Shown piece by piece: positions 1 to 64,000 of a stretch of 64,000 nt of DNA (its first letter is position 1; the number at the start of each line of letters is the position of its first letter). The notes beneath the pieces are model-generated. The model had not been told where the DNA came from, made no database searches, and saw only the letters and a program-made list of their open reading frames with translations. The position numbers and the translations under genes are program-made. The stretch is from Euzebya sp. (GTDB lineage Bacteria; Actinomycetota; Nitriliruptoria; Euzebyales; Euzebyaceae): positions 1-64,000 of the forward strand of contig NZ_CAXQBR010000079.1 of assembly GCF_964222135.1 (NCBI RefSeq), given 5' to 3'.

Positions 1-41
1 CAGCGGCGCCACTCCGCCCTCGACCAGACATCACCCGCCGA

Positions 42-218
42 CTACGAAGCTGCACACACCCCCACCGCCACTACCATGCCCCTCGCAGCCTGACCCGACG
101 GTGTCCGCTGCACCGGGGGAACTCCAATGGCGACGAGCAGGGAGGCAAGCAGCAGCACGATGAAGACGTGTGGCAGCACGAAGGTTCCCCACACCATGAG
201 CGACGACTTGTGCTCCAT
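42..218 (-). CDS. Possible small membrane peptide (58 aa)
   Basis: Short reading frame MEHKSSLMVWGTF... with one strong hydrophobic segment at about residues 8-32 and a polar tail; no family recognised. No Shine-Dalgarno is visible, but a TAGTCT hexamer lies 10 nt before the ATG, so leaderless expression is conceivable. It sits downstream of a GTAGTAG word that recurs before other genes of this redox block, which is the main reason to take it seriously. It could equally be a chance frame. Confidence 0.3.
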   Translation of the reverse strand: MEHKSSLMVWGTFVLPHVFIVLLLASLLVAIGVPPVQRTPSGQAARGMVVAVGVCAAS

Positions 219-240
219 CAAGGCCGCTAGACTACTACAT
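219..240 (-). promoter_or_regulatory. GTAGTAG-type promoter word before the small membrane peptide
   Basis: Read on the minus strand this contains GTAGTAGTCTAG, the same words (GTAGTAG and TCTA) found near 3365, 4454 and 17640. Here they are not in a clean inverted repeat, so this is the weakest member of the set. TAGTCT may itself act as a -10 hexamer. Confidence 0.3.
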
Positions 241-689
241 TGCGTCGTGAACGCGTCGGCTGTGTGCCGGCCAACTGCGTACCGGGCGCGACCGCCCGGT
301 GCGAGATGATCGTGAACGCCCGGGGGCGGCTCTCGGCCTATCTCGTCCTCGGCAAGCCGATCGTCGAGCTGCTTCCGGTGACACCGCTGCCGTCGTTGAT
401 GGCTGCGGCCCCCGAGCCTGGCGTGGTAAGCCAGTGGCTGGTGTTCACCACTGATGGAGGGCAGCCTCCAGCCCTGGAGCGTCCCCCGCTCTTGTGGTAC
501 GACGGCTATCCGTGCGATCGGAAGCCGGCGCCTATGTCCTGTTGTCCTAGGAAGTCGGCTGCGCACTCCTGAGCCCCGTTCTACAGGAGCCACGACCGGG
601 GTTGTTCGCCGGCATTCCGGTGCTTTCGGGCGGGCAGTGGCGGCGGCAGCGCCGGTGGCACTGATGGTCGGGTGGCTGGCGAACGCCGA
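241..689. other. No convincing gene
   Basis: About 450 bases with open frames on both strands but no recognisable domain, plausible start or ribosome-binding site. It lies after the stop of the Lnt-like gene and may hold remnants of older genes. Confidence 0.4.
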
Positions 690-2324
690 TCACCGCCGGT
701 GCGCCGAAGATCGTGTTGCTAACCGTAACCGTACTGGTCGGTGCAGCCGGATACCTCGTAGCCGCGTTGTTGCTTCGCAGTCCCGAGATCCGAGCACTGC
801 GCCACCGGTGACCGCGACGGCGAGCAGCACGGGGAGCGCCTGGCCGAAGACGGCGAATGGCGTGCGCCCAGTGGTGAGGGTGACCGAGCCGATCAGTCGA
901 TCGCTGCCGAACAAGCGCGTCGCCGGACCGTCGCCGCCGCCGGCGGGAAGAAGCGCAGAGCGGCCGGTTGTGGCCGCGATGACCATCGGCTTGCCCAGTT
1001 CGGCGGCTCGCAGGCGCGCGATGGCGAGGAGCTGGTCGGACACTTGGGCACGTTCGTAGGTGGCTTGCGTTGTCAGCGTGACCACGGCGTGGCTGCCTGC
1101 CGCGGCGTCTCGGACGTCACGGGAGAATGACAGCTCCCATGACGACACGGTGCCTACCGGTCCAGATGACGCGGCGAGCCGACCAGGCTCAGTTCCTCGC
1201 ACCATGTCGCGTGGGACCAGCCGGCCGACATCACCGATGCCGCCCAGCACGTTGCGAGCGGGCACGTATTCCCCGAACGGAACTGCGTGACGTTTCGTGT
1301 AGCTGTCGAGCATGCGGCCCTGAAGGTCGTAGAGCACGTTGCGGTTGAAGAACCCGTCCGGGCCTGTCGGTGACGTGACGCCGGCAAGCAACGGTGCGGG
1401 CAGCGCGCCCATCCGGTCGACCACCTCTTGGCCGGCGTCGGCCGGTGAACGGCCGCTGAGCGCGCCCTCGCCCCACAGCAGCAGGTCGACACTGTCCGGA
1501 AGGGTGGCCGAAGAGCGTATGAACTGCTCGAGGTTGGCCTCCTGTTCACCCGGACAATCCACGGCCGTCCGCCCGGGGCACGGAGGGTCGACCTGCACGA
1601 TCGCCACCTCAAGCGTGCCGCTCGGCGCGGTCCACGGCAGCAACCCGAGCCCCGTCATGCCAGCCAGCAGCGTCGCCACAACGGCAAGCGGCGCAAGGCG
1701 CCGTGAGGGCCGTCCGCGCTCGGTGGCCACGACTACCGCAGCCGCCACGGCCACCAACAGCCCTGATAGGCCGACAGAACCGATGACGGCCGCCGCCGCG
1801 CGCACCGGCAGGTCCACGGCCGACTGCGCGAGTTGACCCCACTCGAACCCGCCGAGGGGCCACCGCGCCCGTGCTGCCTCGGCCAGTGTCCATGACCCGG
1901 CAGTGACCGTGACCCATGCCAACCGCCCTCTCGAAGCCGAACCGGCCAACGCCCCGGGGATGGCGCTGAACAGCGCTTGGCTGCCGGCCAGCGCTGCGTA
2001 CGCGGGAATGCCGAAGCGAAGGCTCCAGACAAGCAACGAACCGAACAATCCCACCCCGTACAGGAATCCGACGAGGGCACCCGCGCGCCAGCCGCGCGCG
2101 CGTCGGAGCGCCCAGGTCCCTGCCACCATCCCAGAGAACCCGAGCACGGCCAGCCCCGCCGGACGGAAGGCGGCAGACGTGAGCAGTCCTCCGGCCAGCG
2201 CCAGCACGGGTCCGGCTGACGCCCATCTTGTGGCGGACGGAGCAGCAGTTGGTTTGCGCGCGTCATCGGGCTGCACGCTGGAGGTCCGCCGGTAGACAAC
2301 GAGCGTTCGCAGCATCCTGCTCAT
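690..2324 (-). CDS. lnt: Apolipoprotein N-acyltransferase-like protein with Cys-to-Ser active site
   Basis: About 544 aa. Residues 35-230 hold several membrane helices and about 237-490 a nitrilase-type domain, followed by a last membrane segment: the Lnt layout, which transfers the third acyl chain to lipoproteins. Two catalytic positions of the family are present: Glu in LLWGEGALS (about E286) and Lys in SYTKRHAVPFGEYVP (about K344). The family nucleophile, Cys in an ICYE-type motif, is Ser here (VSSWELSF, S395, codon TCA). The protein may therefore be inactive, or a paralogue. The start is uncertain: ATG at 2324 or 2315; an upstream in-frame ATG would add a non-homologous extension. Confidence 0.8.
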   Translation of the reverse strand: MSRMLRTLVVYRRTSSVQPDDARKPTAAPSATRWASAGPVLALAGGLLTSAAFRPAGLAVLGFSGMVAGTWALRRARGWRAGALVGFLYGVGLFGSLLVWSLRFGIPAYAALAGSQALFSAIPGALAGSASRGRLAWVTVTAGSWTLAEAARARWPLGGFEWGQLAQSAVDLPVRAAAAVIGSVGLSGLLVAVAAAVVVATERGRPSRRLAPLAVVATLLAGMTGLGLLPWTAPSGTLEVAIVQVDPPCPGRTAVDCPGEQEANLEQFIRSSATLPDSVDLLLWGEGALSGRSPADAGQEVVDRMGALPAPLLAGVTSPTGPDGFFNRNVLYDLQGRMLDSYTKRHAVPFGEYVPARNVLGGIGDVGRLVPRDMVRGTEPGRLAASSGPVGTVSSWELSFSRDVRDAAAGSHAVVTLTTQATYERAQVSDQLLAIARLRAAELGKPMVIAATTGRSALLPAGGGDGPATRLFGSDRLIGSVTLTTGRTPFAVFGQALPVLLAVAVTGGAVLGSRDCEATTRLRGIRLHRPVRLRLATRSSAHRR

Positions 2325-2533
2325 GTGCCGTTGGAGTGGATCGAACCTCGGGTGCAGAGGGTGCGTGGACGCCATCCAATCCGGTGGTCCCTGCATCAAG
2401 AGGTGACCGACCAAGGCGAACACCACCGCTGCGAAGAAGCCGCGGGGGGCAAGACGGCGCGGCGCAACCGGACCACCTCACGTACGACCAAGATGTGTCG
2501 TCGTCCGGCAATAGCCTGGGGGCGTGGTCAAGC

Positions 2534-3307
2534 TCACCGACTTCGTCGGCGGGTAGCAGCGGTCCGGATCTGAGGCGATCGCACCCCGGACGGACGCGAG
2601 CGGCCAGCGGCAGCAACCTCGGCGCCGATCTGTTCATCACGTCCAGGCCCACCTTGGCGGTCACGGCGCCTGCGCACGGTCCCTGCGAAGGCCGCCATCT
2701 GCAGTGCTACGACCACTACCACCCCGACGATAAAGGGGAAGCGAAACCAGTCCGGTGGCGGGACTTCCTTGTGGAACGATGCGGTGTAGTGCAAGAACAG
2801 GAAGTAACCCGTGTGGAGGACGACGAGGTAGAACACCACGTAGGCGCCGTTATGCAGCCATTTCCACGCTGATGGGCCCAGCCGCCGCAATGCGTAGTCG
2901 GAAGAGGTCGCTGCCAAGGCCACCGCCCACAGGAGTGCCACCAGACCGACGAGGTTGGCCAAGCCGAAGCCGGGCTCCATGCGCGCGGTTCGCCCCAGCT
3001 GGGGAACGAGCTCGTACCCGAGGAACCGCAGAACGCTCCAGCGTGCCCAGCCATTGAGGATGAGCACGGTGTGAATGGTGGCGAGCACCCCGAACCAGAT
3101 GCCGGTCTCCCGCCGCCAGGGCAGTGCCCGCCCGACGGGCCGCCACAGTCGAGCCAGCGGGCCCACTGCCATTGTGACGAGCAACAGCACGAGTGCGGCG
3201 TCGCCCACGGCCTTCCATAGGCGCATGTCGGGCGACCACCCTGGACGCGAGGCCCAGAACAGGGCGAGTGCGGTACCACCGGCGGTCGCAACCGCTGCAT
3301 GGCGCAT
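2534..3307 (-). CDS. Ferric-reductase-like transmembrane protein (MsrQ-like heme protein)
   Basis: 257 aa with about six membrane segments. Histidines within helices (ATIHTVLILNGW, KWLHNGAYVVFYLVVLHTGY) are typical of the ferric reductase-like transmembrane domain, which binds two b hemes and moves electrons across the membrane. There is no FAD/NAD domain, so it resembles the MsrQ/YedZ class rather than full ferric reductases. The C-terminus is an Arg-rich cytoplasmic tail. The ATG at 3307 is chosen because homology begins there and a GGAGAG lies upstream; an in-frame ATG further upstream only adds basic low-complexity sequence. An operator-like element lies 58 bp upstream. Confidence 0.72.
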   Translation of the reverse strand: MRHAAVATAGGTALALFWASRPGWSPDMRLWKAVGDAALVLLLVTMAVGPLARLWRPVGRALPWRRETGIWFGVLATIHTVLILNGWARWSVLRFLGYELVPQLGRTARMEPGFGLANLVGLVALLWAVALAATSSDYALRRLGPSAWKWLHNGAYVVFYLVVLHTGYFLFLHYTASFHKEVPPPDWFRFPFIVGVVVVVALQMAAFAGTVRRRRDRQGGPGRDEQIGAEVAAAGRSRPSGVRSPQIRTAATRRRSR

Positions 3308-3364
3308 GAATGTGATGTCTCTCCTCGTCCGCGCCGCTATAGGATTACCTCCAGGCCCACCAGT

Positions 3365-3386
3365 GCTACTACGCAACGCCGTAGAC
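3365..3386 (-). promoter_or_regulatory. Operator-like element before the ferric-reductase-like gene
   Basis: Minus strand shows GTCTACG, 7 nt, then GTAGTAGC; the inner bases form CTACG/CGTAG-type inverted halves. The same two words flank the centre of the site before the Rieske gene at 17640. The nearest plausible target is the minus-strand gene starting at 3307. Confidence 0.45.
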
Positions 3387-3621
3387 TGTACCTGATGGTT
3401 TCGACGAGTGCCGGCCGGCCGGGCGGGTCGACTTCCCTGCCGGGGCCTGGGGTTGCGACGCGTCGACGGTCGACTAGCGGCTGTAGCTCTGTCAAGGTCG
3501 TGTCGACGAAGGTGGCGCAGCCATTGCTCATGCATGGGTTTGGATGGCTGAAGGGGCTGCCGTGTGGAGTCACCGGTGTGCCGTGGGCTCGTGGCGCGAT
3601 GAGGCGTTCATCTGATCGAGG

Positions 3622-4055
3622 TCAGCTGGAGGGTGCCTCGCAGATCTGCGCGATGGTCTGTCGTTGGGACGCCCGCTGCTCCTCGGTCCACCAGGACCCT
3701 GATGAACTCCAGGACCCGCGCGGCGGTCGTAGGCGTCCAACTCCTCGGCGAAGGGTGACATCGTCGGGACGTCGTCGGGCAGCCCGGGCCGATCGGGCGC
3801 CCCGGCGGCGATGATCTCCAGCAGGACGCAGTCGGCATTGGCCAGGTGTGGCCCGCCTGATTGTGTCGCGGGGGAGGGTCGGTGATCGTGCCTCCCTCCG
3901 ACCCACCGTGGCAGACACATTGGCCTCATAGATCGCCTCCCACGGCGTTGGCCACCGTCGCCTCCTCCAGCCCCGCCCCGCTCTCAGCGATCGGGCCCGG
4001 TGCCGCGCAGGCGGCCAAGGCACAGCATCGGCTGGCGGCACCGGAGAACACCCCC
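3622..4055 (-). pseudogene. Decayed c-type cytochrome
   Basis: Reading across frames on the minus strand gives a lipoprotein-like or signal region, then CVCHGGSEGG (a CxxCH heme site, about 3890-3920), then HLANADCVLLEIIAAGAP, a methionine-bearing segment DVPTMSPFAEELD, and a C-terminal helix VLEFIRV...WWTEEQRASQ. This is the order of a single-heme cytochrome c, with the distal Met in TMSPF. No frame is continuous: there are at least three frame changes and a TGA just before the heme motif. It is a pseudogene, or the sequence has indel errors. Its place beside Ccm and Rieske genes fits a former electron carrier. Confidence 0.65.
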
Positions 4056-4089
4056 AGCGTGTAGACCGTTCACGGACCGCTGCCGCCCG

Positions 4090-4438
4090 ATGTCCGTCAT
4101 CGGCAGCGTGATGCCCGCCCAACAACCTGAAGACGGCGAGCAGCATCTGGCTGGCGTCGACGACGTAGATCGTCCTGTGCTCGGTGAGGAACAGCTGGCG
4201 CAGCGCCGCTGCGCCGAGTGCGATCGGCATGATCACGGTGGCGATCCCGGCGGCGAACACGAACGTCATCGCTGTCATGACCCGACGGTTCTGCAGCGAG
4301 CCGACGAAGTGCGCCGGCAGCATCACCGAGATGCCAGCACGGGGCGAACAACGCGATCGTCCAGGCGACCACGGCCGCGATCACCGACCCGCCCCGGAAC
4401 GCGCTGCTGTCCGTCGTTTGTCCATCCACCGAGGACAC
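4090..4438 (-). pseudogene. Frame-shifted membrane protein remnant
   Basis: The 5' part reads MSSVDGQTTDSSAFRGG and a hydrophobic helix to about 4345. A frame change then leads into MLPAHFVGSLQNRRVM and further hydrophobic helices (TAMTFVFAAGIATVIMPIA, IYVVDASQMLLAVFRLLGG). It is probably a small polytopic protein of unknown family that preceded the cytochrome gene in one operon. The family could not be named. A sequencing indel near 4345 would be an alternative explanation. Confidence 0.45.
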
Positions 4439-4453
4439 CGACAGTCGTCGGCC

Positions 4454-4475
4454 GTCTATGACGACCAGTAGTATG
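4454..4475. promoter_or_regulatory. Operator-like element upstream of the decayed membrane/cytochrome genes
   Basis: Contains GTCTATGAC, 4 nt, AGTAGTATG. It lies 16 bp upstream of the start of the minus-strand remnant at 4438 and shares both words with the 17640 site, though with a shorter centre. Confidence 0.4.
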
Positions 4476-4710
4476 TGATCACTGCGTCTCGTCCGCCATC
4501 GTGCGCTGCATGGCGGCCGAGCACCAAGCGGCGCACCGCGTGACGTACGACGTGGCAGTGATCATCGCATCGCTCGAGAGCGAGGAGCACATTAGCGCGA
4601 CCGCTCCCATGGAGCCCGCCGCACGATCGACGGTGGCGGGGGGTCCCAGCGTCAGCGTGGTCGGCCCTTCACTCACCTGCTGTGGCCTTCTGGGCGTCCC
4701 ACTGAGCATG
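4476..4710. other. No confident gene
   Basis: Short open frames exist on both strands (for example one of about 75 codons on each) but neither has a ribosome-binding site, a recognisable domain or clear codon bias. Treated as an intergenic region between divergent transcription units. Confidence 0.35.
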
Positions 4711-4733
4711 AGTTACTACGAGATATAGTAACT
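4711..4733. promoter_or_regulatory. Perfect 8-bp inverted repeat, probable operator/promoter
   Basis: AGTTACTA (4711-4718), spacer CGAGATA, TAGTAACT (4726-4733): perfectly complementary arms. It includes TATAGT, a plausible -10 hexamer, and lies 38 bp before the small membrane protein gene at 4771, so a bound protein would block the promoter. It resembles the sites at 8412 and 17640 (CTACGA...ATAGT). Confidence 0.6.
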
Positions 4734-4770
4734 TGATGGGTGTGAGTCTGTCCGACGGCTGGAGATCTAG

Positions 4771-5085
4771 ATGATGAACTTGCTCAAGATGTGCCTGAAC
4801 CTCAGGGTGATGGCCGGGCTGGCCGCCGCTGCCGTGGGCATCTGGGTGCTCGCTCCGCAGTGGTTGGTCGCGGCGTTGCCGCTGCTGTTCCTGGCCATCT
4901 GTCCGCTGTCGATGGTGGTCATGATTAAGATGATGATGCCCGGCTCGGGTCAGAAGGACGAGGCGCCCGACGGGGCTGTCCCTGCTGCCTCAGACGCGGT
5001 CTTGGAGGGTCGACTCCGCGAGCTTGAGGCGCAGCAGGCAGCCGTGGCCGCACAGCTGCAGAGCCGCCGCCAGCCGCAGGTGTGA
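4771..5085 (+). CDS. Small two-helix membrane protein (DUF2933-like)
   Basis: 104 aa. Two closely spaced hydrophobic segments (about 12-30 and 32-50) are followed by a Met-rich edge (VVMIKMMMPG) and a soluble, Ala/Gln-rich, probably coiled tail (about 75-100). The size, helix pair and CPL...M signature recall DUF2933-type proteins often found with copper and redox genes; that assignment is tentative. It is the first gene of a likely operon: the TlpA-like gene begins 6 nt after its stop. The operator-like palindrome at 4711 is its probable control site. Confidence 0.65.
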   Translation: MMNLLKMCLNLRVMAGLAAAAVGIWVLAPQWLVAALPLLFLAICPLSMVVMIKMMMPGSGQKDEAPDGAVPAASDAVLEGRLRELEAQQAAVAAQLQSRRQPQV

Positions 5086-5091
5086 CCCGGC

Positions 5092-5736
5092 GTGTCGCCA
5101 GGTCTTCTCAACGATGAGTCAGCGCCGGTCGCGGACCACGTCGACCGCCGACGGAAATGGCGGCTCACAGCGGCGGTGGTGCTGGTGGCCGTGTCGGTCG
5201 GCGTGGGCGTCCTCGCCGGCCTCGGACGGGATGGCGGGGTGGGGGCCGTCTTCGCGGAGGATCGTTTGCTCACCGGTGGGCTGGGATCGGCTGGGGAGGA
5301 CGCGCCGACGTCTCTGCCCGCACAGGTCCTCCCCTCCCTCGGCCCGGGCGCGGACGTCGACCTGTCCGACTACCTGGGGTCCCCGATGCTGGTGAACTTC
5401 TGGGCGACGTGGTGCGGACCATGCGTCACCGATATGCCGGTCTTGCGCGACACCAGCCGGCAGCTTGCCGGCCAGGTGACCTTCCTGGGCATCAACGTGC
5501 AGGACAACGAGGAGAATGCGCTCGAGTTCCTCCAAGAGCTGGACGTCACCTACGATCAGGCGCGTGATCCGCTGGCCGAGTACTTCACCGAGGTTGGCGG
5601 GTTCGGCATGCCGACCACCTTGCTGATCGACGAAGCGGGCAAGATCGTCTATCGACACACCGGCGCGATCGAGGCCGCCGAGCTGCGCGACCTGCTGACA
5701 CGGCACCTGGACGTTCGGTCCGGACCGGCGGGATGA
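5092..5736 (+). CDS. Membrane-anchored TlpA/ResA-like thioredoxin
   Basis: 214 aa from GTG. One N-terminal membrane anchor (about 24-45), then a thioredoxin fold with the redox pair in FWATWCGPC (C108, C111) and the cis-proline region GFGMPTTLLID. TlpA/ResA proteins act outside the membrane as thiol reductants, often keeping apocytochrome c or copper-site cysteines reduced. It overlaps the following hydrolase gene (ATGA) and follows the DUF2933-like gene. It is distinct from the CcmG of the ccm operon at 13036, so the region holds two extracytoplasmic thioredoxins. Confidence 0.88.
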   Translation: MSPGLLNDESAPVADHVDRRRKWRLTAAVVLVAVSVGVGVLAGLGRDGGVGAVFAEDRLLTGGLGSAGEDAPTSLPAQVLPSLGPGADVDLSDYLGSPMLVNFWATWCGPCVTDMPVLRDTSRQLAGQVTFLGINVQDNEENALEFLQELDVTYDQARDPLAEYFTEVGGFGMPTTLLIDEAGKIVYRHTGAIEAAELRDLLTRHLDVRSGPAG

Positions 5737-6647
5737 GGCGGACCGCTGCCGTCGCTTCATCGGCGGCTGCGACGTGGATGTGGCGGCACACCACCTCCCC
5801 GGCGGTGCGAGGTTGGACGCCACCGTCGGGCCGCCGCACCCTGGCCGGCCCGCTGGCGGTGCGACGGCTCGGCACGGGCGAGCGGGAGAGAGTGGTTGTG
5901 CTGTTGCACGGTCTGACCGCCTCTGGTGACTGGTGGGGCGGCGGCTACGACGCCCTCGCGGCCCATGCTGAGGTCGTGGTCCCCGATCTGCTCGGGTTCG
6001 GCGCCTCGATGGACGTCAGCCGGACGGACTTCTCCCGTGAGGCCCACCTCGACGCGCTCGACGAGATGCTGGCCGACTTGAGGCTCGATGGCCGGCCACT
6101 GACCGTGGTCGGACACTCCATGGGCACGCTGGCGGCCCTGCACTGGGCAGCCCGGCGTGCAGAGACGGTGCGGGTCGTGGCGTTCTGCGCCCCGCTGTAC
6201 GCCGATCGTGCAGAGGCGGAGCGCCACATCGCCGAGATCGGCACGCTGGAGCGGTTCTTCGCGCTGAACACCAGGATCGCGCAGCGAAGCTGTGCACTGA
6301 TGTGCGAGTACCGCAGCACGGCGCAGTGGCTGTGGACCGCGGTGTCGCCGCAGTGGCCGGTGCGGCTGGCCCGCCACGGGGTCCTGCACACGTGGGACGC
6401 CTACCTCGGCGGGATCGAAGGCCTGATCATCCGCGGTGACTGGGAAGCGGCCATCGGCGAACTCGATGCCCGGGGGGTCCCAATGCTCCTAGCCGACGGG
6501 GCCGATGACCCGGTCCCCGTGGCCGCCCGTACCGCTCAGCTGGAGACGGTCTACGACTGTGTGGACACCGCACGGCACCCCACCGCCGGGCACGACTTAC
6601 CGGCTGCCTACCCCGATTGGGCACTCACCCGGATCGTGCAGTCCTGA
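5733..6647 (+). CDS. Alpha/beta hydrolase
   Basis: 304 aa. The oxyanion region LLHGLTASGDWW is near residue 55, the nucleophile elbow is GHSMG, and an Asp in DGADDPVPV plus a His near the end (PTAGHDLP) complete a Ser-Asp-His triad. The first 35 residues are Arg/Ala-rich without a clean signal peptide. Substrate cannot be told from sequence. The start overlaps the stop of the thioredoxin gene (ATGA), implying co-translation in one operon. Confidence 0.85.
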   Translation: MRRTAAVASSAAATWMWRHTTSPAVRGWTPPSGRRTLAGPLAVRRLGTGERERVVVLLHGLTASGDWWGGGYDALAAHAEVVVPDLLGFGASMDVSRTDFSREAHLDALDEMLADLRLDGRPLTVVGHSMGTLAALHWAARRAETVRVVAFCAPLYADRAEAERHIAEIGTLERFFALNTRIAQRSCALMCEYRSTAQWLWTAVSPQWPVRLARHGVLHTWDAYLGGIEGLIIRGDWEAAIGELDARGVPMLLADGADDPVPVAARTAQLETVYDCVDTARHPTAGHDLPAAYPDWALTRIVQS

Positions 6648-6722
6648 CGGCCGACAGCTCCCCGCCGCACGCCGCACGCTCGCACCGCCGAACCTGCAGC
6701 CGTTCGGATGAAGAGGAATTCA

Positions 6723-7355
6723 ATGGTCTCCCACCCCGTATTCGCCCGGGTTTATGAGCGTCTCAGCCGCCGCATGGAACAGCATGGCAACGCTGAGCAT
6801 CGCCGGCGGTTGCTGGCAGACCTGCACGGCCGGGTCATCGAGGTCGGCGCCGGCAACGGCCTGAACTTCGCCCACTACCCGCCGGGCGTCGATGGGGTCC
6901 TTGCCGTGGAGCCGGAGCCGCGGCTGCGTCGCGCAGCGATACGTGCTGCGCAGTCCGCTGCGGTCCCGATCACCGTCGTCGACGGTCTTGCCGACGCGTT
7001 GCCTGCGGCTGACGGCAGCGTTGACGCCGCGGTCGCGTCGCTGGTGCTGTGCTCGGTGCCAGACCAATCGGTGGCGCTCGCCGAGCTGCACCGGATCCTG
7101 CAACCCGGTGGAGAGCTGCGCTTCTATGAGTACGTACGTGCACACGAACCGCGCCTGGCATCGGTGCAACGTGCGGTGGATCACGTGTGGCCATACCTGG
7201 CTGGGGGCTGCCACACCAGTCGCCGGACAGTGGCCGCGATCAAAGCGGCCGGCTTCGTCATCGACGACATCGCGGCCTTCCGCTTCCCCGAGACGCGGAT
7301 CCCGCTGCCACCGGCGCCACATGTGATCGGCGTTGCACGCAGGGCCTCATCGTGA
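6723..7355 (+). CDS. Class I SAM-dependent methyltransferase
   Basis: About 210 aa. The SAM motif is VIEVGAGNGLNFAHYP, with motif II LAVEPEP, and DGLADALPAADGSVDAAVASLVL... marking the Methyltransf_11 fold; the GNGLN-type motif and C-terminal RFPETRIP...HVIGVARR resemble METTL7-like enzymes. The start is placed at the ATG at 6723, since AAGAGGAA lies at proper spacing; an ATG 15 nt upstream is in frame but overlaps that Shine-Dalgarno. It follows the hydrolase gene by 75 bp on the same strand. Confidence 0.85.
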   Translation: MVSHPVFARVYERLSRRMEQHGNAEHRRRLLADLHGRVIEVGAGNGLNFAHYPPGVDGVLAVEPEPRLRRAAIRAAQSAAVPITVVDGLADALPAADGSVDAAVASLVLCSVPDQSVALAELHRILQPGGELRFYEYVRAHEPRLASVQRAVDHVWPYLAGGCHTSRRTVAAIKAAGFVIDDIAAFRFPETRIPLPPAPHVIGVARRASS

Positions 7356-7452
7356 GCGGCCGCCAACGACGTCATCGCCGGTTGTCCGCCCTGCGACGAT
7401 GCGAGGTCAAGATCGACACGCCGTGGAGCAGCGGCCTACCGAAGGCACGAAC

Positions 7453-8328
7453 ATGAAGATCGCGATGGTCGGGCTTGGCAAGATGGGCGCGAACATGACC
7501 GAGCGGCTGCGACGGGCCGGCCACCAGGTGGTGGGCTACGACCGTGACCCCGACCGGGCCGATGTCGGTTCGCTGGCGGCGGCGGTGGCGGCCTTGGATG
7601 GTGAAGCACGTCGGGTCGTGTGGCTGATGGTCCCATCGGGCGGGCCGACCAACGCCACCGTCGAGGAGTTGGCGCGACTGCTGTCTGATGGGGATCTGGT
7701 CGTGGACGGCGGCAACTCGCACTTCCGTGACTCCATGCGCCACGCTGAGCTGCTCGCGCGGCTGGGCGTCGGCTTCGTTGACGCGGGCGTGTCCGGCGGC
7801 GTGTGGGGACTGAGCGAGGGCTACTGCATCATGGCCGGCGGTGACGGGGCGGACATCGACCACCTACGACCGATCGTGGAAGCGCTCGTCACTGACGACG
7901 GCTTCGCGCACGTCGGTCCGGCCGGCACCGGACACTTCGTGAAGATGGTTCACAACGGCGTGGAGTACGCACTCATGCAGGCCTACGCAGAGGGGTATGA
8001 GCTGCTGACCGCGGTTGACCTCGACATCGACGTGCACGCCTCGCTGGAGGTGTGGCGACACGGCAGCGTGGTGCGGTCCTGGCTGCTGGACCTGCTGGCC
8101 GACGCTCTGGCCGATGACCCCGGACTGGCCTCGGTGCGCGGATACGCGGAAGATTCAGGTGCGGGACGGTGGACCGTGGAGGAGGCGATCGCCAACGCCG
8201 TCCCGGTCCCCGCGATCAGCGCGGCGCTGTTCGCCCGGTTCGCATCCCGGCAGCCGGACTCCCCGGCCATGAAGGCGATCGCGACGCTGCGCAACCGATT
8301 CGGCGGCCACGGGATGCGGGCGTCATGA
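7453..8328 (+). CDS. gnd: 6-phosphogluconate dehydrogenase, short (YqeC-type)
   Basis: 291 aa. The Rossmann start MKIAMVGLGKMGANM, the substrate motif VVDGGNSHFRDS, the SGGVWGLSEGYCIMAGG loop and FVKMVHNGVEYALMQ are signatures of decarboxylating 6-phosphogluconate dehydrogenase. The length matches the short class (about 300 aa), commonly NAD-preferring, rather than the 470-aa form. ATG at 7453 is chosen by homology; a longer frame upstream adds unrelated residues. It supplies ribulose 5-phosphate and reduced cofactor. Why it lies in a redox gene block is unclear. Confidence 0.9.
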   Translation: MKIAMVGLGKMGANMTERLRRAGHQVVGYDRDPDRADVGSLAAAVAALDGEARRVVWLMVPSGGPTNATVEELARLLSDGDLVVDGGNSHFRDSMRHAELLARLGVGFVDAGVSGGVWGLSEGYCIMAGGDGADIDHLRPIVEALVTDDGFAHVGPAGTGHFVKMVHNGVEYALMQAYAEGYELLTAVDLDIDVHASLEVWRHGSVVRSWLLDLLADALADDPGLASVRGYAEDSGAGRWTVEEAIANAVPVPAISAALFARFASRQPDSPAMKAIATLRNRFGGHGMRAS

Positions 8329-8411
8329 CCGCCCCCCGACATCACGACCGACGGCTGAACCCGCGCACCCAGTCGTCTTCCACGGTTCGCGGCCGGCCCA
8401 GCACCGCCCTA

Positions 8412-8454
8412 CACTACGACCGCGCATAGTTGACCAACTCGGCTGACGTCAGCC
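8412..8454. promoter_or_regulatory. Two operator-like elements before the ccm operon
   Basis: First element: CTACGAC (8414-8420), 5 nt, ATAGT (8426-8430), with spacing identical to the site before the Rieske gene (17641-17657). Second element: GGCTGACGTCAGCC (8441-8454), a perfect 14-bp palindrome, 15 bp before the ccmA GTG start. CATAGT could be the -10 hexamer. Confidence 0.5.
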
Positions 8455-8469
8455 ACGCAACTGCGACCC

Positions 8470-9135
8470 GTGCGCCACCTCATGCCAACGATCCCCCTGA
8501 CCCCCGCCACAGCCCACGTCCCGCTCAGGGGCGCAGACGACGCGTTCGCGCTCGCGCTCGAGGGCGTGCGACGCAGCTACGGGCACGTCGAGGCGCTCGC
8601 ACCCCTCACCCTTCGCCTGTCACCGGGCACCGTCTGCGCTGTCACCGGGTCCAACGGGTCGGGCAAGACCACGTTGCTGCGGATCGCCGCGGGCTTGCTG
8701 CAGCCGTCCGGTGGCGTCCGCCGCGGGCGGACGCCGGCGCTGTACGCTCGGGCGGGTGGTGGCGCGCGTCCGGCCCAGACGGTCGGTCAGGCGGTGGCGT
8801 TCGCCGCATCCCTCGGCGGTGGTGACGCGGACGAGGCCGTTGCGGTGACCCGACTGGCGGAGCTGTGCAGCAGCAGGGTGGGCGAGCTGTCGGCCGGTCA
8901 GCGGGCCCGTGTGGCGCTCGCGGTGGTGGTCGCCGCCGACCCTGCAGTGGCCTGCCTGGACGAACCCGACGCCCACCTCGACGAGGCGTCGCGCCGCTGT
9001 GCCGGCACCGTCATCGAGGTGCTGGCCGGTCGCGGGTGCGCCGTCCTCGTCGCCACGCACGCCCGTCGCTGGCTGGACGGGCACTGCGATGCCGAGGTCC
9101 GCCTGGTCTCCTCGTCACCGACGGGGGCGGCATGA
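8470..9135 (+). CDS. ccmA: CcmA, ATPase of the heme-handling CcmABCD complex
   Basis: 221 aa ABC ATPase. Walker A GSNGSGKTTLL (about 60-70), signature ELSAGQRARVAL, Walker B VACLDEPDAHLD and switch His in VATHARRW are all intact. The small size and immediate coupling to ccmB identify CcmA, which powers release of holo-CcmE from CcmC. The start is GTG 8470, with ATG 8482 as an alternative; neither has an obvious Shine-Dalgarno. First gene of an eight-gene operon in which every junction overlaps. Confidence 0.9.
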   Translation: MRHLMPTIPLTPATAHVPLRGADDAFALALEGVRRSYGHVEALAPLTLRLSPGTVCAVTGSNGSGKTTLLRIAAGLLQPSGGVRRGRTPALYARAGGGARPAQTVGQAVAFAASLGGGDADEAVAVTRLAELCSSRVGELSAGQRARVALAVVVAADPAVACLDEPDAHLDEASRRCAGTVIEVLAGRGCAVLVATHARRWLDGHCDAEVRLVSSSPTGAA

Positions 9136-9788
9136 CCGGCCTGGCGATGGCGCTGGCCGTTGCCCGCCGCGACCTGGTCATCGAGGCGTCGGGCCGCCAC
9201 CTCAGCGGTGTGGTGGGCCCGTTCGCGGTGGCCGGGGTGCTGCTGGCCGGGTTGGCATTCGGCCCCGTCCCGTCGGTCTTTGATGCCGTCGCCCCAGGTT
9301 TGCCCTGGCTCGTCGTGCTGCTGCTGGCGTCCCCGCTGTCGCGCACGGTCGCGGAGGTCGAGCAGCACGATGGCTGCTGGGACCTGCTGCGCGGGCTGGT
9401 CGGCCCCGCTGCGCTGCTGTGGGGCAAGCTGGCCGTCACCTGGCTGTGGCTGGCCGGCACCTGGACCCTCACCGCCGCACTGACCATCGTGGTGCTCGAC
9501 GCCGAGCTTGCGGCGGCGGCGCTGCCGGCCGCAGTGCTGGGAACTCTGGGGCTGGCGGGTGCGGTCGTGGTCTACGGCACGGCCGCCGCCACGGGCGGCA
9601 GCGGCAGTGGTGGCGGCGGCCTGCTGGCCGCGCTGATCCTGCCCGCCGGGCTGCCGGCGCTGCTCGCGGGCACCCAGGCGGGAATGCCTGGGGTCGATCC
9701 CGGACCATGGCTCGCACTGCTCGGGGCCTATGACCTCGCTGGTCTGGCGGTGGCCTGGGCGGTCTATCCGACATTGCTTGAGGAGTGA
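9132..9788 (+). CDS. ccmB: CcmB, membrane subunit of CcmABCD
   Basis: 218 aa with six hydrophobic segments. The N-terminal cytoplasmic ARRDLVIEASGR and the loop EVEQHDGCWDLLRGLVGP before the third helix are typical of CcmB. It pairs with CcmA as the transporter-like part of the heme maturation complex. The start ATG overlaps the ccmA stop (ATGA). Confidence 0.88.
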   Translation: MTGLAMALAVARRDLVIEASGRHLSGVVGPFAVAGVLLAGLAFGPVPSVFDAVAPGLPWLVVLLLASPLSRTVAEVEQHDGCWDLLRGLVGPAALLWGKLAVTWLWLAGTWTLTAALTIVVLDAELAAAALPAAVLGTLGLAGAVVVYGTAAATGGSGSGGGGLLAALILPAGLPALLAGTQAGMPGVDPGPWLALLGAYDLAGLAVAWAVYPTLLEE

Positions 9789-10531
9789 ACGTGTCCCTTG
9801 GAGCCACACGCGTGCTGGGGGCTGCCGCCGGCGTCACCGGTGCGGCCGCCGCCGTCCTCGGTCTGGCGCTCGCGCCCCCGGACGCGGTACAGGGCGAGGC
9901 CCAGCGCCTGATGTACGTGCACGTCCCCTCAGCCTGGGTCGCCTACCTCGCCTTCGCCGTGGTGCTGCTGGCGAGCGTCGGCTACCTGCTGCGCCGAGAG
10001 CTGCGGTGGGACCGCCACGCCCAAGCCGCAGCGGAGCTCGGGGTCGGCCTGACCGGCCTGGCCATCGTGACCGGCAGCCTGTGGGGGCGACCCGTGTGGG
10101 GCGTGTGGTGGGCCTGGGAACCCCGCCTCATCACGACCGTCGTGCTGCTGGTGGTCTACCTCGGCTACCTGGGCATCCGCCGGCGCGGCGGTGACCCCCA
10201 CGCCGGGGCCCGGCGGGCCGCCGTCGTCGGCGTCGCCGCATTCGTCAACGTCCCGATCGTGCACTTCTCGGTGGTCTGGTGGCGGACGCTGCACCAGCCC
10301 CCAACCGTCCTGCGCCCCGGCGGCCCGGCAGCCGACATCCACCCGCTGATGCTGGCGGCCCTGCTCACCGGCGTGGCCGCCTTCACCCTGGCGGCCACCT
10401 GGATCCACCTGCGCCGGGTACAGGTGTTGGCCGACCACGACAGCGCCGGGCAACCCACCGCCACGCGGATCGACCATGGTCCGCAGCGGCCGCAGGTCGA
10501 GCTGACCGTCACCAGGAAGGTTTTGCGGTGA
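9785..10531 (+). CDS. ccmC: CcmC, heme delivery protein
   Basis: 248 aa, six membrane segments. The external tryptophan-rich heme motif is WGRPVWGVWWAWEPRL (about 100-115), flanked by the two expected heme-ligand histidines, H46 in LMYVHVPSAW and H160 in VPIVHFSVVWW. The family consensus has Asp (WWxWDxRL) where this protein has Glu. CcmC loads heme onto CcmE. The GTG start overlaps the ccmB stop (GTGA). Confidence 0.9.
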   Translation: MNVSLGATRVLGAAAGVTGAAAAVLGLALAPPDAVQGEAQRLMYVHVPSAWVAYLAFAVVLLASVGYLLRRELRWDRHAQAAAELGVGLTGLAIVTGSLWGRPVWGVWWAWEPRLITTVVLLVVYLGYLGIRRRGGDPHAGARRAAVVGVAAFVNVPIVHFSVVWWRTLHQPPTVLRPGGPAADIHPLMLAALLTGVAAFTLAATWIHLRRVQVLADHDSAGQPTATRIDHGPQRPQVELTVTRKVLR

Positions 10532-10620
10532 ACGGGTGGATCTGGGTGGTGGCCGGCTACGGCCTCACCATTGCAGTGTGGGCGGCGTACGCCTGGTGGA
10601 CCGTCAGGGGCGACCGATGA
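10528..10620 (+). CDS. ccmD: CcmD, small membrane subunit
   Basis: 30 aa: MNGWIWVVAGYGLT then a hydrophobic helix and a basic end (WWTVRGDR). Size, single helix, an N-terminal aromatic pattern with Tyr, and position between ccmC and ccmE identify it as CcmD, which helps release holo-CcmE from CcmABC. GTG start overlaps the ccmC stop, and its own stop overlaps the ccmE start (ATGA). Confidence 0.82.
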   Translation: MNGWIWVVAGYGLTIAVWAAYAWWTVRGDR

Positions 10621-11048
10621 TGACGGTCCGCCCACGCGTCCGGCTGCTGCTGGTCGCCGTCATGGCCGTCGCCGCCATCGGCCTCCTGGCCGCCTCGGGG
10701 TTGGACGACAGCTTGGTGTACTACCGCAGCCCCTCAGAGGTGACGACCCTGTCGGCGGACGCCGGCCGCCTGCGGCTGGGCGGTCTGGTGCAGATCGGGT
10801 CGGTGGCACGTCGAGGGCAGGACGTGCACTTCGTCCTCACCGACGGCGTCAGCCAGGTCTCCGTCGTGCACCGAGGGGACCCGCCTGGCGTGTTCCAGGA
10901 GGGCCAGGGCGCGCTGGTCGAGGGATCCCTCGACGACACCGGCGTGTTCCGCTCTGACCTGCTCATCGTCAAGCACTCCAACGAGTACAGCGCCCCCGAT
11001 GGCGAAGACGACACGCCGCCGCCCTACTCTGCAGGGGCCCGCCGGTGA
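10617..11048 (+). CDS. ccmE: CcmE, periplasmic-type heme chaperone
   Basis: 143 aa. N-terminal membrane anchor (about 9-27), then a beta-barrel domain with YYRSPSEV and the heme site IVKHSNEY: His120 followed by Tyr124, matching the HxxxY arrangement of typical CcmE. The C-terminal tail is short and acidic. It carries heme covalently from CcmC to CcmF. Overlaps ccmD (ATGA) and ccmF (GTGA). Confidence 0.92.
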   Translation: MMTVRPRVRLLLVAVMAVAAIGLLAASGLDDSLVYYRSPSEVTTLSADAGRLRLGGLVQIGSVARRGQDVHFVLTDGVSQVSVVHRGDPPGVFQEGQGALVEGSLDDTGVFRSDLLIVKHSNEYSAPDGEDDTPPPYSAGARR

Positions 11049-13039
11049 ACAATCTCCTCGGCACCGCTGCCCTCTCCCTCGGGTTCGTGGCCGCCATCGC
11101 CGCGACCGGCTGGTGGGTGTTCGCGGCCCGCCACGGCCGCTTCGACCGCCGTGCCCGACGGCTGACCGTGGTCATGTTGGCGGCCGCCGCGGCGGCCTGC
11201 GGGGTGCTGGTGTGGGCCCTGGTCACCAACGACTTCAGCGTCCGCTACGTCGCCGACAACGGTGCCCGGGCCGTGCCGCTGTACTACACCGTCATCAGCC
11301 TGTGGGCGGCGTTGGAGGGATCGCTGCTGCTGTGGTTGCTGGTGTTGTCGGGCTATGCGGTGCTGGTGATGCGCCACGTCCACCCGCGGGCGCTGACGCT
11401 GCACCCGTGGGCCATGGCGGTGCTGTGCGCAGTGGCGGTGTTCTTCTTCGGGCTGGCCCTGTTCGCCGGCAACGCCTTCCACCCGGTCTCCCCAGTCCCC
11501 ACCGACGGGCCGGGGCCCAACCCGCTGCTGCAGGACCACCCGCTGATGGGCATCCACCCGCCCATGCTCTACCTCGGCTATGTCGGGCTGACCGTCCCCT
11601 TCGCCTATGCCGTCGCCGCCCTGATCACCGGCCGGACCGGACGGGGGTGGCTGATCGCCACGCGGCGCTGGACCCTGGCCGCCTGGACCTTCCTCACCGC
11701 CGGCGTCATGCTGGGCGCCTGGTGGTCCTATGAGGTCCTCGGATGGGGCGGGTACTGGGCGTGGGACCCGGTGGAGAACGCCTCGATCCTCCCGTGGTTC
11801 ACCGCCACCGCTCTGATCCACTCAGTGATGGTCCAGGAGCGCCGCGCCACCCTCCGGGTGTGGAACCTGTCGTTGGCCGTCTCCAGCTTCCTACTGGTGC
11901 TGCTCGGCACCTTCCTGACCCGCAGCGGTGTGGTCGCCAGCGTCCACGCCTTCTCCCAATCCGCCATCGGCCCGGCGCTGCTGGCGTTCCTGGCCGTGGT
12001 GTTCGTCGCCGTCACGGGACTGTTCATCTGGCGATCCGACCGGCTGGGGCCCGTCGAGCGCATGGAGGTGGCGCTGTCGCGCGAGTCGGTGTTCCTCGGC
12101 AACAACGTCATCCTCGTCGGGCTGGCCTTCACGGTGATGATCGGCACCGTGTTCCCGTTGCTGGTCGAGGCGGTCAACGGGGAGCGGGTCAGCGTCGGCA
12201 GCCCCTACTTCAACCGGATGGCCATCCCCCTGGCGCTTGCGATGCTGGTGCTGATGGGCATCGGCCCCCTGGTGCCCTGGGGTGCGGCGGACCTCCGCAG
12301 CCTGGGCCGGCGACTCGCCCTGCCGACAGCCGTCGGCCTGCTCGCCATCGCCGGGATGGGCGCCGCGGGGCTGCGTGGCATCGCGCCCGTCATGACGGTG
12401 GGCCTGGGCGTGTTCGTCCTGGGCACCATCATCGACCGGGTGGTGACAGGCTGGCAGGCCACACGCGCGAGCACCGACCTGCGTCCGCTGCGGGCGCTGG
12501 CGGCCACCCTCCTGCGCCGGCGGCGGCTGTACGGCGGACTGGTGGTCCACGCCGGCGTGGTCATGGCCGCGATCGCGATCGCCGCCTCCTCCTCCTACAG
12601 CACCGAAGGTCAGCAGACGCTGCAGGTCGGGGAGTCCTTCACCGTCGGCAGCTACACCGCGACGCTGGAGGGCATCACCCCGCGACGCACCGACCGCAAG
12701 ATGAGCATCACCGCGCAGGTGGCCATCGCCGACGGGGAACGTGACCTGGGGGTGTACGCGCCGGCGCTCAGCTTCTACCCGGCCGCCACCCAGGCCATCG
12801 GGACGCCGTCGGTCCGCACCCGCCTGGCAGAGGACGCCTACCTGCTCATCACCTCCGTCGACGATGATCGCACCGAGGCGACGATCCGGCTCATCATCAG
12901 CCCGCTGGTGCTGTGGCTGTGGGTCTCCGCCGGCGTCATGGTCCTGGGCGCCGTCGTCGCCGCCTGGCCCGGCCGCCGTGGCTCCGACCGGTCCCCGACG
13001 CCGACCGCCGTCAGCCAGCCGCAGGGGGTTCCGACGTGA
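11045..13039 (+). CDS. ccmF: CcmF, cytochrome c heme lyase
   Basis: 664 aa, about 14 membrane segments. The WWD-type heme-handling motif WGGYWAWDPVENASILPW is intact, with nearby TALIHSVMVQERR and the earlier LLQDHPLMGIHPPMLYLGY containing conserved histidines. A large external domain lies near the C-terminus. CcmF ligates heme from CcmE to CxxCH apocytochromes together with CcmH. GTG start overlaps ccmE. Confidence 0.93.
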   Translation: MNNLLGTAALSLGFVAAIAATGWWVFAARHGRFDRRARRLTVVMLAAAAAACGVLVWALVTNDFSVRYVADNGARAVPLYYTVISLWAALEGSLLLWLLVLSGYAVLVMRHVHPRALTLHPWAMAVLCAVAVFFFGLALFAGNAFHPVSPVPTDGPGPNPLLQDHPLMGIHPPMLYLGYVGLTVPFAYAVAALITGRTGRGWLIATRRWTLAAWTFLTAGVMLGAWWSYEVLGWGGYWAWDPVENASILPWFTATALIHSVMVQERRATLRVWNLSLAVSSFLLVLLGTFLTRSGVVASVHAFSQSAIGPALLAFLAVVFVAVTGLFIWRSDRLGPVERMEVALSRESVFLGNNVILVGLAFTVMIGTVFPLLVEAVNGERVSVGSPYFNRMAIPLALAMLVLMGIGPLVPWGAADLRSLGRRLALPTAVGLLAIAGMGAAGLRGIAPVMTVGLGVFVLGTIIDRVVTGWQATRASTDLRPLRALAATLLRRRRLYGGLVVHAGVVMAAIAIAASSSYSTEGQQTLQVGESFTVGSYTATLEGITPRRTDRKMSITAQVAIADGERDLGVYAPALSFYPAATQAIGTPSVRTRLAEDAYLLITSVDDDRTEATIRLIISPLVLWLWVSAGVMVLGAVVAAWPGRRGSDRSPTPTAVSQPQGVPT

Positions 13040-13632
13040 CCGAACCCTGCGACGGTGCCGACGTGCAGGCGGCCGATGTGGAGGAACCCGTGACCCCGAG
13101 GAGGCGGCGCTGGCCGTGGTTCGCCGTCGTGCTGGTGCTGGCTGTGGCGGCCGTGACGGTGCTGGGCACGGGGTTCGGCCGTGCCCCGACGGTCGTCGAC
13201 ACGGTGCTGATGGACCAGCCCGCCCCGCCCCTTCGGGGCCCCACCATGGAGGGCGGCACCTTCGACCTCGCCGACCACGCCGGCCAGATCGTCGTGGTGA
13301 ACGTGTGGGCGTCGTGGTGCGTGCCATGCCGCCGGGAGCATCCGGTGCTGCAGGAGGCGGCCCGTGTCCTGGCGCCGCTTGGTGTGCAGTTCGTGGGCAT
13401 CAACACCCAGGACAGCCTGGCGGACGCCCGGGCGTTCATGGACGAACTTGGTGCGCTGCCCTATCCGAGCGTGCTGGATCCCGAGGGGCGTTGGGCGGTG
13501 GAGTGGGGGACCTTCGGCGTGCCCGAGACGTTCGTCGTCGACGTCGACGGCCGCATCCGGGCCAAGCGGATTGGTGAGCTGACCGAGGGTTGGATCGTCG
13601 AGGCCGTCGGACCGCTTTTGGAGGGCCGGTGA
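13036..13632 (+). CDS. ccmG: CcmG/DsbE thioredoxin
   Basis: 198 aa from GTG. Single membrane anchor (about 27-46), thioredoxin fold with NVWASWCVPC (C95, C98), the acidic-loop segment GINTQDSLADARAFMDELG, and the cis-proline GVPETFVVD. It reduces the disulfide of apocytochrome heme sites before ligation. Overlaps ccmF and ccmH (GTGA at both ends). Confidence 0.92.
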   Translation: MTEPCDGADVQAADVEEPVTPRRRRWPWFAVVLVLAVAAVTVLGTGFGRAPTVVDTVLMDQPAPPLRGPTMEGGTFDLADHAGQIVVVNVWASWCVPCRREHPVLQEAARVLAPLGVQFVGINTQDSLADARAFMDELGALPYPSVLDPEGRWAVEWGTFGVPETFVVDVDGRIRAKRIGELTEGWIVEAVGPLLEGR

Positions 13633-14759
13633 CCCGCCGCCTGCTCGTGGCAGCGGCGGCCACGATCCTGCTGGGTCTGGCCGGGTCGGGGTTGTGGCAG
13701 GCGGTGCAGCCGGCCCCGATGACGGCGCAGGACCGGGTCAACGCGATCGCGGTGACGCTGCGGTGTCCCACCTGTCAGGGGCTGTCGGTGGCCGACTCCG
13801 ACGCGCCCATCTCCCAGAGCATGCGTGCGATCATCGCCGAGCAGCTGGCCGACGGGCGGACCGACGCGGAGATCCGTGGCTACTTCGTCCAGCGCTACGG
13901 CGACTGGATCCTGCTGTCCCCGCCGTCATCGGGGTTGGGATGGCTGGTGTGGGCGCTGCCGGTCGTCGGTGTCGCCGGCGGCGTCGGCCTCGCGTTCGGC
14001 CGATCCCGACGCGCCGAAGCCGTGACGGTGCCCGACGACGACCTGGAGCACAGCGCGCACCTGGCGGAGCTGTACGCCGAAGGTCAGATCGCGCTGCCGC
14101 AGACCCCGGCCGGCGACCGTCTCGAAGCCGCGCTCGAGCTGGCACGGTCGGTCACCGACGAGTCCGCCGGCCCAGTCGCGTCCGGGGCTGACCAGCAGGC
14201 GCGGCGGCAGATCGCAACGGCGCTGGCGGCGCAGCGGCGCGAGGCGCACGTCGCCCAGGTCGCCGCTGCGCCACGTCCGCCGCCGGAGCGGCCGGCAACG
14301 GCGGCCAGCGGCGGGTTCGGTCGCCGGTGGGCGTGGGCGAGCGGCGCGGCCGTCTTCCTTGCCGTCATCGCCGGAGTGCTGCTGCTGAGCCTCGCCCCCC
14401 GCGGACCCGGTGACCTGCCGACGGGCAACCTTCCCCGGGCCGCGTCGGCACCGGCGGTCGCCGCTGAGGCGTCCGCCCTGGATGCGGCGGTGGCCCAGGA
14501 TCCCGGGGACATCCCAGCACGACTGGAGCTGGCGGCCAGGCTGCTGCAGGCCGGCGACACCGTCGGCGCCCGTCAGCACGCCCGAACCGTGCTGGAACAG
14601 CGGCCCGACCAGCCGGACGGGCTGTTGCTGCTCGGCCTGGCGATGGCGGCAGAGGGAGCCCCGGCGGCACCGCAGACGTTCCAGCGGTACCTGAACGCCG
14701 CCCCGCCGGACCACCCCGGGATCCCGCTGGCCCGGTCACTGCTGGAGCCGCAGGATTGA
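13629..14759 (+). CDS. ccmH: CcmH-CcmI fusion
   Basis: 376 aa. Residues 1-115 form a CcmH unit: signal/anchor, LRCPTCQGLSVADS with the redox pair C46/C49, and a following membrane helix. After a hydrophilic linker and another helix (about 238-258), residues 285-376 form TPR-like helices as in CcmI, which chaperones apocytochrome. Fusion of the two is known in other System I operons. GTG start overlaps ccmG; the stop overlaps the cupredoxin ATG (TGATG). Confidence 0.9.
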   Translation: MTRRLLVAAAATILLGLAGSGLWQAVQPAPMTAQDRVNAIAVTLRCPTCQGLSVADSDAPISQSMRAIIAEQLADGRTDAEIRGYFVQRYGDWILLSPPSSGLGWLVWALPVVGVAGGVGLAFGRSRRAEAVTVPDDDLEHSAHLAELYAEGQIALPQTPAGDRLEAALELARSVTDESAGPVASGADQQARRQIATALAAQRREAHVAQVAAAPRPPPERPATAASGGFGRRWAWASGAAVFLAVIAGVLLLSLAPRGPGDLPTGNLPRAASAPAVAAEASALDAAVAQDPGDIPARLELAARLLQAGDTVGARQHARTVLEQRPDQPDGLLLLGLAMAAEGAPAAPQTFQRYLNAAPPDHPGIPLARSLLEPQD

Positions 14760-15127
14760 TGCGGCGGACCGCAGCCCTGGGCGTGGCCGTGCTGCTCGCC
14801 AGTGCCTGCACCCCAGGCCCCGTCCCCGTCGACGCGGTGCAGGCGGCCGACACCATCGATGTCGGGCTAACCGACTTCGCCATCGCGACATCCGCGGAAC
14901 GACTCGTCGACGGCGTGGTGACGGTGCAGGTGACCAACGCGGGCGCCACCGCACATGACCTCCGGGTAGCCGGCGGCGACGTCCAGCGCGCGACGAGTGT
15001 CCTGCCCCCCGGTGCGTCGACGGTCATCCGGCTTAACGCCTCAGGCGAGGAGACGCTCAACCTGTGGTGCACCCTGCCGGGGCACCGCCGTCAGGGCATG
15101 GAGGCAACCCTCCGCGTCGGCAGCTGA
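14759..15127 (+). CDS. Secreted cupredoxin lipoprotein
   Basis: 122 aa. The signal sequence ends in LLASAC, a near-consensus lipobox with C17. The type I copper ligands are visible in order: His66 (TAHDLRV), Cys104, His109 and Met114 (LWCTLPGHRRQGM). Such plastocyanin-like proteins carry single electrons. Translational overlap with ccmH puts it in the ccm operon, so it may exchange electrons with the cytochromes matured there, or substitute for the decayed cytochrome at 3622. Confidence 0.82.
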   Translation: MRRTAALGVAVLLASACTPGPVPVDAVQAADTIDVGLTDFAIATSAERLVDGVVTVQVTNAGATAHDLRVAGGDVQRATSVLPPGASTVIRLNASGEETLNLWCTLPGHRRQGMEATLRVGS

Positions 15128-15167
15128 GCCAGTGCCTACTGGAACTACTCACCGCGGAAGGCTCACC

Positions 15168-15863
15168 GTGACTCGCCTGGTCCTCGTCGTCGAAGACGAG
15201 CCGAAGATCCGCGAACTCGTGCGCGGCTACCTGGAACGCGACGGGTTCGGCGTGCTGACGACCGACTCGGGTGCGGAGGCGCTGGACCTGTGGCGCCACG
15301 GCACACCCGACCTGCTCATCGTCGACCTCGGACTGCCTGACGTATCAGGTGAATCCCTCATCCGCGAGGTGCGCCGACAGTCCGACGTACCGATCATCGT
15401 GCTCACGGCCCGAGCTGCCGAGGAGGACCGGATCGATGGCTTGGAGCTCGGCGTCGACGACTACGTCGCCAAGCCGTTCAGCCCGCGGGAACTGGTCCTA
15501 CGGGTGGGCGCGGTACTGCGCCGGGGCGTTGCCCAGGAGGTCCCTGCGCGCCGGTCGTACGGCGGTGGCGATCTGATCCTGGACGACGAACGTCGTGAGG
15601 TCGGGGCACATGGCGAGGTGGTGGAGCTTACCCCCACCGAATGGTCGGTGTTGCAGGCGCTCGCACGGGTTCCCGGGCGCGTGTACTCCCGCCTGGAACT
15701 GGTCAACGACGCCCGCGGCTATGAGTTCGCCGGCTACGAGCGCACCATCGACACGCACGTGAAGAACCTGCGTCGCAAGGTCGAGCACGACCCGGGGGCA
15801 CCGACCATCGTCGAGACCGTTGTGGGTGTCGGCTACCGGTTCGGCCTGTGCGCGGATGGGTGA
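15168..15863 (+). CDS. OmpR-family response regulator
   Basis: 231 aa. Receiver domain with acidic pair E9/D10, phosphoacceptor D53 (LLIVDLGLPD), Thr in IIVLTAR and Lys in YVAKPFSP, then a winged helix at about 140-228 (ELTPTEWSVLQAL, YERTIDTHVKNLRRKVE). Start GTG 15168 is preceded by GCGGAAGG. The region just upstream has CTACT twice, 8 nt apart. Its kinase partner overlaps downstream but is disrupted, so phosphorylation must come from elsewhere if this regulator still works. Confidence 0.88.
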   Translation: MTRLVLVVEDEPKIRELVRGYLERDGFGVLTTDSGAEALDLWRHGTPDLLIVDLGLPDVSGESLIREVRRQSDVPIIVLTARAAEEDRIDGLELGVDDYVAKPFSPRELVLRVGAVLRRGVAQEVPARRSYGGGDLILDDERREVGAHGEVVELTPTEWSVLQALARVPGRVYSRLELVNDARGYEFAGYERTIDTHVKNLRRKVEHDPGAPTIVETVVGVGYRFGLCADG

Positions 15864-17223
15864 CCCGACGGTCCCCCGACCGATCGGCCTCCTCCCCCGC
15901 CTCGCCGTTGTCTTCATCGCCGTGGCGCTGGCCGCCATCGCCGTCGTGGCGCTGCTGACGTTCCTCGCCGCACGCGCGCAGGTCACCTCATTCGCGGCCC
16001 AGGACAGAGCCGATACCGCCGACCTGATCGGTGTCGCGCTGCACGAGGCCTACGACGCGGCAGACGGCTGAGCGGATGCGGACCTCACCCCTGCAGTCAC
16101 GCTCGCCGCCGCCGCCAGGGCCACCCTGGAAGTCGTGGATGCCGACGGGACCCCCGTCGCCGATTCGGGTCTGGCGATGAACAACATGATGGCCGGCATG
16201 CAGGCCGCCGATCCCAGACCGCTGGGCGACTCCCGCGAGGTGCCATTGATCGTCGACGGCGTGCGGATCGGCAGCATGACGCTGCGGTTCCCGGCCGAGG
16301 AGCTTGCGGCCGCGAGGCGGAGCTGCTGGCCGCGCTGAGCCGCACCGCACTGCTCAGCTCACTCGTTGCCGCACTGCTCGCCCTCGTGGCGGCACTGCTG
16401 GTCGCCCGGCGGATCACCCTGCCGCTGCGCACCCTCGCGACGACGGTCCGGCGGTTCGGAGCGGGCGATCCCACGGCACGAGCCGACGCCAGGGCTGCGG
16501 GTGAGATCGGGGAGGTCGGCGCGGCGTTCAACCGCATGGCCGACGTGCTGGCCCGCCGCGCCCGTCAGCGCCGCCAGTTCGCGGCCACGGTCGCCCATGA
16601 GCTGCGCACACCAATCGCGGTCCTGCAGGCGACCGTCGAGGCGATGATCGACGGCGTCGAGCAGCCTTCGTCCGATGCGTTCGCCGCCCTCCACGAGCAG
16701 GTGCTGCGCCTGACGCGCAACGTCGCGGTCTGGAGTCGCTGTCAGCGGCCGAAGGGGCCGACCTCAGCCTCACCCTGGCCCCGACCAACCTGGCCGACGT
16801 GGCAGCGCACGCCGCGCATGCGCTCGACCCGCTGTTCGCCAGCGGTGACGTGACGCTGCGGTCGGTGCTGCAGGACGTCGACGTCCACGGCGATGCCGAC
16901 TGTCTGCGTCAGGTGGTGACCAACCTGCTGTCCAACGTCCTGAAGTTCACACCCGAGGGCGGGACGGTGACGCTGTCGGTTCGACCGCGCGACGGGCATG
17001 CCGAGCTGTCTATCGCCGACACCGGACGGGTATCCCAGCCGATGACCAGCACCACATCTTCGAACCCTTCTGGCGCGGGCGCAACGCCGCGGGGGTCGGC
17101 GGCCACGGCGTCGGCTTGACGATCGTGGCCGAGCTCGTCCGCTCACACGGTGGCGCGGTCACCGTCCACAACGAGGAAGGTCGCGGCGCTGTCGTCCTCG
17201 TACAACTCCCACTGTCGCGCTGA
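15856..17223 (+). pseudogene. Disrupted sensor histidine kinase
   Basis: All parts of a HAMP-type kinase are readable, in several frames: N-terminal helix, a Met-rich sensor segment (MNNMMAGMQ), HAMP around ITLPLRTLATTVRR, phosphoacceptor box VAHELRTPI, N box NLLSNVLKFTPEGG, then the G2 box GHGVGLTIVAELVRSHGG to a stop at 17221. It is broken by an in-frame TGA at 16069, a frame change near 16305, another near 16725, and a one-base loss near 17028 (GACACCGGACGGG). It is either a decaying gene or a cluster of sequencing indels. The ATG overlaps the regulator gene. Confidence 0.75.
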
Positions 17224-17285
17224 TCTCCATCACATCTTCACACGCCCTTCACGCGGTGCCCGCAGGGGCCGGGGAAGGTATGGGC

Positions 17286-17621
17286 ATGACACACACCACG
17301 CAGAACCCCACCATGATGACTCCCATCCGAACGCTGTTGCTTGCCACGCTGATGGCGGTGGCCTTCGTCGGCGCCGGCCTCGGCGCAGGGACGAGCCTCG
17401 CCAAGCCCGCCGCACAGGACCGCTCCGCGAGCACGGGATCTGGTGGCATGGGCTCGCACATGTCCGAGATGGATGATGTCGACGTGGAGGAGATGGCTGC
17501 GCACTGCGCACAGGCGATGGACGACATGGCGCCCCAGGTGGAGCAGATGATGCAGCGCGCCGACGGCAACGGCATGCGCGGGATGATGGGATCGTCCATG
17601 ATGAACGGCACCATGCGCTGA
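17286..17621 (+). CDS. Met-rich secreted protein
   Basis: 111 aa. A signal peptide (hydrophobic at about 12-32, ending near AKPAAQ) is followed by a mature part rich in Met, His and acidic residues (GGMGSHMSEMDDVDVEEM, MRGMMGSSMMNGTM). Such clusters suggest copper(I) or other soft-metal binding, but no family is recognised. The ATG at 17286 is preferred because GGGGAAGG lies 6-7 nt before it; the ATG at 17280 is too close. The first part of the spacer downstream holds the operator-like element for the Rieske gene. Confidence 0.7.
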   Translation: MTHTTQNPTMMTPIRTLLLATLMAVAFVGAGLGAGTSLAKPAAQDRSASTGSGGMGSHMSEMDDVDVEEMAAHCAQAMDDMAPQVEQMMQRADGNGMRGMMGSSMMNGTMR

Positions 17622-17639
17622 GGAGCGCAAAGCCGCTGG

Positions 17640-17663
17640 TCTACGACTTCATATAGTAGTAGA
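17640..17663. promoter_or_regulatory. Operator/promoter of the Rieske gene
   Basis: TCTACGACT (17640-17648), 6 nt, AGTAGTAGA (17655-17663): 9-bp inverted arms with a single mismatch. The centre includes TATAGT as a possible -10. It lies 42 bp before the Rieske ATG. Shares CTACGAC-5 nt-ATAGT exactly with the element before ccmA. Confidence 0.6.
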
Positions 17664-17705
17664 TTCGTCGGTCCCACCCCGAGATCGAGCGGAAGGTGTG
17701 GCGAC

Positions 17706-18299
17706 ATGGACGCCCGGGCAGCACCCGCCGAACGACCGACGCGCAGAGCACGGACTGGCCCTGACCGCCGGACCTTCCTGCGCAACTCCTGGTTGCTCGG
17801 CATGGGCGGCACCCTTGGCGCCTTCGGGTTGGCCAGCATCGGCTTCTTGTGGCCCCGACTCGGCGGCGGGTTCGGAGCTGAGATCCACCTCGGCACCGTT
17901 GAGGGCCTCCGCACCGCCATCGAGGAGGGTGGCGGCCGATTCGAGTATCCCGCCGGACGCCTCTACATGGTGCGCTACGATGCGGCCCAGGATCCTGACG
18001 GGGTCTACCTCGACGTCACCGGTGGCGGACCCGTGATGGCGCTGTACCAGAAGTGCGTCCACCTGGGCTGCCGTGTGCCCTGGTGCGCGTCATCCAGTTG
18101 GTTTGAGTGCCCCTGCCATGGGTCGCAGTACAACCGGTGGGGCGAGTACCGGTTCGGCCCAGCACCCCGTGGCCTGGACCGCTTCCCCACCGAAGTCCGC
18201 AACGGCGAGGTGTACGTCAACACCAGTCAGATCGTGACCGGCCCCAGCCGAGGCACCAACGTGCTCGGGCAGCCACCCGCCGGCTCTCACTGCACGTAG
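17706..18299 (+). CDS. Tat-exported Rieske iron-sulfur protein
   Basis: 197 aa. Twin-arginine signal DRRTFLRNSW before a hydrophobic helix (about 29-50), then a Rieske domain with box 1 CVHLGC (C117, H119, C122; extra C127) and box 2 CPCHGS (C135, C137, H138), which ligate a [2Fe-2S] cluster, as in menaquinol:cytochrome c reductase (QcrA). No cytochrome b partner is in the window, so it may join a bc complex encoded elsewhere or a different oxidoreductase. GGAAGGTG lies upstream of the ATG. The palindrome at 17640 probably controls it. Confidence 0.9.
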   Translation: MDARAAPAERPTRRARTGPDRRTFLRNSWLLGMGGTLGAFGLASIGFLWPRLGGGFGAEIHLGTVEGLRTAIEEGGGRFEYPAGRLYMVRYDAAQDPDGVYLDVTGGGPVMALYQKCVHLGCRVPWCASSSWFECPCHGSQYNRWGEYRFGPAPRGLDRFPTEVRNGEVYVNTSQIVTGPSRGTNVLGQPPAGSHCT

Positions 18300-18337
18300 A
18301 CAGCCGGCTGGCGGTCTCCATGTCCATGCATGGCGAA

Positions 18338-18359
18338 ACCGCCGATGCCAAGCGGCGGT
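18338..18359. terminator. Hairpin after the Rieske gene
   Basis: ACCGCC (18338-18343), 10-nt loop, GGCGGT (18354-18359), between the Rieske stop and an oppositely oriented gene fragment. No T-run follows, so a role as terminator is tentative. Confidence 0.3.
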
Positions 18360-18380
18360 GCTTCAAGCATCAGGCAGGGA

Positions 18381-18572
18381 TCATCGACGGCCGATGACGG
18401 TGTGTGGTGGTGGTGCCTCCACGACGACAGGGCCGTCGTAGGCCGTGTAGTCCTGGACCATCAGGTGTCCCTCGGCCAGCATCCGCAGCCGTCTGATCGG
18501 TCCGCTGTCGGGCTCGACCCACACCCGGAACCAGGCCGGCAGATCGGGCTGCACGAACCTGAGCACCTGCAT
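18381..18572 (-). pseudogene. C-terminal fragment of a CopD/YtkA-like copper protein
   Basis: 63 codons reading VQPDLPAWFRVWVEPDSG ... MVQDYTAYDGPVVVEAPP, which resembles the C-terminal end of actinobacterial CopC/CopD-type or YtkA-like exported proteins (W-F-x-V-W-V-x-P then H-x-M-x-x-x-Y). The upstream part is absent: an excisionase-like gene begins at once. It looks truncated by insertion or rearrangement at about 18575-18610, and would mark the left edge of the 18.6-28.3 kb module. The family match is from memory of motif pattern only. Confidence 0.4.
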
Positions 18573-18609
18573 CGGCCGACCGTCGATGCCGTCAGACGCG
18601 AGGAGGCGT

Positions 18610-18951
18610 CTACGCGTTCAAGAGCGTGAAGGCCGATTCGCCGGGACGCTCGGGGTCGGCGGCGACCTCGTCGGCGAAGCCGTGACTTCGGAAGTGCTCC
18701 TCGACCTCCGCCGGGTCAAAGCGCAGCAGCCTGCCGGCGCGGTAGTGAGGCATGGCGTTCCGCTTCGCCCAGGCGTAGACGGTCCTAACGGGCACCTGCC
18801 AACGCTCCGCGACCTGCGCGGCTGTCAGGAGGGTGGTTGTACTCCCGTCGGAGGTGACTCGGGCGACGGGCTCCAGGACCTCGTGCCGCGCCGCTTCGCG
18901 TAGGTTCACGCGGCGGGCGTGGCGCTCACGCGACTTCCCTGTTACATCCAT
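18610..18951 (-). CDS. Excisionase-like HTH protein
   Basis: 113 aa. A helix-turn-helix of the HTH_17/MerR-like excisionase family fills about residues 41-90 (LLTAAQVAERWQVPVRTVYAWAKRN, shown in two parts, then MPHYRAGRLLRFDPAEVEEHF). In integrative elements such proteins direct excision or regulate transfer genes. It lies 1 nt after the stop of the next upstream minus-strand gene, so the pair is probably co-translated. The element's integrase lies at the far end, at 26621. Confidence 0.75.
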   Translation of the reverse strand: MDVTGKSRERHARRVNLREAARHEVLEPVARVTSDGSTTTLLTAAQVAERWQVPVRTVYAWAKRNAMPHYRAGRLLRFDPAEVEEHFRSHGFADEVAADPERPGESAFTLLNA

Positions 18952-18952
18952 G

Positions 18953-19195
18953 TCATCGCCTTATGACGCGACCGAAGGGCACTTGATCGCGGGGGTCGGG
19001 CCAGGCAACGCCGTGCCAGGGGTCGTCGCCCTCTGCGCCGGGGCGGTTGCCCTCGATGTGCGTGGTGACGGGCAGCGGCGGCCAGCCGCGCGCATCGATG
19101 AGCTGTCGGAGGATGCCGCCGATCCGCTTGACCCCCACGTGGTCACAGTCAGAGTCGTCGTGGTGGAGGTTGTCGGTGCCGCATTTCTGGACCAC
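18953..19195 (-). CDS. Hypothetical protein preceding the excisionase-like gene
   Basis: About 80 aa, unknown family (QLIDARGWPPLP..., DPWHGVAWPDP). It has a plausible compact soluble character, with His/Cys at the N-terminus. Its TGA is separated by a single base from the ATG of the excisionase-like gene, supporting real translation. The exact start is uncertain. Confidence 0.45.
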   Translation of the reverse strand: MVQKCGTDNLHHDDSDCDHVGVKRIGGILRQLIDARGWPPLPVTTHIEGNRPGAEGDDPWHGVAWPDPRDQVPFGRVIRR

Positions 19196-19282
19196 GGTCG
19201 TCGCCCCTTCCGTCTCGGCCCCAGCGCACTAGGTTTGGCCGCGCTGCCGAAGGGAGTTGCTCATGAGCTGGTGGAGGTGTGA

Positions 19283-19293
19283 CCCCCCCCCCC
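19283..19293. repeat. Run of eleven C (G on the minus strand)
   Basis: A homopolymer of eleven C in the spacer between the M23 hydrolase stop (19307) and the next minus-strand gene (start 19195). Such tracts slip during replication and sequencing. Confidence 0.6.
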
Positions 19294-19306
19294 GGAGGAC
19301 CACCCG

Positions 19307-20497
19307 TCACGGGATAGGCAGGTCGGGCGGGACTGGGACGGGCGACTGGGGTGGCGGGGCGACGCTGGTGTAGGTGCAGCCGGAGGTGCGCAGCGCGGCG
19401 ATGGTGGGGACGGGCCAGCCGCGCCAGAGCCCCAGCAGCAGGGCTTGGGGGCATCGGCGGCCGGCCGGGGTGTCGATGTGCAGGTGCAGGTGCGGGCCGG
19501 TCGAGTTGCCGGCCCCCGCGGTTCCGGGCTGGCCACCTGAACGGCCAAGCGGCTGACCGGCGGCGACCTGCTGCCCGGCGCTGACGTTGATGGCTGACAG
19601 GTGGCAATAGGTGATCGAGGCGTGCTGGTCGGCGTTGCGGATGGCTAACCCGTAGCCGCAGTTGCCGGAATCGCTGGCCCAGACGACTTCGGCGTCCACC
19701 AGGGCGTACAGGGTCGTGCCGACTGGCATAGCGATGTCGATGCCGACCCGACCGGAGTGATGCGGTCTCACCAGTTGCCATTCAGGGTCGCGAGGGGGCG
19801 ATGCCTCGCTGGTGACCGCATGCAGCCCGGCGGGGTCGAACGGCAGTGCGTATCCATCTTGCACGACCGCCACCGTCGGTGTTCCCGGCCCGCCGGCACC
19901 GGCGAGCCGGTGGTAGTGAGCGATCAGCTCGAGCGCACGGGTGGCGTAGCTCTCCCCTGCGGTGGGGTTGGTGTTGGCTGGTCCGGCATTGTAGCTCTTG
20001 GCTGCCCGCCGCGGGTCGTCTCGGCCGCCGAGGGCGACCAGGTAGCGGGCCGCGGAGTGGACCGCATCCAACGGGCTCCAGGGGTCGGCGATGCCGTCGT
20101 CGTCTCCGTCTGTGCCGTAGCCCTGCCCGTCGCGGGCTGGCGGGCCGGCCACGTCGAGGTCGTAGCGCCCGGCGGAGGATCGCCAGGTGGAGCCGAGGAA
20201 CTGCATCGGCCCGCGCGCCCCGGCCTGGTTGATGGTGCCGGGCGGCCAGCAGCCGGGCGCCCGGTAGCGGCCGTGGTCGCATTCCAACTTACCGACTGCC
20301 GCGAGCAGCGCCCAGTCAACCTCCCAGGTTTCGGCCGCGTCGAGATAGGCCGACAGCATCGGCTCGGGGATCTCGCCCGTCAGTGGGGCAGGATCGAAGC
20401 CAGCGGGCCAGCCGGCGGTCCCGGTGCTGGTGCTCATCATCAGGCCGAGCGGCGGCGCGAGCACGACCACGACGACGGCAGCCAGCGCTCGGCGCAT
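19307..20497 (-). CDS. Bifunctional lytic transglycosylase / M23 peptidase
   Basis: 396 aa with signal peptide (about 1-22). Residues 40-200 are an SLT-type transglycosylase: catalytic Glu72 in AVGKLECDHG and GARGPMQFLGSTW. Residues 235-355 are an M23 (LytM) metallopeptidase: HSGRVGID and GPHLHLHID give the zinc ligands. The enzyme would cut both glycan and peptide of the wall, the usual role of VirB1-like proteins in conjugative elements. Its ATG shares a base with the stop of the lipoprotein gene upstream (TGATG), so the two form an operon. Confidence 0.88.
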   Translation of the reverse strand: MRRALAAVVVVVLAPPLGLMMSTSTGTAGWPAGFDPAPLTGEIPEPMLSAYLDAAETWEVDWALLAAVGKLECDHGRYRAPGCWPPGTINQAGARGPMQFLGSTWRSSAGRYDLDVAGPPARDGQGYGTDGDDDGIADPWSPLDAVHSAARYLVALGGRDDPRRAAKSYNAGPANTNPTAGESYATRALELIAHYHRLAGAGGPGTPTVAVVQDGYALPFDPAGLHAVTSEASPPRDPEWQLVRPHHSGRVGIDIAMPVGTTLYALVDAEVVWASDSGNCGYGLAIRNADQHASITYCHLSAINVSAGQQVAAGQPLGRSGGQPGTAGAGNSTGPHLHLHIDTPAGRRCPQALLLGLWRGWPVPTIAALRTSGCTYTSVAPPPQSPVPVPPDLPIP

Positions 20498-20955
20498 CAG
20501 TGGGCCTGCCGGTAGCCGACCAGACGCCAGGTCCCGCCGGGCTCACGGGTGAGGTGAAGTTCGTACACCGACGTGTGGGGCGCGGATGCGAGCTCGGCCA
20601 GGTGGGCGGCCGCGACCCGGACGGTCACGGCATCCGGAGAGGCGAGAAGGGTCTCGACGCCCAGGTCCATCACCTCGAGTCCCTCCTCGGCCAGCCCGGA
20701 GGCGATCAGCGCGACGGCGACCGCCGCCGGATCGCTGGGGTCGATCGGGCCTGGTGGATGGTCCAGCGGCAGCTCGGGATCGTGGGCGGGCTGTTCGGGC
20801 AGTCTCGCGATTGCGACCTGGCGGACGGGCGGGCTGCCCTCCACGGTCGTGGTGCTGGGAGTGCAGCCGGCGAGTGTCAGGGTGGCGACGGCGACGGTGG
20901 CGAGGGTTCCGCGTGGATCTCGCGATGCATTGGTGCGTCCCTGTGTCGAGGTCAC
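20497..20955 (-). CDS. Putative lipoprotein of the transfer-like module
   Basis: 152 aa. The signal peptide ends in TLTLAGC, a good lipobox. The mature protein resembles small actinobacterial conjugation lipoproteins with a C-terminal fold ending in SVYELHLTREPGGTWRLVGY, as in TcpC/VirB8-like or NTF2-like accessory domains; this is inferred from pattern only. Co-translated with the downstream wall hydrolase. Confidence 0.6.
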   Translation of the reverse strand: MTSTQGRTNASRDPRGTLATVAVATLTLAGCTPSTTTVEGSPPVRQVAIARLPEQPAHDPELPLDHPPGPIDPSDPAAVAVALIASGLAEEGLEVMDLGVETLLASPDAVTVRVAAAHLAELASAPHTSVYELHLTREPGGTWRLVGYRQAH

Positions 20956-21047
20956 TCAGGGAATGGCCCTCGGGGGAGGCGGCTTGTGACGTCCAGCGCG
21001 GGACAGGACATCGAACGAGAAGTCCGGGAGCGGTCTGTGCGCTACGT

Positions 21048-21608
21048 TCAGCTGACTGCGCTGCGGAGCTGTGCAACCGTCCGAACGAGCCCAACCTCTT
21101 CCAGACCGTCGAGGAGTTGCCACGTCGTCATCGGTGGGTTAGTGAGCGCAGCGGCCTGCGCCGCGACGACTTCCACCACCGTGTCGAGATCGTCGTTCAT
21201 CAGAGCGAGAACAAATCCATCAGGAGACACGACAGACAGCCCTGTGGGCATCTGTTCGGCGGGGAAGTCATCCAGGTTCGCGGTCACGAGCAACGCCGCG
21301 CCGGCAGTCAGGGCCGCGGCCAGGACGTGGTGATCGCCAGGATCGGGCAGATCCTGTTCCTCGGAGAGAGTCTCGTAGCCGCTGACCATGGCGTCAGGCA
21401 AGGCCGTCGTCATGAGCCGGCGGGTGCGCGCGAGCTGTTCCTCGCTCAGGTCTGGGCGGTCCTCGATGAGACTGTGGAAGCACTCGTCGAGGATCTGCTC
21501 GCTCCAGCGCGCCTGATACAACCCGGCGATGGCGAGGCGGATCAGCAGATCCCGAAGTCGCGCCGGGTAGACCACGTTGGCGTCCAGCAACGCCACCGGG
21601 CGAGACAT
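21048..21608 (-). CDS. PIN-domain toxin (VapC-like)
   Basis: 186 aa. PIN_3-type nuclease: Asp9 in VALLDANVVYP, an acidic cluster in ILDECFHSLI, and LPDPGDHHVLAAAL with TANLDDFP carrying the remaining metal-binding acids. These enzymes cut RNA. The C-terminal 50 residues are helical, as in the long PIN_3 group. The HTH antitoxin gene ends 3 nt upstream, forming a standard two-gene module, probably stabilising the mobile element. Confidence 0.85.
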   Translation of the reverse strand: MSRPVALLDANVVYPARLRDLLIRLAIAGLYQARWSEQILDECFHSLIEDRPDLSEEQLARTRRLMTTALPDAMVSGYETLSEEQDLPDPGDHHVLAAALTAGAALLVTANLDDFPAEQMPTGLSVVSPDGFVLALMNDDLDTVVEVVAAQAAALTNPPMTTWQLLDGLEEVGLVRTVAQLRSAVS

Positions 21609-21611
21609 GGA

Positions 21612-22019
21612 TCAGTACAGCCCCAGCTCTTGAGCTTCGGCAGCGAGCGCGTTCACGGCCTCCAAGCGCCGGGCCTGATCGACCTCCCGGTAGAGAAGCA
21701 CGTCGGAGAGCTTGAGCCGGCGCCGGGTGCCGACCTTGCGTGACGGGATCTCACCCCGGTCGACGAGCCCGACGAGGTAGGGACGCGACACGTTCAACAG
21801 GTCGGCGGCTTGCTGGGTGGTGATCTCCTCGTCGTCAGCGATGACCCGTACGGGTTCACCCCGGCGGGCGTGGTCGAGCACCTCGGCAAGTACTCGAACG
21901 ACCGACGCAGGCACCTCGACCGGTTCACCCTTGCGGCCTCGTGGCATGACGACGACCCGACCCTCGGCAAGCGCGCTTGCTGCTGCCTCTGCCTGCTCCA
22001 GTTCAGACTGAACGCTCAC
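21612..22019 (-). CDS. HTH antitoxin partner of the PIN toxin
   Basis: 135 aa from GTG. The central excisionase-type helix-turn-helix EEITTQQAADLLNVSRPYLV is followed by GEIPSRKVGTRRRLKLSDVL, and a helical C-terminus probably wraps the toxin. The start GTG 22019 is chosen because GGAGGTGG lies 8 nt before it; a longer open frame upstream has no homology. Three 9-bp repeats lie just upstream (22036-22062) and likely serve as its autoregulatory operator. Confidence 0.8.
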   Translation of the reverse strand: MSVQSELEQAEAAASALAEGRVVVMPRGRKGEPVEVPASVVRVLAEVLDHARRGEPVRVIADDEEITTQQAADLLNVSRPYLVGLVDRGEIPSRKVGTRRRLKLSDVLLYREVDQARRLEAVNALAAEAQELGLY

Positions 22020-22035
22020 CGGGGCCACCTCCACT

Positions 22036-22062
22036 GAACGAATCGAACGAATCCAACGAAAC
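22036..22062. promoter_or_regulatory. Tandem 9-bp operator repeats of the toxin-antitoxin pair
   Basis: GAACGAATC, GAACGAATC and CAACGAAAC directly abut one another, 17 bp upstream of the antitoxin start. Direct repeats at helical-turn-like spacing over a promoter are typical of antitoxin self-regulation. Confidence 0.55.
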
Positions 22063-22229
22063 GAGTGTAGCGAGGAGGTGGCCGGCCACCACGGGGCGGT
22101 CCCACTCGAGGGGCAGCGGCGACGGTCTCCGACCGGCAAGCGGCCACGCATCGAGTCCTCGGCCTCCACCCGGCAGGTCTGACTTCCAGGCATGTCGTGT
22201 CCGACCTCCGGCATCGCGCGGCATCCGGT

Positions 22230-22331
22230 CCGCATAGCCCGATCGAGCGCCGCATAGGCCCACGGGCAGAAATCTTCGAGAAAGTCAGGCCGCATAGGCG
22301 CCGGCATCAGTTCGGCATCAGTTCCGCATAG
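22230..22331. repeat. Iteron-like cluster, CCGCATAG x4
   Basis: CCGCATAG at 22230, 22250, 22290 and 22324 (spacings 20, 40, 34). The tandem 11-mer GGCATCAGTTC lies at 22303 and 22314 and merges with the last copy. The region is noncoding, between the antitoxin gene and the gene at 22377. Such iterons are typical of replication or transfer origins or of multi-site operators. Confidence 0.5.
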
Positions 22332-22376
22332 GGCAAGGGGAACGGTCGGCGCACCTCCGACCAGAAGGTGCGCCCG

Positions 22377-22889
22377 ATGTATGACCCGACCCCCGCCCCG
22401 TTCGGTGACGTGACCCGCCGCTGGACCGCCCTCGACACCGACGAACGGCGACGCCAAGCCGCCCGACTGCTCGGGTTCGGCTGCGCAGGCGACGCCGTTG
22501 GCCACGTCGACCGGCCCGGTCTCGACGCCGGCGCCTGCGTCGCCGACGCCAGCGACGGCGCCATCTCGGTGCGTGTCACCGCCACCCCCGGCGCGCTGGA
22601 GATCGACCCAGGTGACGGCAGCGGCTCCTTCGCCTGCACCAGCCAGCTGGCGTACGACCCCAACACCTCGTACTACGACCAGGTGCCAGGCGAGCCCAGG
22701 GGCGCTTGCGTCCACGTCTACCAGCAGGTCCTCGACGAGGTCACGGCCACGATGTCGGTGACCTGGACGGTCACGTACGACGGGTTCGCGCCCGAGCTCG
22801 GCAGTCTGTCGGGCTCACTCGGCACGCAGACCCGCCAGCAGACCGCCACGTTCCCGGTGAAGGAGATCCAGTCAGTGATCGTCCGCTGA
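22377..22889 (+). CDS. Hypothetical protein of the integrative element
   Basis: 170 aa. No signal peptide despite a Cys-containing, beta-rich sequence (GSFACTSQLAYDP, GACVHVYQQVLDEV, TWTVTYDGFAPELGSLSG, PVKEIQSVIV). The C-terminal half resembles proteins found next to LysM/BTAD genes in actinobacterial mobile elements. The N-terminus may be replaced or truncated. ATG at 22377 has AAGGTG 6 nt upstream. It lies just after the iteron cluster and 38 bp before the LysM-BTAD gene. Confidence 0.55.
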   Translation: MYDPTPAPFGDVTRRWTALDTDERRRQAARLLGFGCAGDAVGHVDRPGLDAGACVADASDGAISVRVTATPGALEIDPGDGSGSFACTSQLAYDPNTSYYDQVPGEPRGACVHVYQQVLDEVTATMSVTWTVTYDGFAPELGSLSGSLGTQTRQQTATFPVKEIQSVIVR

Positions 22890-22927
22890 CACCCGACGAG
22901 GCTACGCAGACCGCAGAGGAGGTGGTG

Positions 22928-25900
22928 GTGGCGGCCAGGATGTGGAAGTCCCGGGCGGGCGGAGCCGTGCGGCTGGTCGCTGCATTCGCGGTGCTGGCGA
23001 CCCCGCCGCTGCTGTTGGCGGGCACGATCGGGAACCCGCTTCCCTCCTGGCCCGTCGACTGGACCAGGGTGGTCGAGGCCGTCCAAGTCGGTCTGGTTCC
23101 GCCGTCGGTCTGGGTCAACGTCCTTGCAGGCGCAGCCTGGGCCGCCTGGGCCGTGCTGGTCGGGATGCTCGCGATCGAGGTGGTCGCGGTCGCGCGCAAC
23201 CGGCCGTCTCCGACAGGCGTGCCGGGCTGGATCCGGCATCTCGCCCAGGCCCTGGTTGCTGCCGTGATTACCCTGGCCGGGCCCGGCCAGCACGCCCAGG
23301 CACTGGGTGATCGGACGGAAGCGCCCATCCTGGTCTGGGCCGCTCCGGCTCTCCACACCGACGGCGCGTCGTGGCTCGAGTCCCAGCCGGACCCCCGGGG
23401 TCGCATCGTGACCGTGGCCGAGGGGGACTCGTGGGGCGGGTTCGCCGCTGACGTGGTCGGGGACGCCTCGCTTGGGCCTGAGCTGCGCGCCGCCAACTTG
23501 GGCCGACAAGTCGGTTACGGCGACACGATCAGCGAGAGCACGGCGTTCGTCGAGCCCGGATGGCAGCTGATGATCCCGACCCGCCTGGACAGCAGCCCAC
23601 GCGAGGACGCCGCCGTCCCGGCCGAACCGGCCGGTGCAGCCAGGGATGACGCTGACCTTCAGACGTGGGAAGTCAAGGAGGGCGACCACTTCTGGGGCAT
23701 CGCCGAGGCGACGCTGACCGAGTCGTGGGGCAGCGTTCCCACGGCCACCGAGATCGCGCCCTACTGGCTAGACCTCATCCAGTCCAACCGTGACCGGCTG
23801 CGATCACCCGGCGACCCCGACCTGATCTACCCCGGCCAGGAGCTCGTGCTGCCGGCATCCCCGGTCGCCGCCGAGGGTGAGTCGGCGGCGACCGGGTCCG
23901 CCTCGTCGGAGGGCGACACCCGTGACGCCGAATCGCAGCCGGTTGCCGGGGACGAGGGCCCCGCGGGGGCCTCGGCCACCGAGGCCGGTACCCAGGGGGC
24001 GCCGTCGGACGCTCGGTCTCCGGGCCCGGTCGAGTCGGCGGATGTCCCGAGTCCGGTCGCACCTGCGCACTCCGCGCAAGCCGACGGTTGGCGAGCGGCG
24101 ATCGAAGGCGGCGCCTCCCCGGACAGCCAGGAGGAGGCGGCGTCGGCTGAGCAGGAGGACGGGACGCGGACGGCGCTGGGCGTGCCCACGGGCCTGGCCG
24201 CAGGCGTGGCCGCGGCCAGCATCCTCGCCGCGGGCGTGATCGCGACGCTGCGGTGGCGTCGGCGCACCCTCCTGCAGCAGCGCGCACCCGGCATGCGCCT
24301 GCCCACCCCTCTCCCGGATACGGACGCCGAAATCGCCCGGCTCGATGCCGGCGCAGTGCCCGAGGAGACGCTGGACGACCTCGCGTCGCTGCTGGCGAGC
24401 ATCCCCCTCGACGTCCACCCCGTGCTGGTGAGAATCACCGACGACGGCGAGGTCACACTGCTATTCGACGAGCGGGGCGTGCTGCCCGAACCCCCGCCGC
24501 CGTGGACGCTGGCCGACGACGGCTCCGACGGACCCGTCGGCTGGCAGGCACGGATGGGGGACCGAGGCCCCGAGCGGTCCTTCGGCCTCCCCCTGCTGGT
24601 GACGCTGGGCCGCTCCGGCACCTCGACCGTGCTGGCCAACATCGGCGCCATGGGAACGTTGGCCCTTGAGGGGCCGCCATCGGAGGTGTGCCGGCGGTTG
24701 CGCGCCATGAGCCTGGATCTGGCCACCTCGCGCGTCTCGTTCCCGGTCGAGATCGCCATCACCGGGGACGAGCGGCTCGCCTCGCTCGACCGCGTCCGGT
24801 TGATCGAGGACCCGTCCGGTGAAGTCGAGCAGGCGCTCGCCGAGGTCGGGGAGGTCTTCATCGACGACCGCATCCCCCGACTGCTGGTCTGCCACCACGG
24901 CACCGTCCCACCCGAGATTCCCGACGAGCTGGTCGGGATGGTCGGCGTCGTGGCTGCCGGCGCTGCGAGCGTCGGGACGTGGCTGCTGGAACTCGACGAC
25001 GAGCACACCGGCCGGCTGCGACTGCCCGACGGCGGCACCGTCCGGCTTGCACTGCCCGACATCGACCCCGAGCTCCTCGACGACGAGCTGGCCCGCCTCG
25101 ACGAGCCCGCCAACCTGGAGCCGGCCGAGCCGCCAGACGAGTTGGCTCGCGTCGCTGCCGACCCCAGCAGCAACGGCCAGCTCACCCACCGCTCCGCGCC
25201 GGATACCGAGCCGGCCTGGTGTGAGGTGCGCCTGCTCGGGGCGGTCGAGGTGATCCGCGACGGTGCCCGCGTCGAGGGGCTCACCCCCGGCACGCTGGAG
25301 ATGTTGGTCTATCTCGCCACCCACCGCCAGGGCGTGACCAAGGAACGGCTCGACGACGTCATCTGGGCGGGCACGGCCGCGCGACCGGGGAGCCAGCGGG
25401 TCACCTCCGCGCTCACCAAGCTCCGCAAGATCCTCGGCGACGGGCCGGACGGTCAACCGCTCGTACCCCGCCGCAGCGGCGACGAGCCGATCGTGCTCTC
25501 CCAGCATCTCGGCACCGACCTCGACCGAGCGTTCGCCCACCTGGCTGTCGCCCGCGACCTGCCCGCCGAGTTGCGCATCCAGGAGATGACCGCGGCGCTC
25601 GAGTTCATCCGTGGTGAGCCCTTGGAAGGCCACGCGTACTCCTGGGCCACCGACATCTGCCAGCGAGCCATCGTCCAACTGCAGGACGCCGCCCTGGAGG
25701 TGGCCCGTGCCTGTCGCGAGGCCCGCGATCTCGATGGTGCCGAGATGGCCATCGAGCAGGGCTTAAAGCTGCTCGACCCTAACGGCTGGCTGTACCTCGA
25801 GCGCGCCCAGCTGGCACGGCTGCGCGGGCGCCCGGAGCAGCCGCCACGCATCTTCGAGCAGTACCGCCGCAAGCTCGCCGACGACGCCGACGAGATCGCC

Positions 25901-25966
25901 GGCACCGTCGCCACTCCCCCACCCGAGATCGAACTCGCCTTCCGCGAGCTGATGGCAGGAGCCTGA
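22928..25966 (+). CDS. Multi-pass LysM-BTAD membrane protein
   Basis: About 1012 aa. Two or three N-terminal membrane helices (about 10-135), two LysM-like modules (about 150-210 and 235-305; VKEGDHFWGIAEATL, YPGQELVLP), a Ser/Ala/Glu-rich low-complexity stretch, another helix (about 420-445), and a long cytoplasmic part. It ends in a winged helix plus tetratricopeptide-like BTAD domain (about 765-1000; CEVRLLGAVEVIRDG, VTKERLDDVIWAG). It could sense the wall outside and bind DNA or partners inside. GTG 22928 follows AGAGGAGG at 5 nt; ATG 22940 is an alternative. This architecture recurs in actinobacterial integrative elements; function unproven. Confidence 0.75.
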   Translation: MAARMWKSRAGGAVRLVAAFAVLATPPLLLAGTIGNPLPSWPVDWTRVVEAVQVGLVPPSVWVNVLAGAAWAAWAVLVGMLAIEVVAVARNRPSPTGVPGWIRHLAQALVAAVITLAGPGQHAQALGDRTEAPILVWAAPALHTDGASWLESQPDPRGRIVTVAEGDSWGGFAADVVGDASLGPELRAANLGRQVGYGDTISESTAFVEPGWQLMIPTRLDSSPREDAAVPAEPAGAARDDADLQTWEVKEGDHFWGIAEATLTESWGSVPTATEIAPYWLDLIQSNRDRLRSPGDPDLIYPGQELVLPASPVAAEGESAATGSASSEGDTRDAESQPVAGDEGPAGASATEAGTQGAPSDARSPGPVESADVPSPVAPAHSAQADGWRAAIEGGASPDSQEEAASAEQEDGTRTALGVPTGLAAGVAAASILAAGVIATLRWRRRTLLQQRAPGMRLPTPLPDTDAEIARLDAGAVPEETLDDLASLLASIPLDVHPVLVRITDDGEVTLLFDERGVLPEPPPPWTLADDGSDGPVGWQARMGDRGPERSFGLPLLVTLGRSGTSTVLANIGAMGTLALEGPPSEVCRRLRAMSLDLATSRVSFPVEIAITGDERLASLDRVRLIEDPSGEVEQALAEVGEVFIDDRIPRLLVCHHGTVPPEIPDELVGMVGVVAAGAASVGTWLLELDDEHTGRLRLPDGGTVRLALPDIDPELLDDELARLDEPANLEPAEPPDELARVAADPSSNGQLTHRSAPDTEPAWCEVRLLGAVEVIRDGARVEGLTPGTLEMLVYLATHRQGVTKERLDDVIWAGTAARPGSQRVTSALTKLRKILGDGPDGQPLVPRRSGDEPIVLSQHLGTDLDRAFAHLAVARDLPAELRIQEMTAALEFIRGEPLEGHAYSWATDICQRAIVQLQDAALEVARACREARDLDGAEMAIEQGLKLLDPNGWLYLERAQLARLRGRPEQPPRIFEQYRRKLADDADEIAGTVATPPPEIELAFRELMAGA

Positions 25967-26013
25967 GCCCTACCCCGGCGAACCGCCCAGGGGCGTGAAC
26001 TGCACGCGTTCTC

Positions 26014-26030
26014 GGGCGCGCAACGCGCCC
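26014..26030 (+). terminator. Hairpin after the LysM-BTAD gene
   Basis: GGGCGCG, loop CAA, CGCGCCC: perfect 7-bp stem 48 bp after the stop, followed by TCGCTTATCC rather than a clear T-run. Probable terminator. Confidence 0.5.
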
Positions 26031-26085
26031 TCGCTTATCCCCAGCTGCGCTCGTCGGCGTCACACCTCGACGCCCCGACGCACAA

Positions 26086-26117
26086 CTCCCTGGGCGTCAA
26101 CCCAGTTGACCAGGGAG
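26086..26117 (+). promoter_or_regulatory. Nested inverted repeat overlapping the Shine-Dalgarno of the HTH gene
   Basis: Outer arms CTCCCTGG (26086-26093) and CCAGGGAG (26110-26117) are perfectly complementary; inside is TCAAC-CCA-GTTGA. The right arm contains GGGAG, the ribosome-binding site of the GTG at 26125. As RNA it would hide the ribosome-binding site; as DNA it could be an operator. Confidence 0.5.
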
Positions 26118-26124
26118 GCCGATC

Positions 26125-26412
26125 GTGACAACCAAGTTGACGAAGCAGCGTGTCGGCGAGCGCCGCGACACACTTTGGCAGACCGCTGTTCTGGATGTCC
26201 TCCGCCTCCTCGTCCGCTCCGGCGCGGATCACCTCGACGCCTCGGCCACCTGGTCGGCCGTCGCCGCCGAAGCATCACGTCGAGCCAACGAGCGCGCCGC
26301 CCTCGCCATCGCCGACGGGGACTCGTACGCCGAGGTCGCCCGAGCGCTCGGCATCTCCCGCCAGGCGGCCGCCAAGAGGTATCGGGCGACTCCTCGGCTT
26401 GATGAAACGTAG
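26125..26412 (+). CDS. Small HTH protein
   Basis: 95 aa from GTG. The first half is helical (LWQTAVLDVLRLLVRSGADHLD). The C-terminus has a helix-turn-helix GDSYAEVARALGISRQAAAKRY, like those of small actinobacterial regulators and sigma-factor region 4. Its ribosome-binding site lies within the hairpin at 26086. It overlaps an opposite-strand frame downstream of the integrase; of the two this one has the clearer domain. Confidence 0.7.
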   Translation: MTTKLTKQRVGERRDTLWQTAVLDVLRLLVRSGADHLDASATWSAVAAEASRRANERAALAIADGDSYAEVARALGISRQAAAKRYRATPRLDET

Positions 26413-26624
26413 GGGCCGGTTCCCGGACCCAAGCCAACCTCCGTTGCCCAGCAGGAGGAGGATCGGCCATTCCGCTGCGTCTTTGCGGTTGCCTTGGCCA
26501 GTCCCCTTGCCGCTACGGGTGAGTGACCCTCGACGATCAGGACGCCAGCGGTTTCCTCCACGTAAGCGCGGGGGAGCGTCTCCGGCCCATCGTCCTGGAT
26601 GCGCCACAGGGTGCCGCCCGTCAT
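26229..26624 (-). CDS. Possible protein co-translated with the integrase
   Basis: 131 aa frame whose ATG overlaps the integrase stop (ATGA). The first 57 residues (MTGGTLWRIQDDGPETLPRA, EETAGVLIVEGHSPVAARGL) look protein-like; the rest lies opposite the HTH gene and is probably chance sequence. It may end early by a frame change. No family recognised. Confidence 0.3.
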   Translation of the reverse strand: MTGGTLWRIQDDGPETLPRAYVEETAGVLIVEGHSPVAARGLAKATAKTQRNGRSSSCWATEVGLGPGTGPYVSSSRGVARYLLAAAWREMPSARATSAYESPSAMARAARSLARRDASAATADQVAEASR

Positions 26625-27997
26625 GCGCGGCGCTCTTGCGCGTGGATGATGCTGCCGGCTGCTTGGCGGATCTCGTCGGCGCGCTCGCGGACGAGGTGGG
26701 CGTAGGTGCGCCGTATTTCGGCCTCGGAGTTGCCGAGGTAGTCCGCGGTCTCGGAGAAGCTGGCGCCGGCCGCGATCACGACGGATGCGAAGTAGTGCCG
26801 CAGCTCGTACTGCTGCAGCCCCTCCAAGGGAGTGCCCGCCACCTGCTGCCGCAGCTTCACCTGCGCGTTGTTGTACGACAGCGGCACCGATCCGAACACG
26901 GTGTTGAGCGCCTTCACCGTTCGACGACCTGGGAACAGCCACGGAACCCCGTCCGGCGGGCGGAACTCCTCCAGCGGACCCAGCACGTCGTCCACCAGCT
27001 GCTCGAGCAGCAGGATCCGCCGCTCCGGCGACAACATCGTCTTGCCGGTGCGCTGTCCTGCCGCGATCCGCTGGTCGAGCTTGCGCTCCCACTCGGGGTC
27101 CATCACGCTGATGCCGCCGCATGCCCAGTAGCCGACGTTCTGCTCGACCATCGAAAGCGCTGGCGTGTAGATCCAGCCGTTGGCCGTGTCGATCAGGCCT
27201 TGGTCCCAGCGCATGCCGGCCGCCTCGGACGGACGCATCCCGGTGAGCGCGAGGAACAGGAACCACAACCGGTACAGCTCCCCCACTCCGTCGACGAGCG
27301 CCAGCACTTCGCCGAACGTCGGGATCCAGAGCCGCTCGCCCGTGGCCGTCCTCCGCCGGCTGCGGCTGCGGATCGTCTTCGCCGACCGGACGTGGTGGCG
27401 TGGCTGCAGCCCCGCGGCCGGGTTGTCTGCCCGCATCCTGGTGGCGACGAGCGTGCGACCCAGCACCAGTGCGAGCTTGACGCGGTTGGTGTAGGCAGCC
27501 GGGTCGGCCTCAGTGCGGTGCGAGCACCACTCCTCCAGCTGCCTGGCCGTCAACGTCCTGGTCGTCCAGCGGTGCGGGTGCAGTCCGGTGCCGCGGTCCG
27601 GGTCGATCCACGGGTACAACGAGTAGCGCGCGGTCTTGCGGTACCCGTTGATCGTCGCCGCAGCCAGCTGGTCGTGGCGTTCCAGGTACAGCAGGACCCC
27701 CTGCACGAGCTCGCGATCGATCACCGTGTCCGGCTTCAAGCTCTCCTGTTCCTCGCGCGTCAGATCCGACTCGCGGTCGCGGAACTCCCGAGCGTCCTCC
27801 ACGGTGTCGAACGTGCGGCGGACACCTCCGCCACCGATCGCGCGAAATCGTCCCAGCGTCCCGTCGCGCTTCACCCGCTGGTAGATGTTGCGCTCGACCC
27901 GCACATCACTGGTCGGCCGGGGCGACCGGCGCGACTTCGATCGCGCCTTCGAAGGCGACCCCCTAGGCTGGGATCGTCCGCTACCCCGAGTCGTCAT
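26621..27997 (-). CDS. int: Tyrosine recombinase (phage/ICE-type integrase)
   Basis: 458 aa. N-terminal arm-binding region, SAM-like core-binding domain (about 90-200), catalytic domain (about 225-440). Active-site residues: Arg255 in ALTGMRPSEAAG, Arg400 in YELRHYFAS, Tyr432 in RRTYAHLV. The box II His (HxxR) is Tyr397 here, and the late His/Trp is Asn (LGNSEAEI), both departures from consensus. The start lies 147 bp from the DUF255 gene, with GGAGGT-C-ACCTCC (28000-28012) covering its ribosome-binding region. Position next to a hybrid gene end indicates it integrated the 18.6-28.3 kb (or larger) element there. Confidence 0.9.
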   Translation of the reverse strand: MTTRGSGRSQPRGSPSKARSKSRRSPRPTSDVRVERNIYQRVKRDGTLGRFRAIGGGGVRRTFDTVEDAREFRDRESDLTREEQESLKPDTVIDRELVQGVLLYLERHDQLAAATINGYRKTARYSLYPWIDPDRGTGLHPHRWTTRTLTARQLEEWCSHRTEADPAAYTNRVKLALVLGRTLVATRMRADNPAAGLQPRHHVRSAKTIRSRSRRRTATGERLWIPTFGEVLALVDGVGELYRLWFLFLALTGMRPSEAAGMRWDQGLIDTANGWIYTPALSMVEQNVGYWACGGISVMDPEWERKLDQRIAAGQRTGKTMLSPERRILLLEQLVDDVLGPLEEFRPPDGVPWLFPGRRTVKALNTVFGSVPLSYNNAQVKLRQQVAGTPLEGLQQYELRHYFASVVIAAGASFSETADYLGNSEAEIRRTYAHLVRERADEIRQAAGSIIHAQERRA

Positions 27998-28088
27998 GAG
28001 GAGGTCACCTCCGATCGCGAACCAGGTCCCTGACGCACTCGTGCGGTGTGCTGACTGCCTCCGCGAGCGTATCCGAACGGGCTGATTC

Positions 28089-28108
28089 TTCCCACAACGT
28101 TTCCCACA
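28089..28108. repeat. Direct repeats TTCCCACA near the integrase
   Basis: Two copies (28089-28096 and 28101-28108) 12 bp apart between the integrase and the DUF255 junction. Their position suits arm-type integrase binding sites. Confidence 0.35.
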
Positions 28109-28143
28109 GCCCCACCAGGGCCTGACGCTCGAAGGAGGTGATG

Positions 28144-30221
28144 ATGGTCAACAAGCTGGCAGCCGAGTCTTCGCCGTATCTGCGGCAACACGCTGAAAAC
28201 CCTGTGGATTGGTACCCCTGGGGCGATGAAGCGTTCGAGGAGGCGCGTCGTAGAGACGTGCCGATCTTCCTCTCCATTGGGTACTCGAGCTGCCACTGGA
28301 GACCGAGCACTGGTGCCACGTGATGGCCCACGAGTCCTTCGAGGACGAGGCCACCGCGGCGTACATGAACGCCAACTTCGTCAACGTCAAGGTCGACCGG
28401 GAGCAGCGCCCCGACGTCGACAGCGTCTACATGACCGCCGTCCAGGCGCTGACCGGGCAGGGCGGCTGGCCGATGAGCGTGTTCCTGACCCCGGACGGCA
28501 CGCCGTTCTACGGCGGCACGTACTGGCCGTCCACGCCGCGCGGGCAGATGCCGGCGTTCACCCAGGTGCTGCAGGCGGTCGCCGGGTCGTGGGCCTCGGA
28601 GCGCGACAAGGTGCTCGAGGGCGGCGAGCGGATCACCGCCCACCTCCGCCACACCCAGGACCTGGGGGAGGGACGGGCCGTCGACGCGGGTCTGCTGGAC
28701 ACCGTCGCCGAGCGGGTCGTCTCGACCTGGGACCGCACCCTCGGCGGGTTCGGGCAGGCGCCGAAGTTCCCCCAGGCGATGGTGATCGACTTCCTCCTGG
28801 CCCACCACCAGCGCACCGGCGACCCCGACTCGCTCGCGGCCGCGGTGCACAGCCTCGAGAAGATGTCCCGCGGGGGCATCTACGACCACGTGGGCGGCGG
28901 GTTCGCCCGGTACTCCACCGATGCGCGCTGGCTGGTCCCGCACTTCGAGAAGATGCTGTACGACAACGCCCTGCTGCTGCGCGCCTACACCCACGCCTGG
29001 CAGATCACCGGGCAGCCGCGGTTCCGGCGGGTCGCCCTGGACGTCGCCGAGTACATGGTCGACGAGACCCAGCAGCCCGACGGCGGGTTCTCCTCGGCGA
29101 CCGACGCCGATTCGGAGGGTGTGGAGGGCAAGTTCTTCGTGTGGACCGCGGAGGAGTTCGACACCGCCGTCGCCGCGGTCGGCGAGGACCCGGCGCGGTG
29201 GCGCGAGCGGCTAGGCGTCGTCGAGGAGGGCAACTGGCGGGACCCGCACGGCCACGCGCCGCCGCGGGCGAACGTGCTGCACGAGGTCGTCGCGTTCGAG
29301 GAGGACGATCCGGGCTTCGCGCGGCGCTGGGCGGCGGTCCGCCAGTCGCTGCGGGAGCGCCGCGACCTGCGCGTCGCCCCGGGGGTGGACGACAAGGTGC
29401 TGGTGAGCTGGAACGCGCTCGCGATCGCGGCGCTCGCCGAGGCGGGGGCGGTGTTCGACCGCGCTGACCTGGTCGAGGCGGCCCAGCGAGCCGTGGTGTT
29501 CGTCCGCGACGAGATGGTCGTCTCCGGGGTGCTGCACCACACGTGGTCGCCGGGGCATGCCGCGTCGGTGCCGGCGCTGCTCGAGGACCTCGCGCTGCTG
29601 GCCCGCGCCCTGCTGGTGCTGTACGAGGCCGACGGCGACGCCGGCTGGGTGGCGTGGGCCACCGCGCTGGCCGGCGAGGTGGAGGCGCGCTTCGCCGACG
29701 GCGAGGGGGCGTACTACGCCACGCCGGCCGGGTCCGCCGAGGGCCCCCACCTGATCCTCCGCCCCCTCGACCTGTGGGACAACGCCCAGCCGGCGGGCTC
29801 CAGCGTGATGGTCGAGGTCGGCGCCCGCCTGGCGGCGCTGACCGGCGACCTCGCCCACCGCGACCGCGCGGTGGCGACCGTCACCCGCTTCGGCGACCGG
29901 CTGGCCAGGGCGCCGCTGGGGTACGGCGAGCTGGCGCTCGGCGCGGAGCGCTTGCTGGCGGGTCCGGTCGAGGTGGCGATCGTCGGTGACGATCCCGCCG
30001 ACCTGGTCGGGGTGGTGCGCGACACCTGGCGACCGGGCGTGGTGCTCGCGGTGGGCTCGGGCGAGGACGGCGGGACGGTGCCCCTGCTCGCCGACCGGCC
30101 GGTCCGCGACGGCCGGCCGACCGCCTACGTGTGCCGCGGGTTCACCTGCGACGCCCCGACGACCGACCCCGGCGACCTGGCGCTCCAGCTCGCCAGCGCG
30201 GTGGGGGTCGACGGCGGCTGA
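28144..30221 (+). pseudogene. DUF255 thioredoxin-like protein (YyaL/SPATA20 family), frame-shifted
   Basis: The N-terminus [20 protein letters not shown] and SIGYSSCHW is followed, after a 14-bp insertion, by [15 protein letters not shown] in another frame, and then the whole family sequence to GVDGG (about 680 aa in total). DUF255 proteins have an N-terminal thioredoxin fold with a CHWCHVM active motif and a glycoside-hydrolase-like (alpha/alpha) barrel. The insertion splits that motif. A strong AAGGAGG precedes ATG 28144, and a shorter product could start at an ATG or GTG near 28320. Codons before 28300 are far less GC-biased than those after. Confidence 0.8.
28291..28315. other. Probable attachment-site junction of the integrative element
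   Basis: CACTGG occurs at 28294-28299 and 28308-28313; removing one 14-bp unit restores CHWCHVM in frame. It is where foreign-like codon usage changes to host-like usage and it faces the integrase gene. Core sequence and exact crossover point are inferred. Confidence 0.5.
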
Positions 30222-30952
30222 TGGCCGTGGAGGGGGTCGGCCGTCCGGTCGTCCGCGCGGTCGTGGAGGATCCCGGTCGCCTCGATCCCCGGGCGTGGCC
30301 GCTGACGGTCCCCGCGGTCGCCCAGCTGGTCGCCGAGGGGATGGAGCTGGCGCCCGGCGTCACGTTCCTCGTCGGCGAGAACGGGTCGGGCAAGTCGACG
30401 ATCGTCGAGGCGCTGGCCGTCGCGTTCGGGCTCAGCCCCGAGGGCGGCACCCCGTTCGGGCAGCACTCCACGCGGCCGAGCGAGTCGCCCCTGGGCTCGG
30501 CGCTCCGCCTGCAGCGGGGTGTGGCGGCGTCGCGCTACGGCTTCTTCCTGCGCGCCGAGACCATGCACGGCTGGTTCACCTTCCTCGAGCAGAACCCCGG
30601 ACCGCGCAGCGACCCCCGGTTCCACGAGATGAGCCACGGCGAGTCGTTCATCGCCCTGCTGCGCAGCCGCTTCGAGGGCGGCGGGTTCTACTGCCTGGAC
30701 GAGCCGGAGGCGGCGCTGTCGTTCTCGAGCACCCTCGCGCTGATCGCCGTGCTGTCCGACCTCGTCGCCGATGGCGGCCAGGTCGTCTGCGCCACGCACT
30801 CCCCCGTCCTGGCGGCCATGCCGGGCGCGGCGATCCTGGAGGTCGGCAGCTGGGGGTTGCGACCGGCCCGGTGGGACGACCTCGAGCTCGTCGCGCACTG
30901 GCGGGGCTACCTGGAGGCGCCGGAGCGGTACCTCCGGCACCTGCTTGGCTGA
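30221..30952 (+). CDS. AAA/ABC-type ATPase
   Basis: 243 aa. Walker A VGENGSGKSTIVEAL (about 46-60), signature-like MSHGESF, Walker B FYCLDEPEAALS, and H-loop CATHSPVL. It is a compact AAA_15/SMC-like ATPase without coiled coil, of the kind annotated as predicted ATPase in many bacteria; role unknown. The ATG shares a base with the stop of the DUF255 gene (TGATG), so both would be co-translated. Confidence 0.8.
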   Translation: MAVEGVGRPVVRAVVEDPGRLDPRAWPLTVPAVAQLVAEGMELAPGVTFLVGENGSGKSTIVEALAVAFGLSPEGGTPFGQHSTRPSESPLGSALRLQRGVAASRYGFFLRAETMHGWFTFLEQNPGPRSDPRFHEMSHGESFIALLRSRFEGGGFYCLDEPEAALSFSSTLALIAVLSDLVADGGQVVCATHSPVLAAMPGAAILEVGSWGLRPARWDDLELVAHWRGYLEAPERYLRHLLG

Positions 30953-30959
30953 CGCTGCG

Positions 30960-30998
30960 TGGGTTCAGCTGCGGGGTTCAGCGACGGGGTTCAGCGAC
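30960..30998. repeat. Three tandem 13-bp repeats at the 3' end of the DUF5655 gene
   Basis: Units 30960-30972, 30973-30985 and 30986-30998 follow GGGGTTCAGCGAC (first unit diverged). Each carries a minus-strand TGA, the last being the stop of the gene at 30991. Confidence 0.6.
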
Positions 30999-31413
30999 GG
31001 GGCGCGTCGAAGTCGTAGGACTCGCCGAGCAGCCCGATCAGCTCGTCGGTCAGGTCCTCGGGACGGCGGAGGTTCCAGGTGTGGTGGTGCACGATCCCCT
31101 GGGACTGGACCTTCCGGTCGGGCTCGGGCGCGGTGACGACCCGCGGCAGCTTGAGCGACAGCGCCGTCCAGCGGGTCATGGTCCGCAGCGCGCAGAACGT
31201 CGACGACCGCTTCACGAACAGGCCGACCTGCACGGGCTCGACCCAGGCGTCGGGCAGCTCGGCCACGGCCTCGATCAACCGCTCGGCCACGGGGCGCTCG
31301 TGGGGCGGGGACGTCGCCAGCCACTCCTCGAGGGTCATGGCCGGCGCGCAGACGTGCCCGGCGTTGCGCCGTCCGAACCGGCGGCCGCAGTCGGGGCAGG
31401 TCCAGGTCGCCAC
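30991..31413 (-). CDS. DUF5655-like protein with N-terminal zinc ribbon
   Basis: 140 aa from GTG. Begins TWTCPDCGRRFGRRNAGHVC, a C2-HC zinc-finger-like motif, then a DUF5655-type domain (EPVQVGLFVKRSSTFCALR, HHHTWNLRRPEDLTDELIG). This domain is widespread and uncharacterised, sometimes joined to DUF4287. It lies 2 nt after the stop of the membrane protein gene upstream on the same strand. Confidence 0.65.
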   Translation of the reverse strand: MATWTCPDCGRRFGRRNAGHVCAPAMTLEEWLATSPPHERPVAERLIEAVAELPDAWVEPVQVGLFVKRSSTFCALRTMTRWTALSLKLPRVVTAPEPDRKVQSQGIVHHHTWNLRRPEDLTDELIGLLGESYDFDAPRR

Positions 31414-31415
31414 GG

Positions 31416-31868
31416 CTAGAGGGTGCCCTGCACGTAGGCCCGGCCGATCAGGAACGCCATCGCGGCGCTGAGGGTGCCGAGGAGGCTGAGGACCGCGATC
31501 ACGCGGCTGCGGGTCTCGGGCGACCGCCAGGAGAACCAGCCGGCGATGATGTACAGCCCGAGGGGGATCAGCCCGCCGACGTAGTGGATGTAGAGCTGGG
31601 CCACGCCGAGGCCCTGGTCGAGCAGCTTGATCCCGATCAGCGCCTGGGCCATCAGCGCGACCTGGGTGACGACCAGGCTGATCCGCACCCCGCCGTCGAG
31701 CGGCGTGCCGCCGAGCGCCCGCTTCGCCGTCCAGACCGTGGTGACCAGCAGGGAGAGCACGACGATCCCGCCGACCGCCTCGTGGACGGCGGGGGAGACG
31801 AAGATGTTGTCGATGGTCCCGTCCTGGGGGGTGACGGTGGCCAGGGCAGCGGTGAGGGGGGCGGTCAT
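31416..31868 (-). CDS. Four-helix membrane protein
   Basis: 150 aa, hydrophobic segments at about 33-50, 65-85, 90-110 and 122-142. The polar N-terminus (TPQDGTIDNIFVSP) is short. No cysteine or charged motif gives a function; family not recognised. Its upstream region is the tandem-repeat block at 31894. Confidence 0.7.
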   Translation of the reverse strand: MTAPLTAALATVTPQDGTIDNIFVSPAVHEAVGGIVVLSLLVTTVWTAKRALGGTPLDGGVRISLVVTQVALMAQALIGIKLLDQGLGVAQLYIHYVGGLIPLGLYIIAGWFSWRSPETRSRVIAVLSLLGTLSAAMAFLIGRAYVQGTL

Positions 31869-31893
31869 GGGCCCCGAGTCTGCCCCGGTCGTG

Positions 31894-32128
31894 CCAGCTG
31901 CACGTCGTCGGGTGCTCAGCACGGCCCAGCTGCACGCCGTCTGGTGCTCATCACGGCCCGTCTGCACGTCGTCGGGTGCCCGACGCGGCCCACCTGCACA
32001 TCGTCGGGGACCCTCCGGGACGACGTGCAGTCGCGCTCCTCCCCGCACCCGGCAGCGTGCAGATGCACGGGCCGGCTAGCCGGACGACGTGCAGTCGCGC
32101 CCCTCCCGGCACCCGGCAGCGTGCAGAT
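31894..32128. repeat. Tandem 32-bp repeats followed by two inverted-sense 47-bp copies
   Basis: Four 32-bp units begin at 31894, 31926, 31958 and 31990 around CTGCACGTCGTCGGG, decreasing in identity. Then two near-identical 47-bp copies (32018 and 32082, period 64) start with GGACGACGTGCAG, the reverse complement of the core TGCACGTCGTC. The block fills the space between the membrane protein gene and the MBL gene. Confidence 0.7.
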
Positions 32129-32131
32129 CGC

Positions 32132-32710
32132 CTACCGCGGGGTGGCGTCCGTCACGTCGAAGGCGTGGCCGTGGCCCGGGACGATGCGGTCCGCGCGCTC
32201 GAGGACGCGGGCGCGGTGGGTGTGGAGCAGGTCGAGGTCGACGGCGCGCGGGTCGGACTCCGACCGCTCGTCCCACCACAGGTGGGTCAGCGCGACGACG
32301 CCGTCGGGCGTCGTGACCAGCGTGGTGATGTCCTCGTGGGTGTGCCCCGGCGTGTGCATGAGCGTGACGCCCTCGACGACCTCGACGCCCTCGGCCTCGC
32401 GGGACGTCCACAGGTCGCCGTCGTAGACCGCCCAGTGGTCGTGGACCCGCGCGAGGGCGAACAGGCCCATCCAGCGGGTGTGGTCGGGGTGGTGGTGGCT
32501 GACGATGACGTCGGTCACCTGCCCCGAGTGGAACCCGGCGACCTCGAGGGGTCCGAGGAGCGCCTCGGGGCCGGGGCACATCCCCGGGTCGTGGACGATC
32601 ACCCGGTCGCCCGCGGTGATGAGGGACGCGGTGGCGCCGACGTGGTTCGCGCCGTCCACCTCGCCGCCCCTGACGTAGCCCTCGAACAGCACCTTCAGCT
32701 CAGCGGTCAT
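32132..32710 (-). CDS. MBL-fold metallohydrolase
   Basis: 192 aa. The zinc motif HHHPDH (HxHxDH) lies near residue 75; further ligands are His in LMHTPGHTHED, Asp/His in VALTHLWWDE, and the late His in IVPGHGHAF. It is a beta-lactamase-fold hydrolase of the short, stand-alone type; substrate unknown. The next gene diverges at 32823. Confidence 0.85.
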   Translation of the reverse strand: MTAELKVLFEGYVRGGEVDGANHVGATASLITAGDRVIVHDPGMCPGPEALLGPLEVAGFHSGQVTDVIVSHHHPDHTRWMGLFALARVHDHWAVYDGDLWTSREAEGVEVVEGVTLMHTPGHTHEDITTLVTTPDGVVALTHLWWDERSESDPRAVDLDLLHTHRARVLERADRIVPGHGHAFDVTDATPR

Positions 32711-32822
32711 GTGCGGATCCTGCCCCGTGGACGGCGTCGGGCACCACCTGCCTGCCCGGCGCGGCGGATCCGCTGTGGACGCGGCGGTGCGATGTGCCAC
32801 CGCCTGGTTAGGCTGCCTCCCC

Positions 32823-34925
32823 GTGAGCACCGCGCACGCGACGACACGACCCGCGACCGGTCCGCACGTGGTGCCCGAGCACCTGCTGGCGCCGCTGAAC
32901 CCCGAGCAGGCCGCGGCCGCCGGCACGCCGGTGGGGCCGGTCCGGATCCTCGCCGGCGCCGGGACCGGCAAGACGCGGACGATCACCCACCGGATCGCCG
33001 GGCAGATCGCCTCCGGCGCGTTCGCCCCCTCCGAGATCCTCGCCGTCACGTTCACCGAGCGGGCGGCGGCGGAGATGCGCAGCCGGATCGCCGCGCTGCT
33101 CGCCGAGTCGAGGCCCGACGGCGCGCAGGTGACCGTCCGGGCGCTGACGTTCCACGCCGCCGCGTGGGCCCAGGTCCGCCACTTCTGGAGCGCACTGGTC
33201 GACGCCGGGGTCGCGTCCACGCCGTCGGGCGGGCTGCCCGAGGTGCTCGGCTCGAAGCTGCCGCTGCTGTTCTCCGCAGCTCGGCGGCTGCGGGTCGACG
33301 CCTCGGACCTCGCCGCGGAGGTGGAGTGGGCCGCCAACGCCGACCTGACCCCCGACGAGGTGGCAACCAGCGGCCGGGACGAGCTGATCGACCCCGCGAC
33401 CCTGGCCGACGTGGTGCGCGGCTACGGCGAGGAGAAGGCGCGTCGCGGCGTGATCGACTACGAGGACATGCTCCGCCTCGCCCGGGCGCTCCTCGACCTC
33501 GAGGGTCCGGCGACGACGATCCGCGAGCGCTACCGGACCTTCACCGTCGACGAGTTCCAGGACACCAACCCGCTGCAGTGGCGGCTGCTCCGCGCCTGGG
33601 CCGGCGACCGCGACGACGTCTGCGTGGTCGGCGACCCCGCCCAGACGATCTTCAGCTTCACCGGTGCGGACAGCCGGTTCCTGACCCGCTTCGACCGGAC
33701 CTTCCGCGGCACCACCACGGTGCAGCTCGACCGGTCCTACCGCTCGACGCCGCAGGTGCTCACCGTCGCGAACGCGGTCCTCGGCCGGCGCGCCCCAGAT
33801 CTGCGGGCGACGCTGCCCGGCGCGGGCGCCCTCGAGCCGACGTTCGCCGAGTGCGCCGACGACGAGGCGGAGATCCGCCGGGTGACCGATGCGATCACCG
33901 CGCTGGCCGAGGGCGGCCTGCCCTACGGCGAGATGGCGATCTGCTACCGGATCAACGCCCAGGCCGCCCCGTGGGAGGATGCGCTCCGCGAGCGCGGCAT
34001 CCCCGTCCGCGTCCGGGGCGAGGGGTCGTTCTACACCCGCCCGGAGGTCCGCCAGGCCGTCCGGGCGTTGCAGCAGGCCGCCAGCCGTCCGCCGGACGCC
34101 GGCGGGCCGCCACCGGTCGTGGACGCGCCGGTCGCGAACCCGAACGAGGTCACCCGCGCCGAGGAGATCCTCCGCGACGCCCTGAGCTGGCGTCCGGGCC
34201 GGCCGCCCGAAGGTCGTCGCGCCCGCGAGCGGTGGGAGGCCGTCGAGGCGGTCCGCGACGAGGTGGCCGACCTGGTCGACGGCGGTGCCGACCTCGCGAG
34301 CGCCGCAGCCGAGCTGGCCGACCGCGTCGCCGCCGGCGCCGACCAGGCCACCGACGCGGTCACCCTGATGAGCCTCCACCGGGCCAAGGGGACGGAGTTC
34401 GACGCGGTGTTCCTCGTCGGCGTGGAGGAGGGGTTGGTGCCGATCAGCCACGCCTCCACCGAGGAGGAGGTCGACGAGGAGCGGCGCCTGCTGTACGTCG
34501 GGGTCACCCGCGCCCGGCGGTGGCTGTCCATCACCTGGGCGACCACCCGACCCAACCGGTCGGGCAAGCCCACCAGCCGGCGGCCCAGCCGGTTCCTGTA
34601 CGGCCTGGGTGAGGGCGCCCCGACGCCTGGCACCACCTCGTCCTCCCGCAGCCGCGGGCGCGCGCGGAGCGGCGGCGCGTCGCTCGACGCCCTGCCCGAC
34701 GACGCCGACCCGGTGCTCGCCGAGCGCCTGCGCACCTGGCGGCGCGATCGCGCCCAGGCCGACGGCGTCCCCGCGTTCGTGGTCTTCAGCGACGCGACCC
34801 TCATCGAGCTCGCCACCCGACGGCCGGCGGACCGCGCCGCGCTGCTCCGCGTCTCGGGCATCGGCCCCACCAAGGCGGACCGCTACGGCGCGGACGTCCT
34901 GGCGACGATCGCCGGGCGGGCCTGA
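32823..34925 (+). CDS. uvrD2: UvrD2-type superfamily I helicase
   Basis: 700 aa from GTG. Helicase motifs: Q-region LNPEQAAAAGTP, Walker A GAGTGKTRTI, motif Ia AVTFTERAAAEM, motif II VDEFQDTNPLQ, motif III GDPAQTIFSFTGA, motif IV DRSYRSTPQV, motifs V/VI LMSLHRAKGTEFD and LLYVGVTRARRWL. The final 85 residues form an HRDC domain (VFSDATLIELATRRP, GIGPTKADRYG), diagnostic of actinobacterial UvrD2. Unwinds 3'-5' in DNA repair. The NrtR gene starts 2 nt later. Confidence 0.93.
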   Translation: MSTAHATTRPATGPHVVPEHLLAPLNPEQAAAAGTPVGPVRILAGAGTGKTRTITHRIAGQIASGAFAPSEILAVTFTERAAAEMRSRIAALLAESRPDGAQVTVRALTFHAAAWAQVRHFWSALVDAGVASTPSGGLPEVLGSKLPLLFSAARRLRVDASDLAAEVEWAANADLTPDEVATSGRDELIDPATLADVVRGYGEEKARRGVIDYEDMLRLARALLDLEGPATTIRERYRTFTVDEFQDTNPLQWRLLRAWAGDRDDVCVVGDPAQTIFSFTGADSRFLTRFDRTFRGTTTVQLDRSYRSTPQVLTVANAVLGRRAPDLRATLPGAGALEPTFAECADDEAEIRRVTDAITALAEGGLPYGEMAICYRINAQAAPWEDALRERGIPVRVRGEGSFYTRPEVRQAVRALQQAASRPPDAGGPPPVVDAPVANPNEVTRAEEILRDALSWRPGRPPEGRRARERWEAVEAVRDEVADLVDGGADLASAAAELADRVAAGADQATDAVTLMSLHRAKGTEFDAVFLVGVEEGLVPISHASTEEEVDEERRLLYVGVTRARRWLSITWATTRPNRSGKPTSRRPSRFLYGLGEGAPTPGTTSSSRSRGRARSGGASLDALPDDADPVLAERLRTWRRDRAQADGVPAFVVFSDATLIELATRRPADRAALLRVSGIGPTKADRYGADVLATIAGRA

Positions 34926-34927
34926 CG

Positions 34928-35626
34928 GTGGCCGCGCGGTCGGCGGGTCCGCTGACCAGCGTCGACGTCGACGTCGTGGCGCTGACGCTGTCCGGCGGTC
35001 AGCTCGCCGACGGCGAGCAGCTCCCCTCCCCCCACGTCTGGGTGGAGCCGGACGACACCACACCCGGTCGCCGGCGCTTGCCGGGCCGACCGCTCACCCC
35101 GGCCGACGACCTGGAGGGTGCCGCCCGGGGGGTCCTCGCCGCCATCGGCATCGACGAACCCCGCCACCTCGAGCAGCTCGCCTCCTTCGGCGCTCCCGAC
35201 CGGGTGCCAGGACGCCACGCGGTCAGCGTCAGCTACCTGGCCCTGATCCCCGAGCCGCACCATCCCCCTGCCCACGGGACGGACGGCGGGTGGGTGCCAG
35301 CCGCCCAGCAGGCCGCCGGCGACCTCGCCTGGGACCACGCGACGATCGTCGAGGCCGCGGTCCAGCGGGTGCGGAGCAAGCTCTCGTACTCGAACATCGC
35401 CTACGGGCTGCTGCCCGACGAGTTCACGATGTCCGAGCTGCAGCTGGTCTACGAGGCGGTGCTCGGCACCACGCTCGACAAGCGGAACTTCCGGCGCAAG
35501 GTCACCGCCCTGGGCCTGCTCAGCGACACCGGCCGGCAGCGGCGGGGATCCCACCGCCCCGCGCGCCTGTACACCTTCACGAGCGCCGAGCTGGTGCTGC
35601 TCGACGACGTGATCGCCACCTCCTGA
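34928..35626 (+). CDS. nrtR: NrtR-type regulator of NAD metabolism
   Basis: 232 aa from GTG. N-terminal NUDIX-like domain (about 10-140) whose catalytic box is degenerate (TPADDLEGAARGVLAAIGI lacks the REUxEE acids), then a winged helix (about 150-230; FTMSELQLVYEAVLG, NFRRKVTALGLL). In the NrtR family the dead NUDIX domain senses ADP-ribose and the wing represses NAD biosynthesis or salvage genes. Immediate proximity to pncB strongly supports this. No operator palindrome was recognised in the 34-bp spacer. Confidence 0.85.
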   Translation: MAARSAGPLTSVDVDVVALTLSGGQLADGEQLPSPHVWVEPDDTTPGRRRLPGRPLTPADDLEGAARGVLAAIGIDEPRHLEQLASFGAPDRVPGRHAVSVSYLALIPEPHHPPAHGTDGGWVPAAQQAAGDLAWDHATIVEAAVQRVRSKLSYSNIAYGLLPDEFTMSELQLVYEAVLGTTLDKRNFRRKVTALGLLSDTGRQRRGSHRPARLYTFTSAELVLLDDVIATS

Positions 35627-35660
35627 CGCCCGCCCTGACGCCCCATCCCCCGGACGACCC

Positions 35661-37001
35661 ATGACGCCCTCCGCACTCTTCACCGACTTCTACGAGTTGA
35701 CGATGATGGCCGGCTACGCCGACGCGGGGCTGGCCGACGCCCCGGCGACGTTCGACCTGTTCTTCCGGCGTCCGCCCGAGGGCGTGTCCGTCCTCGTCTC
35801 GGCCGGCCAGCAGCTCGCCCTCGACTTCCTCGAGGCGCTCCGCTTCACCGACGAGGACCTGGCCTACCTGCGCACGACGCCGCTGCCCGCCGCCTTCGTC
35901 GACTCGCTGGCCGACCTGCGGTTCACCGGCGACGTGCACGCCGTGCCAGAGGGGACGCCGGTCTTCGCCAACGAGCCGGTGCTGCGGGTCGAGGCCCCGC
36001 TGGCCCAGGCCCAGCTGGTGGAGACCGCGCTGCTGAACGCCATCTGCTACAGCTCGCTGGTGGCCTCGAACGCCGCGGAGGTCCGCCTCGCCGCCGGCGA
36101 TCGCGGGGTCCTCGAGTTCGGTGCCCGACGGGCGCACGGACCGGACGGGGCGCTGTCCGCCTCGCGTGCGGCGTTCGTCGGCGGGTGCGACTCGACGTCC
36201 AACGTCGAGGCGGGGCACCGCTTCGGGATCCCCGTGTCGGGCACCCAGGCCCACGCGTGGGTCATGGCGTTCCCGTCGGAGCTCGAGAGCTTCCGCGCCT
36301 ACGCCACGACCTTCCCCGATGCCTGCGTGCTGCTGGTCGACACCTACGACACGCTGGGCGTCGGCGTGCCGAACGCGATCACCGTCGCCCGGGAGATGCG
36401 GGCGAGGGGACAGCGGCTGCAGGGCATCCGCCTGGACTCGGGCGACCTGTCCGCGCTGGCGACGGGCGCCCGCGAGCAGCTGGACGCCGCCGGGTTCGAG
36501 GAGGTGCAGATCGTGGCCAGCGGCGACCTCGACGCCCGTCGGGTCGCCGAGCTGTGCCGCGCCGGCGCGCCGATCGACTCCTTCGGGGTGGGGACCGCCC
36601 TGGTCACGGCGAAGCAGGACCCGACCATCTCAGGGGTCTACAAGCTCGCGCACCTCGCCGACGTCGACGTGGCGAAGATCTCCTCCAACCCGGGCAAGAC
36701 CACCGACCCGGGGCGCAAGCAGGTGTGGCGGACCGACGACGGCGACGTGATCGGGCTGGCGGACGAGGACCGGCCCGGCACGCCGTTGCTCAACCAGGTC
36801 ATGGCCGACGGACGGCGGATCGCCGACCTCCCGGACCTGGCGCGGATCCGCGCGCAGGCGATCGAGTCCCGCGGGTGGCTGCAGGCCCGCTGCCCCGAGG
36901 AGGACCTGCTGCGCTGGCCCGTGCGGCGCAGCCAGCGCCTCGACGACCTCCGCGAGGCCGTGCTCGCCGACATGGCCGACGGGATCCGCGGGGAGGCCTG
37001 A
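35661..37001 (+). CDS. pncB: Nicotinate phosphoribosyltransferase
   Basis: 446 aa. LFTDFYELTMMAGYADAGL at the start, EFGARRAHGPDGAL, the phosphorylatable His in GHRFGIPVSGTQAHAWVMAF, and IRLDSGDL with FGVGTALVTAKQDP are NAPRTase hallmarks. It converts nicotinate and PRPP to nicotinate mononucleotide in NAD salvage. It directly follows its likely regulator nrtR. The stop codon lies in a hairpin shared with the convergent Fic gene. Confidence 0.93.
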   Translation: MTPSALFTDFYELTMMAGYADAGLADAPATFDLFFRRPPEGVSVLVSAGQQLALDFLEALRFTDEDLAYLRTTPLPAAFVDSLADLRFTGDVHAVPEGTPVFANEPVLRVEAPLAQAQLVETALLNAICYSSLVASNAAEVRLAAGDRGVLEFGARRAHGPDGALSASRAAFVGGCDSTSNVEAGHRFGIPVSGTQAHAWVMAFPSELESFRAYATTFPDACVLLVDTYDTLGVGVPNAITVAREMRARGQRLQGIRLDSGDLSALATGAREQLDAAGFEEVQIVASGDLDARRVAELCRAGAPIDSFGVGTALVTAKQDPTISGVYKLAHLADVDVAKISSNPGKTTDPGRKQVWRTDDGDVIGLADEDRPGTPLLNQVMADGRRIADLPDLARIRAQAIESRGWLQARCPEEDLLRWPVRRSQRLDDLREAVLADMADGIRGEA

Positions 37002-37020
37002 CCCGCCCCCGACGGGGTCA
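36999..37020. terminator. Bidirectional hairpin containing both stop codons
   Basis: TGACCC (36999-37004) pairs with GGGTCA (37015-37020). The left arm begins with the pncB TGA and the right arm ends with the complement of the Fic TGA. It is the only spacer between these convergent genes. Confidence 0.5.
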
Positions 37021-38085
37021 GGCCATCGAGCGCGGCCGTTCGAACGTCAGCCCCCCGCCGCCGGCGGCCTCCACCAGCTCACCGGCGCGGGCGAACGCGA
37101 CCAGGTCCGCCCGCGCGTCGCGCAGGTCCACGCCGACGTCCCGGGCGTACTCGCGCAGGTTGATCCGCCCACCGGCGGGGACCGCCGCCACCACGGCACG
37201 GCCCCGGTCCGGCAGGGCGGGGCGGGGCCGGGGGTCGAGGGCGTCCGCGGCGGCCTCGAGCGCGCGGGCCAGCGCACCGGTGTGGCGTTCGAGCCAGCGG
37301 GACCGGTCGCCCCGACGGCGCACGGTCGCGGCGACCTCCCCGTAGTAGCCGGTCGGATCGGCCATCAGCTGCCGCTCGAGCACGGCGACCCCCTGGGGGT
37401 CCACGCCCGCGGCCACCAGCACCAGCCGTGCGCAGGCGCGCGCGACCCGGCCGTTGCCCGCCTCGAACGGCTGGATCTCGAGGAGCCTCCCGTGGACCAA
37501 CCCGGCGGTGATGGCGGGGTGCTGCACCAGCGTGCGCCGTCGCAGCCACTCGTCGAGGTCGGCCAGCGCCGGCTCGACGGTGTCCGGCGCCGGCGCGTGG
37601 TAGATGACCATGCCCTGCGCGCCGTCGTGGACGGCCTGCTCGGTGCGCCGCGGCGCGCCGATGACGGCGGGGTCGACCAAGCCCTCGCAGACGATGCCGT
37701 GCACGTCGCGCAGCGCGGTGAGCGGCTCGGTGACGATGCGGGAGGCCAGCTCCGCCTCCACGGCGTCGAGGGTCCGGAGGTTCGCGTACTCGACGGCGGC
37801 GACGTCCTGGGTCTCCATCCCCTCGAGCCGGAGGGCGCGGGCCCAGCCGGTGCCGAGGTCCGCCGGGGGCCCGTCGAGGACCGGCACGTCACCGGCGTCG
37901 ACCCGCGCGACGGTCTCGTCGGTCAGCGGCGACCCGTCGAGGCGGGCGGAGCAGGCCGCCGCCTCCCCGCGGGCTGCGGGGGCGAGGCGCGCCCGCCGAT
38001 CGGGATCGGCGCCGGCGATCCGCGTCGTGGCCGCCTCGGCGCGGGCGACCAGCTGGACCAGGTGGTGGCTGTAGGTGAACTGCAC
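37018..38085 (-). CDS. Fic-family protein lacking the catalytic His
   Basis: 355 aa. Fic core motif reads QPFEAGNGR (205-213) where active AMP-transferases have HxFx(D/E)GNGR: the general-base His is Gln. An N-terminal inhibitory-helix-like motif SARLDG (46-51, consensus S/TxxxEG) indicates the class II layout. The C-terminal winged-helix-like region (about 290-350) is typical of long Fic proteins. It may be inactive, a regulator, or use different chemistry. Ends convergently with pncB; the HAD gene lies 21 bp upstream. Confidence 0.85.
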   Translation of the reverse strand: MQFTYSHHLVQLVARAEAATTRIAGADPDRRARLAPAARGEAAACSARLDGSPLTDETVARVDAGDVPVLDGPPADLGTGWARALRLEGMETQDVAAVEYANLRTLDAVEAELASRIVTEPLTALRDVHGIVCEGLVDPAVIGAPRRTEQAVHDGAQGMVIYHAPAPDTVEPALADLDEWLRRRTLVQHPAITAGLVHGRLLEIQPFEAGNGRVARACARLVLVAAGVDPQGVAVLERQLMADPTGYYGEVAATVRRRGDRSRWLERHTGALARALEAAADALDPRPRPALPDRGRAVVAAVPAGGRINLREYARDVGVDLRDARADLVAFARAGELVEAAGGGGLTFERPRSMA

Positions 38086-38106
38086 TGTGGGGGATGCGCC
38101 CGCGGA

Positions 38107-38952
38107 CTAGCGCGAGAACCCGAACGTCCGGGCCACGGTGCGCTGGACGTTGTTCTCGCCGATGCGGATGCCCGCGTACACGCCCGCACCCGCGGCGGCG
38201 GCCGTCAGCGTGCCGATGCCGACCCCGCGCATCACCTTCTTCTGGGTGCGGTCGAACTCGACGACGGGCCAGCCCCGCCGGTGGGCGATGGCCATCAGGG
38301 ACCGGTCGGGGTTGACCGCGACCGGGTGGCCGACCATCTGCATCATCGGCAGGTCGCTCGCTGAGTCCGAGTACGCGTAGCACTTGGTCAGGTCGTAGCC
38401 CTCGTCGACGGCGAGGCGGCGGAGGACGTCGGCCTTGCCCTCCCCGTAGCAGAACGGGGCGGCGAGCTGCCCGGTGTACATCCCGTCGACGATCTCGCTC
38501 TGGGTGCCGAGCCCGCCGGTGATCTCGAGTGCGCGGGCCAGCTCGCCGACGATCTCGATCGGGCTGGCCGAGATGATGTACACGTCCCGCCCGTTCTCGC
38601 GGTGCATGTCGAGCAGGGCGTTGGCCTCGGGCTTGATCTTCGGGAGCAGCTCCTCGATCACCTGCGGGGCGAGGCTGGTCAGCTTGTCCGCCTCCGTGCC
38701 GGCGACCGTGGCGAGGATCCGGTCGCGGATCGCCTCGGACTGCTCGTCGGAGGCGCCGAACAGCCGGAACATGAGCGCGGTGGACCCGTCGGCGAGCAGC
38801 CGCTTCATCGGCAGGAGCCCCTCGCGGTAGGCGGCCTTCCCGAAGTAGTAGGCGCTCGACCCGGACATGAGCGTACGGTCGAGGTCGAAGAAGGCGGCGC
38901 TGTCGGTGGTGCCGGCCTCGGTGACGGTGGTGGCGGTCATCTCGGGGCTCAT
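38107..38952 (-). CDS. HAD-IB family phosphatase
   Basis: 281 aa. Motif I FFDLDRTLMSGSS, motif II Ser in YIISASPIEIV, Lys in YGEGKADVL and motif IV YSDSASDLPMM give a complete SerB-like HAD active site. A C-terminal hydrophobic helix (about 245-262) may anchor it. Related enzymes include phosphoserine phosphatase-like and lysophospholipid phosphatases; substrate not assignable. Read with the Fic gene on the minus strand. Confidence 0.85.
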   Translation of the reverse strand: MSPEMTATTVTEAGTTDSAAFFDLDRTLMSGSSAYYFGKAAYREGLLPMKRLLADGSTALMFRLFGASDEQSEAIRDRILATVAGTEADKLTSLAPQVIEELLPKIKPEANALLDMHRENGRDVYIISASPIEIVGELARALEITGGLGTQSEIVDGMYTGQLAAPFCYGEGKADVLRRLAVDEGYDLTKCYAYSDSASDLPMMQMVGHPVAVNPDRSLMAIAHRRGWPVVEFDRTQKKVMRGVGIGTLTAAAAGAGVYAGIRIGENNVQRTVARTFGFSR

Positions 38953-39056
38953 CGTGGCCCGGAGTCTGCCACCGGTGCTCCGGCTCCGCGGCCGGCGGAC
39001 CGGCCCGGAGGGTCACCTCGTGCCACGCGAGCCCCTGCGCGACACTTGCGGTGCAC

Positions 39057-39665
39057 ATGACCTCACCGCCTGCACACGAGCCGTCCGCCGCGCTGTCCCT
39101 CGACCTGCTCGAGTCCCTCCTCGGGTTCGTCGCGGCCGCCATCCACGACCGGCCGGTGCAGCAGCTCGTCGCCGCGCGGCTCATGCTGGAGACCGTCGGT
39201 GTCGCCGACCAGCTCTCCGAACGCGGCATGGCGGCGCTGTCGACCGCCGGCGAGCAGGCCCGTCAGATCATGTGGGCGCTGACCGCGCCGACCTTCCGCC
39301 CCTCCCACCTGGCCGAGGACCTGGAGCGGTCGCTGTCCGATGCCGCGCCGGCTGCCTCCCCCGCGGTGCGCGTCGACCTCGGCGACGAGGTCGCGCCGGA
39401 GGTGTGGGGGGTCCTGGTGACAGCCGTCCACGACGTCGCCGTCGACGTGCTGCTCGGCGGCCAGCAGCTCGTCGAGGTGGCGGTCTCCGCCGACGCCGAG
39501 GGGGTGGAGGCGCGCGTGACCTCCACCGGCGGGTCCGCGGGGGAGGTCGGGACCGCCGGCCCGTGGGTGCAGCTCGCCGGCATCCGCCTGGCCGACGTCG
39601 GGGGGCTCGTCACCGTCGGCGACGAGGCCGGACGCCGTCGCGTGGTCCTGCGCGTCCCCACCTGA
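39057..39665 (+). CDS. Degenerate HisKA_3-like / HATPase-like protein
   Basis: About 202 aa. Residues 15-70 resemble the dimerisation helix of NarL-type kinases (AAIHDRPVQQLVAARLMLE, with His-Asp in place). The following part has the size of an ATPase domain but no N box or G boxes (WVQLAGIRLADVGGLVTVGD). It has no sensor and no partner regulator. Possibly a phosphotransfer or scaffold protein. Start ATG 39057, or GTG 39051. Confidence 0.55.
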   Translation: MTSPPAHEPSAALSLDLLESLLGFVAAAIHDRPVQQLVAARLMLETVGVADQLSERGMAALSTAGEQARQIMWALTAPTFRPSHLAEDLERSLSDAAPAASPAVRVDLGDEVAPEVWGVLVTAVHDVAVDVLLGGQQLVEVAVSADAEGVEARVTSTGGSAGEVGTAGPWVQLAGIRLADVGGLVTVGDEAGRRRVVLRVPT

Positions 39666-39669
39666 GGTG

Positions 39670-40677
39670 TCAGGGCGTCGACGTGGCTCGGGCGGCGAGC
39701 TCCGCGTCGGCGCGGGCCCGCTCCTCACAGCTGTCCGCGCGTCCGCACCAGCGGCACATCGGCCCGGCCGACAGGGTGATCGGGGTCGGGTCGTCCTCCA
39801 GTCGGATGGCGGCGGCGACGCGGTCGACCAGCCCGCGGGCGGCGGCCTCGAGGACGTCGTCGGTCACCGCCTCCTCGTCCCAGGTCCCCTCGTCCACGTA
39901 GAACGTCGCCACCTTGAACGGGGCCTGGCGGTACTTGAGGGTGGCCAGCAGCGCGTACCAGCGCATGTCCTGGCGGTCGCTCCGGGAGCGGTTCCCGGTC
40001 TTGAGGTCGACCAGCAGCAACCGCCGTTCGTGCGGCACGACCCGACCGAGCACGAGGTCGGGCTTGCCGCGGACCGCCACCGCCCCCGCGCCGAACCGGG
40101 CGGTCAGGGTCGGCTCGAAGATCACCCGCCAGGAGTCGGGCAGGACGGGGAAGAGGGTGCGGTACTCCTCGACGACCGTGGTGGCCTCGGCCTGCACGGC
40201 GGCGACCTCGAGGTCGGTCAGGCCGTCGGCGTAGTCGACCTGCCCGTCGCCGGAGTGGCGGAACTCCTCCCACGCGTGGGCCATCAGCTCCTTCGCGCCG
40301 GTCCGCCGGCTGACGTGGTGGTCGAGGGCGATGGCCCGGTGGACGAGCTGTCCGCGGACGGTCGGCCGGGACCACTCGAACGGCGTGGCCCGCAGGTCGA
40401 GGTAGCGGCCGTCGCAGGCGAGCGCGTCGAGCTGGGTCTTGCCGAGCACCACCCGGCGCGCGTCCGCGGGCCGGTCCTCGAGCAGCGGGGCCAGGCGGCC
40501 CTCGATCCAGTCGCGCAGCCGGGCGGGCCGGTCGGGGTCGGGCACCGGGCGCGGACGGCCGACCGCGAGGAGGTCGGTGACGATCCGCCGGGGGGCCTCG
40601 CCCAGCCCGGCCAGGTCGATGCCGCCGACGATCTGGGAGTCGGGGTCGGGTGCGTGGTCAGAGCCGATCAGCGCCAC
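39670..40677 (-). CDS. PD-(D/E)XK nuclease (RecB/Cas4-like)
   Basis: About 335 aa. Catalytic signature GKPDLVLGRV then LLLVDLKTGNRS (D...DxK), with an upstream His/Glu region (QLVHRAIALDHHV). Near the C-terminus PMCRWCGRADSCEERARA gives a Cys cluster as in Fe-S RecB-family nucleases. Not near CRISPR genes; probably DNA repair, like the PDDEXK_1 group. GTG 40677 is the assumed start and overlaps the rsgA end by 10 bp. Confidence 0.78.
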   Translation of the reverse strand: MALIGSDHAPDPDSQIVGGIDLAGLGEAPRRIVTDLLAVGRPRPVPDPDRPARLRDWIEGRLAPLLEDRPADARRVVLGKTQLDALACDGRYLDLRATPFEWSRPTVRGQLVHRAIALDHHVSRRTGAKELMAHAWEEFRHSGDGQVDYADGLTDLEVAAVQAEATTVVEEYRTLFPVLPDSWRVIFEPTLTARFGAGAVAVRGKPDLVLGRVVPHERRLLLVDLKTGNRSRSDRQDMRWYALLATLKYRQAPFKVATFYVDEGTWDEEAVTDDVLEAAARGLVDRVAAAIRLEDDPTPITLSAGPMCRWCGRADSCEERARADAELAARATSTP

Positions 40678-41735
40678 CCCTTCCGCTCGAGCTGGGTGCG
40701 CGTCGCCTCGAGCTCCTCGACGAGCCGCTGGTGGGCATCCAGGCGGTCGGGGTCGATCAGACCGTCCGCCACGGCATGGCGCACCGCGCAGCCCGGCTCG
40801 ACGTCGTGGGTGCAGTCCCGGAAGCGGCAGGTCGCCGCCGCCTCGGCGACCTCGGTGAACACCGCGTCCAGGTCGGCCCCCTCCGGCCACAGGCCGACGG
40901 CCCGCACGCCGGGCGTGTCGAGCATCGCGCCACCGGTGGGGAGGACCAGCAGCTCGCGGCGGGTGGTCGTATGCCGGCCCTTCGCGTCGCCCTCGCGGAC
41001 GCCGCCGATGGCGAGGGCCTCGTGGCCGAGGACGGCGTTGACCAGGGACGACTTGCCGGCCCCCGACTCGCCGAGCAGCACGAGCGTCCGGTCGGGATCG
41101 GTCAGGGCGTCCACGGCGTCGATGCCGCGCGCGCGGGCGTCGTCGGTCGCGGCGGCGGTGAGCAGGACCGGCTCCCCCCGGGTGGCGTCGGCGACGGCCG
41201 TCACGACGTCGTCGGCGCCGGGCAGGTCGCCCTTGGTGACGATCACCACCACCTCGGCGTCGCTGCCGTGCGCGACGGCCAGCTGCCGCTACAGCCGGCG
41301 GGCGTTGACCGGGCGGTCGGCGCCCTGGACGACGGCGACGACGTCGGCGTTCGCGGCGAGGACCTGCGGAGCCGCCCGATCGGCGGGGTCGCGGCGGACC
41401 AGCGCGGTGCGGCGGGGCAGCACCTCGGCGATGACCGGCTCGTCGAGGTCCGCCAGGTCCGCCACGACGACCCAGTCGCCGGTGGCCGGTGCCGTGAGCG
41501 GGTCGCGGCTGCGGGCCCGGTGGACCACGAACTCCCGCCCGCGCGGGGTCATGACGTCGAAGCCGACGCGGTGGGTGCGGACCACCCGCCCGGGACGGTG
41601 TCCGCTGCCGGCGGCGTCCGCGTCTGCGTCGACCGTCGCAGCGACCACCGCGTCGACGGCGGACCGCCACCCCTCGTCGAAGCCCACCCCCGCGAGACCG
41701 CCGTCGGCGGTCACGTCGGCGTCAACCCCCGGCAT
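40668..41735 (-). pseudogene. rsgA: RsgA ribosome-assembly GTPase with an in-frame amber codon
   Basis: 355 aa if read through. OB-fold N-terminus, then circularly permuted GTPase: G4 VIVTKGDL, G1 GESGAGKSSLVN, G3 DTPG, zinc site CRFRDC...HDVEPGC. At 41289-41291 the frame has TAG: NARRL-stop-RQLAVAHG, where Glu is expected (GAG to TAG is one base). Both halves stay in the same frame. A second product could start at GTG/ATG near 41252 but would lack the OB fold. Real nonsense mutation, readthrough, or sequencing error. Confidence 0.85.
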
Positions 41736-42324
41736 CGCCGTCTGACGGCCGCTCCGGGCGGCGCGCGTCGTCGTTGCGGCGGACCTCCACGACCTCGATG
41801 TCGATCACACCCGGGTCGCGACGCGGTGGCGGGCTGGTCGGGGGGCCGCCACGGCGGGGAGGCCGTGCATCGGCCTCGTCCGACCCGGTGGCGCGCCAGC
41901 CGCGCCGGCCGGACCCTCGGGCGCGCGGCGTGCTGCCGATCGTCAGGATCTGGCCGAACGGGCCACCGCCGAGCTGCACGCGTCGGCGCACCCACCCGTT
42001 CAGCAGCTTGCGCGTCGGCGTGAACACGCAGATCAGGCCCACGGCGTCGGTCACGAACCCCGGGGTCAGCATCAGCGCACCCCCGAACAGGATCAGCGCG
42101 CCGTCCGCGACCTCCTCGGTCGGCAGGCGCCCCTCGGCGACCGCCGCCTGGAAGTTGCGCCACGCGAGCGCGCCCTGCATCCGGACCAGGTACGCGCCCA
42201 CCACCGAGTCGAGGACCAGGATCAGGATCGTCGTCGGCCATCCCAGCCACGCCTGCACCTGCCCGATCGCCGTGATCTCGACGATCGGGACGACGACGAA
42301 GGCGAGCAGGATGAAGGGCAGCAC
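41722..42324 (-). CDS. fxsA: FxsA-family membrane protein
   Basis: 200 aa from GTG. LLAFVVVPIVEITAIGQV, then LVRMQGALAWRNFQAAVAEG and MLTPGFVTDAVGLI are the FxsA family pattern; 3-4 membrane helices by residue 110 and an Arg/Pro-rich tail. FxsA is named for phage exclusion suppression; native role unclear. Overlaps rsgA by 14 bp and shares a base with the ku stop (TAGTG). Confidence 0.85.
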   Translation of the reverse strand: MLPFILLAFVVVPIVEITAIGQVQAWLGWPTTILILVLDSVVGAYLVRMQGALAWRNFQAAVAEGRLPTEEVADGALILFGGALMLTPGFVTDAVGLICVFTPTRKLLNGWVRRRVQLGGGPFGQILTIGSTPRARGSGRRGWRATGSDEADARPPRRGGPPTSPPPRRDPGVIDIEVVEVRRNDDARRPERPSDGDAGG

Positions 42325-43148
42325 TAGGACGCCTTCTGCTGGCCCTTGGAGCGCTCCACCGAGGCCTTGAGCGCCTCCATCAGATCGACGACGGAGGACG
42401 GCTCCTCCTCACCCTCGGCGACGGCGATCTCCTCGCCCTCGACCTTGGCCTGGACCGCGTCGAGGACCTTCTGGCGGTACGTGTCGGTGTACGCGTCGGG
42501 GTCGAAGGTCCCGCTGTAGCTCTCGATCAGCGTCATCGCCATGTCGACCTCGGCCTCCCGCGGTTCGGGGACCTCGTCGATGCCGACGTCGGACAGGCTG
42601 AACTCCCGGATCTCGTCGGGCCAGTGCATCGTGTTGAGGACCAGCACCGGGGCTGCGTCGTCCTCGTCGGTCGCGGGCGGGTCGACCCGGCGGAGCACCG
42701 CGAGGTGCTCCTTGTCCCGCATCGTCACCCGGCACAGCGCGACGCTGCCGGACTGCGCCATCGCGGTCGTCAGCAGCGCGTAGGCCTTCGCGCCGGTCTC
42801 CTCGGGGCCGAGGTAGTAGGCCTTGTCGAAGTAGATCGGGTCGATCTCTGCGAGGGGGACGAACGTCTCGATGTCGATGACCCGGCTGGACTTCGGCCGC
42901 AGCGACTCGATCTCCTCGGGCTCGAAGACCACGTAGCGGTCGCGCTCGTACTCGAAGCCCTTGACGATCTCGTCGTTGCCGACCGGTTCGTCGTCGGCCT
43001 TCGCGACCCGCTTGTAGCCGATCCGGCTCGAGTCGGAGCGGCGCAGCTGGTTGAACGACGGCGACTTGTTCTCCGTGGCGGTGTACAGCCCCACGGGGAT
43101 GGTGACCAACCCGAAGGAGAGCGTGCCCTTCCACAACGTGCGCGGCAT
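42324..43148 (-). CDS. ku: Ku, non-homologous end-joining protein
   Basis: 274 aa. MPRTLWKGTLSFGLVTIPVG is the classic bacterial Ku start; the beta-barrel core continues through KGFEYERDRYVVFEPEEIE, YYLGPEETGAKAYALL and MHWPDEIREF. A short basic C-terminus (ERSKGQQKAS) follows. The homodimer rings DNA ends and recruits LigD, encoded divergently 1.5 kb away. Confidence 0.95.
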   Translation of the reverse strand: MPRTLWKGTLSFGLVTIPVGLYTATENKSPSFNQLRRSDSSRIGYKRVAKADDEPVGNDEIVKGFEYERDRYVVFEPEEIESLRPKSSRVIDIETFVPLAEIDPIYFDKAYYLGPEETGAKAYALLTTAMAQSGSVALCRVTMRDKEHLAVLRRVDPPATDEDDAAPVLVLNTMHWPDEIREFSLSDVGIDEVPEPREAEVDMAMTLIESYSGTFDPDAYTDTYRQKVLDAVQAKVEGEEIAVAEGEEEPSSVVDLMEALKASVERSKGQQKAS

Positions 43149-43200
43149 GCCCCCATCATCGCGGGGTCACCGGCCGCGCGCCATGGGCTGTGGACCGACC

Positions 43201-44616
43201 TCAGTCCTCGCCCAGGTAGCAGAGGATCCGCTCGGACTCCCCGTCCTCGTCGAGGTAGTACAACACGATGGTCGGACCGTCACCGGGTTGGAGGACGCCG
43301 TCGGGGTGGTACTCGCCCCGCTCCACCCACGATGCGTACGGACCGGAGGTGAACTGGATGTCGTTCGCGCCCGCGTCGTAGGTGTAGGTGCCGGCTCCGC
43401 CGCTCTGGGAGGCGTAGGTGGAGGCGTCGACGATGTCCATGTTCTCGAACGGGTACACGCCGTCCTGCCAGCACACGTAGGTGCCGGTCGGGATCGCGCC
43501 GCCAGCCGGCGGCGGCTGGTCGCCACCGCCCTGGCCGTCGTGCACCGGGCCGCTGGCACCGAGGGACTCGATGACCGCGTCGCTGATCTCGGCCGTCGAT
43601 CCGAGCCCGACGACCAGGTCGAGGGGCCCGCGGTCCTCGGCGTAGCCGAGGGTCGAGCTCGGCGCCGCCGACTGCTGGACGTACAGCTGGGGCGCGGCGA
43701 GCGCAGCCGCGGGCGACGCGCCGGCGAGCGCGTACACCCACCCGTCATCGGTGTAGCCGTTCACGACGGTCACCTGCTCGGTCCGCGCCCACAGGTCGGT
43801 CGCGATGGCGACCGCGGGCAGATCCCGCGCGTCGCCGGCGACGCGACGGGTGGGGCCGTGGGCGCCGACCTCGGCCATGACATCGGCCGACAGGGCGGCC
43901 TCGCCCCCGAGCAGGACCAGGTCGTTCCACCCCCGCCCGGCGAGGAGCCCCTCGACCGCCGGGTGCAGCGCGGTCCGCGAGGTCACCACGATCGGCGTGC
44001 CCGAGTACGTCGCGTAGGCGCCGCCGGTCGCGGCGTCCGCCCACTGGTCGTCCCGGGCCAGGAGCAGCCGGGTCGTCGGGAACCGGTCCAGCACGTACGT
44101 GGCGATCGCGACCGACGTCTCGACCCGGGAGGCGCCTGCGAACCGCTCGGTGCAGCGATCCTGGGCAGTCAGCGCCTCCTCGACGGCGGTCGACACCGCG
44201 GACGTGCCACCGAGGATGAACACGTCCGGACCGTCGGCGCAGCCTCCCGGCGGACCCAGCACGCGGGCGACCTCGTCGGCGACGGACTGCGGCAGCTGCC
44301 CCGCCGCCCCGCCCGGGACGTACAGCAGGGGGCCCGTGCCACCGGTCAGGACGGCGCCGGCCAGGGAGTCGGCGAACCCGTCGTCCCGGCCGATCACGAC
44401 CTGCGCCGCCTCGCCGTCGTCGAAGACCGCCCGCGACATGTCGATGGCGACGTCGACCGGTGTCGCGCCGATGCCGATGCGGTAGCGGCCGAGCGCCGCC
44501 GGCCCGTCCCCGGGCAGACGCGACTGCGCCCCCGCCGGCGGCGCTGACGTGACCACCAGCGCGAGCAGGAGGGCGACCAGGACCGACCAGGTTGCGCGGC
44601 TCCGACGTGTGGGCAT
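43201..44616 (-). CDS. Secreted CWB2-repeat protein between ku and ligD
   Basis: 471 aa. Signal peptide (about 10-31, APPAGA). About 40-350 hold three CWB2 repeats, seen as VVIGRDDGFADSLAGAVLTG, FILGGTSAVS, RVETSVAIATYVL and [14 protein letters not shown]2 attaches proteins to cell-wall polymers. The C-terminal 95 residues (YVCWQDGVYPFENMDI, GTYTYDAGANDIQF) form a beta-rich lipocalin-like or YceI-like unit of unknown role. Likely cell surface. Confidence 0.85.
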   Translation of the reverse strand: MPTRRSRATWSVLVALLLALVVTSAPPAGAQSRLPGDGPAALGRYRIGIGATPVDVAIDMSRAVFDDGEAAQVVIGRDDGFADSLAGAVLTGGTGPLLYVPGGAAGQLPQSVADEVARVLGPPGGCADGPDVFILGGTSAVSTAVEEALTAQDRCTERFAGASRVETSVAIATYVLDRFPTTRLLLARDDQWADAATGGAYATYSGTPIVVTSRTALHPAVEGLLAGRGWNDLVLLGGEAALSADVMAEVGAHGPTRRVAGDARDLPAVAIATDLWARTEQVTVVNGYTDDGWVYALAGASPAAALAAPQLYVQQSAAPSSTLGYAEDRGPLDLVVGLGSTAEISDAVIESLGASGPVHDGQGGGDQPPPAGGAIPTGTYVCWQDGVYPFENMDIVDASTYASQSGGAGTYTYDAGANDIQFTSGPYASWVERGEYHPDGVLQPGDGPTIVLYYLDEDGESERILCYLGED

Positions 44617-44700
44617 GCGTGGACCTCCCGCGTCGACTGCGCGCGGGCCCGCGCCCGCGTCGACGTGATCATACGGCCCGGGTCCGGCGATGATGGGATC

Positions 44701-47295
44701 GTGGCCACCCGAGCGTCCCGCGTGACGACGATCGACTTCCCCTCCCCCCTGCCGGTGGAGCAGGTCGCGGCGACGTCGTGGGAGCTCGACTGCGAGGGCA
44801 TCACCCAGACGGTCAGCAACCTCACCAAGCCGTACTGGAGGCCGGAGGGCTACACCAAGGGCGACCTGCTCGCGTACTACCTGAACGCCGCCGACTGGAT
44901 CCTGCCGTTCCTCGAGGACCGGGCGCTGACGCTGAAGCGGATGCCCGAGGGGGCGGACGGCGACTTCTTCTACGCGAAGAACGCACCCGGCCACGTCCCG
45001 GACTGGGTGCCCCGCGCGCCGATCATCTCCGACGACGACGGCAAGCGGATCGACTACCTGATGGCCCAGGGGCCCGCCAGCCTGGTGTACGTCGCGAACC
45101 TGGGCTGCATCGAGATGCACCCGTGGCACAGCCGGACCGATGCGCTGGGCTTCCCCGACTACGCCTTCTTCGACCTCGATCCCTTCGACGTCGACTTCCG
45201 GACCGTCAAGGACGTCGCGCTGGTCATCAAGGCCGCCCTGGACCAGCTCGGGCTGGTCGGCTACCCGCGGACCAGCGGGGCGACCGGGATGCACATCTAC
45301 GTCCCGATCGACCGCGAGCACACCTTCGCGGAGGTCCGCGAGTTCATCACCCGCGTGTGCCGCCTGGTCCACCGCGCGGACCGCGAGCGGACGACGATGG
45401 AGTGGCAGATCAGCGACCGCACCGGGAAGGTCTTCCTGGACGCGGGGATGAACACCGAGGGGCGGAACATCGCCTCGGCCTACTCCGTCCGCCCGCACCG
45501 CGGCGCGCCGGTGTCGACGCCGTTGCGCTGGGAGGAGCTCGAGACCGACGTCGAGCCCCAGGACTTCACGATGGCGTCTATCTGGCCGCGGCTCGTGGAG
45601 GTCGGCGACATCTTCACCGCCGTCCTCGCCGGCGGGCAGACCCTCTGGTCGGCGATGGAGGCGATCGGGATGGCCACCGACGCCGAGCGGCGCGGCCCCT
45701 CCCACACCCTCGCCGACGCCCCACCAACACCCGAGGCGCAGCCAGCGCCGGAGCCCGCTGCACGGTCCGCGGCGGTCGTCGAGGAGGCGGGCGAGCTCGA
45801 CACCTACCGGGCGATGCGGGACTTCGGCCGGACGTCCGAACCCGCCGGCGACGACGTCGTCCCGACCGGGCAGTCCCGCTTCACCATCCAGCACCACCTG
45901 GCCACGGCGCTGCACCACGACCTCCGCCTGGAGCGCGGCGGCACCCTGCGCAGCTGGGCGCTGCCGAAGGGCCTGCCGCTGGTCCCGGGCCTGACCCACC
46001 TGGCGGTCCAGACCGAGGACCACCCCATGGAGTACCTCACCTTCGCCGGGGACATCCCCGAGGGCGAGTACGGCGGCGGCCCGATGCGGATCTGGGACAC
46101 CGGCACCTACGAGACCCTCGAGTGGGAGGACGGCAAGGTCACCTTCCGGCTGCACGGCCAGCGGCACACCGGCGAGTGGCACATGTTCCGCCCGGGAGGG
46201 CGGACCGACGACGCTGGCCGAGGGGGACGGGGGAGCCGCGACGGGCGGAACTGGATGATCGTCCGCTCTGCCCGGGACCGGATCGTCCTGCCGCCGGACC
46301 CGCCGGCGGTGCGGCCGTGCCTGGCCACCGGCGGCGGGGCGCCCTTCGACGACGACGGCTGGGCCTTCGAGGTCAAGTGGGACGGCGTCCGGGCGATCGC
46401 CACCACCCGGCGACCCGGTCTGGGTCCGACGAAGGAGCGCAACGAGGGCACCACGACCTACACGTCGCGGAACGGCAACGACATCACCGAGGCGTACCCC
46501 GAGATCGCCGACCTGTGGCAGCGCGTCCTCGCGTTCACCGCCGTCCTCGACGGCGAGGTCGTCGCGCTCGGACCTGACGGCCGCCCGTCCTTCGGGCGCC
46601 TGCAGCAGCGGATGCACGTCCGCGGTCGCGAGCGGGTCGACCGGTTGCGGCGGACGATCCCGGTGACGTTCATGGTCTTCGACCTGCTGGCCGTCGACGG
46701 CCAGGACCTGACCGGCCTGCCGCTGTCGGACCGCCTCGGCCTGCTCGACGACGTGCTGGTGCCCGGCGGCCGGATCGGTCGCAGCGACGCGATCATCGGC
46801 TCGGGCACGGCGCTGCACGCGGCGGCGGAGGCCCAGGGGCTCGAGGGGATCGTCGCCAAGCGGCTCACCTCGACCTACCTGCCCGGGCGCCGGTCACCGG
46901 ACTGGGTGAAGATCAAGATCCGCCGCACCGCCGACGTCGTGATCGGCGGGTGGCTCGAGTCGACCCGTGGTCCCGGAGATCTGGGCAGCCTGCTGGTCGG
47001 CGCCCACGACGAGGACGGTGGCCTGCGCTACCTCGGCCGTGTGGGCACCGGCTTCGACACCGCCGAGCGGGCGCGGCTCCTCGACCTGCTCGAGGAGGTC
47101 GAGGACTGCCCCTTCGCCGATCCGGCGGGCACCGCCGCCACGCCGCGCGAGGCGGTCCACTGGGTCCGCCCGGTCGTGGTGGCCGAGGTCGAGTACGGCG
47201 AGCTCACCGACGAGGGTCGCCTGCGCGCGCCCTCCTACCGGGGCACCCGCGAGGACGTGCCGCCCGAGTCGGTGGCCAGGTCGGAGGTGACCTGA
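44701..47295 (+). CDS. ligD: LigD, multifunctional end-joining ligase
   Basis: About 864 aa. Order: polymerase/primase (about 1-290; TKGDLLAYYL, FDLDPFDVDF with catalytic acids, TSGATGMHIY), 3'-phosphoesterase (about 370-520; FTIQHHLATALHHDLRLERG), ATP-dependent ligase (about 540-860; nucleophile Lys in FEVKWDGVRAI, LDGEVVAL, EGIVAKRL, DWVKIKI). This is the mycobacterial Pol-PE-Lig order. GTG 44701 assumed; GTG 44665 would add 12 residues. Works with Ku. Confidence 0.95.
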   Translation: MATRASRVTTIDFPSPLPVEQVAATSWELDCEGITQTVSNLTKPYWRPEGYTKGDLLAYYLNAADWILPFLEDRALTLKRMPEGADGDFFYAKNAPGHVPDWVPRAPIISDDDGKRIDYLMAQGPASLVYVANLGCIEMHPWHSRTDALGFPDYAFFDLDPFDVDFRTVKDVALVIKAALDQLGLVGYPRTSGATGMHIYVPIDREHTFAEVREFITRVCRLVHRADRERTTMEWQISDRTGKVFLDAGMNTEGRNIASAYSVRPHRGAPVSTPLRWEELETDVEPQDFTMASIWPRLVEVGDIFTAVLAGGQTLWSAMEAIGMATDAERRGPSHTLADAPPTPEAQPAPEPAARSAAVVEEAGELDTYRAMRDFGRTSEPAGDDVVPTGQSRFTIQHHLATALHHDLRLERGGTLRSWALPKGLPLVPGLTHLAVQTEDHPMEYLTFAGDIPEGEYGGGPMRIWDTGTYETLEWEDGKVTFRLHGQRHTGEWHMFRPGGRTDDAGRGGRGSRDGRNWMIVRSARDRIVLPPDPPAVRPCLATGGGAPFDDDGWAFEVKWDGVRAIATTRRPGLGPTKERNEGTTTYTSRNGNDITEAYPEIADLWQRVLAFTAVLDGEVVALGPDGRPSFGRLQQRMHVRGRERVDRLRRTIPVTFMVFDLLAVDGQDLTGLPLSDRLGLLDDVLVPGGRIGRSDAIIGSGTALHAAAEAQGLEGIVAKRLTSTYLPGRRSPDWVKIKIRRTADVVIGGWLESTRGPGDLGSLLVGAHDEDGGLRYLGRVGTGFDTAERARLLDLLEEVEDCPFADPAGTAATPREAVHWVRPVVVAEVEYGELTDEGRLRAPSYRGTREDVPPESVARSEVT

Positions 47296-47325
47296 CCACC
47301 GGGCGGCCGGTGCGGGCTCCGGCGG

Positions 47326-49353
47326 CTAGTCCCCCGCCGCGGCGGCGCCGAAGCGCACCTGCTGGATGTCGTCGCCGGCCAGGCTGACGACCTCGGTGGC
47401 CGACGCGACGTCGTAGAGGCGCACGGTGCTCTGGTTGCTGACCAGCGCCTGCCCCTCTGCGGGGTGGACGTCCAGGGAGTAGATCATCCCGGGCAGGTCG
47501 TCGGTCAGCTGCGTGTCGGCTCCCCGCAGGTCGTGGGCCCAGAGCTCACCGGCGATCGCGTCGACCTGGATGATGACGTTGTCGTCGAGCCACGCCATCT
47601 CACCGACCCGATCGTTCAGGCGGGCCGTGTCGCCCCCGCCGGAGGGCGCGGTGAACGTGCCGTCCCCGTCGGTGAACAGGATGGTCGTCCCGTCTGGGCT
47701 GATCGCAGGGCCGAAGCCGAACAGGTCGAGCCGCTCGGCGCCGCTGCCGTCGAGGTGGACCGTGGCGAGCTCGCCGCCGAGGGCGGTGATCACCACGCCG
47801 CCGTGGGGGCTGAACTGCTGGTCGGAGAGGATCGGGTCGGCGTCACCGGTGGTGGTGATGAACCGGGCGTCCTCGCCGCCGAGGTCGACGACCTGCAGGT
47901 CCTGGGCGTCCTCGAAGGTGTTGGTCACCACGACGTGGGTCCCCTCGGGGGTGAACACCGGATTCGACAGCTGCTCGGCGGTCTCCGGCGCGTGCAGCAC
48001 CTGGAGGTTGTCGGTCCCGATGCCGCCGCAGAGGCAGAACAGGTCGCCGTCGACGGTGATCGCGATGTCGCCGTCCGCGTTGACGTCGAACCCGGTGACC
48101 TCCTCACCCGGCGGGGTGAGTGCCTGGCCCTCGCCGTCGTACACGACGCCGTCGTCGAGGAACAGGAACGGTGCCGCCGGCTCCTCGTCCGGGTCGTCCG
48201 GGCCGACGCCCGACCCGAGCATGCCCTCCGCCGCGGTGCGGGTCGCCTCCGGCACCTCGGACTCCGGTCCGACGGTCAGGAGCGTGCTGATCGGGAACTC
48301 CCGGAGGAACAGCTCCGTCGTCGTCTCGGGGATCCCGTCGTTCGCCGGCACCCCCCCGGGGTTGACGTAGAGCAGCGGGGCGCCGAACAGCCCGCCGACC
48401 GCCGCCGCGGGCAGCGCGGTGGTCCAGAAGTCCGGCCGGAAGCCGTTGACGATGATCGCCGTGAACACCGCGCTCGTGTCCCACAGCTCGGTGGCGGCCA
48501 GGTAGGCGGTGTCGTCCCGGCTGACGCCGGCGACGCGGCGGACGGTGGTGACGAAGCCCTGCTGGCTGACCGCGTCGATGACCTGCTCCTCGACCTCGGC
48601 GGACAGCGCCGCTTCGCCGCCGAGGAGGATGACCTCCTCCCAGGCGGTGTCGCCCGGGGTGAGCAGGTCGCGGACCTGCGGGTCCAGGGCCGCCTGGCCG
48701 GTGACCACGATCGGGAACCCGTTCGCGGCCGCCCACGCGCTCGCCGACGCGGAGTCCGCCGGGTTCCCGGCGGTGGCGATCAGCAGGGTGCCGCGGCTGG
48801 CGCCGGGCTCGAGGAACTCCGCGAGCATGTGGCTCGCCACCGCCACCGACGTGCCGACCCGCTCGTCGCCGGCGAGGCGGCTGGGGCAGTAGCCCTCGTC
48901 GCGGAGGGTGTCGAGCACGTCCTCGCTGATGGCGGACACGCCGCCGAGGACGAGCACGTCGGCCGGCACGTTGCCGCACCGCTCGTCGTTCGCCTGCGGG
49001 GTGCCGAGGACCCGCTGGATCTCGGCCAGCACCTCGTCGGCGAGCGGTGCGGGCGCCGGGTCGACGAGCAGCAGCGGGCCGTTCCCCTGGGTGAGGGCGG
49101 CGCCGGCGAGGTTGTCGGCGAACACGTCGGAGCGGCCGAGGACGACCTGGCGGGCCGGGACCGACGAGGTCTCCTCGGACAGCGCGATCGCCGCCCCGAC
49201 CGGGTCCTCGACGGCCGCGAGCCGCCGGCTCTCGCCCTGCGCCGCGGCGGGGATCACCGCCCCCACCAGCAGCGCGGCGACCGCCACCGCGACCAACGTC
49301 CGCCACCCACCTCGTCGCACCGCAGCGTGTTCCACCGTCGCTCCTGACCGCAT
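47326..49353 (-). CDS. Secreted CWB2 protein with C-terminal beta-propeller
   Basis: About 675 aa. Signal peptide (about 18-39, AAAQG), three CWB2 repeats to about residue 350 ([55 protein letters not shown]), then a WD40/TolB-like propeller (about 370-670; [44 protein letters not shown]). Presumably wall-anchored, with the propeller as binding platform. Start chosen at ATG 49353; 16 more residues are possible upstream. Confidence 0.82.
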
Positions 49354-49436
49354 CCGCACCGGCGACCCCGGCGGCCGCCACGGGCCGGGACGGTACCGCA
49401 CGTCCCCGACCCCGAGGTGGCCTGAGCGGACCGGCG

Positions 49437-49847
49437 TCAGCGGCGCATCGACGCGGTGACCCGGCGGGCGAGGGCGTGCAGGACGGCCCGGACCGCGGCG
49501 ACCTGCGGGTCGTTCCGCACGAACGCCGAGCCGAGGAGCTCCTCGGCGTCCTCGCCCGTGGTCACGTCGACGCCGACGTTGATCAGCGCCCGCCGGACGG
49601 GGGTGTCGGGGTGCTCCTCGACCCAGCGGAGCGTCACCTCGGTCCCGAGCACGAGCAGCTGGGAGACCGCGCTGCAGGTGGCCCGTCCCGCGGCCGCGAG
49701 CAGGTCGTCACCCTCGACCGCAACCTCGCCCGTCGCGCTGCGGCCGCCGTCCTCGAGCACCACCTCGACCGCGTCGAGGTCCGGCCAGACCCGCACGACG
49801 GTCACGAGCGGTCGGAACGGCAGGTCCGGGACGGGCATCTGGTTCAT
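49437..49847 (-). CDS. Hypothetical protein
   Basis: 136 aa, compact and acidic ([47 protein letters not shown]). Unknown family. The N-terminal half looks beta-rich and the C-terminal half helical. Stands alone on the minus strand, divergent from clpS with 93 bp between starts. Confidence 0.65.
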
Positions 49848-49940
49848 CGAGGGCTCGCTCCTCCAGGGGTCGGCTGTCTGACCGGACGCTACGCTGAGGC
49901 CCCTCGGCGCGCCCCCGACCCTCCGCGCCGCTGCTGCCGG

Positions 49941-50249
49941 ATGCACCTCACCTCGTCGACCCCGACGGTCGCCCCCGACCGCGAGGAGGTCACCTCCACC
50001 GACACCCGCGACGACTCCGAGCGCCTGTGGGAGGTCGTGGTGTGGAACGACCCGGTCACGCTGATGAGCTACGTCGTCTTCGTGCTCCGCAAGCTGTTCG
50101 GCTACGACGAGGCCACGGCGACCCAGCTGATGATGCAGGTGCACGAGGAGGGCAAGGCGATCGTCTCGAGCGGTCCGCGGGAGAAGGCCGAGATGGACGT
50201 CCACCGCCTGCACGCCCACGGGCTGCAGGCGACCCTGACGAGGGGCTGA
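49941..50249 (+). CDS. clpS: ClpS adaptor
   Basis: 102 aa. [35 protein letters not shown] and [17 protein letters not shown] are the ClpS signature, with the N-degron-binding Asn-Asp region intact. It delivers N-end-rule substrates to ClpAP/ClpCP. The DUF2017 gene follows at once, as is usual in actinobacteria. Confidence 0.93.
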
Positions 50250-50250
50250 G

Positions 50251-50775
50251 GTGCTCTTCCGACGGCTGGTCCGCCAACCCGGCGGGGGGATCCGCGTGAC
50301 GCTGCCGAACGCCGAGCGGGCGGTCCTGCTCGACGTCGCGACCACCCTCCGCCAGGTCATCGCCGGCGTCGACGCCGACACCCCGCCGGACGAGCTGACC
50401 GGTCGGCTGTTCCCCCGGGCCTACGAGGACCCGCTCGAGGAGATGGAGTACGCCGACGCGATGATGGGGTCGCTGGTCGACACCAAGCGGACGCTCCTCG
50501 ACACGTTCGTCGACACGCTCCACGGCGGGCGGACGACCCAGGGGCGGTGGCGCACCGACCTCGATCCCGACCAGGTGGAGGCGTGGCTGGCGGTCCTCCA
50601 GGACGGCCGCCAGGTCCTCAGCAGGGTCGTGGGCATCGAGACCGAGGCGGACTGGGAGCGGGTGGAGGAGATCGCCGACGAGCGCGAGGACCACGCGGTG
50701 CTCGTCCTCGCCTACCTCGGCGACCTGCTCAACGGCATGGTCCTGCTGCTGATGGGCGGCCTGGACGACGCCTGA
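50251..50775 (+). CDS. DUF2017 protein
   Basis: 174 aa from GTG, 1 nt after the clpS stop. Mostly helical (LFPRAYEDPLEEMEYADAMM, LDTFVDTLHGG, VLVLAYLGDLLNGMVL). DUF2017 nearly always follows clpS in actinobacteria; biochemical role unknown. Confidence 0.88.
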   Translation: MLFRRLVRQPGGGIRVTLPNAERAVLLDVATTLRQVIAGVDADTPPDELTGRLFPRAYEDPLEEMEYADAMMGSLVDTKRTLLDTFVDTLHGGRTTQGRWRTDLDPDQVEAWLAVLQDGRQVLSRVVGIETEADWERVEEIADEREDHAVLVLAYLGDLLNGMVLLLMGGLDDA

Positions 50776-50786
50776 CCGGCCGGCGG

Positions 50787-50802
50787 GTTACCAGCGGGTA
50801 AC
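50787..50802. promoter_or_regulatory. Inverted repeat before the TetR gene
   Basis: GTTACC, AGCG, GGTAAC: perfect 6-bp arms, 10 bp before the tetR ATG. It is a natural autorepression site, or an operator shared with the downstream cluster. Confidence 0.5.
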
Positions 50803-50812
50803 ATGCGTCGGG

Positions 50813-51409
50813 ATGGATCGGCGAGGGCGGTTGACGGCACCGGAGCGACGCGAGCAGCTGCTCGCGGTCGCGGGCGAGCGCTTCGCCGAGCTGGGCTTCC
50901 ACGCGGTGTCGATGGAGGCGATCGCCGAGTCGGCCGGCGTGTCCAAGCCCGTGCTGTACCAGCACTTCCCGTCCAAGCGGGCGCTGTACCTGGCCCTGGT
51001 GGAGGACGCGGTCGGGGAGATGCAGCGCCAGGTCACCAGCGCGCTCGAGGGCACGACGGACAACCGCCAGCGGGTCCTCGGCGCGATCCGGGCGTTCTTC
51101 GACTTCGTCGAGGACCCCCGCTTCCGCCTGCTGTTCCTGACCGCGGACTCAGCGGACGCCGAGATCGCCGAGGTGGTGGACACCGCCCAGCAGGGGGTCG
51201 CCGAGTCGGTGGCCAAGCTGATCGCCGCCGACGCGGGGCTGTCGACGCCGTCGGCGGAGCTGCTCGCGACCGGGGTCCGCGGGCTCGCGGTGGCGGGGGC
51301 GCAGTGGTGGGTCGACCAGGCCGGCGCGTCGGCGGAGGCGAAGGAGGACGCCGTCCAACTCCTCGCCCGCCTGGTCTGGCGCGGCCTAGCGGGCTTCGAG
51401 CGCTCGTAG
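50813..51409 (+). CDS. TetR-family regulator
   Basis: 198 aa. N-terminal HTH (ERREQLLAVAGERFAELGF, IAESAGVSKPVLYQHFPSKR), typical TetR; the ligand-binding helices after residue 60 resemble the TetR_C group with WWVDQAGAS near the end. Same strand as and directly upstream of the MauE/MauD/Cys-rich cluster, although 250 bp of repeats intervene. Confidence 0.9.
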   Translation: MDRRGRLTAPERREQLLAVAGERFAELGFHAVSMEAIAESAGVSKPVLYQHFPSKRALYLALVEDAVGEMQRQVTSALEGTTDNRQRVLGAIRAFFDFVEDPRFRLLFLTADSADAEIAEVVDTAQQGVAESVAKLIAADAGLSTPSAELLATGVRGLAVAGAQWWVDQAGASAEAKEDAVQLLARLVWRGLAGFERS

Positions 51410-51464
51410 GGATCTGCCGGTCGGGGACCTGGGCGGTCGCGTTGTCGCGTGGTCGCGTGGGCGC

Positions 51465-51604
51465 GACGTGGGACCCAGATCTGAGAGTTGGTGGTGCCGG
51501 CGGAGCTCAGGCTCAGATCTCAGGTCACGGTCGGCCGACGTGGGACCCAGATCTGGGAGTTGGTCGCACCGGCGGAGCTGAAGCTCAGATCTCAGGTCAT
51601 GCCC
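51465..51604. repeat. Two 72-bp direct repeats, each with a long hairpin
   Basis: Copies start at 51465 and 51537 (GACGTGGGACCCAGATCTG). In copy 1 AGATCTGAG (51477-51485) pairs with CTCAGATCT (51512-51520); copy 2 has the same arms with one mismatch. A run of GTCGCGT-like heptamers precedes them (about 51436-51466). Located between tetR and the mauE-like gene. Confidence 0.65.
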
Positions 51605-51657
51605 GGTGGCCGTCGACCGCGGACGCCGGCGACCGCGCGACCTAGGCTGCCGGGGCG

Positions 51658-52179
51658 ATGGATCTGGCCCGTGACGTGCTGACCGCCGTGCTGTGGCTCG
51701 GCGCCGGTCTGCTGGTGTACGCCGGCGGGACGAAGCTGGTCGTGCCGGACGCGGCGATGGCCGCCCTGCACCGCCTGCACCTGCCGTCGGGCCGGGTCGC
51801 CGCCCGGGTGCTCGGGCTCGGCGAGATCGCCGTCGGCGCCGTGATCGTCGTCGCGGGCGGGCTCGTGGGGGCCGTGGTCTCGCTGGTGACCTACCTGGCC
51901 CTGACCGGCGTGTCGCTGCACCAGCGCGCCGCCCAGGTCGACTGCGGGTGCTTCGGCGTCCGGCGCTACCCGATCCCGAAGCTGCACATCGCCGTCGACG
52001 CCGGGCTGGCGGTGGTCTCCCTGGCCGCCGTGGCGGCCCCACCCCTCCCCCTGGCCGAGGTGGGCGCCGACGCCGGCGTCCTGGCCCTCCTGGCCGGCGC
52101 GGTGCTGGTCGCGACGGGGGTCGCACTGGTGACTGCGATGACCGAGCGGGCGGGACTGGCCGAGGCGGCGAACCTGTGA
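51658..52179 (+). CDS. MauE-like membrane protein
   Basis: 173 aa, four membrane helices (about 8-24, 48-68, 72-88, 110-160). The Cys pair VDCGCFGVRR (C96, C98) sits on one face, as in MauE, which with MauD supports disulfide formation in methylamine dehydrogenase light chain. DoxX-like fold. First gene of the Cys-rich protein cluster; the MauD-like gene follows 25 bp later. Confidence 0.78.
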   Translation: MDLARDVLTAVLWLGAGLLVYAGGTKLVVPDAAMAALHRLHLPSGRVAARVLGLGEIAVGAVIVVAGGLVGAVVSLVTYLALTGVSLHQRAAQVDCGCFGVRRYPIPKLHIAVDAGLAVVSLAAVAAPPLPLAEVGADAGVLALLAGAVLVATGVALVTAMTERAGLAEAANL

Positions 52180-52204
52180 CCACGACCCGGGTGGAGGGGT
52201 AGGG

Positions 52205-52993
52205 ATGGGTGTCGTCGTCGCGCTGCTCGCCATCGTCGTCGCGCTGCTGGCGGTCATGGTCATCGGCCTCCTGCGCACCAACGCCGACGTCCTGCGCGCC
52301 CTCGAGGACCTGGGCGCCGGCATCGGCGACCCCTCCGGCCCCTCTGGCGCGTCCGGCCCTGCAGCCGGCCGCCGGCGCCGCGACCAGGCGCCCGCACCCG
52401 CGGCGAAGACCGGCCGGCCGGCGATCGACCTGTCCGGCGCGACCCTCGACGGCGGCAGCCAGGCGGTCCGGGTCTCCGGCGTCGGCCACGACACCCTCCT
52501 GCTGTTCCTCTCGAGCGGGTGCCTCACCTGCCGGAGCTTCTGGGACGCCCTCCGCGAGCCCGGTGGCCTCGGCTTGCCCTCGCGCATCCGGGTCGTCGCG
52601 GTCACGAAGGACCTCGACGCCGAGAGCCCGTCGGAGCTGGCCGAGCTGATCCCCCGCCACGGCGCGGTGCACCTGATGAGCTCCGCGGCGTGGACGGACT
52701 ACGCCGTCCCCGGCTCCCCCTACGCGGTCCTGGTCGGCGGGGCGGAGGGCCGCGTGATCGGCGAGGGCACCGGCGGGTCGTGGGAGCAGGTCGCCAACCT
52801 GCTGGCCCAGGCCAGCGGCGACCTGGCCTACGTCGGCGAGGACACCCCGCGCACCCGCAAGGCGGGTCGCGACATGGAGGTCGAGCGGGACACCGACGCC
52901 GAGCTCCTCAACGCCGGGATCCGCCCCGGCGACCCGAGCCTCTACCCCGGGCAGGAGGAGACCGCGCCGGGCGACGAGCCACCGGCCACGTGA
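52205..52993 (+). CDS. MauD-like membrane-anchored thioredoxin
   Basis: 262 aa. N-terminal helix (2-23), linker, then a thioredoxin fold with LFLSSGCLTCRSFWD (C106, C109) and VPGSPYAVLVGG at the cis-proline position. The C-terminal tail is acidic. The CxxC is CLTC, as common in MauD-like proteins. It would introduce or reshuffle disulfides in an exported Cys-rich partner, for which the protein at 54213 is the obvious candidate. Confidence 0.8.
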   Translation: MGVVVALLAIVVALLAVMVIGLLRTNADVLRALEDLGAGIGDPSGPSGASGPAAGRRRRDQAPAPAAKTGRPAIDLSGATLDGGSQAVRVSGVGHDTLLLFLSSGCLTCRSFWDALREPGGLGLPSRIRVVAVTKDLDAESPSELAELIPRHGAVHLMSSAAWTDYAVPGSPYAVLVGGAEGRVIGEGTGGSWEQVANLLAQASGDLAYVGEDTPRTRKAGRDMEVERDTDAELLNAGIRPGDPSLYPGQEETAPGDEPPAT

Positions 52994-53058
52994 CCCCGCT
53001 CGTCGTCGTCACCGCGCTGGCCGTCATGGCCGCGGTGCGCACCCAGTGGTCCCCCTGA
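52990..53058 (+). CDS. Possible 22-aa membrane peptide
   Basis: MTPLVVVTALAVMAAVRTQW then two residues; GTG start overlaps the previous stop (GTGA). A single hydrophobic helix. The overlap style matches real genes in this window, but the size makes it uncertain. GGGGAG for the next gene lies at its end. Confidence 0.35.
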   Translation: MTPLVVVTALAVMAAVRTQWSP

Positions 53059-53067
53059 GGGGAGTCC

Positions 53068-53652
53068 ATGCTCTCGAGCATCTCCCCGGTCGGGGAGCGC
53101 GGACGCGGCCAGCGGTGGGCCGTCACCGTCACCGCCTACCTCGCCGGCTCGGTCGTCGGCGGGGCGGCGGTCGGCACCCTCGTGGGAGGGGTGGGCGCGC
53201 TGGCGCTGTCCGGGCTGTCCGAGGAGCTGCGCCTGGCGCTGATCGCCGCGGTCGCCCTCGTCGGCGTCGTGGCCGACCTCACCGTCGGCGTCCCGAGCCT
53301 GCACCGCCAGGTCGACGAGCGCTGGCTGACCGGCTACCGGGGCTGGGTGTACGGCGGCGGGTACGGCCTGCAGCTCGGCACCGGGCTGGTGACGGTGATC
53401 CCATCGAGCGTCGTGTGGGCCACGTGGCTGGGTGCGGCGCTGCTGGCCGACCCGCGCCTCGGCGCGCTGGTCGGGCTGACGTTCGGGCTGGTGCGCGCCC
53501 TGCCGCTGCTGGCCGCCGGCCGGGTCCGCACCGTCGGCGCGCTCCGCCGCACGCTGGCCTGGATGGACCGCGTCCGGCCGCGGGTCGCCCGGGCGGTGCC
53601 GGTCCTGCAGGGGCTGGCCGGTGCGGCGGCGCTGGTCGCGGTGGTGGTCTGA
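53068..53652 (+). CDS. Multi-helix membrane protein of the Cys-rich cluster
   Basis: 194 aa with about five hydrophobic segments (20-45, 55-75, 90-112, 118-140, 170-192). No cysteines. In size and place it corresponds to the membrane protein often found beside mauE/mauD-like genes, but no specific family was recognised. GGGGAG precedes the ATG. Confidence 0.65.
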   Translation: MLSSISPVGERGRGQRWAVTVTAYLAGSVVGGAAVGTLVGGVGALALSGLSEELRLALIAAVALVGVVADLTVGVPSLHRQVDERWLTGYRGWVYGGGYGLQLGTGLVTVIPSSVVWATWLGAALLADPRLGALVGLTFGLVRALPLLAAGRVRTVGALRRTLAWMDRVRPRVARAVPVLQGLAGAAALVAVVV

Positions 53653-53730
53653 CGTGGCAGGTCGTAGGGGTGTGCGTGCGCTCCGTGGCACTAGAGTCCG
53701 GTTCCGACCGACGTGTGGAGGACTGACCTG

Positions 53731-54216
53731 ATGCGCATCGACGCCCACGGGTTCCGCGTGGACCTGCCCGCCCCCTGGGAGGGCGCGGTCCGCCTGGGCG
53801 AGGCGAGCAGGACCGCGCACGAGCGTGCGGCGTTCCAGGGCCGCGTCCTGCAGACCCCGCCGGTGCTGCACCTGTCGACGACCCAGATGCCGTCGCTGCG
53901 GGGCGACTTCGGATCCGGCGCGGTCGACCTGCTCGGCACCGAGGACGTGTTCGTCGCGGTCCTCGAGTACGGCGCCGACAGCGTCGGCACCCCCCTCTTC
54001 GACACCGGCCCGCTGCCGCGGTCCCTCGACCACCGGGCGTTCGCCGGCAACGGCCTGCAGCGCGCCATCCCGGGTCAGGCCGGCTGGCAGCACTTCTGCA
54101 CCGAGAACGGCCGCGCCCTGTGCCTCTACGTCGTGCTCGGCTCGCGCCACAACGCCCGGCGCCTGGTCCGCACCGCCGACGACGTCCTCTCACGCCTGGA
54201 GATCGCACCGCGATGA
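53731..54216 (+). CDS. Hypothetical protein of the Cys-rich cluster
   Basis: 161 aa. MRIDAHGFRVDLPAPWEGAV, LLGTEDVFVAVLEYG and CLYVVLGSRHNARRLVRTAD suggest a small alpha/beta protein without signal peptide, similar in outline to PsbP/LpqN-like stress-response folds (fragment pattern only). The ATG at 53731 follows GGAGGACTGACCTG. Its stop overlaps the next start (ATGA), so it is co-translated with the Cys-rich surface protein. Confidence 0.65.
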   Translation: MRIDAHGFRVDLPAPWEGAVRLGEASRTAHERAAFQGRVLQTPPVLHLSTTQMPSLRGDFGSGAVDLLGTEDVFVAVLEYGADSVGTPLFDTGPLPRSLDHRAFAGNGLQRAIPGQAGWQHFCTENGRALCLYVVLGSRHNARRLVRTADDVLSRLEIAPR

Positions 54217-56543
54217 CGCTCCTGCTGACCGACACGCCCGCCAGCGACGGCCGCGCCACCGACGTCCGCGCCACCGACGTCCGCGCCGGCGGCACGTTCG
54301 CCCAGCGCGCGGTCGCCCGTGCGACCGATCTGCTGCGGCCCCGCCGCGACCGCGGGCGCCGCAGCTTCCTGCAGCGCGCCGCGATGGTCGGCACCGCGCT
54401 GGCCGTGAACCCGCTGGACTACGTCCTGCGCCCGGGCACCGCGTACGCCCAGACCTGCGGGCCGGCGAACGAGTGCAGCCAGGGCTGGACGGCGTTCTGC
54501 TGCACCATCAACGGGGGCGCGAACACCTGCCCGCCGGGCTCGTACGTCGCCGGCTGGTGGAAGGTGTCCTCGTCGGCGTTCTGCCGGGGGGAGGACCGCT
54601 ACGTCATCGACTGCAACCGGCTGCCGCAGTCCAGGTGCTCGTGCCGCTGCGCGTCGGGCTCCTGCGACCGCCGCCGGGTGTGCTGCAACAACTTCCGCTA
54701 CGGCCAGTGCAACCAGCAGATCCGCGGGACCACCCCGGTCGTGTGCCGGGTCGTGATCTGCACCCCGCCGTGGGAGTGGGACTCCTCCTGCACCACCACC
54801 GTCCGCAGCGACGAGCGGACGCGGGACCACAACTCGACCTGCCTGAACAGCCCCAACCCGACCGAGATCGCGGTCGTCTACCAGGACCTCGGGCTGGTCG
54901 GCTCGGCGCTGGGCTCACCGACGTCCGAGGAGCTGGCCGCGCCCGACGGCGGATCCTGGCGACAGTACGAGAACGGCGTGATCACCCGGTCCACGGCGTT
55001 CGGCATCGTCGTGCTGGTCGGCCCGACCGGGCTGGCGTACGCCGCCCTGGACGGCCCGAACGGGGTGCTCGGCCACGTCAGCGGCGACCCTGTGGACGTC
55101 GCCGGCGGCCAGGTGGTCCCCACCGAGCGGGGCGGCCTGTACCTGGCCCCGACCGGTGAGGCGCACGCCGTCCACGGGCCGATCGACGACGAGTACGCCC
55201 GGCGGGGCGGGCCGGCCGGCTGGCTCGGGTTCCCGGTGACGGGTGTGCAGGACGCCCCCGGTGGCCGGTCGCGGGTGGACTTCGCCGCCGGCTGGTCGCT
55301 GGCCCACGATCCCTCCACCGGCGAGGTCCGGCTGCTGCCGGCCGACGTCGAGCTGAGCGACCGGCCCGGCGAGTGGCCCGCCACCGCCGAGGTGTCCCGG
55401 TGGAGCGGGGACGACCGCGTCCGCACCGCGGTGCGCGTGTCGACCGAATCCCACCCCGACGGGGCGCCGATGGCGGTGCTGGCGGCGTCCGGGTCGTTCC
55501 CCGACGCGCTCGCCGGCGGCGTGCTGGCGGCGATCGCCGGCGGGCCGGTGCTGCTGACCGGCGGGGACGCGCTCGACTCCGCGACCGCGGACGAGCTGGT
55601 CCGCCTGGGCGTCGACCGGGTGGTCCTGGTCGGCGGCGAGTCGGTGCTGAGCAGCCAGGTCGAGCGAGCGGTCGAGGACCTCGATGTCGATGGCAGGGGC
55701 GTCGACGTCGAGCGGCTGGCCGGCGAGGGTCGGTTCGCCACGGCGGCCGCGGTGTCGCAGGCGATCACGTCGCTGGGTGAGGGGGACGGTGGCGCTGATG
55801 ACGACGGCGGCTCCGGCGAGGGGTCTGACAGCGATGGGTCTGGCAGCGATGCCACCGATGGCGGGTCCACGGGGTCGCGGATCGTCTACCTGACCAGCGG
55901 CCGCACGTTCCCCGACGCCCTGACCGCCAGCCCGGCGGCGGCCCGCGACCGCGCGCCGCTGCTGCTGACCGAGCCCGGCCAGGTGCCCCAGGCCACCCTC
56001 GACGAGCTGCGCCGCCTGGATCCCGATCGGATCGTGATCGTAGGCGGGACGGCGGCGATCACGGTCGACGTGGAGCGGTTCGTCGGCGACGTGACCGGCG
56101 CGGACGTGACCCGGATCGAGGGTCCGTCCCGCTTCGACACCGCCGTCGCGGTCGTGGAGTCCTCCGTCGACCTGGGCGATGTCGAGGTCGTGCTGATCGC
56201 CACGGGTGAGGAGTTCGCCGACGCCCTCGCCGCCGGCGCGGCCTCGACGGCGCTCGACGCGGCCCTGCTTCTGGTCACCGAGAACTCGGTCCCGGGAGTC
56301 ACCCGGCGCGCGATCGAGCGGATCTCACCGCAGCGGGTCGTCGTGGTGGGCGGCGCCGCGGCGGTGTCCGAGCAGGCCTACGACCAACTCGCCGCCATCC
56401 CGGTGGGCGGGAGCACGGGGACGGATCCGGACCCCTCCCCCACCCCGACCGACGAGCCGACGACGGAGCCCACCGCGGAGCCGACGGACGAGCCGACCGG
56501 GTCGCCGACACCCGCGCCCGCCCCCTCCCCCGGCGGCGGCTAG
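54213..56543 (+). CDS. Tat-exported Cys-rich (MADH light-chain-like) LGFP/CWB2 surface protein
   Basis: 776 aa. Tat motif RRRSFLQRAA (about 48-57), cleavage near TAYAQTC. About 80-205 carry 18 cysteines; NTCPPGSYVAGWW, CCNNFRYGQC and WDSSCTTT align by eye with the methylamine dehydrogenase light chain (CPPGTKLATASW, CCGYNVSGRC, YHCTIS). The first TTQ tryptophan position has Trp; the second seems to be Ile, so no TTQ cofactor is expected. Then an LGFP segment (GGPAGWLGFPVTG), three CWB2 repeats (about 415-720) and a Thr/Pro/Glu wall-spanning tail. Confidence 0.82.
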   Translation: MTLLLTDTPASDGRATDVRATDVRAGGTFAQRAVARATDLLRPRRDRGRRSFLQRAAMVGTALAVNPLDYVLRPGTAYAQTCGPANECSQGWTAFCCTINGGANTCPPGSYVAGWWKVSSSAFCRGEDRYVIDCNRLPQSRCSCRCASGSCDRRRVCCNNFRYGQCNQQIRGTTPVVCRVVICTPPWEWDSSCTTTVRSDERTRDHNSTCLNSPNPTEIAVVYQDLGLVGSALGSPTSEELAAPDGGSWRQYENGVITRSTAFGIVVLVGPTGLAYAALDGPNGVLGHVSGDPVDVAGGQVVPTERGGLYLAPTGEAHAVHGPIDDEYARRGGPAGWLGFPVTGVQDAPGGRSRVDFAAGWSLAHDPSTGEVRLLPADVELSDRPGEWPATAEVSRWSGDDRVRTAVRVSTESHPDGAPMAVLAASGSFPDALAGGVLAAIAGGPVLLTGGDALDSATADELVRLGVDRVVLVGGESVLSSQVERAVEDLDVDGRGVDVERLAGEGRFATAAAVSQAITSLGEGDGGADDDGGSGEGSDSDGSGSDATDGGSTGSRIVYLTSGRTFPDALTASPAAARDRAPLLLTEPGQVPQATLDELRRLDPDRIVIVGGTAAITVDVERFVGDVTGADVTRIEGPSRFDTAVAVVESSVDLGDVEVVLIATGEEFADALAAGAASTALDAALLLVTENSVPGVTRRAIERISPQRVVVVGGAAAVSEQAYDQLAAIPVGGSTGTDPDPSPTPTDEPTTEPTAEPTDEPTGSPTPAPAPSPGGG

Positions 56544-56551
56544 CAGGGGGC

Positions 56552-56767
56552 CTACGCCGTCTCGATCTGGGTGCGGAGGGCCTTCGCGACCTCGGTCATC
56601 TCGGCGAACGGCTTGCCGGCGGTCTGGCCGTACGCCATGACCCCGCGGATGAGCATGCGGGTCACGACCTCTGCGTCGGTCCAGACCTCGCAGCTGCCCT
56701 CGACCTGGCTGAACAGGGGCTTCAGCACCTCGAGGGCGTCGTCGGTCACGGTCAGGGTGGCGGGCAT
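56552..56767 (-). CDS. Small hypothetical protein
   Basis: 71 aa: MPATLTVTDDALEVLKPLFS, DAEVVTRMLIRGVMAYGQT. Mostly helical, unknown family. The start is the internal ATG at 56767 with GAGGGGACG upstream; a longer frame is possible. Converges with the Cys-rich gene (8 bp between stops). Confidence 0.6.
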   Translation of the reverse strand: MPATLTVTDDALEVLKPLFSQVEGSCEVWTDAEVVTRMLIRGVMAYGQTAGKPFAEMTEVAKALRTQIETA

Positions 56768-57041
56768 GGTCGTCCCCTCGCGGTACAGTGACGGTCGTAG
56801 TTGATCCCTGACGGTACCCATCGCCTGCCACGCAGGCCCCAGGAGGAACGGTGCGGTCCTCGCGGACCCGCGCCCCTCGCGGTGACGTCAGGTGCGACGC
56901 CCCGGACGCGTGCGATCACGCCGACCGGGCCCTCCCCCGCCGAGCGCTGACCGCGCTCCGCGGCTGCGGGACGCCGACCGCGCGCCACCTCTTCACCGAC
57001 CCGGCGCCGGTCCCACCTGAGATCTACGAACAGAGAGCCAC
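56768..57041. other. Long leader before the DEAD-box helicase
   Basis: 273 bases without a gene. Long untranslated leaders are common for cold-responsive RNA helicases, but no cold-box or riboswitch was recognised. Confidence 0.35.
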
Positions 57042-59174
57042 GTGAGCACCACCACGACGGACGCCACCTCGTCCACCACACCGTCCACCACATCGCCGTC
57101 CACCAAGACCTTCCGGGACTTCGGGGTCGACGACGCCATCTGCGACGCCCTCGAGGCCGTCGGCATCGTCGAGCCCTTCCCCATCCAGGAGATGACCCTG
57201 CCGCTGGCGCTGTCCGGCGCCGACATCATCGGGCAGGCCCGCACCGGCACCGGCAAGACCCTCGGGTTCGGCCTGCCGATGCTGCAGCGCGTCGACGTCG
57301 ACGGCGGCCTCCAGGTCCTCGTCATCGTCCCGACCCGCGAGCTGTGCCTCCAGGTCACCGAGGACCTCGCCCAGGCCGGCCGCGGCCGCGGCGTCGACGT
57401 CCTCGCCGTCTACGGCGGCAAGGCCATCCAGCCCCAGATCGACGCGCTCGCCGAGGGCGTCCACGTCGTCGTCGGCACCCCCGGTCGCCTGCTCGACCTG
57501 TCGCGCCGCGGCGTGATGGACCTGTCGAAGGTCGCCGGGCTGGTGCTGGACGAGGCGGACGAGATGCTCGACCTCGGGTTCCTGCCCGACGTCGAGGCCC
57601 TGGTCGAGATGTGCGCTGACGAGCGCCAGACCCTGCTGTTCAGCGCGACCATGCCGAGCCAGATCGTCAGCCTCGCCCGTCGCTACATGTCCAAGCCGAC
57701 GTTCATGCGCGCCGAGGTCGAAGAGGTCACGATCGCGCCGAAGACCCAGCAGTACTTCTTCAGCTGCCACCGCATGGACAAGCCGGCGGTGCTGGCCCGG
57801 ATCCTCCAGACCCCGCGCCGTGGGCTGTGCGTCGTGTTCTGCCGGACCAAGCGGATGGCGGACACCCTGGCCGAGGAGCTGCGCGACCGCGACGTCAGCG
57901 CCCAGGCGATCCACTCCGACCTGCGGCAGGAGGCCCGCGAGCGCGCCCTCCAGAAGTTCCGGGACGGCAAGATCACCGTGCTGTGCGCCACCGAGGTGGC
58001 CGCCCGCGGGCTCGACATCGACGACGTGACGCACGTCGTCAACTACGACTGCCCGGACGACGAGAAGATGTACCTGCACCGCATCGGCCGGACCGGCCGG
58101 GCGGGCGCGGACGGCGTGGCGATCACGCTGGCGGTGTGGAACGAGCTCCCTCGCGTCGAGATGATCCGCCGCGAGCTCGGCATCGAGGAGGAGATCCACG
58201 AGGTCTTCTCCACCTCCCCCCTGCTGGACGAGCTGTTCGACCTGCCCGCGCGCGAGGAGAAGGCCAAGGTCCCCTCGCCCCCGCAGGCCCGTCGCGGTCG
58301 CGGGTCGCGGTCGGGGTCGCGTGACGGCGAGGACGGCGGTGGCCGTCGAGGCCGCGGACGTCGCGGGGAGACGTCGGAGACGTCGTCGGACGAGTCATCG
58401 TCGACGGGACGGTCGTCTGAGGGACGGTCGTCGGAGGCTGCGTCGTCAGACGACGGTGATGACGACGGCATCCGCCGCACCCGCGGTCGGTCCCGCCGGC
58501 GCACCCGCACCAAGACCGTCGAGGGCGACACCACCGTGGTCGAGCTCGAGCCGACCGAGGACGTGTCCACATCCTCCGAGGACGAGGGGGAGGGGGAGGG
58601 TCGCACCCGCACCCGCCGTCGCTCCCGAGGCCGTGGGTCGGACTCGAGCGGCCAGGAGCAGCCCACCAGCTCCGACGACGAGGACTCCTCGTCCGACGGG
58701 TCGTCCCGCACCCGCACCCGGACGCGCTCGAAGCGTGAGGGATCCGGTGGGACCCGCGACTCGGAGCAGGCCGGCGGTTCCACCCGGGCCGGTGGTCGTA
58801 GCCGGTCCGGCGACGACGGCAAGAGCCGACAGTCGAAGGGACGTCAGTCCAAGAGCCGATCGGGAGGGTCCGAGGGCGGGTCGGACAACGCCGATGGGCG
58901 CCGGTCGTCGAAGGGTCGCAACTCCGGTGGGCGCAGTTCGGGCGGGCGCAGTTCGGGCGGGCGTGACTCAGGCGGTCGTGACTCGGGCGGGCGCGACTCC
59001 GGCGGCCGTGGCTCGAACGGGGACGGGGGTGGCCGGTCCGGCCGGTCCCGCTCGGACCGGGGCAACGGCGGGCGTGGGGGCCGCTCCGGCCGCAGCACGG
59101 TGGACGTCGGTGAGGCTCGCGGCGACGGCAAGCCCCGCCTGAGCCGGAAGCTCGAGGTCGTCCACCTGCCGTAG
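57042..59174 (+). CDS. DEAD-box RNA helicase with long RGG-like tail
   Basis: 710 aa from GTG. Core at 22-385: Q motif PFPIQEMTLP, ARTGTGKT, PTRELC, TPGRLLD, LDEADEMLD, LFSATMP, and HRIGRTGRAG. From about 410 the protein is low complexity: Arg/Ser/Asp/Glu blocks, then GGRSSGGRSSGGRDSGGRDS-type repeats (about 625-675), ending in a short ordered motif LSRKLEVVHLP. Such tails bind RNA and can drive condensates. CsdA/DeaD-like; role in ribosome assembly or cold growth. Confidence 0.9.
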   Translation: MSTTTTDATSSTTPSTTSPSTKTFRDFGVDDAICDALEAVGIVEPFPIQEMTLPLALSGADIIGQARTGTGKTLGFGLPMLQRVDVDGGLQVLVIVPTRELCLQVTEDLAQAGRGRGVDVLAVYGGKAIQPQIDALAEGVHVVVGTPGRLLDLSRRGVMDLSKVAGLVLDEADEMLDLGFLPDVEALVEMCADERQTLLFSATMPSQIVSLARRYMSKPTFMRAEVEEVTIAPKTQQYFFSCHRMDKPAVLARILQTPRRGLCVVFCRTKRMADTLAEELRDRDVSAQAIHSDLRQEARERALQKFRDGKITVLCATEVAARGLDIDDVTHVVNYDCPDDEKMYLHRIGRTGRAGADGVAITLAVWNELPRVEMIRRELGIEEEIHEVFSTSPLLDELFDLPAREEKAKVPSPPQARRGRGSRSGSRDGEDGGGRRGRGRRGETSETSSDESSSTGRSSEGRSSEAASSDDGDDDGIRRTRGRSRRRTRTKTVEGDTTVVELEPTEDVSTSSEDEGEGEGRTRTRRRSRGRGSDSSGQEQPTSSDDEDSSSDGSSRTRTRTRSKREGSGGTRDSEQAGGSTRAGGRSRSGDDGKSRQSKGRQSKSRSGGSEGGSDNADGRRSSKGRNSGGRSSGGRSSGGRDSGGRDSGGRDSGGRGSNGDGGGRSGRSRSDRGNGGRGGRSGRSTVDVGEARGDGKPRLSRKLEVVHLP

Positions 59175-59230
59175 CGTCGGCGGGGCGCGGGTCGGCCGGC
59201 CGCATCCGGCCCGGGCTCCCCCGGTTCGAC

Positions 59231-60046
59231 TCAGCTGCCGGCGGTCACCAGTGCCACGAGGTCGGCGTGCAGGGCCGGGCCGGAGGCGACCACGCCGCTC
59301 GTCCCGGCCTGCGTGGTCAGCGGGGTGACGACCGCGCCCGCCTGCCGGGCGATGACCACCCCGGCGGCCCAGTCCCACCGCTGCGTGGTGTCCTCGTAGT
59401 ACCCGTCGACCCGGCCCGCGGCGACCGCGCAGAGGTCCAGCGCCGCCGAGCCGACACGGCGCACGTCCCGCGCGGCGGCGAGGACCCGCGTGACCACCTC
59501 GGCCTGGACCAGCCGGCGGTCGCGCTCGTAGCTGAACCCCGTCCCGATCAGGGCGTGGGGCAGCTCGACCGGGTCGTTGACGGCGATCTCGATCCCGTCG
59601 CAGGTGGCGGGCCCGTCGACGTGGGCGGCGAAGAGCTGGTCCGCGACCGGGTCGAGGACCGCGCCGGCGATGCCGCGCCAGGTCCCGTCGGGCTCCTCGC
59701 GCTCGACGGCGACGCTGACCGACCACCCGGGGTGGCCGTACAGGAAGTTCACCGTGCCGTCGAGGGGGTCCACGACCCAGCGGAGCCCGGTCGAACCGCG
59801 GCGGTGCGCCCCCTCCTCCCCCAGCAGCCCGTCATCGGGACGCGCGGCGGTCAGCGCCTCGACGAGCACGCGCTCGGAATCCGCGTCCGCGACCGACACC
59901 GGGTCGGTGGCGCTGGACTTGGTCTGCACACCGGCGTCTTCGCCGGCGCGCAGGCGGCGCTGGTGCGCGAGCAGCACGGCACCGGCCGTGCGCGCCACCT
60001 CTTCGGCGACCGCGAGCAGGCCCGCGGGGTCGTCGCGACCCGCCAC
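59231..60046 (-). CDS. Inositol monophosphatase family protein
   Basis: 271 aa from GTG. Metal-binding motifs GEEG, VDPLDGTVNFLYGHPGWSVS and WDWAAGVVIARQAG are complete. The substrate may be inositol-1-phosphate, histidinol phosphate or PAP. Starts 2 nt after the zinc-ribbon gene. Confidence 0.88.
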   Translation of the reverse strand: MAGRDDPAGLLAVAEEVARTAGAVLLAHQRRLRAGEDAGVQTKSSATDPVSVADADSERVLVEALTAARPDDGLLGEEGAHRRGSTGLRWVVDPLDGTVNFLYGHPGWSVSVAVEREEPDGTWRGIAGAVLDPVADQLFAAHVDGPATCDGIEIAVNDPVELPHALIGTGFSYERDRRLVQAEVVTRVLAAARDVRRVGSAALDLCAVAAGRVDGYYEDTTQRWDWAAGVVIARQAGAVVTPLTTQAGTSGVVASGPALHADLVALVTAGS

Positions 60047-60048
60047 CG

Positions 60049-60468
60049 CTAGCGGGGCAGACCGACGCGCGGCCTGAGCCAGGCGCGGCGCTCGCACGCG
60101 GGGCAGCGCGCGAAGACCGGGTGGGACTTCCAGGGCGCGACCAGGACCAGCGGGATCGCGTGCCGGATCGCGTCACCCAGGTGGAGGGGTGAGGACACGC
60201 CGCAGTGGCTGCACTCCACGTGCACCGGGCTGCGGCCGGCCGGCGGGCTGGGACGGTCGGCGCGGTCCTGCTCCCCGGCCTCGTGGGTCCGCGGGGACGG
60301 CTCGGGCGACCGGCGACGAGCGCCCGCGCCGGGGGTGGACGGCGGGGCGGAGGCACTGAACAGGGCGGCGCGCCCCTCCCGGTCGGCGCGTGAGGAGTCG
60401 GGCTGGCGGGACTCCTCGCGCTCCAGCAGCCGGCGCTCCGGCGGCTTGATCCGGTCGAAGCCGCTCAC
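60049..60468 (-). CDS. Zinc-ribbon protein
   Basis: 139 aa from GTG. Disordered Arg/Ser/Pro N-terminal 85 residues, then ECSHCG...FARCPACERRAWL, a four-Cys zinc ribbon. Typical actinobacterial small zinc-ribbon protein; function unknown. Follows the ParA gene by 13 bp. Confidence 0.65.
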   Translation of the reverse strand: MSGFDRIKPPERRLLEREESRQPDSSRADREGRAALFSASAPPSTPGAGARRRSPEPSPRTHEAGEQDRADRPSPPAGRSPVHVECSHCGVSSPLHLGDAIRHAIPLVLVAPWKSHPVFARCPACERRAWLRPRVGLPR

Positions 60469-60481
60469 GGGGTCCCCCTCC

Positions 60482-61279
60482 TCATGACCCACCCTCCGCG
60501 GCGGCGCGGTCCTCGGGCAGGACGGTCAGGCCGTGGAGCTCCGCGGCGATCACCCTGTAGGCCGCCGCGCCGGGCACCTTCGGCGCGTGGGACAGGATCG
60601 TCCTGCCGTTGTTGGGCGCCTCGGCGAACCGGACGGACTTGCGGACCGGGACGCCGATGACCTTCAGGTCGTAGCGGGTCTGGACGTCCTCCAGCACCTC
60701 GCGGGAGTGGTTCGTCCGGCTGTCGAACATCGTGGCGACCAGGCCGGCGACCTCGAGGCCGCGGTTGGTGAGGTGCTGGACGTCCGCGATCGTCTCGAGC
60801 AGCTGGGAGACCCCGCGGTGGCTGAGCGTCTCGCACTGCAGGGGGATGACGACCTTGTCGGCCGCGGTCAGCGCGTTCAGCGTCAGGACCCCGAGCGACG
60901 GCGGGCAGTCGAGGAAGATCGCGTCGTAGCTGTCGCGCAGGTCCTCGATCTGGGCGCGCAGGACGTACTCCCGGCCGGTCCGGCTGAGCAGGGCGACCTC
61001 GGCCCCGGACAGGTCCAGGTTGGCCGGTGCGAGGTCGCACTCGTCGTGGCGGACGACGGTCGCCGACAGCTCGGTCCGGCCGGTCACGACCTCGTGGAGG
61101 GTCGGGCTCAGCTCGTCCGGGTCGTAGCCCAAGCTGAAGGTCAGGCACGCCTGGGGATCGAGGTCGATCACCAGCACGTTCAACCCCCGGGCCCGCAGCG
61201 CCGCGGCCAGGCTGGCCGTGGTCGTCGTCTTGGCGACGCCACCCTTCTGGTTGGCCACTGCGTAGACGACGGCGCTCAT
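60482..61279 (-). CDS. ParA/Soj-family ATPase
   Basis: 265 aa. Deviant Walker A NQKGGVAKTTTTASLAAAL with the signature Lys, VIDLDPQACLTFSLGY, and FLDCPPSLGVLTLNAL. No partner ParB nearby, so it is an orphan ParA-like protein, which may position cellular machinery such as flagella rather than chromosomes. ATG 61279 by homology. Confidence 0.9.
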   Translation of the reverse strand: MSAVVYAVANQKGGVAKTTTTASLAAALRARGLNVLVIDLDPQACLTFSLGYDPDELSPTLHEVVTGRTELSATVVRHDECDLAPANLDLSGAEVALLSRTGREYVLRAQIEDLRDSYDAIFLDCPPSLGVLTLNALTAADKVVIPLQCETLSHRGVSQLLETIADVQHLTNRGLEVAGLVATMFDSRTNHSREVLEDVQTRYDLKVIGVPVRKSVRFAEAPNNGRTILSHAPKVPGAAAYRVIAAELHGLTVLPEDRAAAEGGS

Positions 61280-61364
61280 GGCCGTCGAGGCTACCTGTCT
61301 CGTGGACGTCGCCCCGTGTGCGCACCGCGAGCAGCCTCGCACCACCGGTGGGTATGCTCGCGGT

Positions 61365-61628
61365 ATGACCAGTCAGATCGCGGTGAAGCTCCCGTCCGCC
61401 ACGCTCGCCGCGATCGACGATCTCGTCCGCTCCGGCCGGTTCACGAGCCGCTCCCAGGCCGTCCGAGCCGGACTCGACCACGTGATCCAGGAGGCCCGGG
61501 AGCGGGAGATCGATCAGGCCTTCGCCGACGGCTTCCGCCGTGTGCCGGAGACGCCGGAGGAGCTGCGAGAGGCCGAACGACTCGCCATCGACGCCATCGA
61601 GGACGAACCGTGGGAGAAGTGGTGGTAG
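61365..61628 (+). CDS. Ribbon-helix-helix antitoxin (MazE/ParD-like)
   Basis: 87 aa. IAVKLPSATLAAIDDLVRSG and FTSRSQAVRAGLDHVIQEAR form the RHH DNA-binding unit; the acidic C-terminus (AIDAIEDEPWEKWW) would bind the toxin. Overlaps the MazF gene by 7 bp. Confidence 0.85.
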   Translation: MTSQIAVKLPSATLAAIDDLVRSGRFTSRSQAVRAGLDHVIQEAREREIDQAFADGFRRVPETPEELREAERLAIDAIEDEPWEKWW

Positions 61629-61933
61629 CCCGTGGTGAGGTGTGGTGGGGAGAGGCACCGGACGAGAAGGGACGGCCGTTCCTCGTCGTGAGCCGCGACG
61701 CCGCGAACGCCGTGATGCGTCGGGTGCTGGTCGCACCTGTCACCACCAGGATCCGTTCGGTGCCGAGCGAGCTCCCGCTCGACGAGGGGGAGGGCCTGCC
61801 GCACGCCTCGGTGGCCAGCTTCGACAACCTGCGGCCCTTCCCGCAGTCGATGTTGGTCCGCCGGCTGGGGGCGCTGGCACCTGGACGGCAGCACCTCATC
61901 TGCGCGGTGGCCGCCGCCACGTTGGACTGCTGA
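61622..61933 (+). CDS. mazF: MazF/PemK-type endoribonuclease toxin
   Basis: 103 aa from GTG. ARGEVWWGEAPDEKGRPFLV, VLVAPVTTRIR and the HASVASFDNLRPFPQ segment follow the MazF SH3-like barrel, with the Arg/Thr pair of the active site. Cleaves mRNA when free of the antitoxin encoded just upstream. Confidence 0.87.
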   Translation: MVARGEVWWGEAPDEKGRPFLVVSRDAANAVMRRVLVAPVTTRIRSVPSELPLDEGEGLPHASVASFDNLRPFPQSMLVRRLGALAPGRQHLICAVAAATLDC

Positions 61934-61947
61934 CGACGGTCAGCTGC

Positions 61948-62355
61948 TCAGCTGGCGAGCGGTGCCCTCGTCGACAGGCCTGGCTGGTGCAGGATCGCCT
62001 GCACCGCACGGCCGTTGGTGCGGTTGACCACGACCGGCCCGAGCAGGTTCGCGGTGGTGTCCTGCAGGGTCTCCCCGACGGTCAGGACGACGTACACGTC
62101 CGCATCGTCAGCTGACCCCAGGCCGAGCGCGTCCACCGTGGCGGTGTCGAGCGTCGGCTCGTAGTCCGGGAAGAACCCGAACGGGTCGACGACGACGAAC
62201 GCGAGGTCGGCGACGTCATCGGCGGTGAGGACCTTGAACGGGCTGTTCGCGTCGTCTCCCCAGGTCTCGAGGGTCCATGCGCGTGCCTCGGGGAACCCGG
62301 GGACGGCCGTCACGAACTCGAGCGTGGTGGCGGCGGCGGTCATGAGGGCCGACAT
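61948..62355 (-). CDS. fliW: FliW flagellar assembly factor
   Basis: 135 aa. PGFPEARAWTLETWGDD, FVVVDPFGFFPDYEP and LLGPVVVNRTNGRAVQAIL are FliW signatures. FliW binds flagellin and CsrA, coupling filament supply to translation. Its ATG shares a base with the flgL stop (TAATG). csrA, which often follows, is not here: the operon ends against mazF. Confidence 0.9.
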   Translation of the reverse strand: MSALMTAAATTLEFVTAVPGFPEARAWTLETWGDDANSPFKVLTADDVADLAFVVVDPFGFFPDYEPTLDTATVDALGLGSADDADVYVVLTVGETLQDTTANLLGPVVVNRTNGRAVQAILHQPGLSTRAPLAS

Positions 62356-63242
62356 TAGCGCAGGAAGTCCAGCAGAGAGGGCTGGATGACCCGTGAGGTG
62401 GCGGACAGGGCGGCCTGGTAGGCGACCTCCTGCATCTGCAGCTCCATGATGGTCTCGGGCAGGTCGACGTCCTCGACGCTGCTCAGTCGGGTGCGCAAGT
62501 TCATCTCCTGGTCCGTGGCCCGGTCGACCAGGCTCTCGAGCCGGTTCGCCCGGGCCCCGATCGTGCCCAGCGCGGTGAGCAGGCGGTTGTGCGCCTCGTC
62601 GATCGAGGCCAGGTGGCCGCTGACGGCGTCCGGGTTGAGCTCGAGGTCCTCGATGACCTGGTCGAGGACATCGAACACTGTGTTCCCGTTGGGGCCGAAC
62701 GCCTCGGTGCCCGTGACGTTGATCGGCAGCTTGATGCCCTCTGCCACGGTCCGGGTCACCGAGTGCGGGTCCCCCTGGTAGACGAAGCCGAGGGGACCGT
62801 CGACGAAGAGCTCTGCCGGGTTGCCGGTGCCGGAGAACAGCAGGCGGTCCCCGAAGCGGGTGTTGGCCATCTCGAGCAGCCCGTCCCGGATGGACCGCAG
62901 CTCAGAGGCGATGTTCTTCCGCCCGACATCGCCGACCGAGGCGTTCGCGCCCTGAACCGTCAGGTCGCGAGCCCGGATCAGCATCGACGAGGCACCCTGC
63001 AGCGCGGAGTCCGCCGTGTCCAGCCAACCCTTCGCGTTGTCGGCACCCGCGAGGTGGCCACGGGTCCGTGTCAGCGACGAGCGCGTGAGCATCGCCGTGA
63101 CGGTCCCGGTGGGTGAGTCCGACGGTCGGTTGATCTGGCGCCCCGTGGCGAGACGTTCCTGCAGATCACCGGTGCGGGAGAGGCTCTGCTGCAGGTAGGC
63201 CAGCGATGACCGGCTCAGCATGCCCTGGGTGACTCGCGTCAT
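62355..63242 (-). CDS. flgL: FlgL hook-filament junction protein
   Basis: 295 aa. Flagellin-like N-terminus (MTRVTQGMLSRSSLAYLQQS, GRQINRPSDSPTGTV) and C-terminal helix (VDLPETIMELQMQEVAYQAA, then PSLLDFLR). Middle domain 120-200. Second junction protein above FlgK. Follows flgK by 8 bp. Confidence 0.92.
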   Translation of the reverse strand: MTRVTQGMLSRSSLAYLQQSLSRTGDLQERLATGRQINRPSDSPTGTVTAMLTRSSLTRTRGHLAGADNAKGWLDTADSALQGASSMLIRARDLTVQGANASVGDVGRKNIASELRSIRDGLLEMANTRFGDRLLFSGTGNPAELFVDGPLGFVYQGDPHSVTRTVAEGIKLPINVTGTEAFGPNGNTVFDVLDQVIEDLELNPDAVSGHLASIDEAHNRLLTALGTIGARANRLESLVDRATDQEMNLRTRLSSVEDVDLPETIMELQMQEVAYQAALSATSRVIQPSLLDFLR

Positions 63243-63250
63243 GGTGTGTG

Positions 63251-64000
63251 CTACCTCCCGACGACGCCGGTGCCGCTGATCAGCGTGTTCAGCATCTCGT
63301 CGATGGTGGTCATGAATCGGGCGGCGGCGCTGTAGGCCTGCTGGTAGGCGACGAGGTTGGTCATCTCCTCGTCGATCGAGACGCCGGACACCGCGTCGTG
63401 CTGCCCCTGGGCCTGCTGGGTGAGCTTCGTCTGGAGGTCGACCACGCGAGAGGCCGTCTGCGCGTCCACGCCCAACTGGGCGACGAGGGTCCGGTAGGCG
63501 TCGTCAGCCGGCCCGCCGGCGAGTTCGCCGATGAGGGCGGCGTTGCCGCCACCGAACACCCCTTCGGTCGGCAGCGCGGCTGCCACGTTCCCCGGCTGTC
63601 CCACGACGTCGCCGTGCAAGCGGATGTCACGAGCGGACGCCCCGTCGAAGAAGAGTCGTCCAGAGGTGCCACTGAGGTCGTTGCCGGTGACGTGCGTGCC
63701 GTTCACCGACGAGACCAGCTGGGCGGCGACCTGATCCAGCTGGGTCTGCTGCTTCGGGATGATGTCGTTCACGGACGTCTTCAAGGCTGCGAGGCTGCCG
63801 GTCCGGGGGTCCACCTCGAGGGTGGTGTTCGACATGTGCAGAGCCAACGTCGGAGGATCCCCGTCCACGTGCAACGCCATCTCGTGGGCGTTCGCGCCCT
63901 GGACCAGTGCGACGCTGCCGACGTTGATGTGCATCATCCCGTCGTCGTTGATGCGGGTCGAGATGCCCACCTTGTCCGACAACTGCCGAACCAGCTCATC
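63251..64000 (-). CDS. flgK: FlgK hook-associated protein 1, C-terminal part
   Basis: About 249 codons, running off the window end (the visible part begins DELVRQLSDKVGISTR). The D1/D0 region LGVDAQTASRVVDLQTKL and DEEMTNLVAYQQAYSAAARF identifies FlgK. The reading frame is open to the last base, so the gene continues beyond 64000. Confidence 0.92.
   Translation of the reverse strand, partial: DELVRQLSDKVGISTRINDDGMMHINVGSVALVQGANAHEMALHVDGDPPTLALHMSNTTLEVDPRTGSLAALKTSVNDIIPKQQTQLDQVAAQLVSSVNGTHVTGNDLSGTSGRLFFDGASARDIRLHGDVVGQPGNVAAALPTEGVFGGGNAALIGELAGGPADDAYRTLVAQLGVDAQTASRVVDLQTKLTQQAQGQHDAVSGVSIDEEMTNLVAYQQAYSAAARFMTTIDEMLNTLISGTGVVGR

Follow-up and report, generated by a model that had tools for sequence, protein, structure and literature searches.

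Class II Fic proteins carry an N-terminal [S/T]xxxE[G/N] motif. Some of the Fic proteins with an N-terminal inhibitory helix have a C-terminal winged helix as well, and in FICD the inhibitory Glu serves deAMPylation. The canonical FIC motif reads HxFx[D/E]GNGRxxR, with the metal held by the Asp or Glu (PMC4454073, PMC7842960). Degenerate FIC motifs are already known (PMC5651007, PMC7842960), and replacement of the His by Gln has been published for one clade of Doc proteins (PMC4454073). That clade, D2, has its His-to-Gln change at the same motif position as the protein described here, but in the cited account its members keep the Asp/Glu, have NKR, and are usually single-domain Doc proteins (PMC4454073). 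BepC likewise has the metal acid of its FIC motif replaced; it differs in having Lys at the metal position, in keeping the His, and in being a translocated effector (PMC7842960). AvrB has the Fido fold without the canonical motif (PMC4454073) and differs in being a glycosyltransferase effector (PMC10866546). In the open-access literature we found no account of the erosion of the lineage described below or of its tie to a HAD-IB gene across the phylum, and no article on 7cb8, a FIC protein of M. marinum with CDP.

Here we describe a Fic-like protein encoded in a 64-kb stretch of DNA (the window, meaning the whole stretch that was analysed). Our preferred reading, to which we give a probability of about one-half, is that the product is a pseudo-AMPylase of the Fido fold: a protein inherited in its lineage whose residues for metal-dependent AMP transfer are gone and that has been retained for a putative binding role. 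What began as one odd residue has become a family in which graded loss of the active site can be read on a tree, and its natural His, Gln, Arg, and motif-less members allow side-by-side comparison.

A Fic-like protein with a predicted Fic fold

The gene and the parts of its product lie as follows.

37018 to 38085, minus strand: Fic-like protein gene, 355 amino acids, GTG start (open reading frame, Pfam Fic, and AlphaFold)
37897 to 38085, minus strand: N-terminal helices, residues 1 to 63, bearing the inhibitory-type motif (AlphaFold model)
37933 to 37950, minus strand: SARLDG, residues 46 to 51, with Asp in place of Glu (sequence and alignment)
37417 to 37719, minus strand: Fic core, residues 123 to 223 (Pfam PF02661)
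37612 to 37632, minus strand: flap VHDGAQG, residues 152 to 158, with family-typical His and Asp
37447 to 37473, minus strand: QPFEAGNGR, FIC motif starting at residue 205, with Gln for His and Ala for the metal acid
37039 to 37215, minus strand: C-terminal region, about residues 291 to 349, winged-helix-like (predicted secondary structure)

The open reading frame matched Pfam Fic (PF02661) over residues 123 to 223 with an E value of 3.4e-11, and its score of 44.3 bits (46.9 bits in the genome search; cut-off, 24) places the protein in the Fido superfamily. An AlphaFold2 model, built on an alignment of 48 family members, had a mean pLDDT of 94.3 and a pTM of 0.92. The solved structures listed as matches to this model were Fic proteins, with 4rgl at the top (Z 29.9, 2.2 Å over 250 residues), followed by FICD and SoFic entries at Z of about 25 to 26. 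Because the model matches Fic structures, we assign the N-terminal helices, the flap, and the core of a Fic protein to it. The N-terminal helices span residues 7 to 25, 28 to 49, and 56 to 63, and the structural alignments to the FICD and SoFic entries start at model residues 1 to 7; the flap strands are at 151 to 153 and 160 to 163. The C-terminal part is modeled as a helix (293 to 300), a strand (307 to 309), two helices (310 to 317 and 321 to 333), and a strand (347 to 349), an order that suggests a winged helix; one relative (L022) gave a weak MarR_2 match, with an E value of 1.5e-4 and under the family cut-off.

In fold, the protein resembles the Fic proteins with an N-terminal inhibitory helix, namely FICD, SoFic (3eqx and 3zec), Dde_2494 (4rgl), and Coxiella Fic2 (8cil), with Z of 24.6 to 29.9, and it shares with them the Asn-Gly-Arg and the following Arg. 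Unlike them, it has Gln for the His, Ala for the metal acid, and Asp for the inhibitory Glu, and its gene is tied to a HAD-IB gene. Set against the residues expected for AMP transfer, the catalytic His is replaced by Gln205, with codon CAG at 37471 to 37473, and the metal Asp/Glu at motif position 5 by Ala209; N211, G212, R213, and the next Arg, R216, are present. An earlier note on this DNA, made from the letters alone, had pointed out the His-to-Gln replacement in QPFEAGNGR and a retained phosphate-binding site, and both observations hold, the latter in that the Asn-Gly-Arg anion site is kept. It had also taken the inhibitory motif to be intact, which it is not. The window protein reads S-ARL-D-G and so departs from the class II pattern, although the helix is modeled, and Asp occupies the inhibitory position in 46 of 47 aligned members from the class, compared with Glu in all 15 of the canonical controls that could be aligned there. 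Membership in Doc clade D2 was considered and rejected, as QPFEAGNGR has Ala at the acid position and an NGR end.

Three more Fic/Doc genes are found in the genome of the window, with the motifs HPFHDGNGR, HALVDGNKR, and HAFLDGNKR, and canonical Fic motifs therefore occur elsewhere in that genome.

The metal acid is lost more generally than the His

Matches to the family at an E value of 0.001 or better were found in 62 of 66 genomes of the class (presumably Nitriliruptoria), the weakest of them resembling other Fic proteins, and 56 of the 66 genomes reached 150 bits. The motif was read in the 55 distinct class members whose loci were on hand, leaving a broken copy (L063/L131) uncounted. Motif position 1 was Gln in 26, His in 24, Arg in 4, and Met in 1. 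The metal position was Ala in 51, Ser in 3, and Val in 1, with Asp or Glu in none of the 55, so that the metal acid is absent from the His-bearing members as well. Fourteen of these proteins were found only by a scan with a pattern that called for Ala in the metal position. Setting them aside to remove this bias leaves 41 members, with Gln in 24, His in 12, Arg in 4, and Met in 1 at the first position; their metal position is Ala in 37, Ser in 3, and Val in 1, and again never Asp or Glu. The His is therefore lost less generally than the metal acid, and the family probably no longer performs the usual Fic chemistry, judging from its residues. The most divergent class member, L134 (3955 to 4968, plus strand), reads MPFSSANGR and comes from a genome of about 2.1 Mb.

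Conservation was read from an alignment of 94 rows, made up of 48 class members, 30 proteins of a far branch that we call Rv3662c-like, and 16 His-bearing controls; one class row (with Met) was placed in no group, and one Rv3662c-like row lacks the motif region. R146, G158, R213, and R216 were conserved in 47 of 47 class members and N211 in 45. The flap residues His153 and Asp154 were found in 45 and 43 of the 47, respectively; His153 was found in none of the 16 canonical controls. An acid (Glu or Asp) stands at motif position 4 in 45 of the 47 and might substitute for the lost metal ligand. At the metal position, the controls have Asp in 14 cases and Ala in 2; the two with Ala, L061 and L064, are His-bearing Fic proteins of other phyla that came from the pattern scan.

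A transferase of another kind is the main rival to the pseudo-AMPylase reading. In such an enzyme, the Gln or the flap His153 would position an acceptor, the position 4 acid or an Arg would replace the metal site, and the donor would be something other than ATP. The conservation just described, of His153, Asp154, the position 4 acid, R213, and R216, is strong enough that the site looks used, and the conserved pocket of the Gln members would fit altered chemistry too. AnkX and AvrB, the latter a Fido glycosyltransferase, are the comparisons for such chemistry. AvrB is a rhamnosyltransferase, so that enzymatic activity is possible in a Fido protein lacking the motif (PMC10866546), and the Gln-bearing Doc clade, with Qx[F/Y]x[D/E][G/V]NKR, has been judged possibly active (PMC4454073). 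However, the base position varies within the family among Gln, His, Arg, and Met, and no single residue is therefore required there; moreover, His153 is not kept among the Rv3662c-like proteins, 15 of whose 30 rows are gapped at the flap. On this evidence we regard another chemistry as unlikely, if deserving of serious weight. That Gln acts as a weak base and leaves some AMPylation or deAMPylation activity appears quite improbable. Residual activity of His mutants has been discussed (PMC4454073), but here the metal acid is present in 0 of 55 members and Asp replaces the inhibitory Glu in 46 of 47.

Selection on the family and its phylogeny

Eleven of 12 pairs of genes compared had dN/dS ratios of 0.06 to 0.36, and the twelfth (the window gene and L004) had 0.47, these being simple counts (Nei-Gojobori) in which some rows are shared among pairs and whose values are weakened by high G+C. 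The pairs with low ratios include Gln, His, and motif-less members. The pairs compared thus show purifying selection.

With the motif columns excluded, the family and the Rv3662c-like rows formed one clade against 13 canonical rows with support of 100/97, in a tree whose canonical rows are few and mostly found by similarity to the family model and whose Rv3662c-like branch is long. This careful tree was made without three long canonical rows (L129, L135, and L138); a quick tree including them gave the same family clade, with an SH-aLRT of 99. On the best tree, the Gln label needs three changes, two of them forced by well-supported branches, and the Arg label needs one change among the class rows, in a clade other than that of Gln; these counts give no direction of change, and the outgroup rows are all His, having been chosen as canonical.

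The earlier note had proposed checking the Gln in close homologues, where a uniform His would point to a strain-specific loss. Since Gln is found in all four genus genomes examined, that outcome did not occur, and the change is fixed in close homologues. The interpretation in the note has therefore lasted with respect to the loss of the base, the anion site, and fixation, and has failed with respect to the inhibitory motif; it had made no mention of the metal acid, which is present in 0 of the 55 members, of the linkage to HAD-IB, or of the reach of the family to Rv3662c/SCO3559. A gene in decay, a strain-specific loss, or a sequencing error is very improbable as an account of the window gene. 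One family copy, in genome G018 (L063 and L131), is indeed spread over several frames, but the window gene has an open frame, its Gln recurs in the four genus genomes, and dN/dS is well under 1. A strain-specific loss or sequencing error was rejected on the occurrence of Gln in 4 of 4 genus genomes and 26 of 55 class members.

The scattered copy just mentioned belongs to an Egibacteraceae genome (L131, 2829 to 4322), and its HAD-IB neighbor matches at 72% identity.

A HAD-IB phosphatase gene is a nearly constant neighbor in the class

The genes on either side of the Fic-like gene are the following.

38107 to 38952, minus strand: HAD-IB phosphatase-like protein (TIGR01490 and Pfam HAD), directly upstream with a gap of 21 bp
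34928 to 37001, plus strand: NrtR-like regulator gene and nicotinate phosphoribosyltransferase gene, convergent with the Fic-like gene

The product of the upstream gene scored 170.4 bits with TIGR01490 (cut-off, 98.3) and 116.1 bits with Pfam HAD, and it contains the DLDRT and SDS..D motifs. Among six HAD-IB genes examined, the DLD motif was present in six and the SDS..D pattern as written in five. A HAD-IB gene lay directly upstream on the same strand in 50 of the 51 testable distinct class members, which are the 55 minus four that are cut by contig ends on the HAD side. The sole exception was L134, which has Met at the His position and in which no HAD-IB neighbor was found. There was no HAD-IB match in any of 17 canonical Fic control loci of 3 to 6 kb, all of them except L138 from other genomes of the phylum. 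These counts suggest that the Fic-like protein and the HAD-IB phosphatase form a conserved pair. Matches to the NrtR-like and nicotinate phosphoribosyltransferase neighbors recurred in part of the class.

One proposal for the pair is that the Fic-like protein adds a phosphate-containing group that the HAD-IB phosphatase removes, or that the phosphatase is itself modified. Such an arrangement would suit the shared strand, the 21-bp gap, the adjacency in 50 of 51 members, and the DLD and SDS..D motifs of the HAD-IB genes (6 of 6 and 5 of 6). The writer, however, would be an enzyme that lacks the metal acid and, in more than half of the class (31 of 55 members), the His too, and the neighborhood persists in 16 of 21 loci of the far branch, whose Fic-like proteins have lost the catalytic residues. 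We therefore consider this arrangement improbable.

A toxin-antitoxin module was also considered and rejected. With the HAD-IB gene 21 bp upstream and the convergent nicotinate phosphoribosyltransferase gene ending at 37001, an antitoxin gene would fit on neither side.

The family extends to the gene beside Ms1 RNA

The class alignment was searched against 396 genomes of the phylum and gave weaker matches in other groups, including proteins of about 250 to 390 amino acids in Streptomyces-like and Mycobacterium-like genomes. In the reverse direction, a profile of 19 of these far proteins recovered the greater part of the class family, whose members were its best matches outside its own kind (up to 89 bits). 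Among canonical Fic proteins the top score was 51.7 bits, above four class members (43 to 45 bits), and there was no match at an E value of 1e-8 in seven class genomes (G017, G019, G031, G033, G040, G304, and G383).

A HAD-IB gene was present in 16 of 21 Rv3662c-like loci, convergent with the Fic-like gene and in L104 more than 3 kb off, and none was found in the other five (L101, L102, L107, L108, and L133). Rfam searches of 13 far loci placed an Ms1 RNA between the two genes in six and a 6C RNA beyond the HAD gene in nine. In L094 to L099, the Ms1 RNA stands between the HAD-IB gene and a motif-less Fic-like gene, and in L092, a Streptomyces-like locus, the order is 6C, HAD, and Fic-like gene. 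Rfam Ms1 was found only in Mycobacterium-like loci. In the 64-kb window, an Ms1 RNA was looked for and not found, with all Rfam families below their gathering scores. Unlike the Ms1 loci, the class loci have the Fic-like and HAD-IB genes as close neighbors on one strand.

On published maps, Rv3661 has Ms1 on its Rv3662c side and 6C on its Rv3660c side (PMC8628891), and the RNAs of the far loci stand in this order. The S. coelicolor gene SCO3558 has scr3558 (6C) and scr3559 as its neighbors on the two sides (PMC8539372, PMC9130861), and SCO3559 is annotated "putative oxidoreductase" (PMC8539372). By synteny with the Ms1 and 6C RNAs and by these maps, the far members probably correspond to Rv3662c and SCO3559, names that rest on gene order rather than on comparison with the named sequences. 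The order HAD, Ms1, "oxidoreductase" has been published, and in the same account "Fic" is given as a synonym of "oxidoreductase" in the annotation of the Ms1-flanking gene and is said to have oxidoreductase activity (PMC9130861). Rv3662c is described as a conserved hypothetical protein of M. tuberculosis and, in TASmania, as an InterPro-only toxin candidate; it was among 11 genes expressed in M. smegmatis and outside the 6 reported to affect growth (PMC6504116).

The Rv3662c-like branch has gone further in its losses. All 29 rows with the motif region lack both His and R213, and none carries Asp or Glu in the metal position; half of the rows (15 of 30) have a gap in place of the flap, and His153 is not conserved. 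R216 is kept in 29 of 29, and in 19 of 29 the inhibitory position is occupied by Asp or Glu. One member was modeled with a pLDDT of 93.0, and its model matched a Fic entry with a Z of 26.6 (2.3 Å over 226 of 246 residues), without the catalytic residues and with no C-terminal winged-helix part. Pfam Fic, run on seven far proteins, was above the cut-off in L107, below it in L091, L108, and L133, and gave nothing in L095, L099, and L100.

The window protein is thus like Rv3662c/SCO3559 in belonging to one clade, in matching by profiles in both directions, in its HAD-IB neighbor (16 of 21 loci), and in its modeled Fic fold. It differs from that branch, in which the modeled member is without the winged-helix part, half of the rows have a gapped flap, R213 is replaced in 29 of 29, and the HAD gene is convergent. 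On sequence and synteny, the Fic-like lineage extends to the gene beside Ms1 RNA (by gene order, Rv3662c/SCO3559), and that gene thereby gains a predicted fold and a testable role.

A putative binding role

The best reading of these results is that the protein is a ligand-binding or scaffold partner, perhaps of the HAD-IB phosphatase. The pocket that remains would bind a phosphate-containing ligand or a partner protein, and the N-terminal helix would close it. The Fic core or the winged-helix-like end would then relay the state of the pocket, most simply to the HAD-IB phosphatase of the adjacent gene, and the protein would act as a switch or platform. Such a role is made plausible by BepC, whose FIC domain functions as a binding platform without catalysis (PMC7842960), and by the place of Rv3662c outside the six growth-affecting genes. 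The further erosion in the Rv3662c/SCO3559 branch, where another Arg and in many cases the flap have gone too, is in keeping with a scaffold that has no further use for its chemistry.

Against the pseudo-AMPylase reading, we count the His kept in 24 of 55 class members and the possible metal substitute provided by the position 4 acid in 45 of 47. The tie to HAD-IB is genomic only; the HAD-IB gene is convergent in the Rv3662c-like loci and was not found in 5 of 21 of these or in L134. Ala at the metal position is also found in the His-bearing proteins L061 and L064 of other phyla.

We offer a bolder proposal more tentatively, as one that is possible at somewhat less than even odds. A pseudoenzyme lineage beside a CicA-like HAD-IB phosphatase would predate the split of the class from the mycobacterial and Streptomyces lines. 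The metal acid would have been lost first, the base afterwards and more than once, and R213 and the flap later in the far branch, while the helix-facing R216 stayed invariant. The protein would act on the phosphatase as a switch under the control of a ligand or a partner, and the name "oxidoreductase" of the Ms1-flanking gene would be wrong. We know of no basis for an oxidoreductase activity of Fic.

Other genes in the window

Beyond the HAD-IB gene, an open reading frame at 39051 to 39665 on the plus strand had no Pfam match at an E value of 0.001; matches to it at 31 to 35% identity lie next to the HAD-IB gene in the other three genus genomes. Farther along, at 40668 to 41735 on the minus strand, the frame of an RsgA-type GTPase is broken by one in-frame stop, which is either decay or a sequence error, and the downstream part of the interrupted frame matches Pfam RsgA_GTPase.
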